This document shows, one piece after another, positions 1-64,000 of a DNA stretch of 64,000 bases (position 1 is its first letter; every line of letters starts with the position of its first letter). Location of the stretch: the NCBI RefSeq assembly GCF_001999905.1, contig NZ_CP019640.1, positions 80,001 through 144,000 of the forward strand. The letters are read 5' to 3'. The notes under the pieces are model-generated. The model had not been told where the DNA came from. It was given only the letters and a program-made list of their open reading frames with translations, and made no database searches. The DNA comes from Planococcus lenghuensis. GTDB lineage: Bacteria; Bacillota; Bacilli; Bacillales_A; Planococcaceae. A program made the translations under genes and the position numbers.

Positions 1-2275
<2,275 letters not shown>

Positions 2276-2453
2276 AAAGAAAAGCGCAGGTGGCCACGCA
2301 AGGCCCGACCGGCGTAGAGACGGCCCATGGCGGAAATCCTGATTTCCAGAATGGGACGGCTTACGACCCGAGGGCCTGGCCACCGAGCTAGACACCACAG
2401 CATTTCAATGTCGGTTATCCAGTTTTGAGTGAACAAGCACTCAACCAAATAAG
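2276..2453 (+). other. 23S-5S internal transcribed spacer with long processing hairpin
   Basis: This 178-nt spacer holds no tRNA gene. Its arms pair as GGTGGCC near 2291 with GGCCACC near 2376, continued after a small bulge by AGGCCC/GGGCCT. An inner stem is formed by GGAAATC and GATTTCC. A second small hairpin, TGAGTG/CACTCA near 2427-2442, sits just before 5S rRNA. Such spacer stems are usually the substrates of Mini-III (23S maturation) and RNase M5 (5S maturation) in Bacillales. mrnC, encoding Mini-III, is in this window. The processing role is inferred from family knowledge. Confidence 0.6.
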
Positions 2454-2569
2454 TCCAGTGATGATGGCAGAGAGGCCACACCCGTTCCCATCCCGAACAC
2501 GGCAGTTAAGCTCTCTTGCGCCGATGGTAGTTGGGGGCTTCCCCCTGTGAGAGTAGGACGTCGCTGGGC
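2454..2569 (+). rRNA. rrf: 5S ribosomal RNA
   Basis: The sequence has the classic 5S core: CACACCCGTTCCCAT, CCGAACACGG, AGTTAAGCTC and GAGAGTAGGACG. The ends pair as helix I (CCAGTGATG at 2455-2463 with CGTCGCTGG at 2559-2567), giving about 116 nt, the usual Bacillales length. It follows 23S directly in an rrn operon and is followed at once by a Rho-independent terminator. The ends are set by the helix and may be off by one or two nucleotides. Confidence 0.96.
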
Positions 2570-2574
2570 ACCAG

Positions 2575-2615
2575 AAAAAACAGTCTTGAAAGCATTTGCT
2601 TTCAAGGCTGTTTTT
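2575..2615 (+). terminator. Rho-independent terminator of the rrn operon
   Basis: A long stem is formed by ACAGTCTTGAAAGC and GCTTTCAAGGCTGT with a 4-nt loop (ATTT). It is flanked by A6 on the left and T5 on the right. It lies 5 nt after 5S rRNA. From 2616 to 2793 I see AT-rich sequence with no gene and no convincing promoter; a TTGATC and TACTAA pair at 2667-2693 has only a 15-nt spacer. Confidence 0.93.
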
Positions 2616-2793
2616 GTCGTTATTTGGACGATGTCTTTACTGATTCTATTTTAAAAGAATGCACTATTGATCTCTCACAAACATGAATACTAAAGTTATC
2701 CTTTTCCTTTTTCTCTATTTTCCACTTCAAATACTGTACTAAGGGTTGAAAGACTTATTAAAAGGGGAAAAACAAAAGAAGAGGTGAGAAAAC

Positions 2794-3039
2794 ATGAAAG
2801 CAGGTCTTTATAAAGTAGAAAAAATCGATGGTGATGTCACAGTTGTTCAATCAATCCAAGCTAAACATGAACGTTTTACTTTTCCTGTTGATGAATTTTC
2901 ACATGAAGTAGTTGAAGGGGACATAGTGGAAATTTGGCAGGAAAGCGGTAAATGGCAAACCATGTATAAAGAAGAAAAGACAAAAACGGCAAACAGTCAT
3001 ATAAAAGATTTCATTAAACGTATATCGAATCAGCAGTGA
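2794..3039 (+). CDS. small DUF3006-like protein
   Basis: An 81-residue acidic/basic soluble protein with a good ribosome site (GAGGTGAG) 8 nt before ATG. The pattern (Y-x-V-E-x-I-D-G-D in residues 6-15, then aromatic-rich F-x-F-P-V-D-E-F and V-V-E-G-D-I-V-E-I) resembles the small beta-barrel DUF3006 family, which binds no known ligand. The C-terminal third is lysine-rich and probably disordered. There is no signal peptide or membrane segment. It stands alone between the rrn terminator and the ctsR promoter, so it is probably monocistronic. The function is unknown and the family assignment is only by eye. Confidence 0.7.
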   Translation: MKAGLYKVEKIDGDVTVVQSIQAKHERFTFPVDEFSHEVVEGDIVEIWQESGKWQTMYKEEKTKTANSHIKDFIKRISNQQ

Positions 3040-3087
3040 TACTTAAATTTATTCATCTTGTTCCCTTCTCTTCATAGAGCATCCTAG

Positions 3088-3116
3088 TTGATAATTTAAA
3101 TGGGCCGATATATAAT
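3088..3116 (+). promoter_or_regulatory. SigA-type promoter of ctsR operon
   Basis: TTGATA at 3088-3093, a 17-nt spacer and TATAAT at 3111-3116 form a near-consensus housekeeping promoter. The CtsR operator begins 3 nt after the -10 box, so bound CtsR would cover the start site. Confidence 0.88.
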
Positions 3117-3118
3117 TA

Positions 3119-3135
3119 AGTCAAATATAGTCAAA
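3119..3135 (+). promoter_or_regulatory. CtsR operator (tandem heptad)
   Basis: AGTCAAATATAGTCAAA matches the known CtsR site, two direct RGTCAAA heptads separated by 3 nt. It overlaps the expected transcription start of the ctsR-mcsA-mcsB-clpC operon, so the operon should be autorepressed and released on heat or protein stress. A further partial repeat, GTCAGTAAATGAC, follows at once. Confidence 0.93.
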
Positions 3136-3176
3136 GTCAGTAAATGACTTTGGTATATTTCAATGAGGTGAGGCCT

Positions 3177-3650
3177 ATGCGAAATATATCTGATGTAATT
3201 GAAGGGTATTTAAAGCAAATCATCGAATTAAGTGAGATGGATCATGTTGAAATCAAACGTAGTGAAGTTGCTGAAAAATTTCAATGTGTACCTTCTCAAA
3301 TTAATTATGTGATTAAAACACGGTTTACTACTGACCGTGGCTATGTTGTTGAGAGTAAGAGAGGCGGCGGAGGATATATCCGAATCAAACGTATCCGCCT
3401 GCATGAAAAAGCAAGTGTAATTGAGAGTATCTTAGAAAGGATTCAAAACGGAGCAGCTCAAAACATGGCAGAGGATATTATATTCCGGTTGCTAGATGAA
3501 GGTGTAGTATCGAAGCGGGAAGCCAAGTTAATGCTTGGTGCAATCGACCGGCAAACTCTGCTGCTGCCACTGCCAAAAAGAGATGAAATTCGTTCGCGAA
3601 TCCTTGCTGCAATGCTATTTACTATTTTGTATGAAGAAGATCAACGGTAA
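3177..3650 (+). CDS. ctsR: CtsR, repressor of class III heat-shock genes
   Basis: A 157-residue dimeric winged-helix repressor (B. subtilis CtsR is 154). The N-terminal half is the DNA-binding domain, with the glycine-rich wing R-G-G-G-G-Y-I-R-I at 62-70. In the family this arginine contacts DNA and is the McsB phosphorylation target. The C-terminal half is the dimerisation and heat-sensing region. I chose ATG 3177, preceded by GAGGTGAGG, over an upstream in-frame start because the protein then begins with the conserved MRNISDxIE. It is the first gene of ctsR-mcsA-mcsB-clpC and has its own operator just upstream. Confidence 0.97.
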   Translation: MRNISDVIEGYLKQIIELSEMDHVEIKRSEVAEKFQCVPSQINYVIKTRFTTDRGYVVESKRGGGGYIRIKRIRLHEKASVIESILERIQNGAAQNMAEDIIFRLLDEGVVSKREAKLMLGAIDRQTLLLPLPKRDEIRSRILAAMLFTILYEEDQR

Positions 3651-3664
3651 GAAGAGGTGATAAG

Positions 3665-4204
3665 ATGATTTGCGATCAATGCCATGAGCGCCCTGCAACG
3701 GTAACCGTGACGCAAAATCAGCAAGGAGACGTTACAGAACGTCACTTGTGCCATGTCTGTGCAGCAGAGAATCATCATATCCATAATCTGTTTGATCAGA
3801 ATCCCTTTAGCATTCATGAACTGCTTTCTAATTGGCTACCAATGCAACAGCATCCAACCAGAAACCGGAAAACAAACGAACAAGCTGTTTGTTCAAAGTG
3901 CGGTTTTTCATTTGGAAAGTTTATGAAGTTAGGTAAATTCGGCTGTTCAGAGTGTTACGAGGCATTTGCGCCACAATTGGATGAGATGTTTAGGCGTCTG
4001 CACAATGGGCATACAGAACATACTGGAAAAGTTCCAGTATCATTTGGCCGTACATTAAAAGTAAAGAAACAGATAGATGAATTGAGAAGAAAGATGAAGT
4101 CATCAATTGCTGAGGAGCAGTTTGAGCAAGCTGCTGCTTTTCGTGACCAGATCCGTGAATTGAATGCACAATTGGATGCTGGAGGTGAGAAGAATGGCAA
4201 TTGA
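3665..4204 (+). CDS. mcsA: McsA, zinc-binding activator of McsB
   Basis: A 179-residue protein with paired zinc cysteines: C3-x2-C6 with C29-x2-C32, and C76-x2-C79 with C94-x2-C97. A C-terminal UvrB/UvrC (UVR) helix pair at about 136-170 is rich in Q, E and A. In Bacillales McsA binds and activates the arginine kinase McsB and modulates CtsR. The gene starts 14 nt after ctsR behind AAGAGGTG, and its 3' end overlaps the mcsB start by 11 nt, which suggests translational coupling. Confidence 0.95.
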   Translation: MICDQCHERPATVTVTQNQQGDVTERHLCHVCAAENHHIHNLFDQNPFSIHELLSNWLPMQQHPTRNRKTNEQAVCSKCGFSFGKFMKLGKFGCSECYEAFAPQLDEMFRRLHNGHTEHTGKVPVSFGRTLKVKKQIDELRRKMKSSIAEEQFEQAAAFRDQIRELNAQLDAGGEKNGN

Positions 4205-5285
4205 TCATTTTTTAAAAAATAGTGTTACAAGCTGGATGTCAAATGAAGGTGAAAATACAGATATTGCTATGAGTACCCGTATTCGACTTGCTCGGAACTT
4301 GACTGATTATCTTTTTCCTTATGCTTTTTCAGAAGCGGAAGCCAAAAAAGTTGATGAAACTGTATCAGCTGTCCTGGAAAACACCGGGAAAGAAATTGGC
4401 AATTCATTTACGCATATTGACATTCGGGAGACTCCAGATCTGAAACGTCAGATTCTTGTTGAAAAACACTTAATTAGTCCATTACTGGCCCGAGGGGAAA
4501 GCCCCGGATCGGTACTGTTGTCTAAGAATGAAGAGTTAAGTGTAATGGTTAATGAGGAAGATCATTTGCGAATCCAAAGTCTTCAGCCAGGCTTTCGGCT
4601 ACAGGAAGCTTATGAAAAAGCAAATGACTTGGATTCATTGTTAGAGACCAAACTACCATACGCATTTCACGAAAAGTTCGGGTATTTGACCAGTTGTCCA
4701 ACCAATACGGGCACAGGCATGCGTGCTTCTGTAATGCTGCATTTACCTGCATTAACAATGACACGGCAAATTGATCGGATTATTTCTGCTATTTCACGAT
4801 TAGGAATGGTGGTTCGCGGCAGTTATGGCGAGGGCAGTGAAGCACTGGGAAATGTCTATCAGATTTCTAATCAAGTTACCCTTGGAAAATCCGAGTATGA
4901 AATTCTTGAAGACTTAGAAAGCATGACGTTACAAGTGATTGAGCAGGAGAGACGGTCCCGCCGTGCAATTATGGAACAGTCACCGTTTGCACTTGAGGAT
5001 AGAATTTACCGATCATTCGGCATTTTGACCCATGCACGTCTCCTTTCAACAGAGGAGGCCGCAAGATGCTTATCAGATGTCCGGCTTGGAATCGATTTAG
5101 AATTGATTAAAGATATTGATATGTCTATTTTAAATGAACTGATGATTTTTATGCAGCCAGCGTTTCTGCAGCAATATGCAGAAAAACCACTGCAGCCAAA
5201 TGAACGGGACCGAGCAAGAGCTGATTTGTTCCGTGAACGGCTGCGCGGTGAAGAGGAACAACAAAAAGGAGAGGATTTTGCATGA
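4194..5285 (+). CDS. mcsB: McsB, protein-arginine kinase
   Basis: A 363-residue member of the ATP:guanido phosphotransferase superfamily, the same length as B. subtilis McsB. It phosphorylates arginines on CtsR and on damaged proteins, marking the latter for ClpCP. Visible signatures are STRIRLARN near residue 27, the active-site loop with SCPTN-x-GT near 165, and the R-G-S-Y-G-E-G-S loop near 208. ATG 4194 is chosen because it follows GGAGGTGAG within mcsA and gives the conserved N-terminus. The stop overlaps the clpC start (ATGA). Confidence 0.97.
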
Positions 5286-7744
5286 TGTTTAACCGTTTTA
5301 CACAACGAGCTCAAAAAGTTCTTCAGCTTGCACAAGAAGAAGCGATTCGCCTAAAGCATGAAGCGATCGGCACAGAGCATATCCTGCTTGGTCTGATCAG
5401 AGAAGGCGGCGGAATTGCAGCAAAAGCATTGGAAGCGATCGGCGTAAATCCGAAGCTGATAGAAGATGGAATTAAGGAATTGATCGGTGTGGGAGAACAA
5501 GAAGTTGGCCCAATCGTTCATTATACACCGCGTGCTAAGAAAGTAATTGAATTATCCGTAGATGAATCCCGTAAACTGGGTCATTCATATATTGGGACAG
5601 AGCACTTGCTCCTTGCCTTGATCCGTGAAGGAGAAGGTATTGCAGCTCGTGTACTGGCTAATGCAGATGTCAGCCTCAATAAGGCACGTCAGCAAGTACT
5701 GCAGCTCCTTGGAAGCAACGAACAGGCACCATCAACTGGCGGCAGCAATCCGAATGCATCAGCTAACACACCGACATTAGATGGCTTGGCCCGTGACTTG
5801 ACACAGATTGCGCGTGAAGGCAGCTTGGACCCGGTTATCGGCAGAAGCAAAGAAATCACGCGGGTAGTGGAAGTTCTTAGCCGCAGAACAAAAAATAATC
5901 CTGTCTTGATCGGGGAGCCGGGGGTCGGTAAAACAGCGATAGCTGAAGGACTTGCCCAGCAAATTGTCACCAATGAAATCCCTGAAACACTTCGTGACAA
6001 GCGAGTCATGGTACTTGATATGGGTACAGTAGTTGCCGGTACGAAATACCGTGGTGAGTTTGAGGACCGTCTGAAGAAAGTAATGGATGAGATTCGCCAA
6101 GCCGGCAATATTATTCTTTTCATCGATGAGCTTCATACGCTAATTGGTGCAGGCGGAGCTGAAGGTGCAATTGATGCATCCAATATTTTGAAGCCATCCC
6201 TTGCCCGTGGTGAATTGCAATGTATTGGTGCAACCACACTTGATGAATATCGTAAGTATATTGAGAAAGATGCAGCACTCGAGCGCCGATTCCAGCCGAT
6301 CCAGGTGGACGAGCCGACTGTTGAAGAGTCTATCCAGATTATTAAAGGTCTCCGTGACCGTTATGAAGCCCATCATCGTGTGAAAATCACGGATGAAGCA
6401 GTGGAAGCTGCAGCGAAAATGTCAGATCGCTATATCTCAGATCGTTTTCTGCCGGATAAAGCAATTGATCTGATTGATGAAGCCGGCTCAAAAGTGCGGC
6501 TGCGCTCGTACACGGCACCACCAAACTTGAAAGAGCTGGAACAGCGCCTTGAAGCTGTCCGCTCTGAAAAGAATGCTGCTGTTCAAAGTCAGGCTTTTGA
6601 AAAAGCAGCATCTCTCCGGGATTCGGAGCAGAAGCTGAAAGATGAGCTTGAGCAGACGAAAAAAGAATGGAAAGAAAAACAAGGCAAAGAAGAATCGGAA
6701 GTAACTGTTGAAGATGTGGCGACTGTCGTCTCCATGTGGACAGGTATTCCGGTTTCACGACTTGCTCAGACAGAATCAAATAAATTGCTGAATTTGGAAA
6801 ATATCCTGCATAACCGGGTAATTGGGCAGGAAGAAGCAATTAAGGCGATTTCCAAAGCGGTTCGCCGGGCGCGCGCCGGATTGAAAGACCCGAAACGTCC
6901 GATCGGTTCATTCATTTTCCTCGGCCCAACCGGTGTCGGTAAAACAGAGCTGGCTCGCGCACTTGCGGAGTCTATGTTCGGAGATGAAGAAGCGATGATC
7001 CGGATTGACATGTCCGAGTACATGGAAAAACATTCGACTTCCCGCCTTGTCGGTTCACCTCCAGGTTATGTCGGGTATGAAGAGGGTGGCCAGCTGACTG
7101 AAAAAGTTCGCAGAAAGCCTTACTCTGTCATCCTGCTGGATGAAATTGAGAAAGCACACCCGGATGTCTTCAACCTGCTCCTCCAAGTACTTGAAGACGG
7201 TTGGTTGACAGATTCAAAAGGACGCCGGGTCGATTTCCGGAATACGGTTGTCATCATGACATCAAACGTTGGTGCACAGGCGATAAAGTTCGATAAACAT
7301 GTTGGATTTAACCTCGGTGACAGCAAGTCCGAGTATCGTGATATGAAGAATCGGATGATGGAAGAGTTGAAAAAAGCATTCCGTCCTGAGTTCCTCAACC
7401 GGATTGATGAAACGATCGTCTTCCATCCACTTGAAAAAGATCATTTGGCAGAGATTGTGACCTTGATGGCTGATCAGCTGACAAAACGTTTGAAAGAGCA
7501 GAATATTGATCTTGAACTGACAGATGCAGCGAAACTCAAAATTGCTGAAGAAGGTTATGATCCGGATTACGGGGCACGTCCGCTTCGTCGGGCACTCCAG
7601 AAGCATGTGGAAGACCGGCTGTCTGAAGAGTTGCTGAAAGGCAATGTACTGACAGGCCACCATATTGTATTTGATGTGGAAGATAATGAATTCGTGGTTC
7701 AGACGAATGAAGCTGTAACAGAAGAAGCTGCAACAAAGAAATAA
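5282..7744 (+). CDS. clpC: ClpC, AAA+ unfoldase of the ClpCP protease
   Basis: An 820-residue class I Clp/Hsp100 ATPase (810 in B. subtilis). In order it has two Clp_N repeats (about 1-145, the phospho-arginine docking module), AAA-1 with Walker A GEPGVGKT at 211-218 and Walker B ILFIDE at 278-283, the ClpC middle domain with a UVR-like coiled coil (about 410-470) that binds adaptors such as MecA, and AAA-2 with GPTGVGKT near 549-556 and LLDEIEKAH. It degrades regulators and aggregated or arginine-phosphorylated proteins together with ClpP. It is last in the CtsR operon, overlaps mcsB by 4 nt and is followed by a terminator. Confidence 0.98.
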
Positions 7745-7758
7745 GACTGAATCTCCAG

Positions 7759-7788
7759 TCCGCCGGATGTTCTCCGGCGGATTTTTTT
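7759..7788 (+). terminator. Rho-independent terminator after clpC
   Basis: Perfect 9-bp stem TCCGCCGGA/TCCGGCGGA with a 5-nt loop, followed by T7. It ends the ctsR operon 14 nt after the clpC stop. Confidence 0.95.
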
Positions 7789-7819
7789 GTCTCAATAACT
7801 AGAGAACTTGTGTTCGCTT

Positions 7820-7828
7820 TGGTATAAT
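7820..7828 (+). promoter_or_regulatory. extended -10 promoter for radA
   Basis: TGGTATAAT is a full extended -10 element (TGn plus TATAAT). No good -35 box is found at 17 nt, as is common for extended -10 promoters. It lies between the clpC terminator and radA. Confidence 0.7.
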
Positions 7829-7865
7829 AAGGTATAGAGGAAAGTGAGAGTTCAAGGAGGAACCT

Positions 7866-9236
7866 ATGGCAAAGAAAAAGACAAAGTTCATGTGTCAGGA
7901 ATGCGGCTATGAATCCCCGAAATGGATGGGTCGCTGCCCGGGTTGCGGCAGCTGGAATACGATGGTGGAAGAAGTCGAAGTGACACAGGCAAAAGGACCG
8001 CGCGGCGCTTTTCAGCATACAGCAACTGCACAAAAAGCAACGCCGATTGTGGCTGTGGAGACCAAGGAAGCTCCGCGTGTTCAGACAGAACTCGAAGAAC
8101 TGAATCGGGTACTTGGCGGCGGAATTGTTCCGGGCTCGCTTATTCTGATCGGCGGCGATCCGGGGATTGGAAAGTCGACACTTCTGCTCCAGGTTTCCGC
8201 CATGCTGGCTAACCGGGGAGAGCGAGTGCTCTACATCTCTGGAGAAGAATCGATCCGTCAGACGAAACTTCGGGCAGAGCGGCTTGATGTTACATCGCCT
8301 GAGCTATTCATCTATGCAGAGACCAATCTAGAACTACTGCACAGTACAATTGAAGAAACCAATCCGAAATTTGTAATCGTCGATTCTATTCAAACGGTTC
8401 ACCACCCTGAAGTAACATCTGCGCCTGGCAGTGTGTCACAGGTGAGGGAATGTACAGCAGAACTGATGCGCATTGCAAAAACAAAGAATATTGCCATCTT
8501 TCTGGTGGGGCATGTTACAAAAGAAGGACAAATTGCAGGTCCGCGTCTCCTTGAGCATATGGTGGATACTGTCTTGTATTTTGAAGGAGAACGGCATCAC
8601 ACGTTCCGAATTCTCCGGAGCGTAAAAAACCGGTTTGGATCAACAAATGAGATCGCCATTTTTGAGATGCTTCAAGGTGGGTTGAAAGAAGTGCTGAATC
8701 CCTCTGAATTATTCTTGCAAGAGCGAGCGGACGGGGCATCCGGTTCGACAATTGTTGCATCGATGGAAGGCACGCGACCGATTTTGGTGGAAGTTCAAGC
8801 ACTTGTAACAGAATCAAGTTTTAATTATCCAAAGCGAATGGCGACCGGGCTTGACCAGAACCGGATTTCACTCTTGATGGCAGTGCTTGAAAAGCGCGCA
8901 GGAATGCTTTTGCAGACGCATGATGCTTATATTAAAGTAGCCGGTGGTGTGAAGCTGGATGAACCGGCGATCGATCTGGCTGTCCTTGCGAGCATTGTCT
9001 CAAGCTTTCGCGATAAGCCATCGAGAGTTCACGATATCATTATTGGAGAAGTCGGCCTGACCGGTGAGATTCGGCGAGTATCCCGCATTGAGCAGCGCGT
9101 GCAAGAAGCGGCAAAGCTCGGCTTCCAGCGGGCAATCATTCCGGCATCCAACTTGGGTGGTTGGGACTATCCGGAAGGCATTGAAATCATCGGTGTTGAA
9201 AATGTCAGTGAGGCGTTGCGAGAAATTTTTTCATGA
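7866..9236 (+). CDS. radA: RadA/Sms, DNA branch-migration ATPase
   Basis: A 456-residue RecA-family protein that processes recombination intermediates in repair and transformation. The N-terminal zinc finger uses C10, C13, C24 and C27. Walker A (GDPGIGKS) is at 97-104, the RadA-specific KNRFG motif at about 254-258, and a Lon-like domain fills the C-terminal third. It is preceded by AAGGAGG. In B. subtilis the next gene is disA, whose diadenylate cyclase is controlled by RadA; here the next gene is yacL. A short hairpin terminator follows. Confidence 0.97.
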
Positions 9237-9240
9237 ATCG

Positions 9241-9264
9241 AAGGAGGCATATGCCTCCTTTTTT
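9241..9264 (+). terminator. hairpin terminator after radA
   Basis: The self-complementary AAGGAGGCATATGCCTCCTT is followed by TTTT. It lies 5 nt after the radA stop and separates it from yacL. Confidence 0.75.
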
Positions 9265-9334
9265 GATTTCAAGCTAACTGAAAAAGCCTTTATTGTATAA
9301 AACGTGTATAATCGAAAAAAAGGAGGTGGAATCA

Positions 9335-10429
9335 TTGCTCAGACGAATTATCCAAGGGTTGTTTCTGTTGATCGGAGCGGCTGTCGGAGTGCTATTTCTT
9401 CCTTATGCTTTTGAACTCATTTCTGCACTCGACAATCCGTGGGTCAATAATCCGTACGTCGCCGCCATCATCGGCGCACTTGTATTCTTTGTGGTGTCAC
9501 TGCTGCTAGTGGATTATTTGGTAAATTTTATGAAGTGGATGGAGGATTGGCTTTTACGGGCGCCGACCGGTGATTTATTGTTCGGCACGGTCGGACTCAT
9601 CATCGGATTGGTTGTTGCCTTTCTGATTGGTTTTGCGCTAAGTGCCATTGATATCCCCATTGTCGAGACAGCTGCGCCGATTGTGTTGTCTGTTGTGCTC
9701 GGGTACCTTGGTTTCCAAGTGGGCTTTAAGAAGAAAGAAGAGATTGCCGGAGCTTTTACGTCTGCAAAAGCAACGAACACGAAAAAGAAGGAATCAGATG
9801 AGCCGGTTGATGTGTTGACTCATAAATGGCTCGATACAAGTGTAATTATCGATGGGCGGATTGCTGATATTTCTGCAACCGGATTTCTGGAAGGAAAGTT
9901 GATTGTCCCACAATTTGTGCTGGCAGAATTGCAGCATATTGCTGATTCCTCTGATACATTGAAGCGGACACGGGGTCGCCGTGGATTGGATGTATTGAAA
10001 CGATTGCAGGATGAACGGACGGGTTCAGTCGTCATTACAGATCTGGATTTTGATGATGTTCCGGAAGTGGACATGAAGCTCATGCGTGCAGCGCAAAAGA
10101 TGGGCGGCCAAGTTGTGACAAATGACTTTAACTTGAATAAGGTATGTGAACTTCATAACGTGCCGGTGTTAAACATCAATGATTTAGCTAATGCAGTCAA
10201 ACCGGTCGTCATTCCTGGTGAAGACTTGTATACTTCTGTTGTGAAGGATGGAAAAGAGCCGAATCAGGGAATCGGTTATTTGGATGATGGCACAATGATC
10301 GTTATTGAAGATGGAAAAACATTCATCGGTCAAGCGATCCATGTGACGGTGACCAGTGTACTGCAGACATCTGCGGGGCGCATGATTTTTGGCAAACCCC
10401 GGGAAGGCCAGCGCAAGACAGCGAATTAA
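9335..10429 (+). CDS. yacL: YacL-like PIN-TRAM membrane protein
   Basis: A 364-residue protein (366 in B. subtilis YacL). About four hydrophobic segments in the first 140 residues anchor it in the membrane. They are followed by a cytoplasmic PIN-like nuclease domain (conserved [20 protein letters not shown]) and a C-terminal TRAM domain, usually an RNA-binding fold. The RNA target is not known. TTG 9335 is chosen because AAAGGAGGTGG lies 6 nt upstream and the protein then starts at the first membrane helix; the upstream in-frame ATG has no ribosome site. Its stop overlaps an ATG upstream of ispD. Confidence 0.93.
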
Positions 10430-10446
10430 TGAAAGGTGTACGGTGC

Positions 10447-11139
10447 ATGATGTATACAGCCATACTGCCGGCAGCAGGCAGCGGAACACGAATGAAAGCT
10501 AATAAAAACAAGCTGCTCCTGGAATTGGGCGGTAAGCCCGTATTTATTCATACACTGGAAGTGTTTGAAGCGGATCCTGCCTGCAGATCCATTTGGCTTG
10601 CTGTTAAGCCTGAAGAGCAGCGCATAATGGAAGAGGAGATTAAGCGCTTTGGACTGAAAAAAGTCTATGGTCTTACAGGCGGCGGCAAGGAACGGCAGGA
10701 TAGTGTGCGTGCTTGCCTGGAAGCTATTCCGGCATGTGAAGTAGTGCTCGTTCATGATGCAGCGCGCCCTTTTATCAGACAAGGCACCATCAGACGGCTT
10801 GCAGAAACAGCTGCACAAGAAGGAGCGGCTATCGCTGCAGTCAAAGTGAAAGATACAATCAAGAAAGCGGAAAATGGTTTGGTCTCTGAAACAGTGGACC
10901 GGGATAGCTTGTGGATGATTCAGACACCACAGGCTTTCCGGTATTCACTGCTGCTCGAAGCAACCCGCTCTGCCAATGAAGACGGATTTTTGGGGACGGA
11001 TGAATCCATGCTGACTGAGCGGCTTGGCTATCCGGTGCGGATTGTTGAAAGCAGTTATGAAAACATTAAAATCACAACGCCGGATGATTTAATCTACGGG
11101 AAAGCCATTCTTGAACAACGGCGGCAGGAGGAATACTGA
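10447..11139 (+). CDS. ispD: IspD, 2-C-methyl-D-erythritol 4-phosphate cytidylyltransferase
   Basis: A 230-residue enzyme that transfers CMP from CTP to MEP in the non-mevalonate isoprenoid pathway. The N-terminal nucleotide-binding motif is [16 protein letters not shown], followed by [10 protein letters not shown] and the T-P-Q-A-F segment typical of the family. ATG 10447 follows AAAGGTG at good spacing; ATG 10450 is equally possible, and an ATG at 10429 overlaps the yacL stop. It overlaps ispF by 1 nt (TGATG). Confidence 0.95.
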
Positions 11140-11621
11140 TGATTCGGATTGGACAGGGTTACGATGTGCATCAGCTGACGGAGGGCCGGCCCTTTATTTT
11201 AGGAGGAATTGAAATTCCTCATAATAAGGGACTGCTCGGCCATTCGGATGCGGATGTGCTATTACATACGATTACAGATGCAGCAGTAGGTGCGATTGGA
11301 GGAGGGGATATAGGGAAGCATTTTCCCGATACAGACCCGGCATTCAAAGATGCAGACTCCAGAAAACTACTCAAACACATATGGGGCATTGTAAAGGAAC
11401 AGGGCTTTGTACTCGGCAATGTGGATTGTACAGTAATCGCACAAGCACCAAAGCTTGCTCCTTATATTGAAGAAATGCGCAACTCAGTTGCAGAGTTGCT
11501 GGAAGCGGATAAATCCCAGGTGAATATTAAAGCAACGACTTCCGAGCACCTTGGGTTTACCGGACGCGGGGAGGGGATTGCTGCGCTCGCGGTCATTCTT
11601 CTTGTGAAGCAAGGCGTTTGA
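11139..11621 (+). CDS. ispF: IspF, 2-C-methyl-D-erythritol 2,4-cyclodiphosphate synthase
   Basis: A 160-residue homotrimeric zinc enzyme that cyclises CDP-ME 2-phosphate. The metal ligands are visible as D9-x-H11 (GYDVHQ) and H43 (SDADVLLH). The C-terminal GFTGRGEGI is the cytidine-binding signature. It is translationally coupled to ispD, the usual Bacillales arrangement. Confidence 0.96.
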
Positions 11622-11645
11622 AGCAAACAAGGCACGTGGTAAAAT
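11618..11645 (+). promoter_or_regulatory. promoter of gltX
   Basis: TTGAAG at 11618-11623, a 16-nt spacer and TAAAAT at 11640-11645 preceded by TGG, an extended -10. The -35 box overlaps the ispF stop codon. Confidence 0.65.
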
Positions 11646-11682
11646 AGCAAAGAGATACAGGCGATTACAGGAGGCAATGATG

Positions 11683-13143
11683 ATGACAAAACAAGTACGT
11701 GTGCGCTATGCACCCAGCCCGACAGGCCATTTGCATATCGGCGGGGCAAGGACAGCACTTTTCAATTACTTATTTGCAAGACATAACAACGGGAAGTTTA
11801 TTGTCCGAATTGAAGATACAGACACCGGACGCAATATTGAGACCGGCGAATTGTCTCAGCTTGATAACCTGAAATGGCTGGGCATTGAATATGATGAATC
11901 TGTCGATATTGGTGGGGACTACGGACCTTATCGTCAGATGGAGCGGCTCGATACGTATACAAAGTATGCCCAGGAAATGTTGGGGAAAGGCTTAGCCTAT
12001 AAATGTTTCCATACACCTGAAGAGCTGGAAGCAGAGCGGGAAGCACAGCGAGAAGCCGGAAAAGCGCCGATGTATGGCGGCTCATGTCGTCACCTGACAG
12101 CGGATGAAGTGGCTGAAAAAGAAGCGGAGGGCATGCCGTATACACTTCGCATGAAAGTGCCGGATAATGTCACGTATACGTTTGATGATCTCGTTCGTGG
12201 GCCAATCAGCTTTGAATCGAAAGATATCGGCGATTGGGTAATCGTAAAAGCAAATGGCATCCCGACATATAATTTCGCTGTTACAGTGGATGATCATTTG
12301 ATGGAAATCTCCCACGTATTCCGGGGAGAAGAACATTTATCAAACACACCGAAGCAGATGATGGTGTTTGATGCATTTGGTTGGGACCACCCGAGATATG
12401 GCCATATGACATTGATCATCAACGAGAATCGTAAAAAGCTGTCAAAACGGGATGAATCGATTCTGCAGTTCATTTCACAGTACCGGGAACTTGGTTACAT
12501 CCCGGAAGCCTTGTTTAATTTCTTTGCACTTCTAGGCTGGTCGCCGGAAGGGGAAGAAGAAGTATTTTCGAAAGAAGAATTAATCGAATTGTTCAGTGTG
12601 GAACGGCTGTCCAAGTCACCATCCATGTTTGATAAGCAGAAACTGATGTGGATGAATAATCAGTATATGAAGCAGCTGCCGCTTGAAAAAGTGGTGGAAT
12701 TGGCACTTCCGCATTTGCAGAAAGCGGACCGTCTGCCTGAAACACTCACGGCAGAACAGCGCGAGTGGGCTGAAAAACTGATCGCACTGTATCATGATCA
12801 GTTAAGTTACGGAGCAGAGATTGTTGAATTATCCGGTCTGTTCTTTACGGATGAATTGGCATTCAATGCAGCTGCACAGGAAGTGCTTGATGGTGAGCAG
12901 GTACCGGAAGTGATGCAGTCATTTAAAGAGCAGCTGGAAGCACTGGAGACATTTGAACCGTCGGATGTGAAAGGTGCCATTAAAGCGGTACAGAAAGAGA
13001 CCGGTCATAAAGGCAAGAACTTATTCATGCCGATTCGGGTTGCAGCGACTGGACAGATGCATGGGCCGGATTTGCCGGCAGCTATTGCGCTGCTCGGTAA
13101 AGAGAAGGCGATATCCCGCATCTCTGCACTGCTGCCCCGCTAA
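11683..13143 (+). CDS. gltX: GltX, glutamyl-tRNA synthetase
   Basis: A 486-residue class I synthetase. The ATP site is marked by HLHIGG near residues 16-21 and KLSKR at about 252-256. In Bacillales lacking GlnRS this enzyme also charges tRNA-Gln with glutamate, later amidated by GatCAB. Three consecutive ATG codons occur; the third, at 11683, has the best spacing (8 nt) from AGGAGG. It has its own promoter and is followed by the cysE T-box leader. Confidence 0.96.
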
Positions 13144-13144
13144 G

Positions 13145-13172
13145 TTGACTTCTAAAACGGAACGTGTACAAT
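13145..13172 (+). promoter_or_regulatory. promoter of the cysE-cysS operon
   Basis: TTGACT at 13145-13150, a 16-nt spacer and TACAAT at 13167-13172. It directly precedes the T-box leader and begins inside the gltX stop region. Confidence 0.75.
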
Positions 13173-13178
13173 GAGGAT

Positions 13179-13432
13179 ACAATCAGTAAAACGCTGACGG
13201 GAAGAAGTATGTGCATTAAGCTCCAAAGAGAGGATCATCACTGGCTGAAAGTGATCCGGGCCTCTGATGTGCAGAATTGCATCCCTGAGTGCTGAGTCGA
13301 AGTTAAGTAGACCAGACGCATAGCCTGCGTTACAGGCATCTTGAGCGGGAAAGGGAAACATAGCCTTTCCAATTCAGAGTGGAACCGCGCAATCAGCGTC
13401 TCTGTCACATGTTGACAGGGACGTTTTTTATT
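13179..13432 (+). promoter_or_regulatory. T-box leader (tRNA-Cys) controlling cysES
   Basis: The T-box AGAGTGGAACCGCG spans 13376-13389. Its TGGA at 13380-13383 would pair with the acceptor end of a tRNA carrying discriminator U, as tRNA-Cys has. In the probable specifier loop, TGC (Cys) occurs at 13278-13280 in the context GAATTGCA. The competing terminator is CGTCTCTGTCA...TGACAGGGACG followed by T6 (13397-13431). Uncharged tRNA-Cys should stabilise the antiterminator and allow cysE-cysS expression. The leader fills the whole gltX-cysE gap. Confidence 0.93.
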
Positions 13433-13454
13433 TTACAGGAAAGGGGCAAAAGCA

Positions 13455-14090
13455 ATGTGGGCACGGCTGAAGGAAGATGTGGAAGTAGTGTTTGAACAGG
13501 ATCCGGCAGCGCGCACGATTCTCGAAGTGGTACTGACCTATTCCGGTCTTCATGCTATTTGGGCTTACCGGCTTGCACATATCTTCTTCAAAAAAGAGAT
13601 GTATTTCATTGCACGTGTCATTTCGCAGCTAAGCCGTTTTTTCACCGGCATTGAGATTCATCCCGGCGCACAAATCGGCCGGCGGTTCTTTATTGATCAC
13701 GGGATGGGTGTAGTGATCGGTGAGACGTGTGAAATCGGCGATAACGTAACACTATTCCAGGGAGTAACACTTGGCGGGACCGGAAAAGAAAAAGGGAAAC
13801 GCCATCCGACTCTTGAGGATAATGTACTTGTGGCGTCAGGTGCAAAAGTGCTCGGCTCGATTGTGATCGGTGAAAACTCGAAAATCGGCGCCGGTTCTGT
13901 TGTGCTGAAGAACGTACCTGAAAATTCAACGGTCGTCGGCATTCCGGGAAGAGTTGTGATCCAGAACGGAGTAAAAGTCAAAAAGGACTTAAATCATCAG
14001 AATCTGCCTGATCCGGTGGAAGATAGATGCAATTTGCTTGAAAAGCAGATCCATGACCTGCAGCGGGAAATTGCAGCATTAAAAAGATGA
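13455..14090 (+). CDS. cysE: CysE, serine O-acetyltransferase
   Basis: A 211-residue enzyme that acetylates serine with acetyl-CoA, the first step of cysteine synthesis. It has an N-terminal helical region followed by a left-handed beta helix of hexapeptide repeats (about 65-165). The catalytic [11 protein letters not shown] segment and the [12 protein letters not shown] loop are present. The C-terminal tail forms a short coiled coil. It lies behind a T-box(Cys), so it should rise when cysteine runs short. Confidence 0.97.
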
Positions 14091-14115
14091 ATTTATTTAA
14101 AGAAGGAGATCGACC

Positions 14116-15516
14116 ATGACTATACAGATTTTCAATTCACTGACCCGGCAGAAAGAGCCGTTCATCCCGCTTGAAGAGGGGAAAGTTAAAATGTATGTTT
14201 GTGGACCGACTGTCTACAATTACATCCATATCGGCAACGCCCGGCCGGCAATTGTCTATGATACAGTGCGCCGCTACTTGGCATGCCGGGGCTATGACGT
14301 AACGTATATCTCCAACTTCACAGATGTGGACGATAAATTGATCCGCGTAGCGCAAGAATTGGGTGAGGAAGTGCCCCAAATCGCCGAACGATTTATCAAT
14401 GCGTATTTTGAGGATACAGGAGCACTCGGATGCCTTGAAGCGGATGTACACCCCCGAGTCACTGACCATATGGATGAAATTATCGAATTTATCGGTGTGT
14501 TAATCGACAAAGGATACGCCTACGAATCCGGCGGTGATGTCTATTACCGTACGAGAAAGTTTGAAGGATACGGGAAACTATCTCATCAGTCGATTGATGA
14601 ATTGAAAGTTGGGGCGCGGGTTGAAACCGGCGATAAGAAAGAAGATGCGCTGGATTTTGTTCTATGGAAAGCGGCGAAACCTGGCGAAATCAACTGGGAT
14701 AGCCCGTGGGGAGCAGGCCGGCCCGGCTGGCATATTGAATGCTCGGTCATGGCGCGTGTTCATCTTGGTGATACAATCGATATCCATGCAGGAGGGCAGG
14801 ATTTGACATTTCCGCATCATGAGAATGAAATTGCCCAATCGGAAGCGCTGACGGAGCAAACTTTCGCCCGCTATTGGATGCATAATGGCTATATTAATAT
14901 CGATAATGAAAAAATGTCAAAGTCCCTTGGCAATTTTGTGTTGGTTCACGACATACTCAAACAACTCGATCCAAAAATTCTACGGTTTTTCATGCTATCA
15001 GTGCATTACCGCCATCCTATTAATTTCTCACAAGAACTGGTGGATGATGCCGCTGCAGCATTAGAGCGGATTGAGACAGCTTACTTTAATCTGCAGTACC
15101 GGCTCGGTGTATCGGCGGATACAGGGAATACAAACAGAGAGTGGCAGGATGGTATTGAGAAGGTGAAAGCGGATTACCTCGAAGCCATGGACGATGATTT
15201 TAATACAGCAAAAGCAATTTCAAGCTTGTTTGATCTGGCGCGTCTGGCAAATACGTACTTGAAAGAAGAACAGACGGCTCAAGAAGTACTGGAAATTTTC
15301 ATCCGTACTTTTGAAGAACTGGCAGATGTCCTTGGCCTATCCTTCATACAGGAAGAAGAGTTGCTGGATTCGGACATTGAGGCACTTCTCGAAGAACGCG
15401 TGGATGCACGCAAGAACCGTAATTTCCAGCGGGCGGATGAGATCCGTGATCTGCTGAAGGAAAAAAATATTATATTGGAAGATACAGCGCAAGGCACGCG
15501 CTGGAAGCGGGGATGA
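14116..15516 (+). CDS. cysS: CysS, cysteinyl-tRNA synthetase
   Basis: A 466-residue class I synthetase, the same length as in B. subtilis. It has zinc ligand C29, HIGN at 38-41, WHIECS and FPHHENE with the other zinc ligands, and KMSKS at about 266-270. It charges tRNA-Cys, the tRNA sensed by the upstream T-box. It is 25 nt after cysE behind AAGGAGA. Confidence 0.98.
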
Positions 15517-15520
15517 AGCT

Positions 15521-15937
15521 GTGAATGAATTACGAAAACGGGACGTTGATCAGCTGAATGCATTGGCACTTGCCTATATGGGTGACGCAGTGTATGAGCA
15601 GGCAGTACGTGAACACCTGCTCCGGTCAGGCGGCATCCGGCCTAATGCCCTGCACCGGGAAGCGACGGCGTTCGTTTCAGCGAAATCGCAGGCTGCCGTA
15701 TTGAAACGACTGGTGGATGAGGGCTTTTTGACAGAGCCGGAGCTGGCTGTCATGCGGCGGGGCCGCAATGCAAAATCAGGTACTGTTCCCAAAAATACGG
15801 ATGTTCAGACATATAATTTCAGTACGGCGTATGAAGCGGTTATCGGATGGTTGTACCTGAAGGAAGAGCATGAGCGTCTGCAGGTTATACTGACAGAAGC
15901 AATCCGTGTTGCAGAAGAGAGAAGAGGGGTGAAATGA
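15521..15937 (+). CDS. mrnC: MrnC, Mini-ribonuclease III
   Basis: A 138-residue dimeric RNase III catalytic domain with no double-stranded RNA-binding domain. It matures the ends of 23S rRNA in B. subtilis. The signature YMGDAVYE near 19-26 holds a metal ligand. GTG start, 4 nt after cysS; the following rlmB start overlaps its stop by 4 nt. Confidence 0.94.
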
Positions 15938-16692
15938 TGAGTGAAGCAGGAGCACCATCTGAGATTATTGCCGGCAAAAATCCGGTGCTGGAAGCCCTTC
16001 GCTCCAGCCGGGAAATGAATAAGATCTGGATCGCAGAAGGTGTGCAGAAAAAGGGACTTACAGAACTTTTGAAACTGGCGAAAGAACAAGGGATTGTCGT
16101 ACAGACTGTCCCAAAGAAAAAATTGGATGCACTGACGGACGAAACGCATCAAGGTATAGCTGCCTCTGTTGCAGCTTATAGTTATGCAGCATTGGAGGAT
16201 TTATTCAGTGCTGCAGAGGCGAAGGGGGAGTATCCGTTCTTTCTCATACTGGACGAACTCGAAGATCCACATAACCTCGGCTCGATTCTCCGGACATCAG
16301 ATGCAGCCGGTGTGCATGGTGTTATTATTCCGAAACGGCGGTCGGTGAATTTAACAGCGACCGTTGCAAAATCATCAACTGGTGCTATTGAACATGTGCC
16401 GGTTGTGCGTGTCGGCAATCTGGCGCAGACTGTTGATGAATTAAAATCCCGCGGTGTCTGGATTGCTGGCACTGATGCAAAAGGAGCGGCAGATTACCGC
16501 AGGATGGATGCAGGAATCCCACTGGCAATTATCATTGGCAGTGAAGGGAAGGGAATGAGCCGTTTGCTGCGTGATAAATGTGATTTCCTTTATAAACTGC
16601 CGATGACCGGCCATGTCACTTCTTTGAATGCTTCAGTGGCAGCCAGCCTTTTGATTTATGAAGTCTACCGGAAGCGTCACCCGCTGGAGTAA
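15934..16692 (+). CDS. rlmB: RlmB-type 23S rRNA 2'-O-ribose methyltransferase
   Basis: A 252-residue SpoU/TrmH-family enzyme. It has an N-terminal substrate-binding domain, then the knotted SAM-binding fold with [23 protein letters not shown] and SLNASVAAS. It is expected to methylate G2251 of 23S rRNA (E. coli numbering). ATG 15934 overlaps the mrnC stop; ATG 15937 is also possible. Confidence 0.94.
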
Positions 16693-16695
16693 GCG

Positions 16696-17202
16696 ATGGA
16701 TATCCTGCTGGTGGACGGCTATAACATCATCGGTGCCTGGACTGAATTGCAGAAGCTGAAAAATGACCGGCTGGCAGATGCACGGGACCGGCTGCTTGAT
16801 CGGATGGCAGAGTACAGAAGCTATAAGGGCTGGCGGGTCATTGTAGTGTTTGACGCACATCTGGTGCCGGGCATCGAAAGTAAAAACAGGAAGCATAACG
16901 TGGAAGTGATTTACACCCGGGAAAATGAGACGGCGGACGAGCGTATTGAGAAGCTGGCGTCTGCGCTGAACAACCGACGGGATCAGATTTACGTAGCAAC
17001 CTCCGACTGGACAGAACAGCGGGTCATCTTTGCACAGGGGGCTCTCCGGATTTCTGCCCGGGAACTCGAAATCGAAATGAATGAAATCGACCAGCTGATT
17101 TCCAAACGAGTGAAAGAGATCCAGGAAGGTAAAACCGTTTCAAAAATTCAACTTTCAGAAGAAATTGCTGAAATTTTTGAAAAATGGCGCCGGGGAAACT
17201 GA
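16696..17202 (+). CDS. rae1: Rae1 (YacP), ribosome-associated NYN endoribonuclease
   Basis: A 168-residue NYN/PIN-like nuclease. The acidic residues sit in ILLVDGYNIIGAW at the N-terminus, then VVFDAH, and the T-S-D-W-T-E segment. In B. subtilis Rae1 cleaves certain mRNAs in the ribosomal A site. It starts 3 nt after rlmB and closes the cysE-rae1 cluster. The name comes from family knowledge; ribosome dependence cannot be read from the sequence. Confidence 0.9.
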   Translation: MDILLVDGYNIIGAWTELQKLKNDRLADARDRLLDRMAEYRSYKGWRVIVVFDAHLVPGIESKNRKHNVEVIYTRENETADERIEKLASALNNRRDQIYVATSDWTEQRVIFAQGALRISARELEIEMNEIDQLISKRVKEIQEGKTVSKIQLSEEIAEIFEKWRRGN

Positions 17203-17209
17203 TGAGCAG

Positions 17210-17239
17210 TTGACGCTCAATTTTTCTATCCTGTATACT
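17210..17239 (+). promoter_or_regulatory. promoter of sigH
   Basis: TTGACG at 17210-17215, an 18-nt spacer and TATACT at 17234-17239. It is SigA-like, as in B. subtilis where it is repressed by AbrB; no AbrB site can be judged by eye. Confidence 0.75.
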
Positions 17240-17274
17240 AGTGCAAAGAGCTCGCTCAACCGGGGGGAAAGCCT

Positions 17275-17922
17275 GTGGGAAATCAGGAACAAGTTCAGCA
17301 GCGGATATTGGCGGATCTGACAGATGAGGAACTTGTCAGCCTGGTTCATAACGGGGATACAGAAGCATTGGATTTTCTTATTACAAAATTTAGAACGATC
17401 GTCCGCATGAAAGCCCGCTCTTATTTTTTGATCGGAGCAGATCGTGAGGATATTATCCAAGAGGGCATGATTGGCCTGTATAAAGGAATTCGGGATTACC
17501 GAGAGGATAAGCTATCTTCGTTCCGGGCTTTTGCGGAATTGTGTATCGTGCGGCAGATCATTACCGCGATTAAGACGGCGACACGGCAAAAGCATATTCC
17601 GCTGAATTCTTATATTTCACTGGATAAGCCGATTTATGATGAAGAATCAGACCGGACACTGCTGGATGTGCTGGCTGGCGGTGTGTTGGATGATCCCGAA
17701 GAACTGATTATTAACCGGGAAGAGTTTTCCTACCTGGAAGGGAAAATGGAGGAAGTGCTAAGCGGTCTTGAAAGGGAAGTATTGTCACTTTACCTCGAAG
17801 GAGAAACCTATCAGGAAATTTCCGAGAAACTGAACCGACATGTAAAATCCATTGATAATGCCCTTCAGCGCGTTAAACGGAAGCTCGAGCGGCACCTGCA
17901 GATGGATGCAAGTACACCTTGA
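17275..17922 (+). CDS. sigH: SigH, RNA polymerase sigma factor
   Basis: A 215-residue sigma-70 family factor (218 in B. subtilis). Region 2 spans about 20-90, including the DREDIIQEGMIGLYKGIRDY core-binding and -10 segment. Region 4 has a helix-turn-helix (TYQEISEKLNRHVKSIDNAL) at the C-terminus. In Bacillus it directs post-exponential and early sporulation/competence genes. GTG start behind a G-rich ribosome site. A promoter for secE follows, with no L33 gene between. Confidence 0.95.
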   Translation: MGNQEQVQQRILADLTDEELVSLVHNGDTEALDFLITKFRTIVRMKARSYFLIGADREDIIQEGMIGLYKGIRDYREDKLSSFRAFAELCIVRQIITAIKTATRQKHIPLNSYISLDKPIYDEESDRTLLDVLAGGVLDDPEELIINREEFSYLEGKMEEVLSGLEREVLSLYLEGETYQEISEKLNRHVKSIDNALQRVKRKLERHLQMDASTP

Positions 17923-17929
17923 GCAGCAG

Positions 17930-17958
17930 TTGACAGTCAACTGTCAAGGTGTTAGTCT
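17930..17958 (+). promoter_or_regulatory. promoter of secE containing an 18-bp palindrome
   Basis: TTGACA at 17930-17935, a 17-nt spacer and TAGTCT at 17953-17958. The -35 box is the left arm of a perfect palindrome, TTGACAGT-CA-ACTGTCAA (17930-17947), which looks like a possible operator. From 17959 to 18064 I see no gene; rpmGB, which usually sits here, is absent. Confidence 0.7.
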
Positions 17959-18064
17959 GTTGAAAGGTCCATACTGGCTGATAAAAGGAAATGATGGAAA
18001 ATCGTCTGCAGCTGTTTTTACACAGTAGCCGAGCGGTTTTGAAGTTCGGAGGTTTAGTACAGAA

Positions 18065-18250
18065 ATGAGTAATATTGGCGGTTTCTTTAGTAACGTAGTT
18101 TCGGAAATGAGAAAAGTAAGCTGGCCAAAACGGAAGGAACTTACACGCTATACCGTGATCGTTCTGACGACAGTAATCTTCATGGCCGTCTTCTTTGCAA
18201 TTGTGGACACAGGTATCTCATCACTGTTCCGCTGGTTCTTGAGCATCTGA
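18065..18250 (+). CDS. secE: SecE, preprotein translocase subunit
   Basis: A 61-residue single-span protein of the SecYEG channel. The conserved amphipathic helix is EMRKVSWPKRKEL, and the membrane helix spans about 30-50. It is short, as is normal in Gram-positives. It follows a GGAGGTTTAG site and its own promoter, and a hairpin with a U-tract separates it from nusG. Confidence 0.95.
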   Translation: MSNIGGFFSNVVSEMRKVSWPKRKELTRYTVIVLTTVIFMAVFFAIVDTGISSLFRWFLSI

Positions 18251-18274
18251 TGACCGGCATTATGAATAACGCGT

Positions 18275-18312
18275 AAAAAATAGTCCGTCATGCTAAACCA
18301 TACGGGCTTTTT
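18275..18312 (+). terminator. hairpin with U-tract between secE and nusG
   Basis: AGTCCGT at 18282-18288 pairs with ACGGGCT at 18302-18308 (one G-U), extended inward by ATG/CAT, with A6 before and T5 after. It is probably a partial terminator (attenuator), because no clear promoter lies between it and nusG. Confidence 0.6.
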
Positions 18313-18354
18313 CATTTGGCAAAAAGGAGGGATGGACGTAAAGTCCTAACACCG

Positions 18355-18888
18355 ATGGAGAAAAATTGGTATGTGGTTCATACGTATTCCGGTTACGAGA
18401 ACAAGGTGAAAGCAAATTTAGAAAAGCGTGTCGAAACAATGGGCATGCAGGATAAGATCTTCCGGGTGATTGTGCCGGAAGAGCAGGAAACTGATTTTAA
18501 AAATGGCAAAAAACGAACAGTTATGCGAAAAACATTTCCTGGATATGTGCTTGTCGAGCTGGTGATGACAGATGATTCCTGGTATGTTGTCCGAAACACA
18601 CCTGGTGTGACCGGTTTTATCGGTTCATCGGGAGGCGGCGCAAAACCGACTCCGCTGCTTGACGAAGAAGTTGACTTCATTCTCCGGCAGATGGGCATGA
18701 AAGAAAAGAAAGTCGAAGCGGATTATGTGATTGGCGAATCGGTAGAAGTCATTGAAGGCCCGTTCGAAAATTTCCAGGGTAAAGTTGAGGAACTGGACGA
18801 ATCGAAAGGGAAAGTGAAAGTTTCAATCGATATGTTCGGCCGTGAGACGAAAATGGAACTCGATTTCGGTCAAGTTAAAAAAGTGTAG
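18355..18888 (+). CDS. nusG: NusG, transcription elongation/pausing factor
   Basis: A 177-residue protein, exactly the B. subtilis length, with an N-terminal NGN domain that binds RNAP and a C-terminal KOW domain (EGPFENFQGKVEEL). ATG 18355 gives the conserved start MEKNWYVVHTYSGYE. However the only strong ribosome site, AAAGGAGGG, lies 22 nt upstream, in front of a 5-codon frame (ATG 18333, M-D-V-K-S-stop at 18350). A TTG at 18316 would add 13 residues. Either start re-use after the mini-frame or an extended N-terminus is possible. Confidence 0.9.
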   Translation: MEKNWYVVHTYSGYENKVKANLEKRVETMGMQDKIFRVIVPEEQETDFKNGKKRTVMRKTFPGYVLVELVMTDDSWYVVRNTPGVTGFIGSSGGGAKPTPLLDEEVDFILRQMGMKEKKVEADYVIGESVEVIEGPFENFQGKVEELDESKGKVKVSIDMFGRETKMELDFGQVKKV

Positions 18889-18895
18889 TTTTAAC

Positions 18896-18924
18896 TTGCT
18901 ATTTTGTTCGGCAAGTGATACTAT
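18896..18924 (+). promoter_or_regulatory. promoter of rplK-rplA
   Basis: TTGCTA at 18896-18901, a 17-nt spacer and TACTAT at 18919-18924 with TGA before it (extended -10). It starts just after the nusG stop. Confidence 0.78.
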
Positions 18925-19029
18925 TCATAAGTCAGACTGCTGAATTGCCATTGGCAAGAAGAGCAGACGGATATTTGAGTGGGAGGGGCAACCCAATGAC
19001 CACATCACGAACTTAAGGAGGTGTGTTTC

Positions 19030-19455
19030 GTGGCTAAAAAAGTTATTAAAGTTGTGAAACTGCAAATCCCTGCAGCGAAAGCGAACCCAGCACCGCCAGT
19101 AGGTCCAGCACTTGGACAAGCCGGTGTGAACATTATGGGATTCTGTAAGGAGTTCAATGCGCGTACTGCTGAGCAGGCAGGCTTGATCATCCCTGTAGAG
19201 ATTACAGTATTTGAAGACCGTTCATTTACTTTCATCACAAAAACTCCGCCAGCTGCAGTTCTTTTGAAAAAAGCAGCGGGGATTGAATCCGGTTCAGGCG
19301 AACCGAACCGTAATAAAGTAGCGACTGTGAAACGCGACAAAGTTCGTGAAATCGCAGAAACAAAAATGCCGGACCTGAATGCGGCTTCTGTTGAAGCGGC
19401 TATGCAGATGGTTGAAGGTACTGCCCGCAGCATGGGTATCGTGATCGAAGATTAA
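19030..19455 (+). CDS. rplK: ribosomal protein L11
   Basis: A 141-residue protein of the GTPase-associated centre, the binding partner of 23S helices 43/44, L10 and thiostrepton. The proline-rich N-terminal segment ([15 protein letters not shown]) is intact. GTG 19030 is chosen since AAGGAGGTG lies 7 nt upstream and the protein begins V-A-K-K. A long hairpin separates it from rplA. Confidence 0.97.
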
Positions 19456-19476
19456 TCAGCCAGGCACGGATTTCTG

Positions 19477-19512
19477 AAGGGTTGTGCGATTCCCCGGAAT
19501 TGCGCAGCCCTT
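19477..19512 (+). promoter_or_regulatory. 16-bp hairpin between rplK and rplA
   Basis: AAGGGTTGTGCGATTC (19477-19492) pairs throughout, allowing G-U, with GAATTGCGCAGCCCTT (19497-19512) around a 4-nt loop. No U-tract follows, so it is not an intrinsic terminator. It could be a processing site or an L1/ribosomal-protein control element. Confidence 0.6.
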
Positions 19513-19560
19513 ACTCGTGGGAGGTTCATTCCGCTATACCACAACAAGGAGGACATTAAA

Positions 19561-20262
19561 ATGGCTAAAACAAGCAAACGGCAGCAGGAAGCTGCGAAAT
19601 TGGTTGACCGCACACAGCTGTACAACGTGCAGGAAGCGGTGGCTCTTGCTAAGCAGGCAAGCACGGTAAACTTTGACGCAACAGTTGAAGTGGCATTCCG
19701 TCTTGGAATCGATACGCGTAAAAACGATCAGCAGATTCGTGGCGCAGTTGTACTTCCGAACGGAACAGGTAAAACACAGCGCGTTCTCGTATTCGCTAAA
19801 GGCGATAAAGTGAAAGAGGCTGAAGCAGCAGGCGCTGATTATGTAGGCGATGCAGATTACATCCAGAAAATCCAGCAAGGCTGGTTTGACTTTGATGTAA
19901 TCGTAGCAACTCCTGATATGATGGGCGAAGTTGGTAAAATCGGACGGGTCCTCGGACCAAAAGGTCTGATGCCAAACCCGAAAACTGGCACAGTTACGTT
20001 TGATGTAACAAAAGCTGTCCAGGAAATCAAAGCTGGTAAAGTGGAATACCGTGCTGAAAAGAACGGAATTATTCACGCGCCGATCGGGAAAGTATCATTT
20101 GACGACAACAAACTGGTTGAAAACTTCAACGCAGTTTTTGATACCCTTCAAAAAGCAAAACCATCAGCGGCAAAAGGCGTCTACATGAAGTCTGTCCATG
20201 TGACAACAACAATGGGCCCTTCCGTTAAAGTTGATGCAAACAGCGTGAACGTCAAAGGCTAA
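19561..20262 (+). CDS. rplA: ribosomal protein L1
   Basis: A 233-residue L1-stalk protein (232 in B. subtilis). The family motif PNPKTGTVT is present, as are the two-domain boundaries around [20 protein letters not shown]. It has an AAGGAGG site 8 nt before ATG. In many bacteria L1 represses its own operon; the leader or the rplK-rplA hairpin could be the target. Confidence 0.97.
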
Positions 20263-20264
20263 GC

Positions 20265-20293
20265 TTGACGAATGGATTTAGCTCTGCTACAAT
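20265..20293 (+). promoter_or_regulatory. promoter of rplJ-rplL
   Basis: TTGACG at 20265-20270, a 17-nt spacer and TACAAT at 20288-20293 preceded by TGC (extended -10). It starts 3 nt after the rplA stop. Confidence 0.82.
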
Positions 20294-20299
20294 AGCAAA

Positions 20300-20440
20300 G
20301 TTGAACAATCACATATTTGTACCGCAGACAGCAGGGGCCTTCAGTGCTTAATCATCCTGCCGAGGTCATGATCATTTCAGGTTATCCTTTAAATGAGACT
20401 GATTTATGCCTCCGCGTCTGTGACCGGAGGCTTTTCTTAT
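20300..20440 (+). promoter_or_regulatory. ribosomal protein L10 leader RNA
   Basis: The leader holds the conserved Firmicutes L10-leader core (ACCGCAGACAGCAGG ... AATCATCCTGCCGAGGT at about 20320-20366). It ends in a terminator-like hairpin GCCTCCG/CGGAGGC at 20408-20431 followed by TTTTCTT. The known mechanism is feedback by the L10(L12)4 complex binding the leader. The match is by eye to the Rfam L10_leader family. Confidence 0.85.
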
Positions 20441-20476
20441 AGCGGTATAAGTAAAAAATCTACAGGAGGTGCCAGA

Positions 20477-20980
20477 ATGAGCGTTAAAGCTATCGAAACA
20501 AAAAAGGTCAAAGTTCAAGAAATCGCAGAAAAATTCGCAGCTGCCGCTTCAGTTGTTGTCGTAGACTATCGCGGTCTTGATGTTTCTGAAGTAACAGAAC
20601 TCCGCAAACAGCTCCGCGATGCAGGCGTAGAGTTCAAAGTGTATAAAAACACGATGACTCGCCGTGCAACTGAAGCGCAGGGTTATGAAGCGATCAATGA
20701 ATTCCTGACTGGACCGAATGCGATTGCGTTCTCAAACGAGGATGTTGTTGCACCGGCAAAAATCATCAACAACTTCGCGAAAACTCACGAAGCGCTTGAA
20801 ATCAAAACAGGTATCATCGAAGGCAACGTGGCAACTGTTGCTGACGTACAGGCACTGGCAGAACTGCCATCCCGCGAAGGCCTGCTTTCTATGGTTCTCA
20901 GCGTACTGCAAGCACCGATCCGCAACTTCGCTCTTGCGACAAAAGCGGTTTCAGAACAAAAAGAAGAGCAAGGCGCTTAA
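20477..20980 (+). CDS. rplJ: ribosomal protein L10
   Basis: A 167-residue stalk base protein (166 in B. subtilis) that binds 23S rRNA with its N-terminal domain and L7/L12 dimers with its C-terminal helix. ATG 20477 follows ACAGGAGGTG and gives the conserved start; an upstream in-frame ATG falls inside the leader hairpin region and is not used. It is controlled by the L10 leader. Confidence 0.97.
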
Positions 20981-21036
20981 TCAGCTGATCAACTGATCGG
21001 CCAAAAAATACTAATCATAACAGGAGGAACTACAAA

Positions 21037-21399
21037 ATGAACAATCAGCAAATCCTTGATGCAATCAAAGAAATGACAGTTCTTGAACTTAACGACCTCG
21101 TAAAAGCAATCGAAGAAGAATTCGGTGTAACTGCTGCTGCACCTGTAGCTGCGGCTGCTGGCGGCGGAGCTGCTGTTGAAGAAGAGCAGACTGAATTTGA
21201 TGTGGTTCTGGCAAGTGCAGGCGACCAGAAAATCAAAGTCATCAAAGTCGTTCGTGAAATCACAGGTCTTGGCCTGAAAGAAGCAAAAGCACTTGTTGAC
21301 GAAGCTCCTAAAGCAATCAAAGAAGGCGCTACTAAAGAAGAAGCTGAAGAAGCAAAAGCGAAGCTTGAAGAAGTTGGCGCTAACGTAGAAGTTAAGTAA
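21037..21399 (+). CDS. rplL: ribosomal protein L7/L12
   Basis: A 120-residue acidic stalk protein. It has an N-terminal dimer helix, an alanine-glycine hinge (about 35-50, [15 protein letters not shown]) and the C-terminal factor-binding domain with [15 protein letters not shown]. Strong AGGAGG site. A terminator follows, ending the rplJL operon. Confidence 0.98.
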
Positions 21400-21422
21400 T
21401 TCACAGAAAATGAATTAGGAAA

Positions 21423-21451
21423 AAGCTCGTCATCAGCGACGGGCTTTTTTT
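21423..21451 (+). terminator. Rho-independent terminator after rplL
   Basis: AAGCTCGTC pairs with GACGGGCTT (one G-U) around a 6-nt loop, followed by T7. Confidence 0.93.
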
Positions 21452-21474
21452 CTTCATTACTGGGAGGACTCCTG

Positions 21475-22077
21475 ATGTCACAGCACTACTATTCCAAAAA
21501 CCCTCAAACGCAGAGCAGCCCTCAAGAATGGATATACCAGCTGCGCGGCCAATCATTTCGATTCCATACAGACTCCGGTGTGTTCAGCCGGCAGGAAGTG
21601 GATTTCGGTTCCCGGCTGCTGATAGAAACGTTCGAACTTCCGGAAACAGACGGACCAATCGCTGATATTGGAGCCGGATATGGTCCGATCGGTTTGGCGG
21701 CAGCAAAGAGCTTTCCTGACAGAGAAGTGCACTTGGTCGATGTCAATACACGAGCGCTGGAACTCGCCGGCAAAAATGCGGCAGCCAATGGAATTGAAAA
21801 TATCCGGGTTTACGAAAGCGATGCGCTCCAGGCAGTTGGAACTGCAGAATTTGCAGCAATCCTCACCAATCCGCCGATCCGGGCAGGAAAAGATACTGTA
21901 TTCCGATTCTATGAAGAAGCATATGCGCATCTAGCTCCAGGTGGTGAGCTTTGGGTTGTCATTCAGAAAAAACAAGGTGCCCCGTCAACTGAAAAGAAGC
22001 TCGATGCTTTGTTCGGCAACGTCCGGATTGCTGCAAAGGAAAAAGGCTATTTTATCTTCTGTTCCATAAAAAATTGA
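21475..22077 (+). CDS. rsmC: class I SAM-dependent methyltransferase, RsmC/YbxB type
   Basis: A 200-residue methyltransferase at the usual place between rplL and rpoB. Motif I is ADIGAGYGPIGLA near 63-75, the acidic ribose-binding D is in VHLVDVN, and motif IV is NPPIRAGKD, of the NPPY/NPPxR type used by guanine-N2 methyltransferases. The likely substrate is 16S rRNA (RsmC-like G1207) but this is inference. It lies between the rplL terminator and the rpoB promoter; the -35 box of the latter overlaps its stop codon. Confidence 0.88.
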   Translation: MSQHYYSKNPQTQSSPQEWIYQLRGQSFRFHTDSGVFSRQEVDFGSRLLIETFELPETDGPIADIGAGYGPIGLAAAKSFPDREVHLVDVNTRALELAGKNAAANGIENIRVYESDALQAVGTAEFAAILTNPPIRAGKDTVFRFYEEAYAHLAPGGELWVVIQKKQGAPSTEKKLDALFGNVRIAAKEKGYFIFCSIKN

Positions 22078-22102
22078 CTTGACAAATTTGCTGTGGTATT
22101 AT
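22074..22102 (+). promoter_or_regulatory. promoter of rpoB-rpoC
   Basis: TTGACT at 22074-22079, a 17-nt spacer and TATTAT at 22097-22102 with TGG before it. A second overlapping possibility is TTGACA at 22079-22084 with TATAAC 15 nt later. Confidence 0.75.
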
Positions 22103-22109
22103 AACTAAA

Positions 22110-22262
22110 TGCATAAAACTTTATTTTGAAGTTGTTTGCCCTTTTTCGATTTCAGGCAAACAGAGCTTATACGCACATGGTAACCGAAAATGAGTGATTT
22201 CAGACTCGTTTTCTTTTTGTCTGCCGGCAATCCGCACAGCTGTGCGGAACTGACAGACACAT
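22110..22262 (+). promoter_or_regulatory. structured rpoB leader with attenuator-like hairpin
   Basis: Three hairpins precede rpoB. GTTTGCC/GGCAAAC lies near 22133-22162. GAAAATGAGT/ACTCGTTTTC lies at about 22188-22214 and is followed by a U-rich run, like an intrinsic terminator. GTCTG/CAGAC encloses the palindrome CCGCACAGCTGTGCGG at about 22219-22258. This could set the RNAP subunit level by attenuation; no experimental evidence can be read from the sequence. Confidence 0.6.
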
Positions 22263-22288
22263 AAATGCTTTATTGAGGGGTGAATGAG

Positions 22289-25200
22289 TTGGCAGGTCAA
22301 CTAGTTCAGTACGGGCAACATCGTCAGCGCAGAAGTTTTTCGAGAATCAATGAAGTTCTCGAGCTTCCAAATCTCATTGAAATCCAGACATCGTCTTATG
22401 AATGGTTCTTGGACGAAGGATTGCGGGAAATGTTTCGGGATATTTCTCCCATTGAAGACTTCACCGGCAATCTCTCGCTGGAGTTTGTTGATTACAGCCT
22501 CGGCGAACCGAAGTATTCAGTCGATGAATCAAAACAGCGCGATGTGACGTTTGCAGCGCCGCTCCGAGTAAAGGTGCGGCTGCATAATAAAGAGACAGAT
22601 GAAGTGAAGGAACAAGACGTCTTTATGGGGGATTTCCCTCTAATGACTGAAACCGGCACCTTTGTCATTAACGGGGCAGAACGTGTCATCGTTTCACAGC
22701 TCGTTCGGTCTCCAAGCGTCTATTATCATGATAAAACTGACAAAAACGGCAAGCGGGGCTTTGGAGCAACGGTTATTCCGAACCGGGGTGCATGGCTGGA
22801 GTATGAAACAGACGCGAAAGACGTCGTCTATGTCAGAATTGACCGCACACGGAAATTACCGGTCACTGTTTTGATGCGTGCACTCGGATTCGGGTCTGAT
22901 CAGGAAATCATCGATCTGATCGGCGACAATGAATACTTGCAGAATACCCTCGAAAAAGATAATACAGACAGCACTGAAAAAGCGTTGCTGGAAATTTATG
23001 AGCGTCTTCGTCCTGGAGAGCCGCCGACAGTTGAAAGTGCAAAGAGTCTTCTGTACTCGCGGTTCTTTGATCCAAAGCGTTATGACTTGGCGAATGTCGG
23101 CCGTTACAAGATGAATAAAAAGCTCCACATCAAGAACCGGCTGTTCAATCAGACAGTGGCAGAAACGCTTGCAGACCCTGAAACGGGCGAAATCCTGGTT
23201 GAAGCAGGCACGGTAATTGACCGGAGAACGCTTGATCGGCTCATTCCGAACTTGGAAAATGGTATTGGTTTCCGTACAATTTCCAACGCAAGCGGCGTTT
23301 TGGAAGAGGATATTGTCATCCAGTCCATTAAAATCTATGCGCCGAATGATGAATCACAGAAAGAAATTAATGTGATCAGCAATGCATTCATCGAAGACAA
23401 AATTAAACATATTACACCATCCGATATTGTTTCATCCATCAGTTACTTCTTTAATTTACTTTATGGTGTCGGCAATACGGACGACATCGATCACCTTGGG
23501 AACCGTCGTCTTCGCTCAGTGGGTGAACTGCTGCAGAACCAGTTCCGGATCGGGCTTTCCCGAATGGAGCGGGTTGTACGTGAACGCATGTCTATCAATG
23601 ACACACAGACGATCGTGCCGCAGCAGCTGATTAACATCCGTCCGGTTATTGCATCCATTAAAGAATTTTTCGGAAGCTCGCAGCTTTCCCAGTTCATGGA
23701 TCAGACAAATCCGTTGGCAGAACTGACTCATAAACGCCGTCTTTCTGCACTTGGACCAGGTGGTTTGACCCGTGAACGTGCCGGTTTTGAAGTGCGGGAT
23801 GTTCACTATTCTCACTATGGCCGCATGTGTCCGATCGAAACACCGGAAGGCCCGAACATCGGATTGATCAACTCACTTTCCTCTTTTGCGAAGGTGAATA
23901 AATTCGGATTCATTGAAACGCCTTACCGGCATGTAGATCCCGAAACGGGAAAAGTTACGCTGCAGATCGATTACCTGACTGCAGATGAAGAAGACAATTA
24001 CGTGGTGGCACAGGCAAATGCGCCGCTTACTGAAGAAGGGTTTTTCCAGAACGAGGAAGTTGTCGCCCGTTTCCGGGGGAGAATACCACGTTTAAACGAG
24101 AACGTATTGATTACATGGATGTTTCACCGAAGCAGGTTGTATCCGCTGCGACGGCATGTATTCCGTTCCTCGAAAACGATGACTCTAACCGTGCTCTTAT
24201 GGGTGCGAACATGCAGCGGCAGGCTGTTCCGCTTCTGAACCCTGAAGCACCGTTTGTCGGTACAGGGATGGAACACGTAAACGCCCGTGATTCAGGGGCA
24301 GCTGTTATTGCGAAACATGACGGCATCGTTGAGCACGTTGAAGCAAAAGAAATCCGGGTAAGACGGATTGAAGAAGTGGGCGGAACCGAAGTAAAAGGGG
24401 ACCTCACGACATATAAACTGCAGAAATTCATCCGTTCTAATCAAGGTACAAGTTATAACCAGCGTCCGAACGTAAAAGTCGGCGACCGCGTCGCGAAGCG
24501 TGATATCCTGGCGGATGGCCCATCAATGGAGAAAGGCGAAATGGCCCTTGGCCGTAACGTCCTTGTCGGCTTCATGACATGGGAAGGGTTCAACTATGAA
24601 GATGCAGTTATCATGAGTGAACGCCTTGTAAAAGATGACGTCTACACATCTGTCCATATCGAAGAGTATGAGTCAGACGCCCGGGATACAAAACTCGGAC
24701 CTGAAGAAATCACACGCGATATTCCGAATGTTGGTGAAGATGCACTCCGCAACCTTGATGATCGCGGCATCATCCGCATCGGTGCAGAAGTGAAAGATGG
24801 CGATATCCTCGTCGGAAAAGTTACACCTAAAGGGGTAACGGAACTGACGGCGGAAGAACGGCTTCTCCATGCAATCTTTGGTGAAAAAGCGCGTGAAGTC
24901 CGTGATACGTCATTGCGTGTGCCACACGGTGCAGGCGGAATCGTATTGGATGTTAAGATCTTTAACAGGGAAGACGGAGATGAATTACCGCCAGGTGTGA
25001 ACCAACTGGTACGTGCATACATCGTGCAGAAGCGAAAAATTTCTGTCGGTGATAAAATGGCCGGCCGTCACGGGAACAAAGGGGTTATCTCCCGGATTCT
25101 TCCGGAAGAAGACATGCCGTTCCTGCCGGATGGCACACCGATTGATATCATGCTTAATCCGCTCGGCGTACCATCCCGTATGAATATCGGGCAGGTACTG

Positions 25201-25839
25201 GAACTGCATTTGGGCATGGCTGCCCGTTCACTTGGGTTGCACATGGCATCCGCCGTATTTGATGGAGCGAATGAAGCTGATGTATGGGAAACAATGGAGG
25301 AAGCCGGTATGCCGCGTGACGGGAAAACAGTCTTATACGATGGCCGTTCCGGTGAACCGTTTGATAACCGGGTCTCTGTCGGTGTCATGTATATGATTAA
25401 ACTTGCTCACATGGTTGACGACAAGCTCCATGCGCGTTCAACAGGTCCTTATTCACTCGTTACTCAGCAGCCACTTGGCGGTAAAGCTCAGTTCGGCGGA
25501 CAGCGTTTCGGTGAGATGGAGGTTTGGGCACTTGAAGCTTACGGCGCCGCCTATACGCTTCAGGAAATCCTGACAGTGAAATCAGATGACGTGGTTGGAC
25601 GGGTAAAGACGTATGAGGCGATTGTAAAAGGTGACAGTGTCCCTGAGCCAAGCGTACCGGAATCCTTTAAAGTTCTGATTAAAGAACTGCAGAGCTTAGG
25701 CATGGACGTGAAAATGCTGACGGCTAATGATGAAGAAATTGAACTCCGTGACCTGGATGATGAAGAAGATCTCCAGCCCGCTGATTCCTTGAATATCATG
25801 CCCTCAGCAGAAGAAGAACCAGCAGGATTGATTGACTGA
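22289..25839 (+). CDS. rpoB: RpoB, RNA polymerase beta subunit; reading frame interrupted by a -1 frameshift in this sequence
   Basis: The restored protein is about 1183 residues, matching the Bacillales beta subunit. TTG 22289 follows GAGGGGTG and gives (M)[11 protein letters not shown] 22280 is inside the ribosome site. The 5' frame runs correctly to ARFRG, then leaves the family sequence at the G5 run 24075-24079. Inserting one G there gives [18 protein letters not shown], the expected continuation, and the rest reads intact to 25839. The unrepaired 5' frame stops at 24238. rpoB is essential, so a base-call error in the homopolymer is most likely; a slippery translation site is the alternative. 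The rifampicin pocket ([21 protein letters not shown] region) looks wild type. Confidence 0.93.
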
Positions 25840-25843
25840 TAGT

Positions 25844-25887
25844 GGAAGACGGACTGCTCCGGCAGTTCTCTTCCTATCTGTTTTTTT
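25844..25887 (+). terminator. hairpin with T7 between rpoB and rpoC
   Basis: GGAAGA...ACTGC pairs with GCAGT..TCTTCC around TCCG, and T7 follows 6 nt later. No clear promoter is seen before rpoC, so it probably acts as a partial terminator or mRNA-stabilising hairpin. Confidence 0.45.
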
Positions 25888-25943
25888 GCAAGACATGAAG
25901 GAAAGCCGGACAGAAACTCGACATAAAAAGGGAGGCAGGCTCC

Positions 25944-28900
25944 TTGATAGATGTTAACAATTTCGAATATATGAAAATCGGTTTAGCTTCACCCGATAAA
26001 ATTCGTTCGTGGTCATACGGGGAAGTCAAAAAACCAGAAACAATTAACTACCGGACACTGAAGCCAGAAAAGGACGGATTATTCTGTGAGCGAATTTTCG
26101 GTCCGACAAAAGACTGGGAATGCCATTGCGGAAAGTACAAGCGCGTCCGCTATAAAGGTGTTGTCTGTGATCGCTGTGGCGTAGAAGTAACACGTGCGAA
26201 AGTCCGCCGCGAACGGATGGGGCATATTGAACTTGCTGCTCCAGTTTCACACATTTGGTACTTTAAAGGCATCCCGAGCCGAATGGGTCTGATTTTGGAC
26301 ATTTCACCGCGTTCACTGGAAGAAGTTATTTATTTCGCTTCATATGTGGTCATCGACCCGGCGGATACGCCGCTCGAGAAAAAGCAGCTTCTGTCTGAAA
26401 AAGAGTACCGCGCGTACCGCGACAAATACGGACGCAAATTCCAGGCGGCTATGGGAGCAGAGGCTATCAAGCGTCTCCTCCAGGAAATTGACCTGGAAAA
26501 AGAAACCGACACATTGAAAGAAGAACTGAAAACCGCACAAGGTCAGCGTCGTACCCGGGCAATCAAACGGCTGGAAGTTGTGGAATCATTCCGTAACTCC
26601 GGCAACCGTCCGGATTGGATGGTACTTGACGTGCTGCCGGTTATTCCGCCGGAGCTTCGTCCAATGGTTCAACTGGACGGCGGCCGTTTTGCCACATCCG
26701 ACCTGAATGACTTGTACCGCCGTGTAATTAACCGGAACAACCGGCTGAAACGGTTACTCGATCTTGGTGCGCCAAGCATTATCGTGCAAAACGAAAAACG
26801 GATGCTGCAGGAAGCCGTCGATTCCCTGATCGATAATGGCCGCCGCGGCCGTCCGGTTACAGGACCGGGTAACCGCCCGCTTAAATCCCTGTCGCATATG
26901 CTGAAAGGGAAGCAGGGCCGTTTCCGTCAGAACCTGCTTGGAAAACGGGTTGACTATTCAGGCCGTTCCGTTATCGTTGTCGGACCGAATCTGAAGATGT
27001 ATCAATGCGGTCTGCCGAAAGAAATGGCAATCGAATTGTTCAAGCCGTTTGTGATGAAAGAATTGGTGGAGCGCGGACTTGCCCACAACATCAAGAGTGC
27101 AAAGCGCAAAATCGAACGCCTTCACTCGGAAGTATGGGATGTACTTGAAGAAGTTATTAAGGAGCATCCGGTTCTCTTGAACCGTGCACCGACACTTCAC
27201 CGTCTAGGTATCCAGGCATTCGAACCGACACTTGTCGAAGGACGCGCGATTCGTCTGCATCCGCTCGTATGTACTGCATACAACGCAGACTTTGACGGGG
27301 ACCAGATGGCTGTTCACGTGCCGTTGTCTTCAGAGGCACAGGCAGAAGCCCGTCTCTTGATGCTTGCAGCACAGAACATCTTGAATCCGAAAGACGGGAA
27401 GCCGGTTGTAACACCGTCTCAGGATATGGTGCTTGGTAACTACTACCTGACACTGGAGCGTAAAAATGCCACAGGTGAAGGGTCGAGCTTCTATGGACCG
27501 AATGAAGTGATGGTTGCTTATCAGAACGGCCATGTGCATCTGCACAGCCGGATTGCGATCAAAGCTTCGTCAGTTAACAATCCGACATTCACTGAAGAGC
27601 AGAATAAGATGCTCCTGCTGACGACTGTCGGGAAAGTGATCTTTAACGAGATCTTGCCGAAGTCGTTCCCATATATCAATGAACCGACGGATTATAACTT
27701 GCAGGTAGAAACACCGGCAAAGTATTTCGTTCCGACAAATACGGATATCCGTAAGCATTTCGAAACAGCTGAACTCGTACAGCCGTTCAAAAAGAAAATC
27801 CTTGGAAATATCATTGCAGAAGTATTTAAACGATTCCACATTACGGAAACGTCCCGGATGCTTGACCGCATGAAAAATCTTGGATTCAGCTATTCCACAA
27901 AAGCTGGTATTACAATCGGGATTTCCGATATCGTGGTGCTGCCGGATAAAGGTAAAATCCTGGAAGAGGCACAGGACAAAGTAGATAAAGTGACAAAGCA
28001 GTTCCGTCGCGGTCTCATTACAGAAGAGGAACGCTATGAGCGGGTCATTTCTTACTGGAGCCAGGCGAAAGATGTCATTCAGGACAAGCTGATGGCATCA
28101 CTTGATACTTTGAATCCTATCTTCATGATGAGTGATTCCGGTGCGCGAGGTAACGCGTCCAACTTCACACAGCTCGCCGGTATGCGCGGTCTCATGGCAA
28201 ACCCGGCCGGCCGAATCATCGAACTTCCAATCAAGTCATCATTCCGTGAAGGTCTTACAGTACTCGAGTACTTCATCTCGACACACGGTGCCCGTAAAGG
28301 TCTTGCAGATACTGCACTGAAGACAGCTGACTCCGGTTACCTGACCCGTCGTCTTGTAGATGTGGCACAGGATGTCATCGTCCGTGAAGATGATTGCGGA
28401 ACTGACCGCGGTCTGCTCGTAGGTGCCCTGATGGAAGGTACAGAAGTAATCGAGGAACTCGAAGAGCGGATTGTCGGACGCCATACGAAGAAAACGATCC
28501 GTCATCCGGAAACGAAAGAAGTAATCCTTCCGAAAGATGAACTGATTACGGAAGACATTACCCGAATTATCATTGAATCGGGTCTTAAGGAAATCACAAT
28601 TCGCTCTGCGTTTATGTGTAATACAAAGCACGGGGTGTGTAAGAAGTGCTACGGTACGAACCTGGCAACAGGCGAGGAAGTCGAAGTGGGCGAAGCAGTC
28701 GGTATCATCGCTGCCCAGTCGATCGGTGAACCGGGCACACAGCTGACAATGCGTACGTTCCATACGGGCGGCGTAGCCGGAAGCGATATTACACAAGGTC
28801 TTCCGCGTATCCAGGAGATTTTTGAATCGCGTAATCCGAAAGGACAGGCGGTTATCAGTGAAATCACCGGTACTGTTACAGCGGTTGATGAGATCCGTGA

Positions 28901-29546
28901 AGGCCAGAAAGAAATCACCATTCAAGGTGATGTGGAAACACGCAAATATTCTACACCTTACAATGCGCGTCTGCGGGTTGCTGTAGATAATCAGATTGCA
29001 CGCGGACAAGTGCTGACAGAAGGATCCATCGATCCAAAAGAACTGCTTCGCGTAAAAGATGTAGCATCAGTGCAGGAATATCTGCTGAAAGAAGTACAGA
29101 AAGTTTACCGGATGCAAGGGGTAGAGATCGGGGATAAGCACGTTGAAGTTATGGTACGCCAAATGCTCCGGAAAGTCCGGGTCATTGAAGCGGGCGATAC
29201 GGATCTGCTGCCAGGCTCACTTCTTGATATCCACCAGTTTACCGAAGCTAACGTAAAAGCGGTACTGGCCGGAGACATGCCAGCAACCAGCCGACCGGTT
29301 ATTCTCGGGATTACAAAAGCATCCCTTGAAACTGAGTCCTTCCTCTCTGCTGCCTCATTCCAGGAAACAACACGTGTCCTGACCGACGCAGCGATCAAGG
29401 GGAAACGGGATGAGCTTCTCGGACTCAAAGAGAATGTCATCATCGGTAAACTGGTTCCTGCCGGAACAGGCATGCAGCGCTACCGCCAGATTGAACTGGA
29501 CGGCGTGGAAAATGAACCGCTTGAAGAAGTGGTGAATGCAGAATAA
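25944..29546 (+). CDS. rpoC: RpoC, RNA polymerase beta' subunit
   Basis: A 1200-residue catalytic subunit (1199 in B. subtilis). It has the N-terminal zinc site ([20 protein letters not shown] within about 58-77), the catalytic [12 protein letters not shown] near 447-458, the bridge/trigger region with [20 protein letters not shown], and the second zinc site [16 protein letters not shown] start, with GGGAGGCAGG upstream. No frameshift is seen. The ybxF gene that usually follows is absent. Confidence 0.98.
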
Positions 29547-29560
29547 AGCAGTAATAATTC

Positions 29561-29585
29561 CGGGACGCCCTGAATGGGCGTCCCG
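29561..29585 (+). terminator. stem-loop after rpoC
   Basis: Perfect 10-bp stem CGGGACGCCC/GGGCGTCCCG with a 5-nt loop. The following TGAATTTCT is only weakly T-rich, so termination may be partial. Confidence 0.65.
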
Positions 29586-29605
29586 TGAATTTCTGTGATT
29601 ATCGG

Positions 29606-29634
29606 TTGACACTGCTAGTGAAGAATGATAACAT
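29606..29634 (+). promoter_or_regulatory. promoter of rpsL-rpsG-fusA
   Basis: TTGACA at 29606-29611, a 17-nt spacer and TAACAT at 29629-29634 with TGA before it (extended -10). It occupies the site where ybxF (rplGB) usually lies. The leader, 29640-29829, has no gene but holds a hairpin TTTGTGT/ACACAAA near 29734-29753. Confidence 0.82.
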
Positions 29635-29829
29635 ATTGAAGGTTGATAGTTAACGGTTCCTTTTTTAATGAAGGGCTGTAACATCATTGGTAAAAGACAA
29701 GGCAGCGGATGACAGACCATCCCTGAATAACCGTTTTTGTGTGTGAAACACAAAGACGTTGTTTTTACCCAAAAAATGAACCACCTGGATGTGTGGTATT
29801 AAAGTAAATAATGAGAGGAGGACCTATCG

Positions 29830-30249
29830 ATGCCTACAATTAACCAATTGGTACGTAAGCCTCGTAAATCCAAAAGCAGCAAATCCGATTCACCGGCTTT
29901 GAACAAAGGTTATAACAGCTTCAAGAAAAGCCAGACAGACGTGAGTTCACCACAAAAACGTGGAGTTTGTACGCGTGTTGGTACAATGACACCGAAAAAA
30001 CCGAACTCGGCACTTCGTAAATATGCGCGTGTGCGTCTGACTAACCAGATTGAAGTAACAGCTTACATTCCGGGCGAAGGCCACAACCTGCAGGAGCACA
30101 GTGTCGTACTGATCCGCGGCGGACGTGTAAAAGACCTTCCGGGTGTACGTTACCATATCGTACGCGGAGCGCTTGATACTGCTGGTGTTAACAACCGTAT
30201 GCAGAGCCGTTCCCTTTACGGTACGAAAAGACCGAAAGAGAAAAAATAA
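29830..30249 (+). CDS. rpsL: ribosomal protein S12
   Basis: A 139-residue decoding-centre protein. The streptomycin-region loop TPKKPNSAL (K56 in this numbering) and the [13 protein letters not shown] loop are unchanged from the sensitive type. Strong GAGAGGAGG site. First gene of the str operon. Confidence 0.98.
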
Positions 30250-30263
30250 GTATAAACCCTTAA

Positions 30264-30752
<489 letters not shown>

Positions 30753-30803
30753 GATTTCCTGTCATTTTAGTACTTTAATCCGAAATGGAAGGAGAAAGAC
30801 CAC

Positions 30804-32882
<2,079 letters not shown>

Positions 32883-32911
32883 TTGAATTTTGCCTTTGCA
32901 TCAAGTATAAA
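32883..32911 (+). promoter_or_regulatory. promoter of tuf
   Basis: TTGAAT at 32883-32888, directly after the fusA stop, a 17-nt spacer, then TATAAA at 32906-32911. A short hairpin AGCGG/CCGCT lies in the leader. Confidence 0.65.
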
Positions 32912-33000
32912 TAATTTGTAGCCCGGGGCAGCGGGGAATCCGCTGTTTCGGAAGCTGTAAATTACGATGATAAACATTAACTTTGAGGAGGATTTTTCTA

Positions 33001-34188
<1,188 letters not shown>

Positions 34189-34204
34189 TTGAATCGGATA
34201 ATAC

Positions 34205-34237
34205 CCCCAGCTCATTTCGTATGAGCTGGGGTTTTTT
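34205..34237 (+). terminator. Rho-independent terminator after tuf
   Basis: Perfect 11-bp stem CCCCAGCTCAT/ATGAGCTGGGG with a 5-nt loop and T6. Sequence 34238-34329, up to the target duplication of the insertion sequence, holds no gene. Confidence 0.96.
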
Positions 34238-34337
34238 GCGTTCCAGATTCCGTGTAAAATACCAGTTTCACAGGACGAGCAGAAGCAGAGAGCTTGAAGA
34301 AGTAGTTTCCAATAATTATCAAGGTTTACAGAAGGAT

Positions 34338-34362
34338 GGCTCATCACCGAAACGTGGGGTTG
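34338..34362 (+). repeat. left terminal inverted repeat of the IS
   Basis: It begins GGCTCATCACC and matches the complement of 35623-35647. The outer 11 bp are identical, the inner part is imperfect. Confidence 0.9.
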
Positions 34363-34400
34363 TGTAAGTGAAAGTTGATTGAACGTAAAAATTAGAAAAA

Positions 34401-34460
34401 AAGCGAAAACCCCGTTATCGTAATTGTTGACTAGACAAACCACGATAGGAGTTTTCGCTT
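34401..34460 (+). promoter_or_regulatory. hairpin masking the transposase ribosome site
   Basis: AAGCGAAAAC (34401-34410) pairs with GTTTTCGCTT (34451-34460), and TATCGT (34416-34421) pairs with ACGATA (34442-34447). The transposase ribosome site AGGAG (34447-34451) and the first base or bases of its TTG start are inside the stem. This would block translation from read-through transcripts, a known self-limiting device in other IS families. Confidence 0.7.
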
Positions 34461-35614
34461 TGTGCACCCAGTTTATCAAATCCCTGATTCCATTGCCAGC
34501 CTTTTTTACCGTCTCTCCGCCATCCGATGAAGCGCCGGCTGTTTTCCCAGTCGATCCGCCGGCCCACTGTATCCGCTGTCCGATTTGTGGCGGAAGAACC
34601 CATCGCCATGATCGGAAAATCCGCCGCTTTCGCCATGGGTATGCCTGGCATATTGGTACCCTGTGGATTGAACTAGCCGTTCCCAGACAGCGCTGCTTGG
34701 GTTGTGCCTACACGTTCACCTACGATTACGGGCTTGGGCTCATCCGTTATTCCACCGCTGCCTACCGTCGCGAAATCGTCCGTGGCTGCCATGGCCGCGC
34801 CCTTTCGGACGTGGCCTCCGAGTATCAGCTGCCATATACCACGGTGGAACGGTGGTTTTACCGGTATGCGCCAGAACAGGCAAAAGAAGAAAAAGCGGAA
34901 CGGATCTGTGTCGATGAGTTCGCTTTCCGTAAAGGCCATTCCTATGCGACCAGTGTGCTGAATGCCGATACCGGAAGCGTGCTGGCTGTCGCCCGCGGAC
35001 GGGACGAGGAGGCGATCAAAACTGTCCTGGCAAAGGTGAAGGGATCTGTGAAAGTGGTGGTGAGCGATCTGGCACCCGCCATGGCCAAGGCAATCCAAGC
35101 CACCTTTCCGTCCGCCGGCCACATCCTGGACCGTTTCCATATCATTCAATTCTTTACGGAGGCGCTCAAAAGGAGGCGCCGGTATTTGATCGAGGCGAAA
35201 AAGCATCACACGGTCCGCTTTATCGACCGTTGCCTGGCGTGTGAGCCGGCGGCTCTTACTGAAGGAGAGCGTGCCTATGTATTCCGCTGGCTGGAGGAAG
35301 ACAGCCACCTATGCCATCTCTATCAGGCTTTACAGCACATCCGGTATGTCTTCAAAGCGACAACACCTACACAGGCAGGGCGACGGCTTTCCGACTGGAT
35401 GAAGCGCTATCAGTTCCATGGATGCCGGGCAGCAGCTAAAATCGCAAAGAGCCTGATCGTTAGGGAAACCGCATTACTGGAAACCATTCTGTCCCCTTTA
35501 TCAAACGGCATTATGGAAGGAACGAACAATAAGATCAAACTTATCAAAAGACGGGGATACGGCTACCGGAACGATGCCCATCTTTTCCTGCGAATCCGCT
35601 TGGAGACCGGGTGA
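34460..35614 (+). CDS. ISL3-family transposase (DDE)
   Basis: A 384-residue transposase of the IS204/IS1001/IS1096/IS1165 type. A zinc-ribbon with C37-x2-C40-x2-C43 and C79-x2-C82 is followed by a helix-turn-helix (about 115-135, with LPYTTVERWF) and the DDE catalytic core, with probable residues D152 (VDEFAF), D203 (SDLAPAM) and E353 (MEGTNNKIK). TTG 34460 is chosen because AGGAG lies 8 nt upstream; TTG 34424 is in frame but has no site. No frameshift or stop is seen, so it looks active. Confidence 0.94.
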   Translation: MCTQFIKSLIPLPAFFTVSPPSDEAPAVFPVDPPAHCIRCPICGGRTHRHDRKIRRFRHGYAWHIGTLWIELAVPRQRCLGCAYTFTYDYGLGLIRYSTAAYRREIVRGCHGRALSDVASEYQLPYTTVERWFYRYAPEQAKEEKAERICVDEFAFRKGHSYATSVLNADTGSVLAVARGRDEEAIKTVLAKVKGSVKVVVSDLAPAMAKAIQATFPSAGHILDRFHIIQFFTEALKRRRRYLIEAKKHHTVRFIDRCLACEPAALTEGERAYVFRWLEEDSHLCHLYQALQHIRYVFKATTPTQAGRRLSDWMKRYQFHGCRAAAKIAKSLIVRETALLETILSPLSNGIMEGTNNKIKLIKRRGYGYRNDAHLFLRIRLETG

Positions 35615-35622
35615 ACGCCTGT

Positions 35623-35647
35623 CACCCCCGACCTTTGGTGATGAGCC
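35623..35647 (+). repeat. right terminal inverted repeat of the IS
   Basis: It ends GGTGATGAGCC, the complement of the left end, and is followed at once by the second AGAAGGAT copy. Sequence 35656-35785 is AT-rich with no gene. Confidence 0.9.
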
Positions 35648-35785
35648 AGAAGGATCAAAAAGCATTGAAAACTCAAAATTAAATTGAAAAAACTTTTGAA
35701 GAGGAAAAACTGCGATACAGCAAGGATGTAAGCGTATTCAAAAATAGTTAATATTCTAAATTGATTAAAAAATTAAACAATGTGG

Positions 35786-35814
35786 TTGACACTATGGTTC
35801 AGAGGCGATAAGAT
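35786..35814 (+). promoter_or_regulatory. promoter of ilvE
   Basis: TTGACA at 35786-35791, a 17-nt spacer and TAAGAT at 35809-35814. It lies about 130 nt after the IS, so the IS did not break it. Confidence 0.78.
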
Positions 35815-35890
35815 TACACCAATTTATAAAAAGCGGAAGCATTCTTATCCGCATTACCAGTGAACTAAACAGCAGAAAGAAGTGGACAGC

Positions 35891-36790
35891 ATGATGGACC
35901 AAGTCATATTCATGAACGGTGAATTTGTTAAAAAAGAATACGCAAAGGTTTCTGTATATGATCATGGTTTTCTGTACGGAGATGGTGTTTTTGAAGGAAT
36001 CAGGAGTTATGATGGCAACGTGTTTCGATTAGAGGAGCACTTGGAACGACTTTATGATTCCGCCAAGTCAATCATGCTGGCGATTCCCTATACGGCTGAA
36101 GAAATGACAGATATTGTGGTTGGAACTCTCCAGCGCAATGGATTGCGGGATGCATACATTCGATTGGTGGTTTCCAGAGGAGTCGGCAATTTAGGTCTTG
36201 ATCCATCCAGCTGTGCGCAGCCGAATGTAATTGTCATTGCTGAAAAGCTGTCCCTGTTTCCGAAAGCGTTATATGAGACGGGGATCGAAATCGTATCCGT
36301 CGCTACACGGCGAAACCGCTCAGATGTTTTGAGCCCTAAAGTGAAATCCTTGAACTATTTAAATAACATCCTAGTGAAAATTGAAGCAAATCTCGCCGGT
36401 GTACCGGAAGCGTTGATGATGAATGAACAAGGATATGTGGCAGAAGGATCAGCAGATAATATCTTTATTGTGAAGAACAATAAATTGCTGACACCGCCAG
36501 GCTATGTGGGTGCGCTTGAAGGTATTACCCGAAACGCGATCATTGAGCTTGCTGCCCGAAAAGGATACGACATGAAAGAAGGAGTTTTCACCAGACATGA
36601 CGTGTATGTGGCGGACGAAGTGTTTCTGACAGGAACTGCAGCTGAAGTGATTTCAGTTATCAAAGTGGATGGCCGAATCATCGGCGATGGAAAACCGGGT
36701 CCGGTGACAAATGATTTGCTGTACGCTTTTCGGGAGCTTGTTCAGGAAGACGGCGTGAAAGTATACGGTGATAAAGTCAGCATCATTTGA
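35891..36790 (+). CDS. ilvE: IlvE, branched-chain amino-acid aminotransferase
   Basis: A 299-residue fold-type IV PLP enzyme (E. coli IlvE type). It catalyses the last step to Leu, Ile and Val and the first step of their breakdown. YDHGFLYGDGVFEG opens the protein, and the likely PLP lysine is K152 in KVKSLNYLNN. EGSADNIF and LEGITRN follow, as in the family. ATG 35891 is preferred; ATG 35894 is also possible. It is followed by the T-box that controls ilvB onward, not preceded by it. Confidence 0.95.
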   Translation: MMDQVIFMNGEFVKKEYAKVSVYDHGFLYGDGVFEGIRSYDGNVFRLEEHLERLYDSAKSIMLAIPYTAEEMTDIVVGTLQRNGLRDAYIRLVVSRGVGNLGLDPSSCAQPNVIVIAEKLSLFPKALYETGIEIVSVATRRNRSDVLSPKVKSLNYLNNILVKIEANLAGVPEALMMNEQGYVAEGSADNIFIVKNNKLLTPPGYVGALEGITRNAIIELAARKGYDMKEGVFTRHDVYVADEVFLTGTAAEVISVIKVDGRIIGDGKPGPVTNDLLYAFRELVQEDGVKVYGDKVSII

Positions 36791-36814
36791 AGTGAATAAA
36801 AAATGAAATAGCAC

Positions 36815-37100
36815 TAACGCAATGACGAGGTCATAAGTGAATGGATGCCTGTATTTCCAGAGAGCCGGTACTGCTGAGAGCCGGCAATACAGCCATTCAC
36901 TTCTCCCCTCCGAGTGGAATGCTGAAAGGGCCCCGCCCGTTTAGGTGTTTCCGGTACCAAACCTGGTATCGTTATAAAAAGGATAAGCACAGCTTATCCA
37001 TGAGGCTGCAGATATGCAGTGAACCAGGGTGGTACCATGAAGCTTTTTCATCCCTGCACAGGAGAGATGATCTCTGTGCCGGATGGAAAAGCTTTTTATT
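36815..37100 (+). promoter_or_regulatory. T-box leader controlling ilvBHC-leuABCD
   Basis: The T-box AGGGTGGTACCATGA spans 37026-37040. Its TGGT at 37030-37033 fits tRNAs with discriminator A (Leu, Ile, Val). Stem I includes AAGTGAATGG/CCATTCACTT, with the AG-bulge CAGAGAG. CTT at 36900-36902 or CTC at 36903-36905 (both Leu) lie in the likely specifier loop, but the exact codon is uncertain because the usual GAA context is missing. The terminator AAGCTTTTTCATCC/GGATGGAAAAGCTT with T5 ends near 37097. No clear promoter lies between ilvE and the T-box, so transcripts probably enter from ilvE. Confidence 0.9.
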
Positions 37101-37157
37101 GTTTATCAAATGAAAAACTGTCAGAGCCAACGGAGTAAAGAAAAGGAGGCGGACAAA

Positions 37158-38878
37158 TTGGAAGTAAGCGTAAAGATGCGAGATGCAGCAACACAAACAA
37201 TACAGAAAAGCGGTGCTGATATCCTGATTGAATCGTTAAAAGAACAGGGTGTCGAAATGATCTTTGGTTATCCCGGAGGAGCTGTACTTCCGATTTACGA
37301 TGCTCTCTATAAGAATCCGATCCGTCATGTACTCGCCCGTCATGAACAGGGAGCGATTCATGCGGCTGAGGGATATGCCAGGGTTTCCGGGAAGGCTGGC
37401 GTGGTGCTGGCGACATCAGGGCCGGGGGCAACGAACCTTGTGACCGGTATAGCGGATGCCATGCTCGATTCGCTCCCGCTGGTTGTTTTCACCGGGCAAG
37501 TAGCCACGACCGTTATAGGTACGGATGCTTTTCAGGAAGCGGATATTGTCAGCATCACACAGCCGATCACAAAGCATAATTACCAAGTGAAGAACGTGGA
37601 AGATCTTCCGCGGATCATTAAAGAAGCATTCTATATCGCTTCCACTGGAAGGCCGGGACCGGTAGTCGTCGATATACCTAAAAACATCGCCACCGGCATG
37701 TCATCAGCACAAGTGAGTGAGGAAGTGCGGTTGCCGGGCTATCAGCCGACGACTAACCCGAACTACCTCCAAATTCAAAAAGCTGTGCAGGTATTGGCGG
37801 AGGCGAAGCGGCCTCTCATCCTGGCCGGTGCAGGGGTCTTGGCAGCAAAAGCAACTTCGGAACTGGTCGCATTTGCTGAAAAATATCAGATTCCCGTGAC
37901 TAACACGCTGCTGGGTCTTGGCGGCATCCCGGGTGACCACGACCTGTTCCTCGGAATGGCGGGCATGCACGGTACTTATACCGCCAATACGGCTATTTGT
38001 GAATGCGATGTACTCATGAATATCGGCGCCCGGTTCGATGACCGGCTGACGGGTAATCTGGCGGATTTCGCACCGAATGCGAAAGTGATACACATTGATA
38101 TCGATCCGGCAGAAATCGGTAAAAACGTACCCACGGACATCCCGATCGTTGCAGACGCCCAAAAGGCATTGATTGCACTGCTCGAACAGCCGATTACAGG
38201 ACCTGATACCACGCAGTGGCTGCAAAAACTGACGCATAATAAAAACAGTTACCCGCTGCAGTACAGTACAGCGAATAAGCAAGGCATCCTGCCGCAGCAG
38301 GCAGTTCAATTAATCCACCGGTTGACGGGAGGAGATGCGGTCATTACGACTGATGTTGGACAGCATCAGATGTGGACGGCACAGTACTATAAATTCAACA
38401 ATCCGCATAATTGGGTAACATCGGGCGGCTTGGGAACAATGGGGTTCGGTTTCCCGGCAGCAATCGGAGCCCAGCTGGCAAAACCGGATGAAAAAGTAGT
38501 CGCAATTGTCGGCGATGCCGGGTTTCAGATGACGTTACAGGAGTTATCACTGTTGCAGGAGCTGCGGCTTCCAGTAAAAGTGGTCATCATGAATAATCAG
38601 AGCCTGGGAATGGTGAGACAATGGCAGGAAACTTTCTACGAGGAACGCTATTCACAATCCCTGCTTCATGTGCAGCCGGATTTTGTGAAATTAGCACAGG
38701 CATACGAAATTGATGCCTATAAGGTAGAGACGTTAGAGGATGCAGAAGAGGTATTCCGGAAAGCTTTTGAATCGAATGAGCCGGCATTGATTGACTGCCG
38801 GGTGCTGCAGCTGGAAAATGTCTACCCGATGGTCGCTCCAGGCAAAGGACTCAGCGAAATGATCGGGGTGATAAGTAA

Positions 38879-38882
<4 letters not shown>
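37158..38882 (+). CDS. ilvB: IlvB, acetolactate synthase large subunit
   Basis: A 574-residue ThDP enzyme that makes acetolactate or acetohydroxybutyrate. The active-site glutamate segment [15 protein letters not shown] is near the N-terminus, the central FAD-binding region is present, and the ThDP motif [12 protein letters not shown]...NNQ lies at the C-terminus. TTG 37158 has AGGAGGCGG 5-6 nt upstream; ATG 37176 is a weaker option. Upstream in-frame starts fall in the T-box terminator. It overlaps ilvH by 4 nt. Confidence 0.95.
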
Positions 38883-41989
<3,107 letters not shown>

Positions 41990-42016
41990 TTAAGAATTTT
42001 CCAAGGAGGAATTAAT

Positions 42017-43117
42017 ATGGTGAAAAGAATCACAGTAATGCCTGGAGATGGAATCGGCCCTGAAGTCACGGAAGCGGCAGTGGAAGTGCTACGGGCAGTA
42101 GCCCGGCGCTATGGCCATGCGTTTCAGTTCACCTATGCAGCTATCGGCGGAGATGCCATTGACCAGTACGGCAAGCCACTGCCGGATGAAACGATTGCTG
42201 TGTGCGAAGCGAGTGATGCAGCGCTCCTCGGTGCTGTCGGAGGACCGAAATGGGATCAACAGCCTTCTCATTTGCGGCCTGAAAGAGGCTTGCTGGATAT
42301 TCGGAAGAAGTTCGATCTGTTTACAAACATCCGCCCCGTCAAGGCAGTGCCTTCACTTCTTGGCTCTTCCCCGCTTAAAGAAGAAGTTGCCCGGGAAGTG
42401 GATATGGTCATTGTGCGGGAACTGACAAGCGGCCTCTATTTCGGAGAACCGAAACAGCGTTCTCCGAAGTCTGCTGTTGATACGCTGGTGTATACGCGGG
42501 CAGAAATCGAACGGATTGTGGATCAGGCTTTCCAAATCGCACGCACAAGAAAAGGGAAAGTCACATCTGTTGATAAAGCCAACGTGCTTGAAACGAGCAA
42601 ATTATGGCGTGAAGTGGTCGAAGAGCGGATGACAGCTTATCCGGACGTGGAAGTCGAGCATATGCTCGTGGATACGGCTGCGATGAAGCTGATCACGAAC
42701 CCCCGGTCTTTTGATGTCATTGTCACGGAGAATATGTTCGGTGATATTCTGAGCGATGAAGCGTCTGTCATCACAGGTTCCCTCGGTATGCTTCCATCGG
42801 CCAGCACCCGAACGGACGGATTTGGCATTTATGAGCCTGTGCACGGTTCTGCACCGGACATTGCCGGACAGAATAAAGCGAATCCGACAGCTGCTATTTT
42901 ATCAGCGGCAATGATGCTGAAGTACTCATTTGGTCTCCATACCGAAGCGGCTGCAGTGGAAGAAGCAGTAGCGGGTGTACTGGAAGATGGCTATTGTACC
43001 GGAGACATCGCAGGAGAGGGCAAACGGGTCATCTCCACAGGGGCATTCGCGGCACAAGTGATTGAAGAGCTGGAGCGCGAATTCGTATCTGAACATATTA
43101 TGTATTCATACCGATGA
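42017..43117 (+). CDS. leuB: LeuB, 3-isopropylmalate dehydrogenase
   Basis: A 366-residue NAD-dependent decarboxylating dehydrogenase, the third leucine-specific step. The N-terminus MPGDGIGPEV, RELTSGLYFG and the NAD site EPVHGSAPDIAGQN are all typical. It has AAGGAGG 8 nt before ATG. Confidence 0.96.
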   Translation: MVKRITVMPGDGIGPEVTEAAVEVLRAVARRYGHAFQFTYAAIGGDAIDQYGKPLPDETIAVCEASDAALLGAVGGPKWDQQPSHLRPERGLLDIRKKFDLFTNIRPVKAVPSLLGSSPLKEEVAREVDMVIVRELTSGLYFGEPKQRSPKSAVDTLVYTRAEIERIVDQAFQIARTRKGKVTSVDKANVLETSKLWREVVEERMTAYPDVEVEHMLVDTAAMKLITNPRSFDVIVTENMFGDILSDEASVITGSLGMLPSASTRTDGFGIYEPVHGSAPDIAGQNKANPTAAILSAAMMLKYSFGLHTEAAAVEEAVAGVLEDGYCTGDIAGEGKRVISTGAFAAQVIEELEREFVSEHIMYSYR

Positions 43118-43135
43118 CAGAAAGGAGCGGCTGGT

Positions 43136-44554
43136 ATGCCTAAGACGATTATCGAGAAAATCTGGGAGCAGCATGTTGTGTTTGAAGAAGAAGGAAAACC
43201 AGACCTGCTCTATATCGATCTTCACTTATTGCATGAAGTTACATCGCCGCAGGCATTTGAAGGCTTGCGGCTTAATGGCCGCAGCGTCCGGCGGCCGGAT
43301 TTGTGTTTTGCGACCATGGACCATAATGTACCTACAAGAAACCGGGACATCATAAAAGATCCCATCTCCCGCAAACAAATCATGACGCTTGAAGAAAATT
43401 GCAAAGAGTTCGGCGTACCGCTGGCAGGCCTTAATCATCCTGACCAGGGCATCGTCCATGTAATCGGACCGGAACTCGGACTGACACAGCCTGGGAAAAC
43501 AATTGTCTGCGGTGACAGCCATACATCGACTCACGGAGCATTTGGTGCCTTGGCGTTTGGCATCGGGACGAGTGAAGTTGAACATGTATTGTCTACCCAG
43601 ACACTTTGGCAATCGAAGCCGAAGACCATGGAGATCCGGATTGATGGTGAACTTGGATTCGGAGTAGCAGCCAAAGACGTCATTCTCGCCATCATTGCAA
43701 AATTTGGAATTGATGTCGGTACCGGTCATGTCATGGAATATACAGGTGAAGCCATTCGCAAATTATCGATGGAGGAGCGGATGACGATCTGTAACATGTC
43801 CATTGAAGCGGGAGCCCGGGCAGGTCTGATTAGTCCGGACGAAACGACAGTCGAGTACTTGCGTGGGCGACGGCACGTTCCGGACGGCGAGGCATTCGAG
43901 GAAGAAGCCGATCGCTGGCTGGCACTGGCCAGTGATCCGGATGCCATATATGATATCTCCTTAAGCATTCATGCTGATGAAATCTCTCCATTTGTCACTT
44001 GGGGTACGAATCCTTCAATGGGATCAGGGATTGCCGGCCATGTCCCAAGGCTGATTGATTATGAGAAGAAGGCGGACCAGGAAGCTGTGCGTAAAGCATT
44101 AACTTACATGGACCTCGAAGAAGGCATTCCGCTGGATTCAATTGAAATTCAACACGTTTTTATTGGCTCATGCACGAATGCCCGGCTCGGAGATTTACGC
44201 GCGGCAAGTGAAATTGTAAAGGGCCAGAAAGTGCATCCGTCTGTCACTGCCATCGTAGTGCCTGGGTCTGCTACAGTCAAAAAGGCGGCAGAAGAAGAGG
44301 GCATCGATCAAGTGTTCCTGGAAGCGGGGTTTGAATGGCGCGAAACAGGATGCAGTATGTGCCTCGCAATGAATGAAGATGCAGTGCCGGCCGGGGAACG
44401 CTGCGCTTCCACTTCAAACCGGAATTTTGAAGGGCGCCAAGGAGCTGGATCCATGACTCATCTTGTCAGCCCGGTAATGGCGGCAGCGGCTGCAATCGAA
44501 GGACACCTGACAGACGTCCGGAAATATTTGAAGGAGCCGGTGACATCGGCATAA
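43136..44554 (+). CDS. leuC: LeuC, isopropylmalate isomerase large subunit
   Basis: A 472-residue aconitase-family protein that forms the [4Fe-4S] active site with LeuD. Cluster cysteines are seen in [11 protein letters not shown] and [22 protein letters not shown] is the substrate-binding segment. It is 18 nt after leuB. Confidence 0.97.
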
Positions 44555-44576
44555 CTCAAATCAGGAAGGTGCATAT

Positions 44577-45167
44577 ATGAAACCGATTAACGAAATCAGC
44601 AGTGTGGTTACGCCGCTCGACCGGCAAAATGTAGATACAGATCAGATTATTTCAAAGGAATTCCTGAAGCGGATTGAACGGACCGGTTTCGGCAAGTATT
44701 TATTCTATCACTGGCGTTTCCATCCGGATGGCAGTTTGAACGAAGACTTCGTTTTGAACGATCCAACGTATGCAGATTCGCAAATCCTTGTTGCGCAAGA
44801 TAATTTCGGCTGTGGTTCCTCGCGTGAGCATGCACCGTGGGCGATTCAGGACTACGGGTTTAATGCAGTTATCGCACCAAGTTATGCGGATATTTTCTAT
44901 AACAATTGTGTGAAAAATGGTATTCTGCCGATTCGGCTCCAGGAAAAAGAAGTGGATGAATTGCTTAAAAAAGGGAAACAGGCGCCGTATGCACTCAGCA
45001 TTTCACTGGAAGATCAAACGGTACAGGGAGCGGATGGCGTTCAATATGCATTTGACATTGATCCATACTGGAAGCAAATGCTGCTGAACGGATGGGATGA
45101 AATCGCCCTCACGTTTCAGTATGAAACTTATATTGATGAATACGAGAAGCGGCATCCAGCCGTGTAA
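44577..45167 (+). CDS. leuD: LeuD, isopropylmalate isomerase small subunit
   Basis: A 196-residue swivel-domain partner of LeuC. DTDQIISKEFLKR and the active-site loop FGCGSSREHAPWA are present. It has AGGAAGGTG upstream. The decayed ilvA follows 28 nt later. Confidence 0.97.
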   Translation: MKPINEISSVVTPLDRQNVDTDQIISKEFLKRIERTGFGKYLFYHWRFHPDGSLNEDFVLNDPTYADSQILVAQDNFGCGSSREHAPWAIQDYGFNAVIAPSYADIFYNNCVKNGILPIRLQEKEVDELLKKGKQAPYALSISLEDQTVQGADGVQYAFDIDPYWKQMLLNGWDEIALTFQYETYIDEYEKRHPAV

Positions 45168-45195
45168 CCCAACACACAGACAGGGAGATGATCTT

Positions 45196-45896
45196 TTGGG
45201 AATTCATATGACCCAGAGGGGCTATACCGGGCACTTGAACGTCTGACACCGGTCGTTCATCGCACACCTTGCAAGCAATCAGCCACTTTAAACAGACTGG
45301 CAGGCAAAAAAATCTCACTTAAACTTGAAAATCTGCAGAAGACCGGGTCGTTTAAAGTCCGCGGTGCTTACAACGAGATCAGTCAACTATCGGACGAGGT
45401 ATGTGCGAATGGCATTCTGGCTGCCTCCGCGGGTAACCACGCACAAGGGGTTGCGTTAGCGGGACAGAAACGAGGAGTGCCGGTGACGGTATTCATGCCG
45501 GAAACCACTCCGCAGGCTAAGGTAATGGCGACCCGCCAATACGGCGCTATAGTAAAACTGAATGCCGCCCGCACCCAACCGACGATTGCTGAAGGAATCG
45601 GAGTGAAAGAACCGGGCATGCTCACGACTAACGTGATTTTGTCTTTAGTAGACGAAGTTCTCACTGTGACAGAACAGGAAATTGCATCAGCAATTCTGTT
45701 TATGCTGGAACGGGAGAAAATGCTGGTTGAAGGGGCAGGGGCAGCTGCTGTGGCCGCTGCACTTGCCGGATATTTGCCAGCAGGAAGCGGAAGTACAGGT
45801 ATCATCGTCAGTGGCGGGAATCTTGATATTGCCAAGCTGGTCAGGTGTCATGAACTTGTTGCGGGTCTGAACCCGGCTGTGTTATCCATACTATAA
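45196..45896 (+). pseudogene. ilvA: ilvA, threonine dehydratase (frameshift and internal deletion)
   Basis: This is a fold-type II PLP threonine deaminase with two lesions. TTG 45196 (after GGGAGATG) reads M-G-I-H-M-T-Q, then the frame breaks at about 45216. One inserted G restores EGLYRALERLTP and the rest. After Y-G-A-I-V-K-L (about 45561) the sequence jumps to N-A-A-R-T-Q-P-T-I-A-E-G, so about 108 residues are missing by comparison with the E. coli TdcB layout, including the glycine-rich GGGGL loop that binds PLP phosphate. The PLP lysine in TGSFKVRGA remains. The end lacks an ACT domain. The product cannot work; isoleucine synthesis would need another threonine deaminase elsewhere. Confidence 0.93.
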
Positions 45897-45919
45897 TTCA
45901 CGAATAACAGAAATACAGC

Positions 45920-45963
45920 TCCGGCTGCAGCGATTGTTACTCTATCCTGCAGCCGGACTTTTT
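45920..45963 (+). terminator. terminator after the ilv-leu cluster
   Basis: TCCGGCTGCAG (45920-45930) pairs perfectly with CTGCAGCCGGA (45947-45957) around a 16-nt loop; CTTTTTG follows. Confidence 0.82.
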
Positions 45964-45994
45964 GTGCTGTCCGGCCTTAATCTCTTCATTCATA

Positions 45995-46023
45995 TTGACA
46001 TCCTCCAATGCTTTTGTTAATTT
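45995..46023 (+). promoter_or_regulatory. promoter of the YuiF-like transporter
   Basis: TTGACA at 45995-46000, a 17-nt spacer and TAATTT at 46018-46023 with TGT before it (extended -10). Confidence 0.7.
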
Positions 46024-46073
46024 TAAAAGCGGACTTTATCGCTTTAGCATAGTAAAGGAGAACGTAATTAATT

Positions 46074-47399
46074 ATGAATGCTGTTATTCTTGCCGTTTTA
46101 GTCATGTTGGTTTTAAGTTTATTTCGGGTGAATGTTGTATTTGCCTTGCTGATCGGTGCACTGGCGGGGGGAATCGCCGGGGGATTATCCTTGATGGATA
46201 CCCTTACTGCGTTTACGGACGGGCTTGGTGCAGGAGCGGTGATCGCATTGAGCTATGCCATGCTGGGCGGCTTTGCCATCGCAATTTCCCGCACAGGAAT
46301 CCCGGAACTGCTCGTCAGTCTAGTCATCAAGATGATCAATAAGGAAGAAAAGGGTGCTACTCGGGAAAGCTTAGTGAAAGCGCTGCTGGTTTTTGTGCTG
46401 CTGATCATGGCCGTGTTTTCACAAAACCTGATTCCGATTCATATTGCGTTCATTCCACTGCTGATTCCGCCGATCTTATATATCTTGAATGAATTGCAGA
46501 TCGATCGCCGGCTGATTGCCGCTGTCCTGACATTTGGTCTTGTCATGCCGTACATGCTGCTGCCTTATGGATTCGGACTTATTTTTCATGAAATCATTAC
46601 GACTCAAATGGGTCTCGCGGGGGTGGAAGTGGAAATGGCGGATATCCCGAGAGCCATGCTGCTGCCGGCAGCCGGATTATTCATCGGTCTGCTTATCGCG
46701 GTATTTATTTCCTACCGTAAACCCCGCACCTATCATTCCATGGCGGTAAAAGAAGAGAAAGCAGAAGAGAAGACAGCGTCTGTAAAAAATATTGCAGCGA
46801 CTGTGGCTGCGCTGGCAGCGGCGCTTTGGGCGCAAATTTCCACCGACTCTATGATTGCCGGCGCGCTGGCGGGTATCGCAGTGCTCTATCTGGCAGGAGC
46901 CATGAAGTGGCGGGAAGCTGACCGGCTCTTAACGGAGGGCATGCAGATGATGGCATTCATCGGATTTGTTATCATTGCAGCAAACGGATTTGCTTCTGTT
47001 ATTCAGGCCACAGGCGCAATCAGTCCACTTGTGGAAAGCGCATCGGATCTGTTTGGAGGCAGTCAGCTGCTGGCAGCGCTCGCCATGCTGCTTGTCGGTC
47101 TGTTTGTAACAATGGGAATCGGCTCATCGTTTGCAACCATCCCGATTATCGCAGCAATTTTCGTACCGCTCGCTGTGGAGTTCAACTTTTCGGAGCTTGC
47201 GATCATTGCACTCATCGGTACTGCCGGTGTGCTTGGAGATGCAGGCTCACCCGCATCAGATTCCACGCTCGGACCGACAGCCGGTTTAAATGCTGATGGC
47301 CGGCATAACCATATCTGGGATACGTGCGTGCCGACGTTTATCCATTATAATATCCCGCTCATCCTGTTTGGGTGGCTTGCGGTAATGGTTCTTACGTAA
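46074..47399 (+). CDS. YuiF-like transporter, NhaC/Na+:H+ antiporter superfamily
   Basis: A 441-residue protein with about 11-12 hydrophobic membrane segments along its whole length and one polar loop near 225-240 (KEEKAEEKTAS). The family signature GDAGSPASDSTLGPTAGLNA and the following HNHIWDTCVPTF near the C-terminus match the YuiF/COG2056 group, often called putative histidine or amino-acid/cation antiporters. The substrate is unknown. AAAGGAG is 13 nt from ATG, longer than ideal. It stands alone with its own promoter between the ilv-leu cluster and rpsJ. Confidence 0.85.
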   Translation: MNAVILAVLVMLVLSLFRVNVVFALLIGALAGGIAGGLSLMDTLTAFTDGLGAGAVIALSYAMLGGFAIAISRTGIPELLVSLVIKMINKEEKGATRESLVKALLVFVLLIMAVFSQNLIPIHIAFIPLLIPPILYILNELQIDRRLIAAVLTFGLVMPYMLLPYGFGLIFHEIITTQMGLAGVEVEMADIPRAMLLPAAGLFIGLLIAVFISYRKPRTYHSMAVKEEKAEEKTASVKNIAATVAALAAALWAQISTDSMIAGALAGIAVLYLAGAMKWREADRLLTEGMQMMAFIGFVIIAANGFASVIQATGAISPLVESASDLFGGSQLLAALAMLLVGLFVTMGIGSSFATIPIIAAIFVPLAVEFNFSELAIIALIGTAGVLGDAGSPASDSTLGPTAGLNADGRHNHIWDTCVPTFIHYNIPLILFGWLAVMVLT

Positions 47400-47483
47400 G
47401 TCAGCGTATGAGTTGAAAAAAAGCCAGTGAACCTATATAATAAATGAAGTTGTGTTTTAGGAGAAAGGATTTCGTATAAGTGC

Positions 47484-47512
47484 TTGCGAAATTCTTTTTT
47501 CTTGTGTATAAT
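47484..47512 (+). promoter_or_regulatory. promoter of the S10 operon
   Basis: TTGCGA at 47484-47489, a 17-nt spacer and a perfect TATAAT at 47507-47512. It is expected to drive rpsJ and the following ribosomal genes. Confidence 0.85.
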
Positions 47513-47518
47513 GTTGAA

Positions 47519-47948
<430 letters not shown>

Positions 47949-48016
47949 TCGGTAAAACGAATATAAAAGTAAATCCATTATTTAATTTATGAATCATTCA
48001 CAGGAGGTGTAACGAC

Positions 48017-48643
48017 ATGACCAAAGGAATCTTAGGCAGAAAAATCGGCATGACGCAGGTATTTGCGGAAAACGGTGATCTGATCCCTGTAACTGTTATT
48101 GAAGCGGCTCCAAACGTCGTGCTTCAGAAAAAAACAGTTGATACAGACGGCTACGATGCAATCCAACTCGGTTTCGAAGATAAGCGTGAAAAGCTGTCAA
48201 ACAAACCGGAAAAAGGACATACGGCAAAAGCAAACACTGCACCTAAGCGCTTCGTTCGCGAATTTCGCAATCTGAGCACAGCCGATTATGAAGTTGGTCA
48301 GGAAGTCGGAGTAACAGTTTTCACAGAAGGTGAAACTGTAGATGTAACAGGAACAACAAAAGGTAAAGGATTCCAGGGTGTTATCAAACGCCACGGACAG
48401 TCCCGCGGACCAATGGCACACGGTTCACGCTATCACCGCCGTCCAGGCTCAATGGGCCCGGTTGCTCCGAACCGCGTATTCAAACAGAAGAAACTGCCAG
48501 GTCAAATGGGCGGAAATACTGTAACAATCCAGAATCTCGAAGTCGTCCGTGTGGATGCAGAACGCAACTTGCTTCTTATTAAAGGCAATGTTCCAGGCGC
48601 CCGCAAAACACTTGTACGAGTAAGAGCAGCTATTAAAGCTTAA
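48017..48643 (+). CDS. rplC: ribosomal protein L3
   Basis: A 208-residue protein that reaches the peptidyl-transferase centre. [10 protein letters not shown] opens it and the methylatable-Q region GQMGGNTVT is intact. It has AGGAGGTG before ATG and is 68 nt after rpsJ. Confidence 0.98.
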
Positions 48644-48671
48644 TAAGTACTAAAGGAAGGAGGAAACAGGA

Positions 48672-49295
48672 ATGCCTAAATTATCTCTTTTAAACCAATC
48701 AGGTTCTCAGGTTGGCGATATCGAGCTCAGCGACTATGTATTCGGAATTGAACCGAACGAATCGGTACTGTTCGACGCAGTCGTTTCCCAGCGCGCATCG
48801 CTTCGCCAAGGAAACCATAAAGTAAAAAACCGTTCTGCGGTAGCGGGCGGTGGTAAAAAGCCATGGCGCCAGAAAGGCACAGGACGTGCCCGTCAAGGTT
48901 CCATCCGTTCACCACAGTGGCGCGGAGGCGGGGTCGTCTTCGGACCGACACCACGCAGCTACAGCTACAAACTCCCGAAAAAAGTTCGTCGTCTCGCGCT
49001 GCGTTCTGCACTATCATCTAAAGTGGCAGACAACAGCATGGTAGTTCTTGAAGGACTTGCGTTCGACGCACCGAAAACAAAGAATTTCGTACAGCTGACA
49101 AAAGATCTGTCAACTGCAAGAAAAACACTGTTTGTAACAGCTGATCTTGATGAGAACGTTGCACTTTCTGCACGTAATATCCAAGGAATCACTGTTTTGC
49201 CGGCAAGTGGCATTAACGTCCTGGATCTAGTGGGCCATGACCAAGTTGTCATCACTAGAGCAGCAGTAGAAAAAATTGAGGAGGTGCTTGGATAA
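48672..49295 (+). CDS. rplD: ribosomal protein L4
   Basis: A 207-residue protein with the long basic loop ([19 protein letters not shown]) that lines the exit tunnel. In E. coli L4 represses the S10 operon; in Firmicutes this is not general. Its stop overlaps the rplW start by 1 nt. Confidence 0.98.
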
Positions 49296-49579
49296 TGGAA
49301 GCACGTGACATTCTGAAGCGTCCGGTCATTACTGAGCGCTCTTCCGAACTGATGGCTGAGAAAAAGTACACATTCGATGTGGACACTCGGGCCAACAAAA
49401 CACAAGTGAAAGATGCAGTCGAAGAAATCTTCGGTGTGGATGTTGAGAAAGTCAACATCATGAACTACAAAGGTAAGTTCAAGCGCATGGGACGTTTCGG
49501 CGGCTACACAAACAAACGCCGTAAAGCGATTGTGAAATTGACAGCCGACAGCAAAGACATCGAACTTTTTGAAGTGTAA
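49295..49579 (+). CDS. rplW: ribosomal protein L23
   Basis: A 94-residue protein at the tunnel exit, a docking site for trigger factor and SRP. It begins [17 protein letters not shown] overlaps the rplD stop (TAATG). Confidence 0.97.
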
Positions 49580-49622
49580 ATTCCTATAAAATAGGATCAA
49601 TCAAACGAAGGAGGGAACAAAC

Positions 49623-50453
49623 ATGGCGATTAAAAAGTATAAACCTACCTCCAACGGCCGTCGTAACATGACAAGCTCTGATTTTGCGGAAATTACCACA
49701 AATCAGCCGGAGAAATCGCTTCTGCGTCCGGTTAAGCGCAAAGGTGGCCGTAACAACCAAGGTAAGTTGACTGTACGCCATCAAGGCGGCGGACACAAAC
49801 GCCAATACCGTGTCATCGATTTCAAGCGTGATAAAGATGGCATTCCAGGACGCGTTGCTACGATCGAATACGATCCGAACCGTTCTGCTAACATTGCACT
49901 GATCCATTATGTAGACGGGGAAAAGCGTTATATCCTAGCACCGAAAGGTCTGACAGTCGGAACACAGATCATGTCTGGTCCGGATGCAGACATCAAGCCA
50001 GGGAACGCACTTCCGCTTTCGAACATTCCGATGGGTTCTACAATCCATAACATCGAACTGAAACCAGGTGCAGGCGGCCAGCTCGTCCGTTCAGCAGGAG
50101 CTTCAGCACAGGTTCTCGGTAAAGAAGGCAAGTACTATATCGTACGTCTTCAGTCCGGTGAGGTTCGCATGATTCTTGCAACTTGCCGCGCAACAATCGG
50201 TCAAGTTGGAAACGAACAGCACGAACTGATCAACATCGGTAAAGCAGGACGTTCACGTTGGTTAGGGAAACGCCCGACAGTCCGTGGTTCTGTTATGAAC
50301 CCGAACGATCACCCGCACGGCGGTGGTGAAGGTAAAGCGCCAATCGGACGCAAGTCACCTATGTCTCCATGGGGCAAACCAACACTTGGTTACAAAACGC
50401 GTAAGAAGAAAAACCAATCCGATAAATTCATCGTACGTCGACGCAAAAAATAA
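49623..50453 (+). CDS. rplB: ribosomal protein L2
   Basis: A 276-residue protein next to the peptidyl-transferase centre. The conserved C-terminal [17 protein letters not shown] with its key histidine is intact. AAGGAGGG site 7 nt before ATG. Confidence 0.98.
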
Positions 50454-50513
50454 AGAGATTACGCTGCGGTTCGCAGTCAGAACCGTGGTGCAATCACGAA
50501 GGGAGGATCCCAA

Positions 50514-50792
50514 ATGGGTCGCAGCTTGAAAAAAGGACCTTTTGTCGATGACCATCTCATGAAGAAAGTCGAAGCACAAAAGGACAACGAGAAAAAACAA
50601 GTGATCAGAACATGGTCTCGCCGTTCCACTATCTTCCCGTCTTTCATCGGACAGACAATTGCGGTGTATGACGGACGCAAACACGTACCGGTTTATGTGA
50701 CTGAAGACATGGTCGGACACAAACTTGGCGAATTCGCACCAACGCGCACATATAAAGGCCACGGTGCAGACGATAAGAAAACAAGACGTTAA
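50514..50792 (+). CDS. rpsS: ribosomal protein S19
   Basis: A 92-residue head protein, partner of S13, typical [15 protein letters not shown] start. It follows GGGAGG. Confidence 0.98.
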
Positions 50793-50811
50793 TTGAGAGG
50801 AGGTTTCCCCT

Positions 50812-51156
50812 ATGCAAGAAGCAAAAGCTGTCGCTAGAACAGTACGTATTGCTCCTCGTAAAGTCCGCTTAGTAGTCGATTTAATTCGAGGCAAGCAAGT
50901 CGGCGAAGCTGTAGCGATTTTGAAGCATACACCAAAAGGAGCATCGCTCGTGGTGGAAAAGCTTCTGACTTCCGCAGCTGCTAACGCTGAACATAATTAC
51001 GAAATGGACGTGAACAATCTTGTGGTAAGCAAGGTGTTCGTTGATGAAGGTCCAACACTGAAGCGTTTCCGTCCTCGTGCAATGGGGCGTGCGAGCGCAA
51101 TCAACAAACGTACAAGCCACATCACAATCGTGGTATCTGAGAAGAAGGAGGGATAA
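50812..51156 (+). CDS. rplV: ribosomal protein L22
   Basis: A 114-residue protein whose beta hairpin lines the exit tunnel. The [12 protein letters not shown] tip, where macrolide-resistance changes arise, looks normal. GAGGAGG site 9 nt before ATG. Confidence 0.97.
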
Positions 51157-51159
51157 TTC

Positions 51160-51822
51160 GTGGGTCAAAAAGTACATCCTAATGGATTGCGTGTAGGCAT
51201 CATCCGTGATTGGGAGTCAAAATGGTACGCTGAAAAGGACTATGCGACACTTCTTCACGAAGACTTGCGCATCCGTGAATATCTTGATAGCCGTCTGAAA
51301 GAAGCATCTGTTTCTAAAGTTGAAATCGAGCGCGCTGCTAACCGGGTTAACATTACAGTGCATACTGCGAAGCCAGGAATGGTCATTGGTAAAGGTGGTT
51401 CTGAAGTCGAAGCACTTCGTAAAGCACTGAACGCACTGTCCGGCAAACGCGTACACATCAATATTGTTGAAGTGAAAAAAGCTGATCTGGATGCGAAATT
51501 GGTTGCAGAAGGAATTGCTCGTCAACTGGAAAACCGAGTGTCTTTCCGCCGTGCCCAGAAGCAAGTTCTCCAGCGCACAATGCGTGCTGGTGCAAAAGGA
51601 ATCAGAACACAAGTATCCGGCCGTCTTGGCGGTGCAGATATTGCTCGTGCTGAACACTACAGTGAAGGAACTGTTCCGCTCCATACACTACGCGCAGACA
51701 TCGATTATGCGCATGCTGAAGCAGATACCACGTATGGTAAGCTTGGCGTAAAAGTATGGATCTACCGCGGTGAAGTCCTTCCGACTAAGAATAAGAAGAA
51801 CTCTGAGGAAGGAGGCAAATAA
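51160..51822 (+). CDS. rpsC: ribosomal protein S3
   Basis: A 220-residue protein at the mRNA entry. The KH domain motif VIGKGGSEV lies near 67-75. GTG start only 3 nt after rplV, behind AAGGAGGG. Confidence 0.97.
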
Positions 51823-51823
51823 T

Positions 51824-52451
<628 letters not shown>

Positions 52452-52472
52452 AACGAGAGGAGGTTTGCGAGT

Positions 52473-52736
52473 ATGACTGAGCGTAACAATCGCAAAGTTT
52501 ACACAGGCCGCGTCGTATCAGACAAGATGGACAAAACCGTTACAGTAATGGTTGAAACACAAAAAAAGCACAAGCTCTACGGCAAGCGCCTAAAGTACTC
52601 AAAGAAATTCAAAGCTCATGATGAGCAAAATGAAGCGCGGGTAGGCGATGTTGTTCGCATCATGGAAACCCGTCCGCTGTCCGCTACAAAACGCTTCCGC
52701 CTAGTTGAAGTCGTGAAAAAAGCGGTTATTATCTAA
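52473..52736 (+). CDS. rpsQ: ribosomal protein S17
   Basis: An 87-residue OB-fold primary 16S-binding protein. [14 protein letters not shown] is the family start. Strong GAGAGGAGG site. Confidence 0.97.
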
Positions 52737-52788
52737 TCCAAATTAATCTATTTCGGAAACGAATTTTTTCCGGAGGGAGGTAACCTAG

Positions 52789-53157
<369 letters not shown>

Positions 53158-53192
53158 TAAATCCCAGTGCCATATCAAGGAGGTGCGACAGA

Positions 53193-53504
53193 ATGAACGT
53201 TAAAAAAGGCGATAAAGTAATGGTGATTACAGGCAAGGATAAAGGGAAGACCGGTGAGGTTCTGACTGCTTATCCGAAAAATGACCGTGTCATCGTTGAA
53301 GGTGTCAACATCATCAAAAAGCACACGAAACCGAATCAGGCAAACCCACAGGGCGGAATCGTCAACCGGGAAGCATCGATTCACGTTTCAAATGTAATGG
53401 TAGTTGACCCGAAATCCGGCGAGCCGACTCGCGTAGGATATAAAGTGGAAGACGGCAAAAAAGTTCGTGTTGCAAAAAAATCCGGAACTGTTCTGGATAA
53501 ATAA
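53193..53504 (+). CDS. rplX: ribosomal protein L24
   Basis: A 103-residue KOW-domain protein ([18 protein letters not shown]) that initiates 50S assembly. AAGGAGGTG site. Confidence 0.97.
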
Positions 53505-53530
53505 TTTTCTGAGTGAAGGGAGGTACACAC

Positions 53531-54275
<745 letters not shown>

Positions 54276-54304
54276 TCCCCTATACTGGGAAGGAGGTAAA
54301 TGTA

Positions 54305-54703
54305 ATGACAATGACTGATCCGATTGCAGATATGCTGACACGCATCCGCAACGCCAACATGGTTCGTCACGAGAAATTGGAGCTTCCTGCTTCAAACCTG
54401 AAAAAAGATATCGCTGAAATCCTGAAGCGTGAAGGTTTCGTCCGTGATGTTGAATATGTTGAAGATGACAAGCAAGGTATGATCCGTATCTTCCTGAAGT
54501 ACGGTTCAAATAACGAACGCGTTATTACTGGTTTGAAGCGGATTTCGAAGCCTGGACTTCGTGTATACGCAAAAACAAATGAAGTACCCCGTGTCCTGAA
54601 TGGTCTCGGTATTGCACTAGTATCAACATCCCAAGGTCTGCTTACAGATAAAGAAGCCCGCGCACAGAAAGTCGGCGGCGAAATCATAGCATACGTTTGG
54701 TAA
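54305..54703 (+). CDS. rpsH: ribosomal protein S8
   Basis: A 132-residue primary 16S-binding protein, the same length as in B. subtilis. It represses the spc operon in E. coli. The ISTSQG-type motif is seen as [17 protein letters not shown] site 7 nt before ATG. Confidence 0.97.
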
Positions 54704-54733
54704 GAAACGACAAACGAACGGAGGTGTAACAGA

Positions 54734-55273
54734 ATGTCACGTGTAGGTAAAAAACCAATCACGGTTCCTGAAGGCGTTACAGTGCAAATTGCAGAAGGCA
54801 ATGCGGTAACGGTCAAAGGACCTAAAGGCGAATTGACTCGCACATTTAATACAGATATCAAAATCGAACAAGAAGATAACGTCATTACACTGACACGTCC
54901 TTCAGAATCAAAAGAACACCGCACAATCCATGGAACAACCCGCGCATTGCTTGCGAACATGGTTGAAGGTGTAGCAGTAGGATTCGAACGTGCGCTTGAA
55001 CTTGTGGGTGTCGGTTATCGTGCGCAGCTCCAAGGCAAGAAATTGGTACTGAACGTCGGTTATTCACATCCGGTTGAATTCACACCGGAAGAAGGACTTG
55101 ATATTGAAGTGCCGGCAAACACGCGTGTAATTGTAAGAGGCATTGATAAAGAACGTGTCGGTGCACTTACATCCAACATCCGTGCTGTACGTCCGCCAGA
55201 GCCGTACAAAGGCAAAGGTATTCGTTACGAAGGCGAACGTGTACGCCGTAAAGAAGGTAAAACAGGTAAATAA
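54734..55273 (+). CDS. rplF: ribosomal protein L6
   Basis: A 179-residue two-domain protein near the sarcin-ricin loop. MSRVGKKPI start, and the C-terminal [14 protein letters not shown] motif is intact. GGAGGTG site. Confidence 0.98.
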
Positions 55274-55307
55274 TGCCGCTTAGGCAAGCTGAAAGGAGTG
55301 ACCCTCA

Positions 55308-55670
55308 GTGATTACGAAACAAGATAAAAATGCAACGCGTAAAAAGCGCCACGCCCGTGTCCGTACAAAGATCACAGGAACTGCTGAACGTCCTCGTCTG
55401 AACGTGTTCCGTTCTAACAAGCACATCTATGCACAGCTGATCGACGATACACGCGGCGTAACGCTTGTGAGCGCTTCGACACTTGATAAAGCATTCGAAG
55501 GCGATTCAAACGGCAACACAGAAGCAGCTGTAAAAGTCGGCGAGACAATTGCGAAACGCGCTTCTGAGCAAGGGCTGAAGTCAGTTGTATTCGACCGCGG
55601 AGGCTATTTGTATCACGGCCGTGTGAAAGCTTTAGCAGAAGCAGCACGCGAAAATGGACTGGAATTTTAA
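55308..55670 (+). CDS. rplR: ribosomal protein L18
   Basis: A 120-residue 5S rRNA-binding protein. GTG start with AAAGGAGTG upstream. The C-terminal [21 protein letters not shown] is standard for the family in content. Confidence 0.97.
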
Positions 55671-55691
55671 AAAGAAGGAGGGACTCATTTC

Positions 55692-56192
55692 ATGCGTCGT
55701 AATGACCCAAGAGATCAAGAATTTGAAGAGCGCGTAGTCACGATCAACCGTGTCGCGAAAGTTGTGAAAGGCGGACGCCGTTTCCGTTTCTCTGCACTGG
55801 TTGTCGTAGGCGATAAAAATGGCCGTGTAGGTTTTGGAACCGGAAAAGCACAGGAAGTACCGGAAGCAATCCGCAAAGCGGTTGAAGATGCGAAAAAACA
55901 TCTGGTGGAAGTGCCAATGGTTAGAGGAACGACTCCACACGAAGTGGTCGGTCATTTCGGAGCCGGCAGAATCTTGATTAAGCCTGCTTCGCCAGGTACC
56001 GGTGTTATCGCAGGCGGCCCTGTCCGTGCGGTACTCGAACTTGCAGGAGTTACAGACATCCTGTCAAAATCACTCGGTTCCAACACACCGATCAACATGG
56101 TCCGCGCTACAATGGACGGACTGCAGCAGCTGAAACGCGCTGAAGAAGTCGCAAAACTGCGCGGCAAATCAGTGGAAGAACTGTTAGGATAA
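55692..56192 (+). CDS. rpsE: ribosomal protein S5
   Basis: A 166-residue protein with an N-terminal double-stranded-RNA-like domain. The spectinomycin loop [10 protein letters not shown] appears unaltered. AAGGAGGG site. Confidence 0.97.
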
Positions 56193-56206
56193 GGAGGGAA
56201 ATCACA

Positions 56207-56389
56207 ATGGCGACTACACTGGAAGTTACCCTCACAAAAAGCGTGATCGGTTCAAAACCGGCACAGCGCAAAACAATCGAAGCACTTGGTTTGCGTAAGA
56301 TGCATCAGACAGTTGAGCACAACGATAACCCGGCAATCCGCGGAATGATCGAAAAAGTTGCTCACCTTGTCACTGTTAAAGAAGTTTAA
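56207..56389 (+). CDS. rpmD: ribosomal protein L30
   Basis: A 60-residue protein of the 50S subunit, [15 protein letters not shown] near the start. It is 14 nt after rpsE, with AAGGAGGG. Confidence 0.97.
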
Positions 56390-56421
56390 TCGATATTTTT
56401 CGAAAAGGAGGTGCCAACTCT

Positions 56422-56861
56422 ATGAAACTGCATGAATTAAAACCGGCTGAAGGTTCCCGTGGTGTGCGTAAGCGCGTGGGCCGTGGTATTGGATCAGGTA
56501 CCGGCAAAACAGCAGGTAAAGGCCATAAAGGTCAGAAAGCACGTTCAGGCGGAGGTGTTCGTCCTGGTTTCGAAGGCGGTCAGAACCCATTGTTCCGTCG
56601 TCTGCCGAAGCGCGGATTTACAAACGTCAACCGTAAAGAATATGCTGTTGTGAACCTTGAGACGCTGAACCGCTTTGATGAAGGTACAGAAGTAACGCCT
56701 GAACTCCTGATTGAATCAGGTGTCGTGAGCAATGCAAAAGCCGGAATTAAAATTCTGGGCAATGGCAATCTGGAAAAGAAACTGACAGTCCGTGCTCATA
56801 AGTTCTCCGGATCTGCTAAAGAAGCAATTGAAGCTGCCGGCGGCCAAGCCGAGGTGGTTTA

Positions 56862-56862
<1 letters not shown>
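56422..56862 (+). CDS. rplO: ribosomal protein L15
   Basis: A 146-residue late-assembly 50S protein with a long glycine- and arginine-rich N-terminal arm (about 15-55). AAAAGGAGGTG site. Its stop overlaps the secY start by 1 nt. Confidence 0.97.
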
Positions 56863-58875
<2,013 letters not shown>

Positions 58876-59074
58876 CTCAAAACTGCCGGGCGCAGCGTGA
58901 GCCATTGCAGCCGTTTGCGGGAGCATCGGAACAAATTATTCTGAGAGCTGCAAAACAAAGGTGTGCCCGGTAGATGAGACCAGTGCTGTTTGAAGCTGCC
59001 TGCCGTGCCTGAGCCGTGCATTTTAGGACTTGGACAGGTATAATGGGTTTCGCGGAAGCATCTGTGTAACAGGT
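58876..59074 (+). other. gene-free stretch where map usually lies
   Basis: No reading frame with family features is seen in any frame. A TATAAT at 59039-59044 has no matching -35 box. The promoter at 59075 follows. Confidence 0.6.
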
Positions 59075-59104
59075 TTGGAACTCATCCAAATTGCATGTTA
59101 TGCT
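59075..59104 (+). promoter_or_regulatory. possible promoter of infA
   Basis: TTGGAA at 59075-59080, an 18-nt spacer, and TATGCT at 59099-59104 with TGT before it (extended -10). Confidence 0.55.
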
Positions 59105-59169
59105 AGTCAATCAGCAAATACCGTTTGAAGATGAGAACCTGATTTGTATACAGAAGGGAGACTGGGTCG

Positions 59170-59388
59170 ATGGCGAAAGATGATGTAATCGAAATCGAAG
59201 GGACAGTGACTGAAACACTGCCCAATGCGATGTTCAAAGTGGAGCTGGAAAATGGCCATACAATTCTTGCGCACGTTTCCGGTAAAATCCGCATGCACTT
59301 TATCCGGATACTGCCGGGAGATAAAGTGACAGTGGAACTTTCCCCTTATGATCTGACACGCGGCCGCATCACATACCGTTTTAAATAA
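59170..59388 (+). CDS. infA: InfA, translation initiation factor IF-1
   Basis: A 72-residue OB-fold protein that binds the 30S A site at initiation. [13 protein letters not shown] start and the conserved [17 protein letters not shown] end. AAGGGAG site. Confidence 0.98.
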
Positions 59389-59425
59389 TCTTTTGCACTC
59401 CGGACTATTAAGGAGGTTGGGTTAG

Positions 59426-59539
<114 letters not shown>

Positions 59540-59563
59540 ACTTGAAGGAGGTGCATGATACAC

Positions 59564-59929
59564 ATGGCACGTATTGCTGGTGTTGATATTCCGCGCGACA
59601 AACGCGTTGTGATTTCATTAACTTATATTTATGGAGTAGGTAAAACTACTGCAAAAAAAGTTCTTGCTGCTGCTGGTGTTTCTGAAGATACGCGTGTACG
59701 CGATCTGACGGACAACGAGTTGGACAGCATCCGTGAACAATTGGATCAGTACAGAATCGAAGGCGATCTCCGCCGTGAAGTGTCAATGAACATCAAACGT
59801 CTGATGGAAATTGCAAGCTTCCGTGGAATCCGCCACCGTCGCGGGTTGCCTGTGCGCGGTCAGAACACGAAAAATAATGCCCGTACACGTAAAGGTCCTC
59901 GTAAAACTGTAGCAAACAAGAAAAAATAA
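59564..59929 (+). CDS. rpsM: ribosomal protein S13
   Basis: A 121-residue head protein with basic C-terminal tail reaching the P site. ATG 59564 gives [14 protein letters not shown]; the ATG at 59555 is in frame but closer to AAGGAGG. Confidence 0.97.
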
Positions 59930-59936
59930 TCAGTAA

Positions 59937-60344
<408 letters not shown>

Positions 60345-60441
60345 TCGTTTGTCGGGATCGGATTGCAGATCGCTTATCAGTCAGCTCCGAGAAGTCTTGA
60401 GAAACGAAAATACCCCGACGTTTTGAAGGAGGATAAACTGA

Positions 60442-61386
60442 ATGCTCGAAATCGAAAAACCAAAGATTGAAACGGTTGAAACCAGTGACGATGCGAAGTT
60501 CGGCAAATTCGTTGTCGAGCCGCTGGAGCGCGGATACGGTACGACATTAGGAAACTCCTTACGTCGGATTCTGTTGTCGTCTCTGCCTGGTGCTGCTGTC
60601 ACATCTATTCAGATTGAAGGTGTGCTTCATGAATTCTCTGCCATTGAAGGGGTAGAAGAAGACGTGGCTTCCATCATTTTGAACGTGAAGCAACTGGCAC
60701 TGAAAATTTACTCTGACGAAGAAAAAGTCATTGAAATTGACGTGAAAGGTGACGGAACGGTAACTGCAGCAGACATCACACATGACAGTGACGTTGAAAT
60801 CCTGAATCCGGATTTGTATATTGCGACGCTTGCCAAAAATGGTCATATGCGTATGCGGATGTATGCGAATCGAGGGCGCGGATATGCCCGTCCTGATCAG
60901 AATAAACGGGAAGATCTTCCGATTGGCGTTATTCCGATCGACTCTATTTACACACCGGTTTCACGCGTCAATTTCCAAGTGGAGAATACACGCGTAGGCC
61001 AACTGGCCAATTATGATAAATTGACTTTCGATGTATGGACAGATGGCAGCATCGGTCCGAAAGATGCAATTGCGCTTGGCGCGAAAATTCTAACAGAACA
61101 CTTGAATGTCTTCGTAGGGCTTACAGACCAGGCGCAGACGGCTGAAATCATGGTTGAAAAAGAAGAAGACCAAAAAGAGAAAGTGCTTGAGATGACCATC
61201 GAAGAGCTCGATCTATCGGTCCGTTCTTATAACTGCTTGAAGCGTGCCGGCATTAATACAGTGCATGAGCTTGCAAACAAGTCAGAAGAAGACATGATGA
61301 AAGTTCGTAACCTCGGACGCAAGTCGCTTGAAGAAGTGAAAGTGAAACTTGAAGATTTAGGTCTTGGGCTGCGTAAGGAAGACTAA
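60442..61386 (+). CDS. rpoA: RpoA, RNA polymerase alpha subunit
   Basis: A 314-residue subunit (314 in B. subtilis). The N-terminal dimer domain includes [20 protein letters not shown] near 33-52. A linker leads to the C-terminal domain ([35 protein letters not shown]) that binds UP elements and activators. AAGGAGG site. It lies between rpsK and rplQ. Confidence 0.98.
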
Positions 61387-61420
61387 GCGCCGGAGACATT
61401 TATAAAGGAGGGAAACTTCG

Positions 61421-61795
61421 ATGAGAAAGCTTGGACGCACAAGTTCTCAGCGGAAGGCACTTTTGCGTGACCTAACGACTGACTTGATCGTACATGAACG
61501 CATTCAGACAACGGAAGCCCGTGCAAAAGAACTGCGCTCAACTGTTGAAAAAATGATTACACTTGGTAAGCGCGGGGACCTGCATGCACGCCGCCAGGCA
61601 GCAGCATACATTCGCCGTGAGACTGTAACAGCAACAGACGAAGCTGGCGAAGAGACAACTGTTTTCGCATTGCAGAAACTGTTTAACGACGTGGCACCAC
61701 GCTATGCAGACCGCCAAGGCGGATACACGCGGATCCTGAAACTGGGTCAGCGCCGCGGCGACGGAGCACCTGTAGTCATTATTGAATTAGTTTAA
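61421..61795 (+). CDS. rplQ: ribosomal protein L17
   Basis: A 124-residue protein at the tunnel exit (120 in B. subtilis). [18 protein letters not shown] start. AAGGAGGG site. It ends the alpha operon and a terminator and then a large hairpin follow. Confidence 0.97.
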
Positions 61796-61800
61796 ACAGC

Positions 61801-61852
61801 AGGGAGAAGTAGGCAGGAATCGGCTGGTCCGATATGCCTCCCTCCCTCTTTT
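61801..61852 (+). terminator. terminator of the alpha operon
   Basis: AGGGAG...AGGCA...ATCGG pairs with CCGAT...TGCCT...CTCCCT with internal loops, then CTTTT. The arms are long but interrupted. The stretch 61853-61930 has no gene. Confidence 0.7.
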
Positions 61853-61930
61853 CAAATCAGTATTTATACGACGATAGGAAAAGCTGAGCGTTATGATGAA
61901 CGAGTCTTATTAAAAGGCGGCGTTTCGTCT

Positions 61931-62022
61931 AGCTCTACGCACCCCATTCACTGTCCGGCTTAAGCAACCGGATTAGCCATAGAGAAAAAGCGCATTTCGT
62001 GAATGGGGTGCGCGCTTTTTTT
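61931..62022 (+). ncRNA. large structured element between rplQ and ecfA1 (possible pseudoknot or switch)
   Basis: CGCACCCCATTCAC (61938-61951) pairs perfectly over 14 bp with GTGAATGGGGTGCG (61999-62012), with a 47-nt enclosed segment. In the same sequence AAAAAGCGC (61985-61993) can pair with GCGCTTTTT (62012-62020), a 9-bp terminator-like hairpin ending in T7. The two helices cross, so they form a pseudoknot or are alternatives. The enclosed segment also has TCCGG/CCGGA. Possibly a terminator, a switch or an L17-downstream-type element; no family can be named. Confidence 0.5.
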
Positions 62023-62085
62023 ATTTATTTTTACATAATAAGCAGAGGTTGAGCAGAGCAGAGGCGAAACAGGAGGCGAGCAGAG

Positions 62086-62934
62086 ATGAAAACGGAAGCA
62101 TTGTCATTCACTGATGTGACATTTACATATAACCCCGAAAGTGAAGCGGGGATGCCTGCATTGCAAGGTGTATCGTTTTCTGTATTCAGCGGTGAATGGA
62201 TTGCAATTGTGGGTCATAATGGTTCAGGGAAGTCAACGGCCGCTAAACTGATGAACGGGCTGCTGTTCCCGCAGGAAGGGATTGTCCGTATTTTAGGAGA
62301 TTCACTTTCTGAAACCAACCTATGGGATAAGCGATCAAAAATGGGAATGGTTTTTCAGAATCCCGATAATCAGTTCGTCGGTGCAACAGTACAGGATGAT
62401 GTGGCTTTTGCACTTGAAAACAACGGAGTCCCGCATGCGGAAATGGTAGAGCGGGTGCAGGCTGCTTTGCAGCAAGTCAACATGGCGGCGTATGTTAATC
62501 ATGAACCGCATCATCTGTCGGGCGGTCAAAAGCAACGGGTCGCGATTGCCGGCGCTCTGGCTTTAAAACCGCAATTGCTGATTCTGGATGAGGCGACTTC
62601 CATGCTTGATCCGCAGGGGCGTCAGGAAGTCATCAGGACAATCCGGGAATTGCGGAAAACCGAGCCGGTAACAGTGCTGTCGATTACACACGATTTGGAA
62701 GAAGCGGCGTTGGCCGACCGGATTCTTGTACTGAATGCCGGTAGAAAGTATAAGGAAGGCTCGCCGGAAGAGATTTTTTCTCACGGCAGTCAATTAGAGG
62801 AACTAGGGCTGGATTTACCTTTCACTATGCGGATGTCGCATTTACTTCGTGCCTCAGGTATAAAAATCCAGGAAGAACACATGTCAGAGCAGGAGCTGGT
62901 TGAAGAGTTATGGATATCTTACTGCAAAACGTAG
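62086..62934 (+). CDS. ecfA1: EcfA1, ECF transporter ATPase
   Basis: A 282-residue ABC ATPase that powers vitamin uptake with EcfA2, EcfT and various S-components. Walker A GHNGSGKS at 43-50, Q-loop FQNPDNQF, signature LSGGQKQRVA, and Walker B LLILDEATSMLDP. AGGAGGCG site. It overlaps ecfA2 by 25 nt. Confidence 0.96.
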   Translation: MKTEALSFTDVTFTYNPESEAGMPALQGVSFSVFSGEWIAIVGHNGSGKSTAAKLMNGLLFPQEGIVRILGDSLSETNLWDKRSKMGMVFQNPDNQFVGATVQDDVAFALENNGVPHAEMVERVQAALQQVNMAAYVNHEPHHLSGGQKQRVAIAGALALKPQLLILDEATSMLDPQGRQEVIRTIRELRKTEPVTVLSITHDLEEAALADRILVLNAGRKYKEGSPEEIFSHGSQLEELGLDLPFTMRMSHLLRASGIKIQEEHMSEQELVEELWISYCKT

Positions 62935-63782
62935 CGTACAGTTATGCAAAAGATACGCCTTTTGAAAAGCAGGCACTTTCAAATGTGACCCTTCATATTC
63001 CTTCCGGCTCTTATACGGCAATCATCGGCCATACCGGTTCCGGTAAATCTACCGTGCTGCAGCATTTGAATGCCTTGCTGCGACCGACAGCAGGTCAGGT
63101 GAAGATCGGTGATCGGGTCATCAGTGCAGGCACGAAAGCGAAAAACCTGCGGGATGTCCGGCGACGGGTCGGGATTGTATTCCAGTTTCCTGAGCAGCAG
63201 CTTTTTGAAGAAACGGTTTTAAAAGACATTATGTTCGGCCCCATGAATTATGGTGTGCCGGAAGAAGAAGCCAGACAGCGGGCGATCCGTCTGGTACAAC
63301 AGCTGGGATTGCCGGAAGATACACTCGCTAAGTCACCTTTCGACCTCTCAGGGGGTCAGATGCGCCGCGTTGCAATTGCAGGCGTACTGGCGATGGAGCC
63401 GGAAGTGCTGGTCCTGGATGAGCCGACAGCCGGTCTGGACCCAAGGGGACGCGAGGAAATTATGGACCTGTTCTATCGGCTTCACCAGGAAAGCGGATTG
63501 ACGACCGTCCTGGTGACACATAGTATGGAAGATGCCGCCCGTTATGCAGACCAGGTAGCTGTAATGCATAACGGACAATGTGTGATGACGGGGCTGCCGG
63601 AAGAAGTGTTCACCGCTGAGGAACAGCTGGCCTCGTTCCAATTGGAACCGCCGCGCACTATCCGGCTGCAGCGTTCATTCGAACGACGGACGGGCCATCG
63701 GTTGAACGCTGTCTGCCTGACAGAGGAAGTGCTGGCGAAAGAAATTGCCCATGCCCTGCTGGACGGGAGGGGATCGGCATGA
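62910..63782 (+). CDS. ecfA2: EcfA2, ECF transporter ATPase
   Basis: A 290-residue ABC ATPase paired with EcfA1. Walker A GHTGSGKS at 40-47, Q-loop FQFPEQQLFEE, signature LSGGQMRRVA and Walker B VLVLDEPTAGLDP. ATG 62910 lies within ecfA1, and its stop overlaps the ecfT start (ATGA). Confidence 0.96.
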   Translation: MDILLQNVAYSYAKDTPFEKQALSNVTLHIPSGSYTAIIGHTGSGKSTVLQHLNALLRPTAGQVKIGDRVISAGTKAKNLRDVRRRVGIVFQFPEQQLFEETVLKDIMFGPMNYGVPEEEARQRAIRLVQQLGLPEDTLAKSPFDLSGGQMRRVAIAGVLAMEPEVLVLDEPTAGLDPRGREEIMDLFYRLHQESGLTTVLVTHSMEDAARYADQVAVMHNGQCVMTGLPEEVFTAEEQLASFQLEPPRTIRLQRSFERRTGHRLNAVCLTEEVLAKEIAHALLDGRGSA

Positions 63783-64000
63783 TGGAAAAGATGATTTTCG
63801 GTCGCTTCATACCTGGTGATTCACTGGTTCACCGGCTGGATCCGCGGGCGAAAATCCTGTTTGTGTTTGTGTTCATTGCTATTGTCTTCATTGCAAATAA
63901 TACATTGACATACGCGGTACTGCTTGGCTTCACGTTCCTGGTAATTATGCTGTCGAAAATCCGGCTGTATTTTCTCATTAACGGATTAAGACCTGTAATG
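63779..64000 (+). CDS. ecfT: EcfT, ECF transporter transmembrane subunit (partial, cut by the window)
   Basis: The first 74 residues are seen. SLVHRLDPRAK is the family start, followed by two hydrophobic segments. EcfT joins the ATPases to S-components. ATG 63779 overlaps the ecfA2 stop; ATG 63782 is also possible. The gene continues beyond the window. Confidence 0.93.
   Translation, partial: MMEKMIFGRFIPGDSLVHRLDPRAKILFVFVFIAIVFIANNTLTYAVLLGFTFLVIMLSKIRLYFLINGLRPVM

Follow-up and report, generated by a model that had tools for sequence, protein, structure and literature searches.

To our knowledge, L17DE has remained an orphan RNA ever since 2010, and its annotation is that of a 3′ element of rplQ in lactic acid bacteria and Listeria. 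It was described from Lactobacillales and Listeria, where often no gene follows it; feedback through the 3′ UTR was suggested, no obvious similarity to rRNA was noted, and an RNA overlapping an L17DE had been seen on microarrays (Weinberg et al. 2010, PMC2864571; SR79100, cited therein). Other reports place L17DE exclusively in Firmicutes and consistently downstream of L17, with the proposal that the encoded protein, or one of the operon upstream, could be its binding partner (PMC7247131), and predict it in the rplQ 3′ UTR of enterococci (PMC7724050).

Here we describe an element lying between rplQ and ecfA1 in a window of 64,000 nucleotides from Planococcus lenghuensis (contig NZ_CP019640.1, positions 80,001 to 144,000 of the forward strand); all coordinates below refer to this window and all features lie on its plus strand. 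With L17DE the element shares the P1/P2 domain with GAGYGTTAYGAT...GTCTAGCTC, the position right after rplQ, the single copy per genome, and covariance matches that run both ways at the same positions. Unlike L17DE, it has a separate rplQ terminator upstream, it extends beyond the 3′ end of the Rfam core with a long helix whose 3′ strand is shared with a terminator hairpin, and it precedes ecfA1. The lineages differ as well, Planococcaceae and Bacillaceae here as opposed to Lactobacillales and Listeria.

Homology to L17DE and distribution

A sequence-only reading of the window had drawn attention to positions 61931–62022 and had named the L17 downstream element among the Rfam families worth comparing, which turned out to be the right family. 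The window scored 22.8 bits against L17DE (RF01708) over 61885–61958, below the gathering cut-off of 37 bits, while a class-wide search placed L17DE at the orthologous gap of several genomes of the same family, two of them at or over the cut-off (41.2 and 37.0 bits). In the reverse direction, a covariance model built from the family's element (R1) matched Streptococcus-type and Enterococcus/Vagococcus-type L17DE loci at the correct place (E 1.7e-4 to 0.17) and gave no match on five loci without the element; the designations Streptococcus-, Vagococcus- and Enterococcus-type denote lineages inferred from near-identical loci (Vagococcus L202, Enterococcus L214) or from gene content. The P1/P2 domain has the L17DE sequence and structure GAGYGTTAYGATG...GTCTAGCTC, and the element sits directly downstream of rplQ in all loci examined. 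Judged from these sequence comparisons, the element is a homologue of L17DE even though the copy in the window does not reach the curated score, and we class it as a distant relative rather than a curated member.

Conservation among related Planococcaceae, which the sequence-only reading had expected of a genuine element, was borne out. R1 matched 258 of 261 family genomes; none of the 251 good-quality genomes and none of the 19 genera lacked a match, and each genome gave a single one except for two in one incomplete genome. It also matched 67 of 299 genomes (26 of 116 genera) in a related order, and 4 of 398 genomes across the phylum. Carriers include Planococcus, Sporosarcina, Lysinibacillus, Solibacillus, Psychrobacillus, Ureibacillus, Metalysinibacillus, Rossellomorea, Domibacillus, Neobacillus, Cytobacillus and Peribacillus. 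The P. lenghuensis genome has one copy, which rules out an inserted repeat, the alternative that the earlier reading had named as a refutation.

In every locus read the element follows rplQ, and in the Bacillales loci, from the family and its sister families alike, ecfA1 comes next. Streptococcus-type genomes have the element after rplQ with no ecfA downstream but other genes instead, often one that we take, from its sequence, to be glutamate-cysteine-ligase-like. In P. lenghuensis the U-tract lies 63 nt from ecfA1. No sigma-70-like promoter was recognised at 61700–62150, and a promoter of the element's own was rejected on that ground. A simple scan found a further terminator between the element and ecfA1 in 13 of 37 family loci.

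Anatomy and strand competition

Aligning the gap in 37 relatives revealed a conserved unit spanning 61861–62021, which starts about 70 nt upstream of the interval first noticed and takes in the P1/P2 domain. It thus exceeds an ordinary terminator, as the sequence-only reading had held, and the 92-nt stretch 61931–62022 by itself folds at -34.3 kcal/mol, shuffled versions at -22.5 +/- 3.0 (z -3.96), with none of 200 shuffles doing as well. The ordinary intrinsic terminator of rplQ noted in that reading is visible upstream of the element at about 61801–61852, as a hairpin followed by CTCTTTT, with sequence-varied counterparts in the family loci read. From 5′ to 3′, the element comprises an ATACGAC block, GGAAAAGC, P1 (GAGC/GCTC), P2, a long helix enclosing a variable hairpin, a competitor strand and a terminator.

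The 5′ block, TATTTATACGAC (61861–61872), is unpaired, and its ATACGAC core is almost invariant in the 37 family sequences; the block also occurs in one sister family and is absent farther away, and neither a pairing partner nor a promoter role was found for it. Pairing of the 5′ ACGA with the UCGU of P2 showed apparent covariation within a single genus but breaks down in Sporosarcina-type sequences and in those from sister-family genomes. A leader peptide was likewise discarded, given that the ATG in GTTATGATG is not conserved and appears as GTTACG and GATTGG variants in the family alignment.

The L17DE core begins with the P1 5′ strand GAGC (61886–61889), whose partner is GCTC (61932–61935); P1 is paired in 100% of cells, with CG/UG variation, and agrees with the Rfam L17DE alignment. 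P2 pairs 61895–61902 with 61921–61929, five of its eight pairs being changed on both sides, a level that none of 500 shuffles reached. The 3′ strands of P2 and P1 (61921–61935) hold the conserved GTCTAGCTC, a near-invariant L17DE motif.

Downstream lies a perfect 14-bp long helix (61938–61951/61999–62012), the 5′ strand of which is CGCACCCCATTCAC. Four of its pairs are changed on both sides, amounting to 21 such cells versus 4.9 in shuffles, and controls slid along the alignment fell far below that count. Outside the family, the long helix pairs with very different letters (mean z -4.0; 40 sequences, nearly all Bacillales), as exemplified by ATGCGTCTTTTCAC with GTGAAGAGACGCAG in locus L223. 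Within the long helix lies P3 (61953–61973), a computed GTCCGG-loop-CCGGAT hairpin with a variable stem and a conserved loop in the alignment, the window's loop resembling the CTTGAGCA of most relatives.

Both helices described in the sequence-only reading can form in the window: besides the 14-bp helix, AAAAAGCGC (61985–61993) is able to pair with GCGCTTTTT (62012–62020), and this 9-bp pairing crosses the long helix. Of the 9-bp helix only the GCGC part stood up in the 37 relatives; 85% of its cells are paired, single A-U pairs are lost in up to 17 of the 37, and no compensatory change was found among them. Its exact register gives way to a conserved 10-bp competitor hairpin, GCGCATTTCG/TGGGGTGCGC (61990–61999/62004–62013), which uses another register of the same strand and was reported independently by a terminator scan as GCGCATTTCG-TGAA-TGGGGTGCGC at 61990–62013, followed by GC and the U-tract (62014–62022). 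Its nine aligned pairs are paired in 97.6% of cells across the 37 relatives. Covariation in this register did not exceed shuffles in the family, where the terminator strand is nearly invariant, and so the compensatory changes anticipated for both helices were found for the long helix and not for the terminator. The competitor was rejected as a universal hairpin, being significant only in part of the families (mean z -0.9 across other families); its strand recurs with other letters in some other lineages (L051, z -4.4; L218, z -3.4; L119, z -2.4).

The 5′ arm of the terminator hairpin (61990–61999) nearly repeats the 5′ strand of the long helix (CGCATTTC versus CGCACCCC), and GGGGTGCG serves both helices on the 3′ side. 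The shared strand GTGAATGGGGTGCGC (61999–62013) can therefore enter either the long helix (61999–62012) or the terminator hairpin (62004–62013), and because nearly the whole hairpin 3′ strand is common to both, the two are mutually exclusive. Of the two topologies suggested earlier, a pseudoknot or a two-state switch, the former falls away: two coexisting crossing helices of the H type are not what we find, since the crossing register is kept only in GCGC and the conserved hairpin overlaps the long-helix strand. As both helices require the same 3′ strand, the topology is one of strand competition, which agrees with the exclusivity that a two-state switch would need.

Computed folding of the element gave a ground state that combines P0 with P1, P2 and the long helix; in P0, GGAAAAGC (61877–61884, with a nearly invariant AAGC) pairs with GCTTTTTT in the U-tract (62014–62021), so that the end of the terminator doubles as the P0 3′ strand. 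The state with P0, P1 and the long helix lies near the energy minimum, whereas the terminator state is about 5 kcal/mol higher on average and within 1-3 kcal/mol in some species. Because the computed terminator hairpin loses to the long helix at equilibrium in almost all sequences, switching would need kinetics or a ligand. P0 could not be accepted as a proven helix in the family: it scored no better than shuffles, given that an A-rich strand always pairs with a U-tract. Its counterpart in elements of the Vagococcus/Enterococcus type, CACUUUAU with AUAAAGUG, did better than shuffles (p about 0). In these loci (L074–L079 and L081), this strong outer L17DE helix uses the terminator 3′ strand and lies outside the Rfam model.

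A candidate conditional terminator and competing roles

With terminator/antiterminator riboswitches and attenuator leaders the element shares alternative helices on one strand by a U-tract, upstream of a transport operon, but unlike them it has no Rfam riboswitch match. It also resembles ribosomal-protein leaders such as the L10 leader in being a structured RNA tied to a ribosomal-protein gene, yet lies downstream rather than upstream of that gene. Its predicted anatomy is riboswitch-like, combining a candidate conserved sensor domain with a platform of exclusive helices. The window also contains a T-box leader (13185–13406) and an L10 leader (20304–20446), both at gathering score and ordinary.

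We give about even chances to the element being a conditional terminator that sets read-through toward ecfA1-ecfA2-ecfT. The homology, the conserved place, the single copy, the covariation of P1/P2 and of the long helix, and the sharing of a strand are the observations on which this proposal builds. The P1/P2 domain (61886–61935) would act as sensor and the 3′ half as expression platform, with the sensor choosing the winner between long helix and terminator hairpin. As long as P1/P2 holds, the long helix would form, P0 would pair GGAAAAGC with the U-tract, and RNA polymerase would continue toward ecfA1-ecfA2-ecfT; if the long helix were delayed or opened, the competitor GCGCATTTCG would capture the shared 3′ strand, the terminator would form by the U-tract, and transcription would stop. 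Actual switching, its direction, ecfA1 read-through as the output and the existence of a signal are what we infer from this architecture. Given the 63 nt between U-tract and ecfA1 and the failure to recognise a promoter, transcription of ecfA1 in P. lenghuensis probably must cross the element, which makes read-through the simplest output. A role confined to the ECF genes is less likely in view of the Streptococcus-type elements without ecfA and the extra terminator before ecfA1 in 13 of the 37 relatives, and the same observations leave some probability to an rplQ-side function or to that of a small RNA.

On the ribosomal-protein side, the element may instead be where the rplQ (alpha operon) transcript has its 3′ end regulated, possibly through binding of L17 or of another protein from that operon, with ecfA1 a mere neighbour. 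We regard this as unlikely. In its favour, rplQ is directly upstream in every locus read, even where ecfA is absent, and the 3′ UTR feedback proposal (PMC2864571), the suggestion of protein binding (PMC7247131) and the enterococcal rplQ 3′ UTR prediction (PMC7724050) fit it as well. However, Bacillales have an ordinary terminator between rplQ and the element, so that most rplQ mRNA would be without it, and no obvious rRNA similarity was found by Weinberg et al. (PMC2864571).

Quite unlikely, in our estimate, is a small stable RNA or 3′-UTR-derived sRNA, the transcript of which would end at the terminator and then refold, with the long helix and P0 closing off its 3′ end. The compact conserved unit ending in a U-tract, the pairing of both ends by P0 (strong in the Vagococcus/Enterococcus type) and the array-detected RNA overlapping an L17DE (SR79100, cited in PMC2864571) fit such a role, whereas the lack of a recognisable promoter upstream, the lack of conserved single-stranded seeds other than ATACGAC and the P3 loop, and the strict position before ecfA1 in Bacillales speak against it. 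An unregulated double terminator or insulator between two operons is improbable. The family conserves the hairpin, and other terminators often flank it, but this reading would leave unexplained why the P1/P2 motifs hardly vary, why a long helix that takes the terminator apart covaries, and why conservation extends across families.

Between the element and ecfA1, the window carries tandem (G/U)AG triplets with 2-3 nt spacers (62045–62085), which overlap the ecfA1 ribosome-binding region and resemble sites of TRAP (MtrB), a protein that binds (G/U)AG triplets spaced 2-3 nt. Similar triplets occupy the same place in L004, L017, L022, L136, L139 and L149. Taking one sequence per genus, the longest (G/T)AG chain upstream of ecfA1 averaged 3.7; shuffles gave 1.3, and the stretch after rplQ gave 1.0. 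The P. lenghuensis genome encodes TRAP, as do all 37 genomes tested in the family; the five relatives that have no TRAP gene lack the repeats, and so do some genera that have one. Based on these sequence patterns, the putative TRAP sites could place the ECF module under tryptophan-dependent control.

Implications for L17DE and the ECF module

The ECF module serves many vitamin transporters. A literature search at the level of titles and abstracts (ECF with riboswitch; rplQ with ecfA1) returned nothing linking the element to ecfA and named no RNA regulator of the ECF module. That the element represents a new metabolite- or protein-sensing RNA class, coupling alpha-operon transcription throughout Bacillales to the energizing module that ECF vitamin transporters share, seems doubtful to us, and a vitamin signal is weakened by the members of this RNA family that sit behind rplQ in genomes without ecfA downstream.

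The family itself was already known; what is new here is an L17DE relative in Planococcaceae and Bacillaceae with a conserved long helix and terminator. Every good-quality Planococcaceae genome that was searched, and many Bacillaceae, carry an RNA of the L17DE family, and the strand-sharing terminator, together with the place before ecfA1, provides a testable mechanism and tractable hosts for L17DE.
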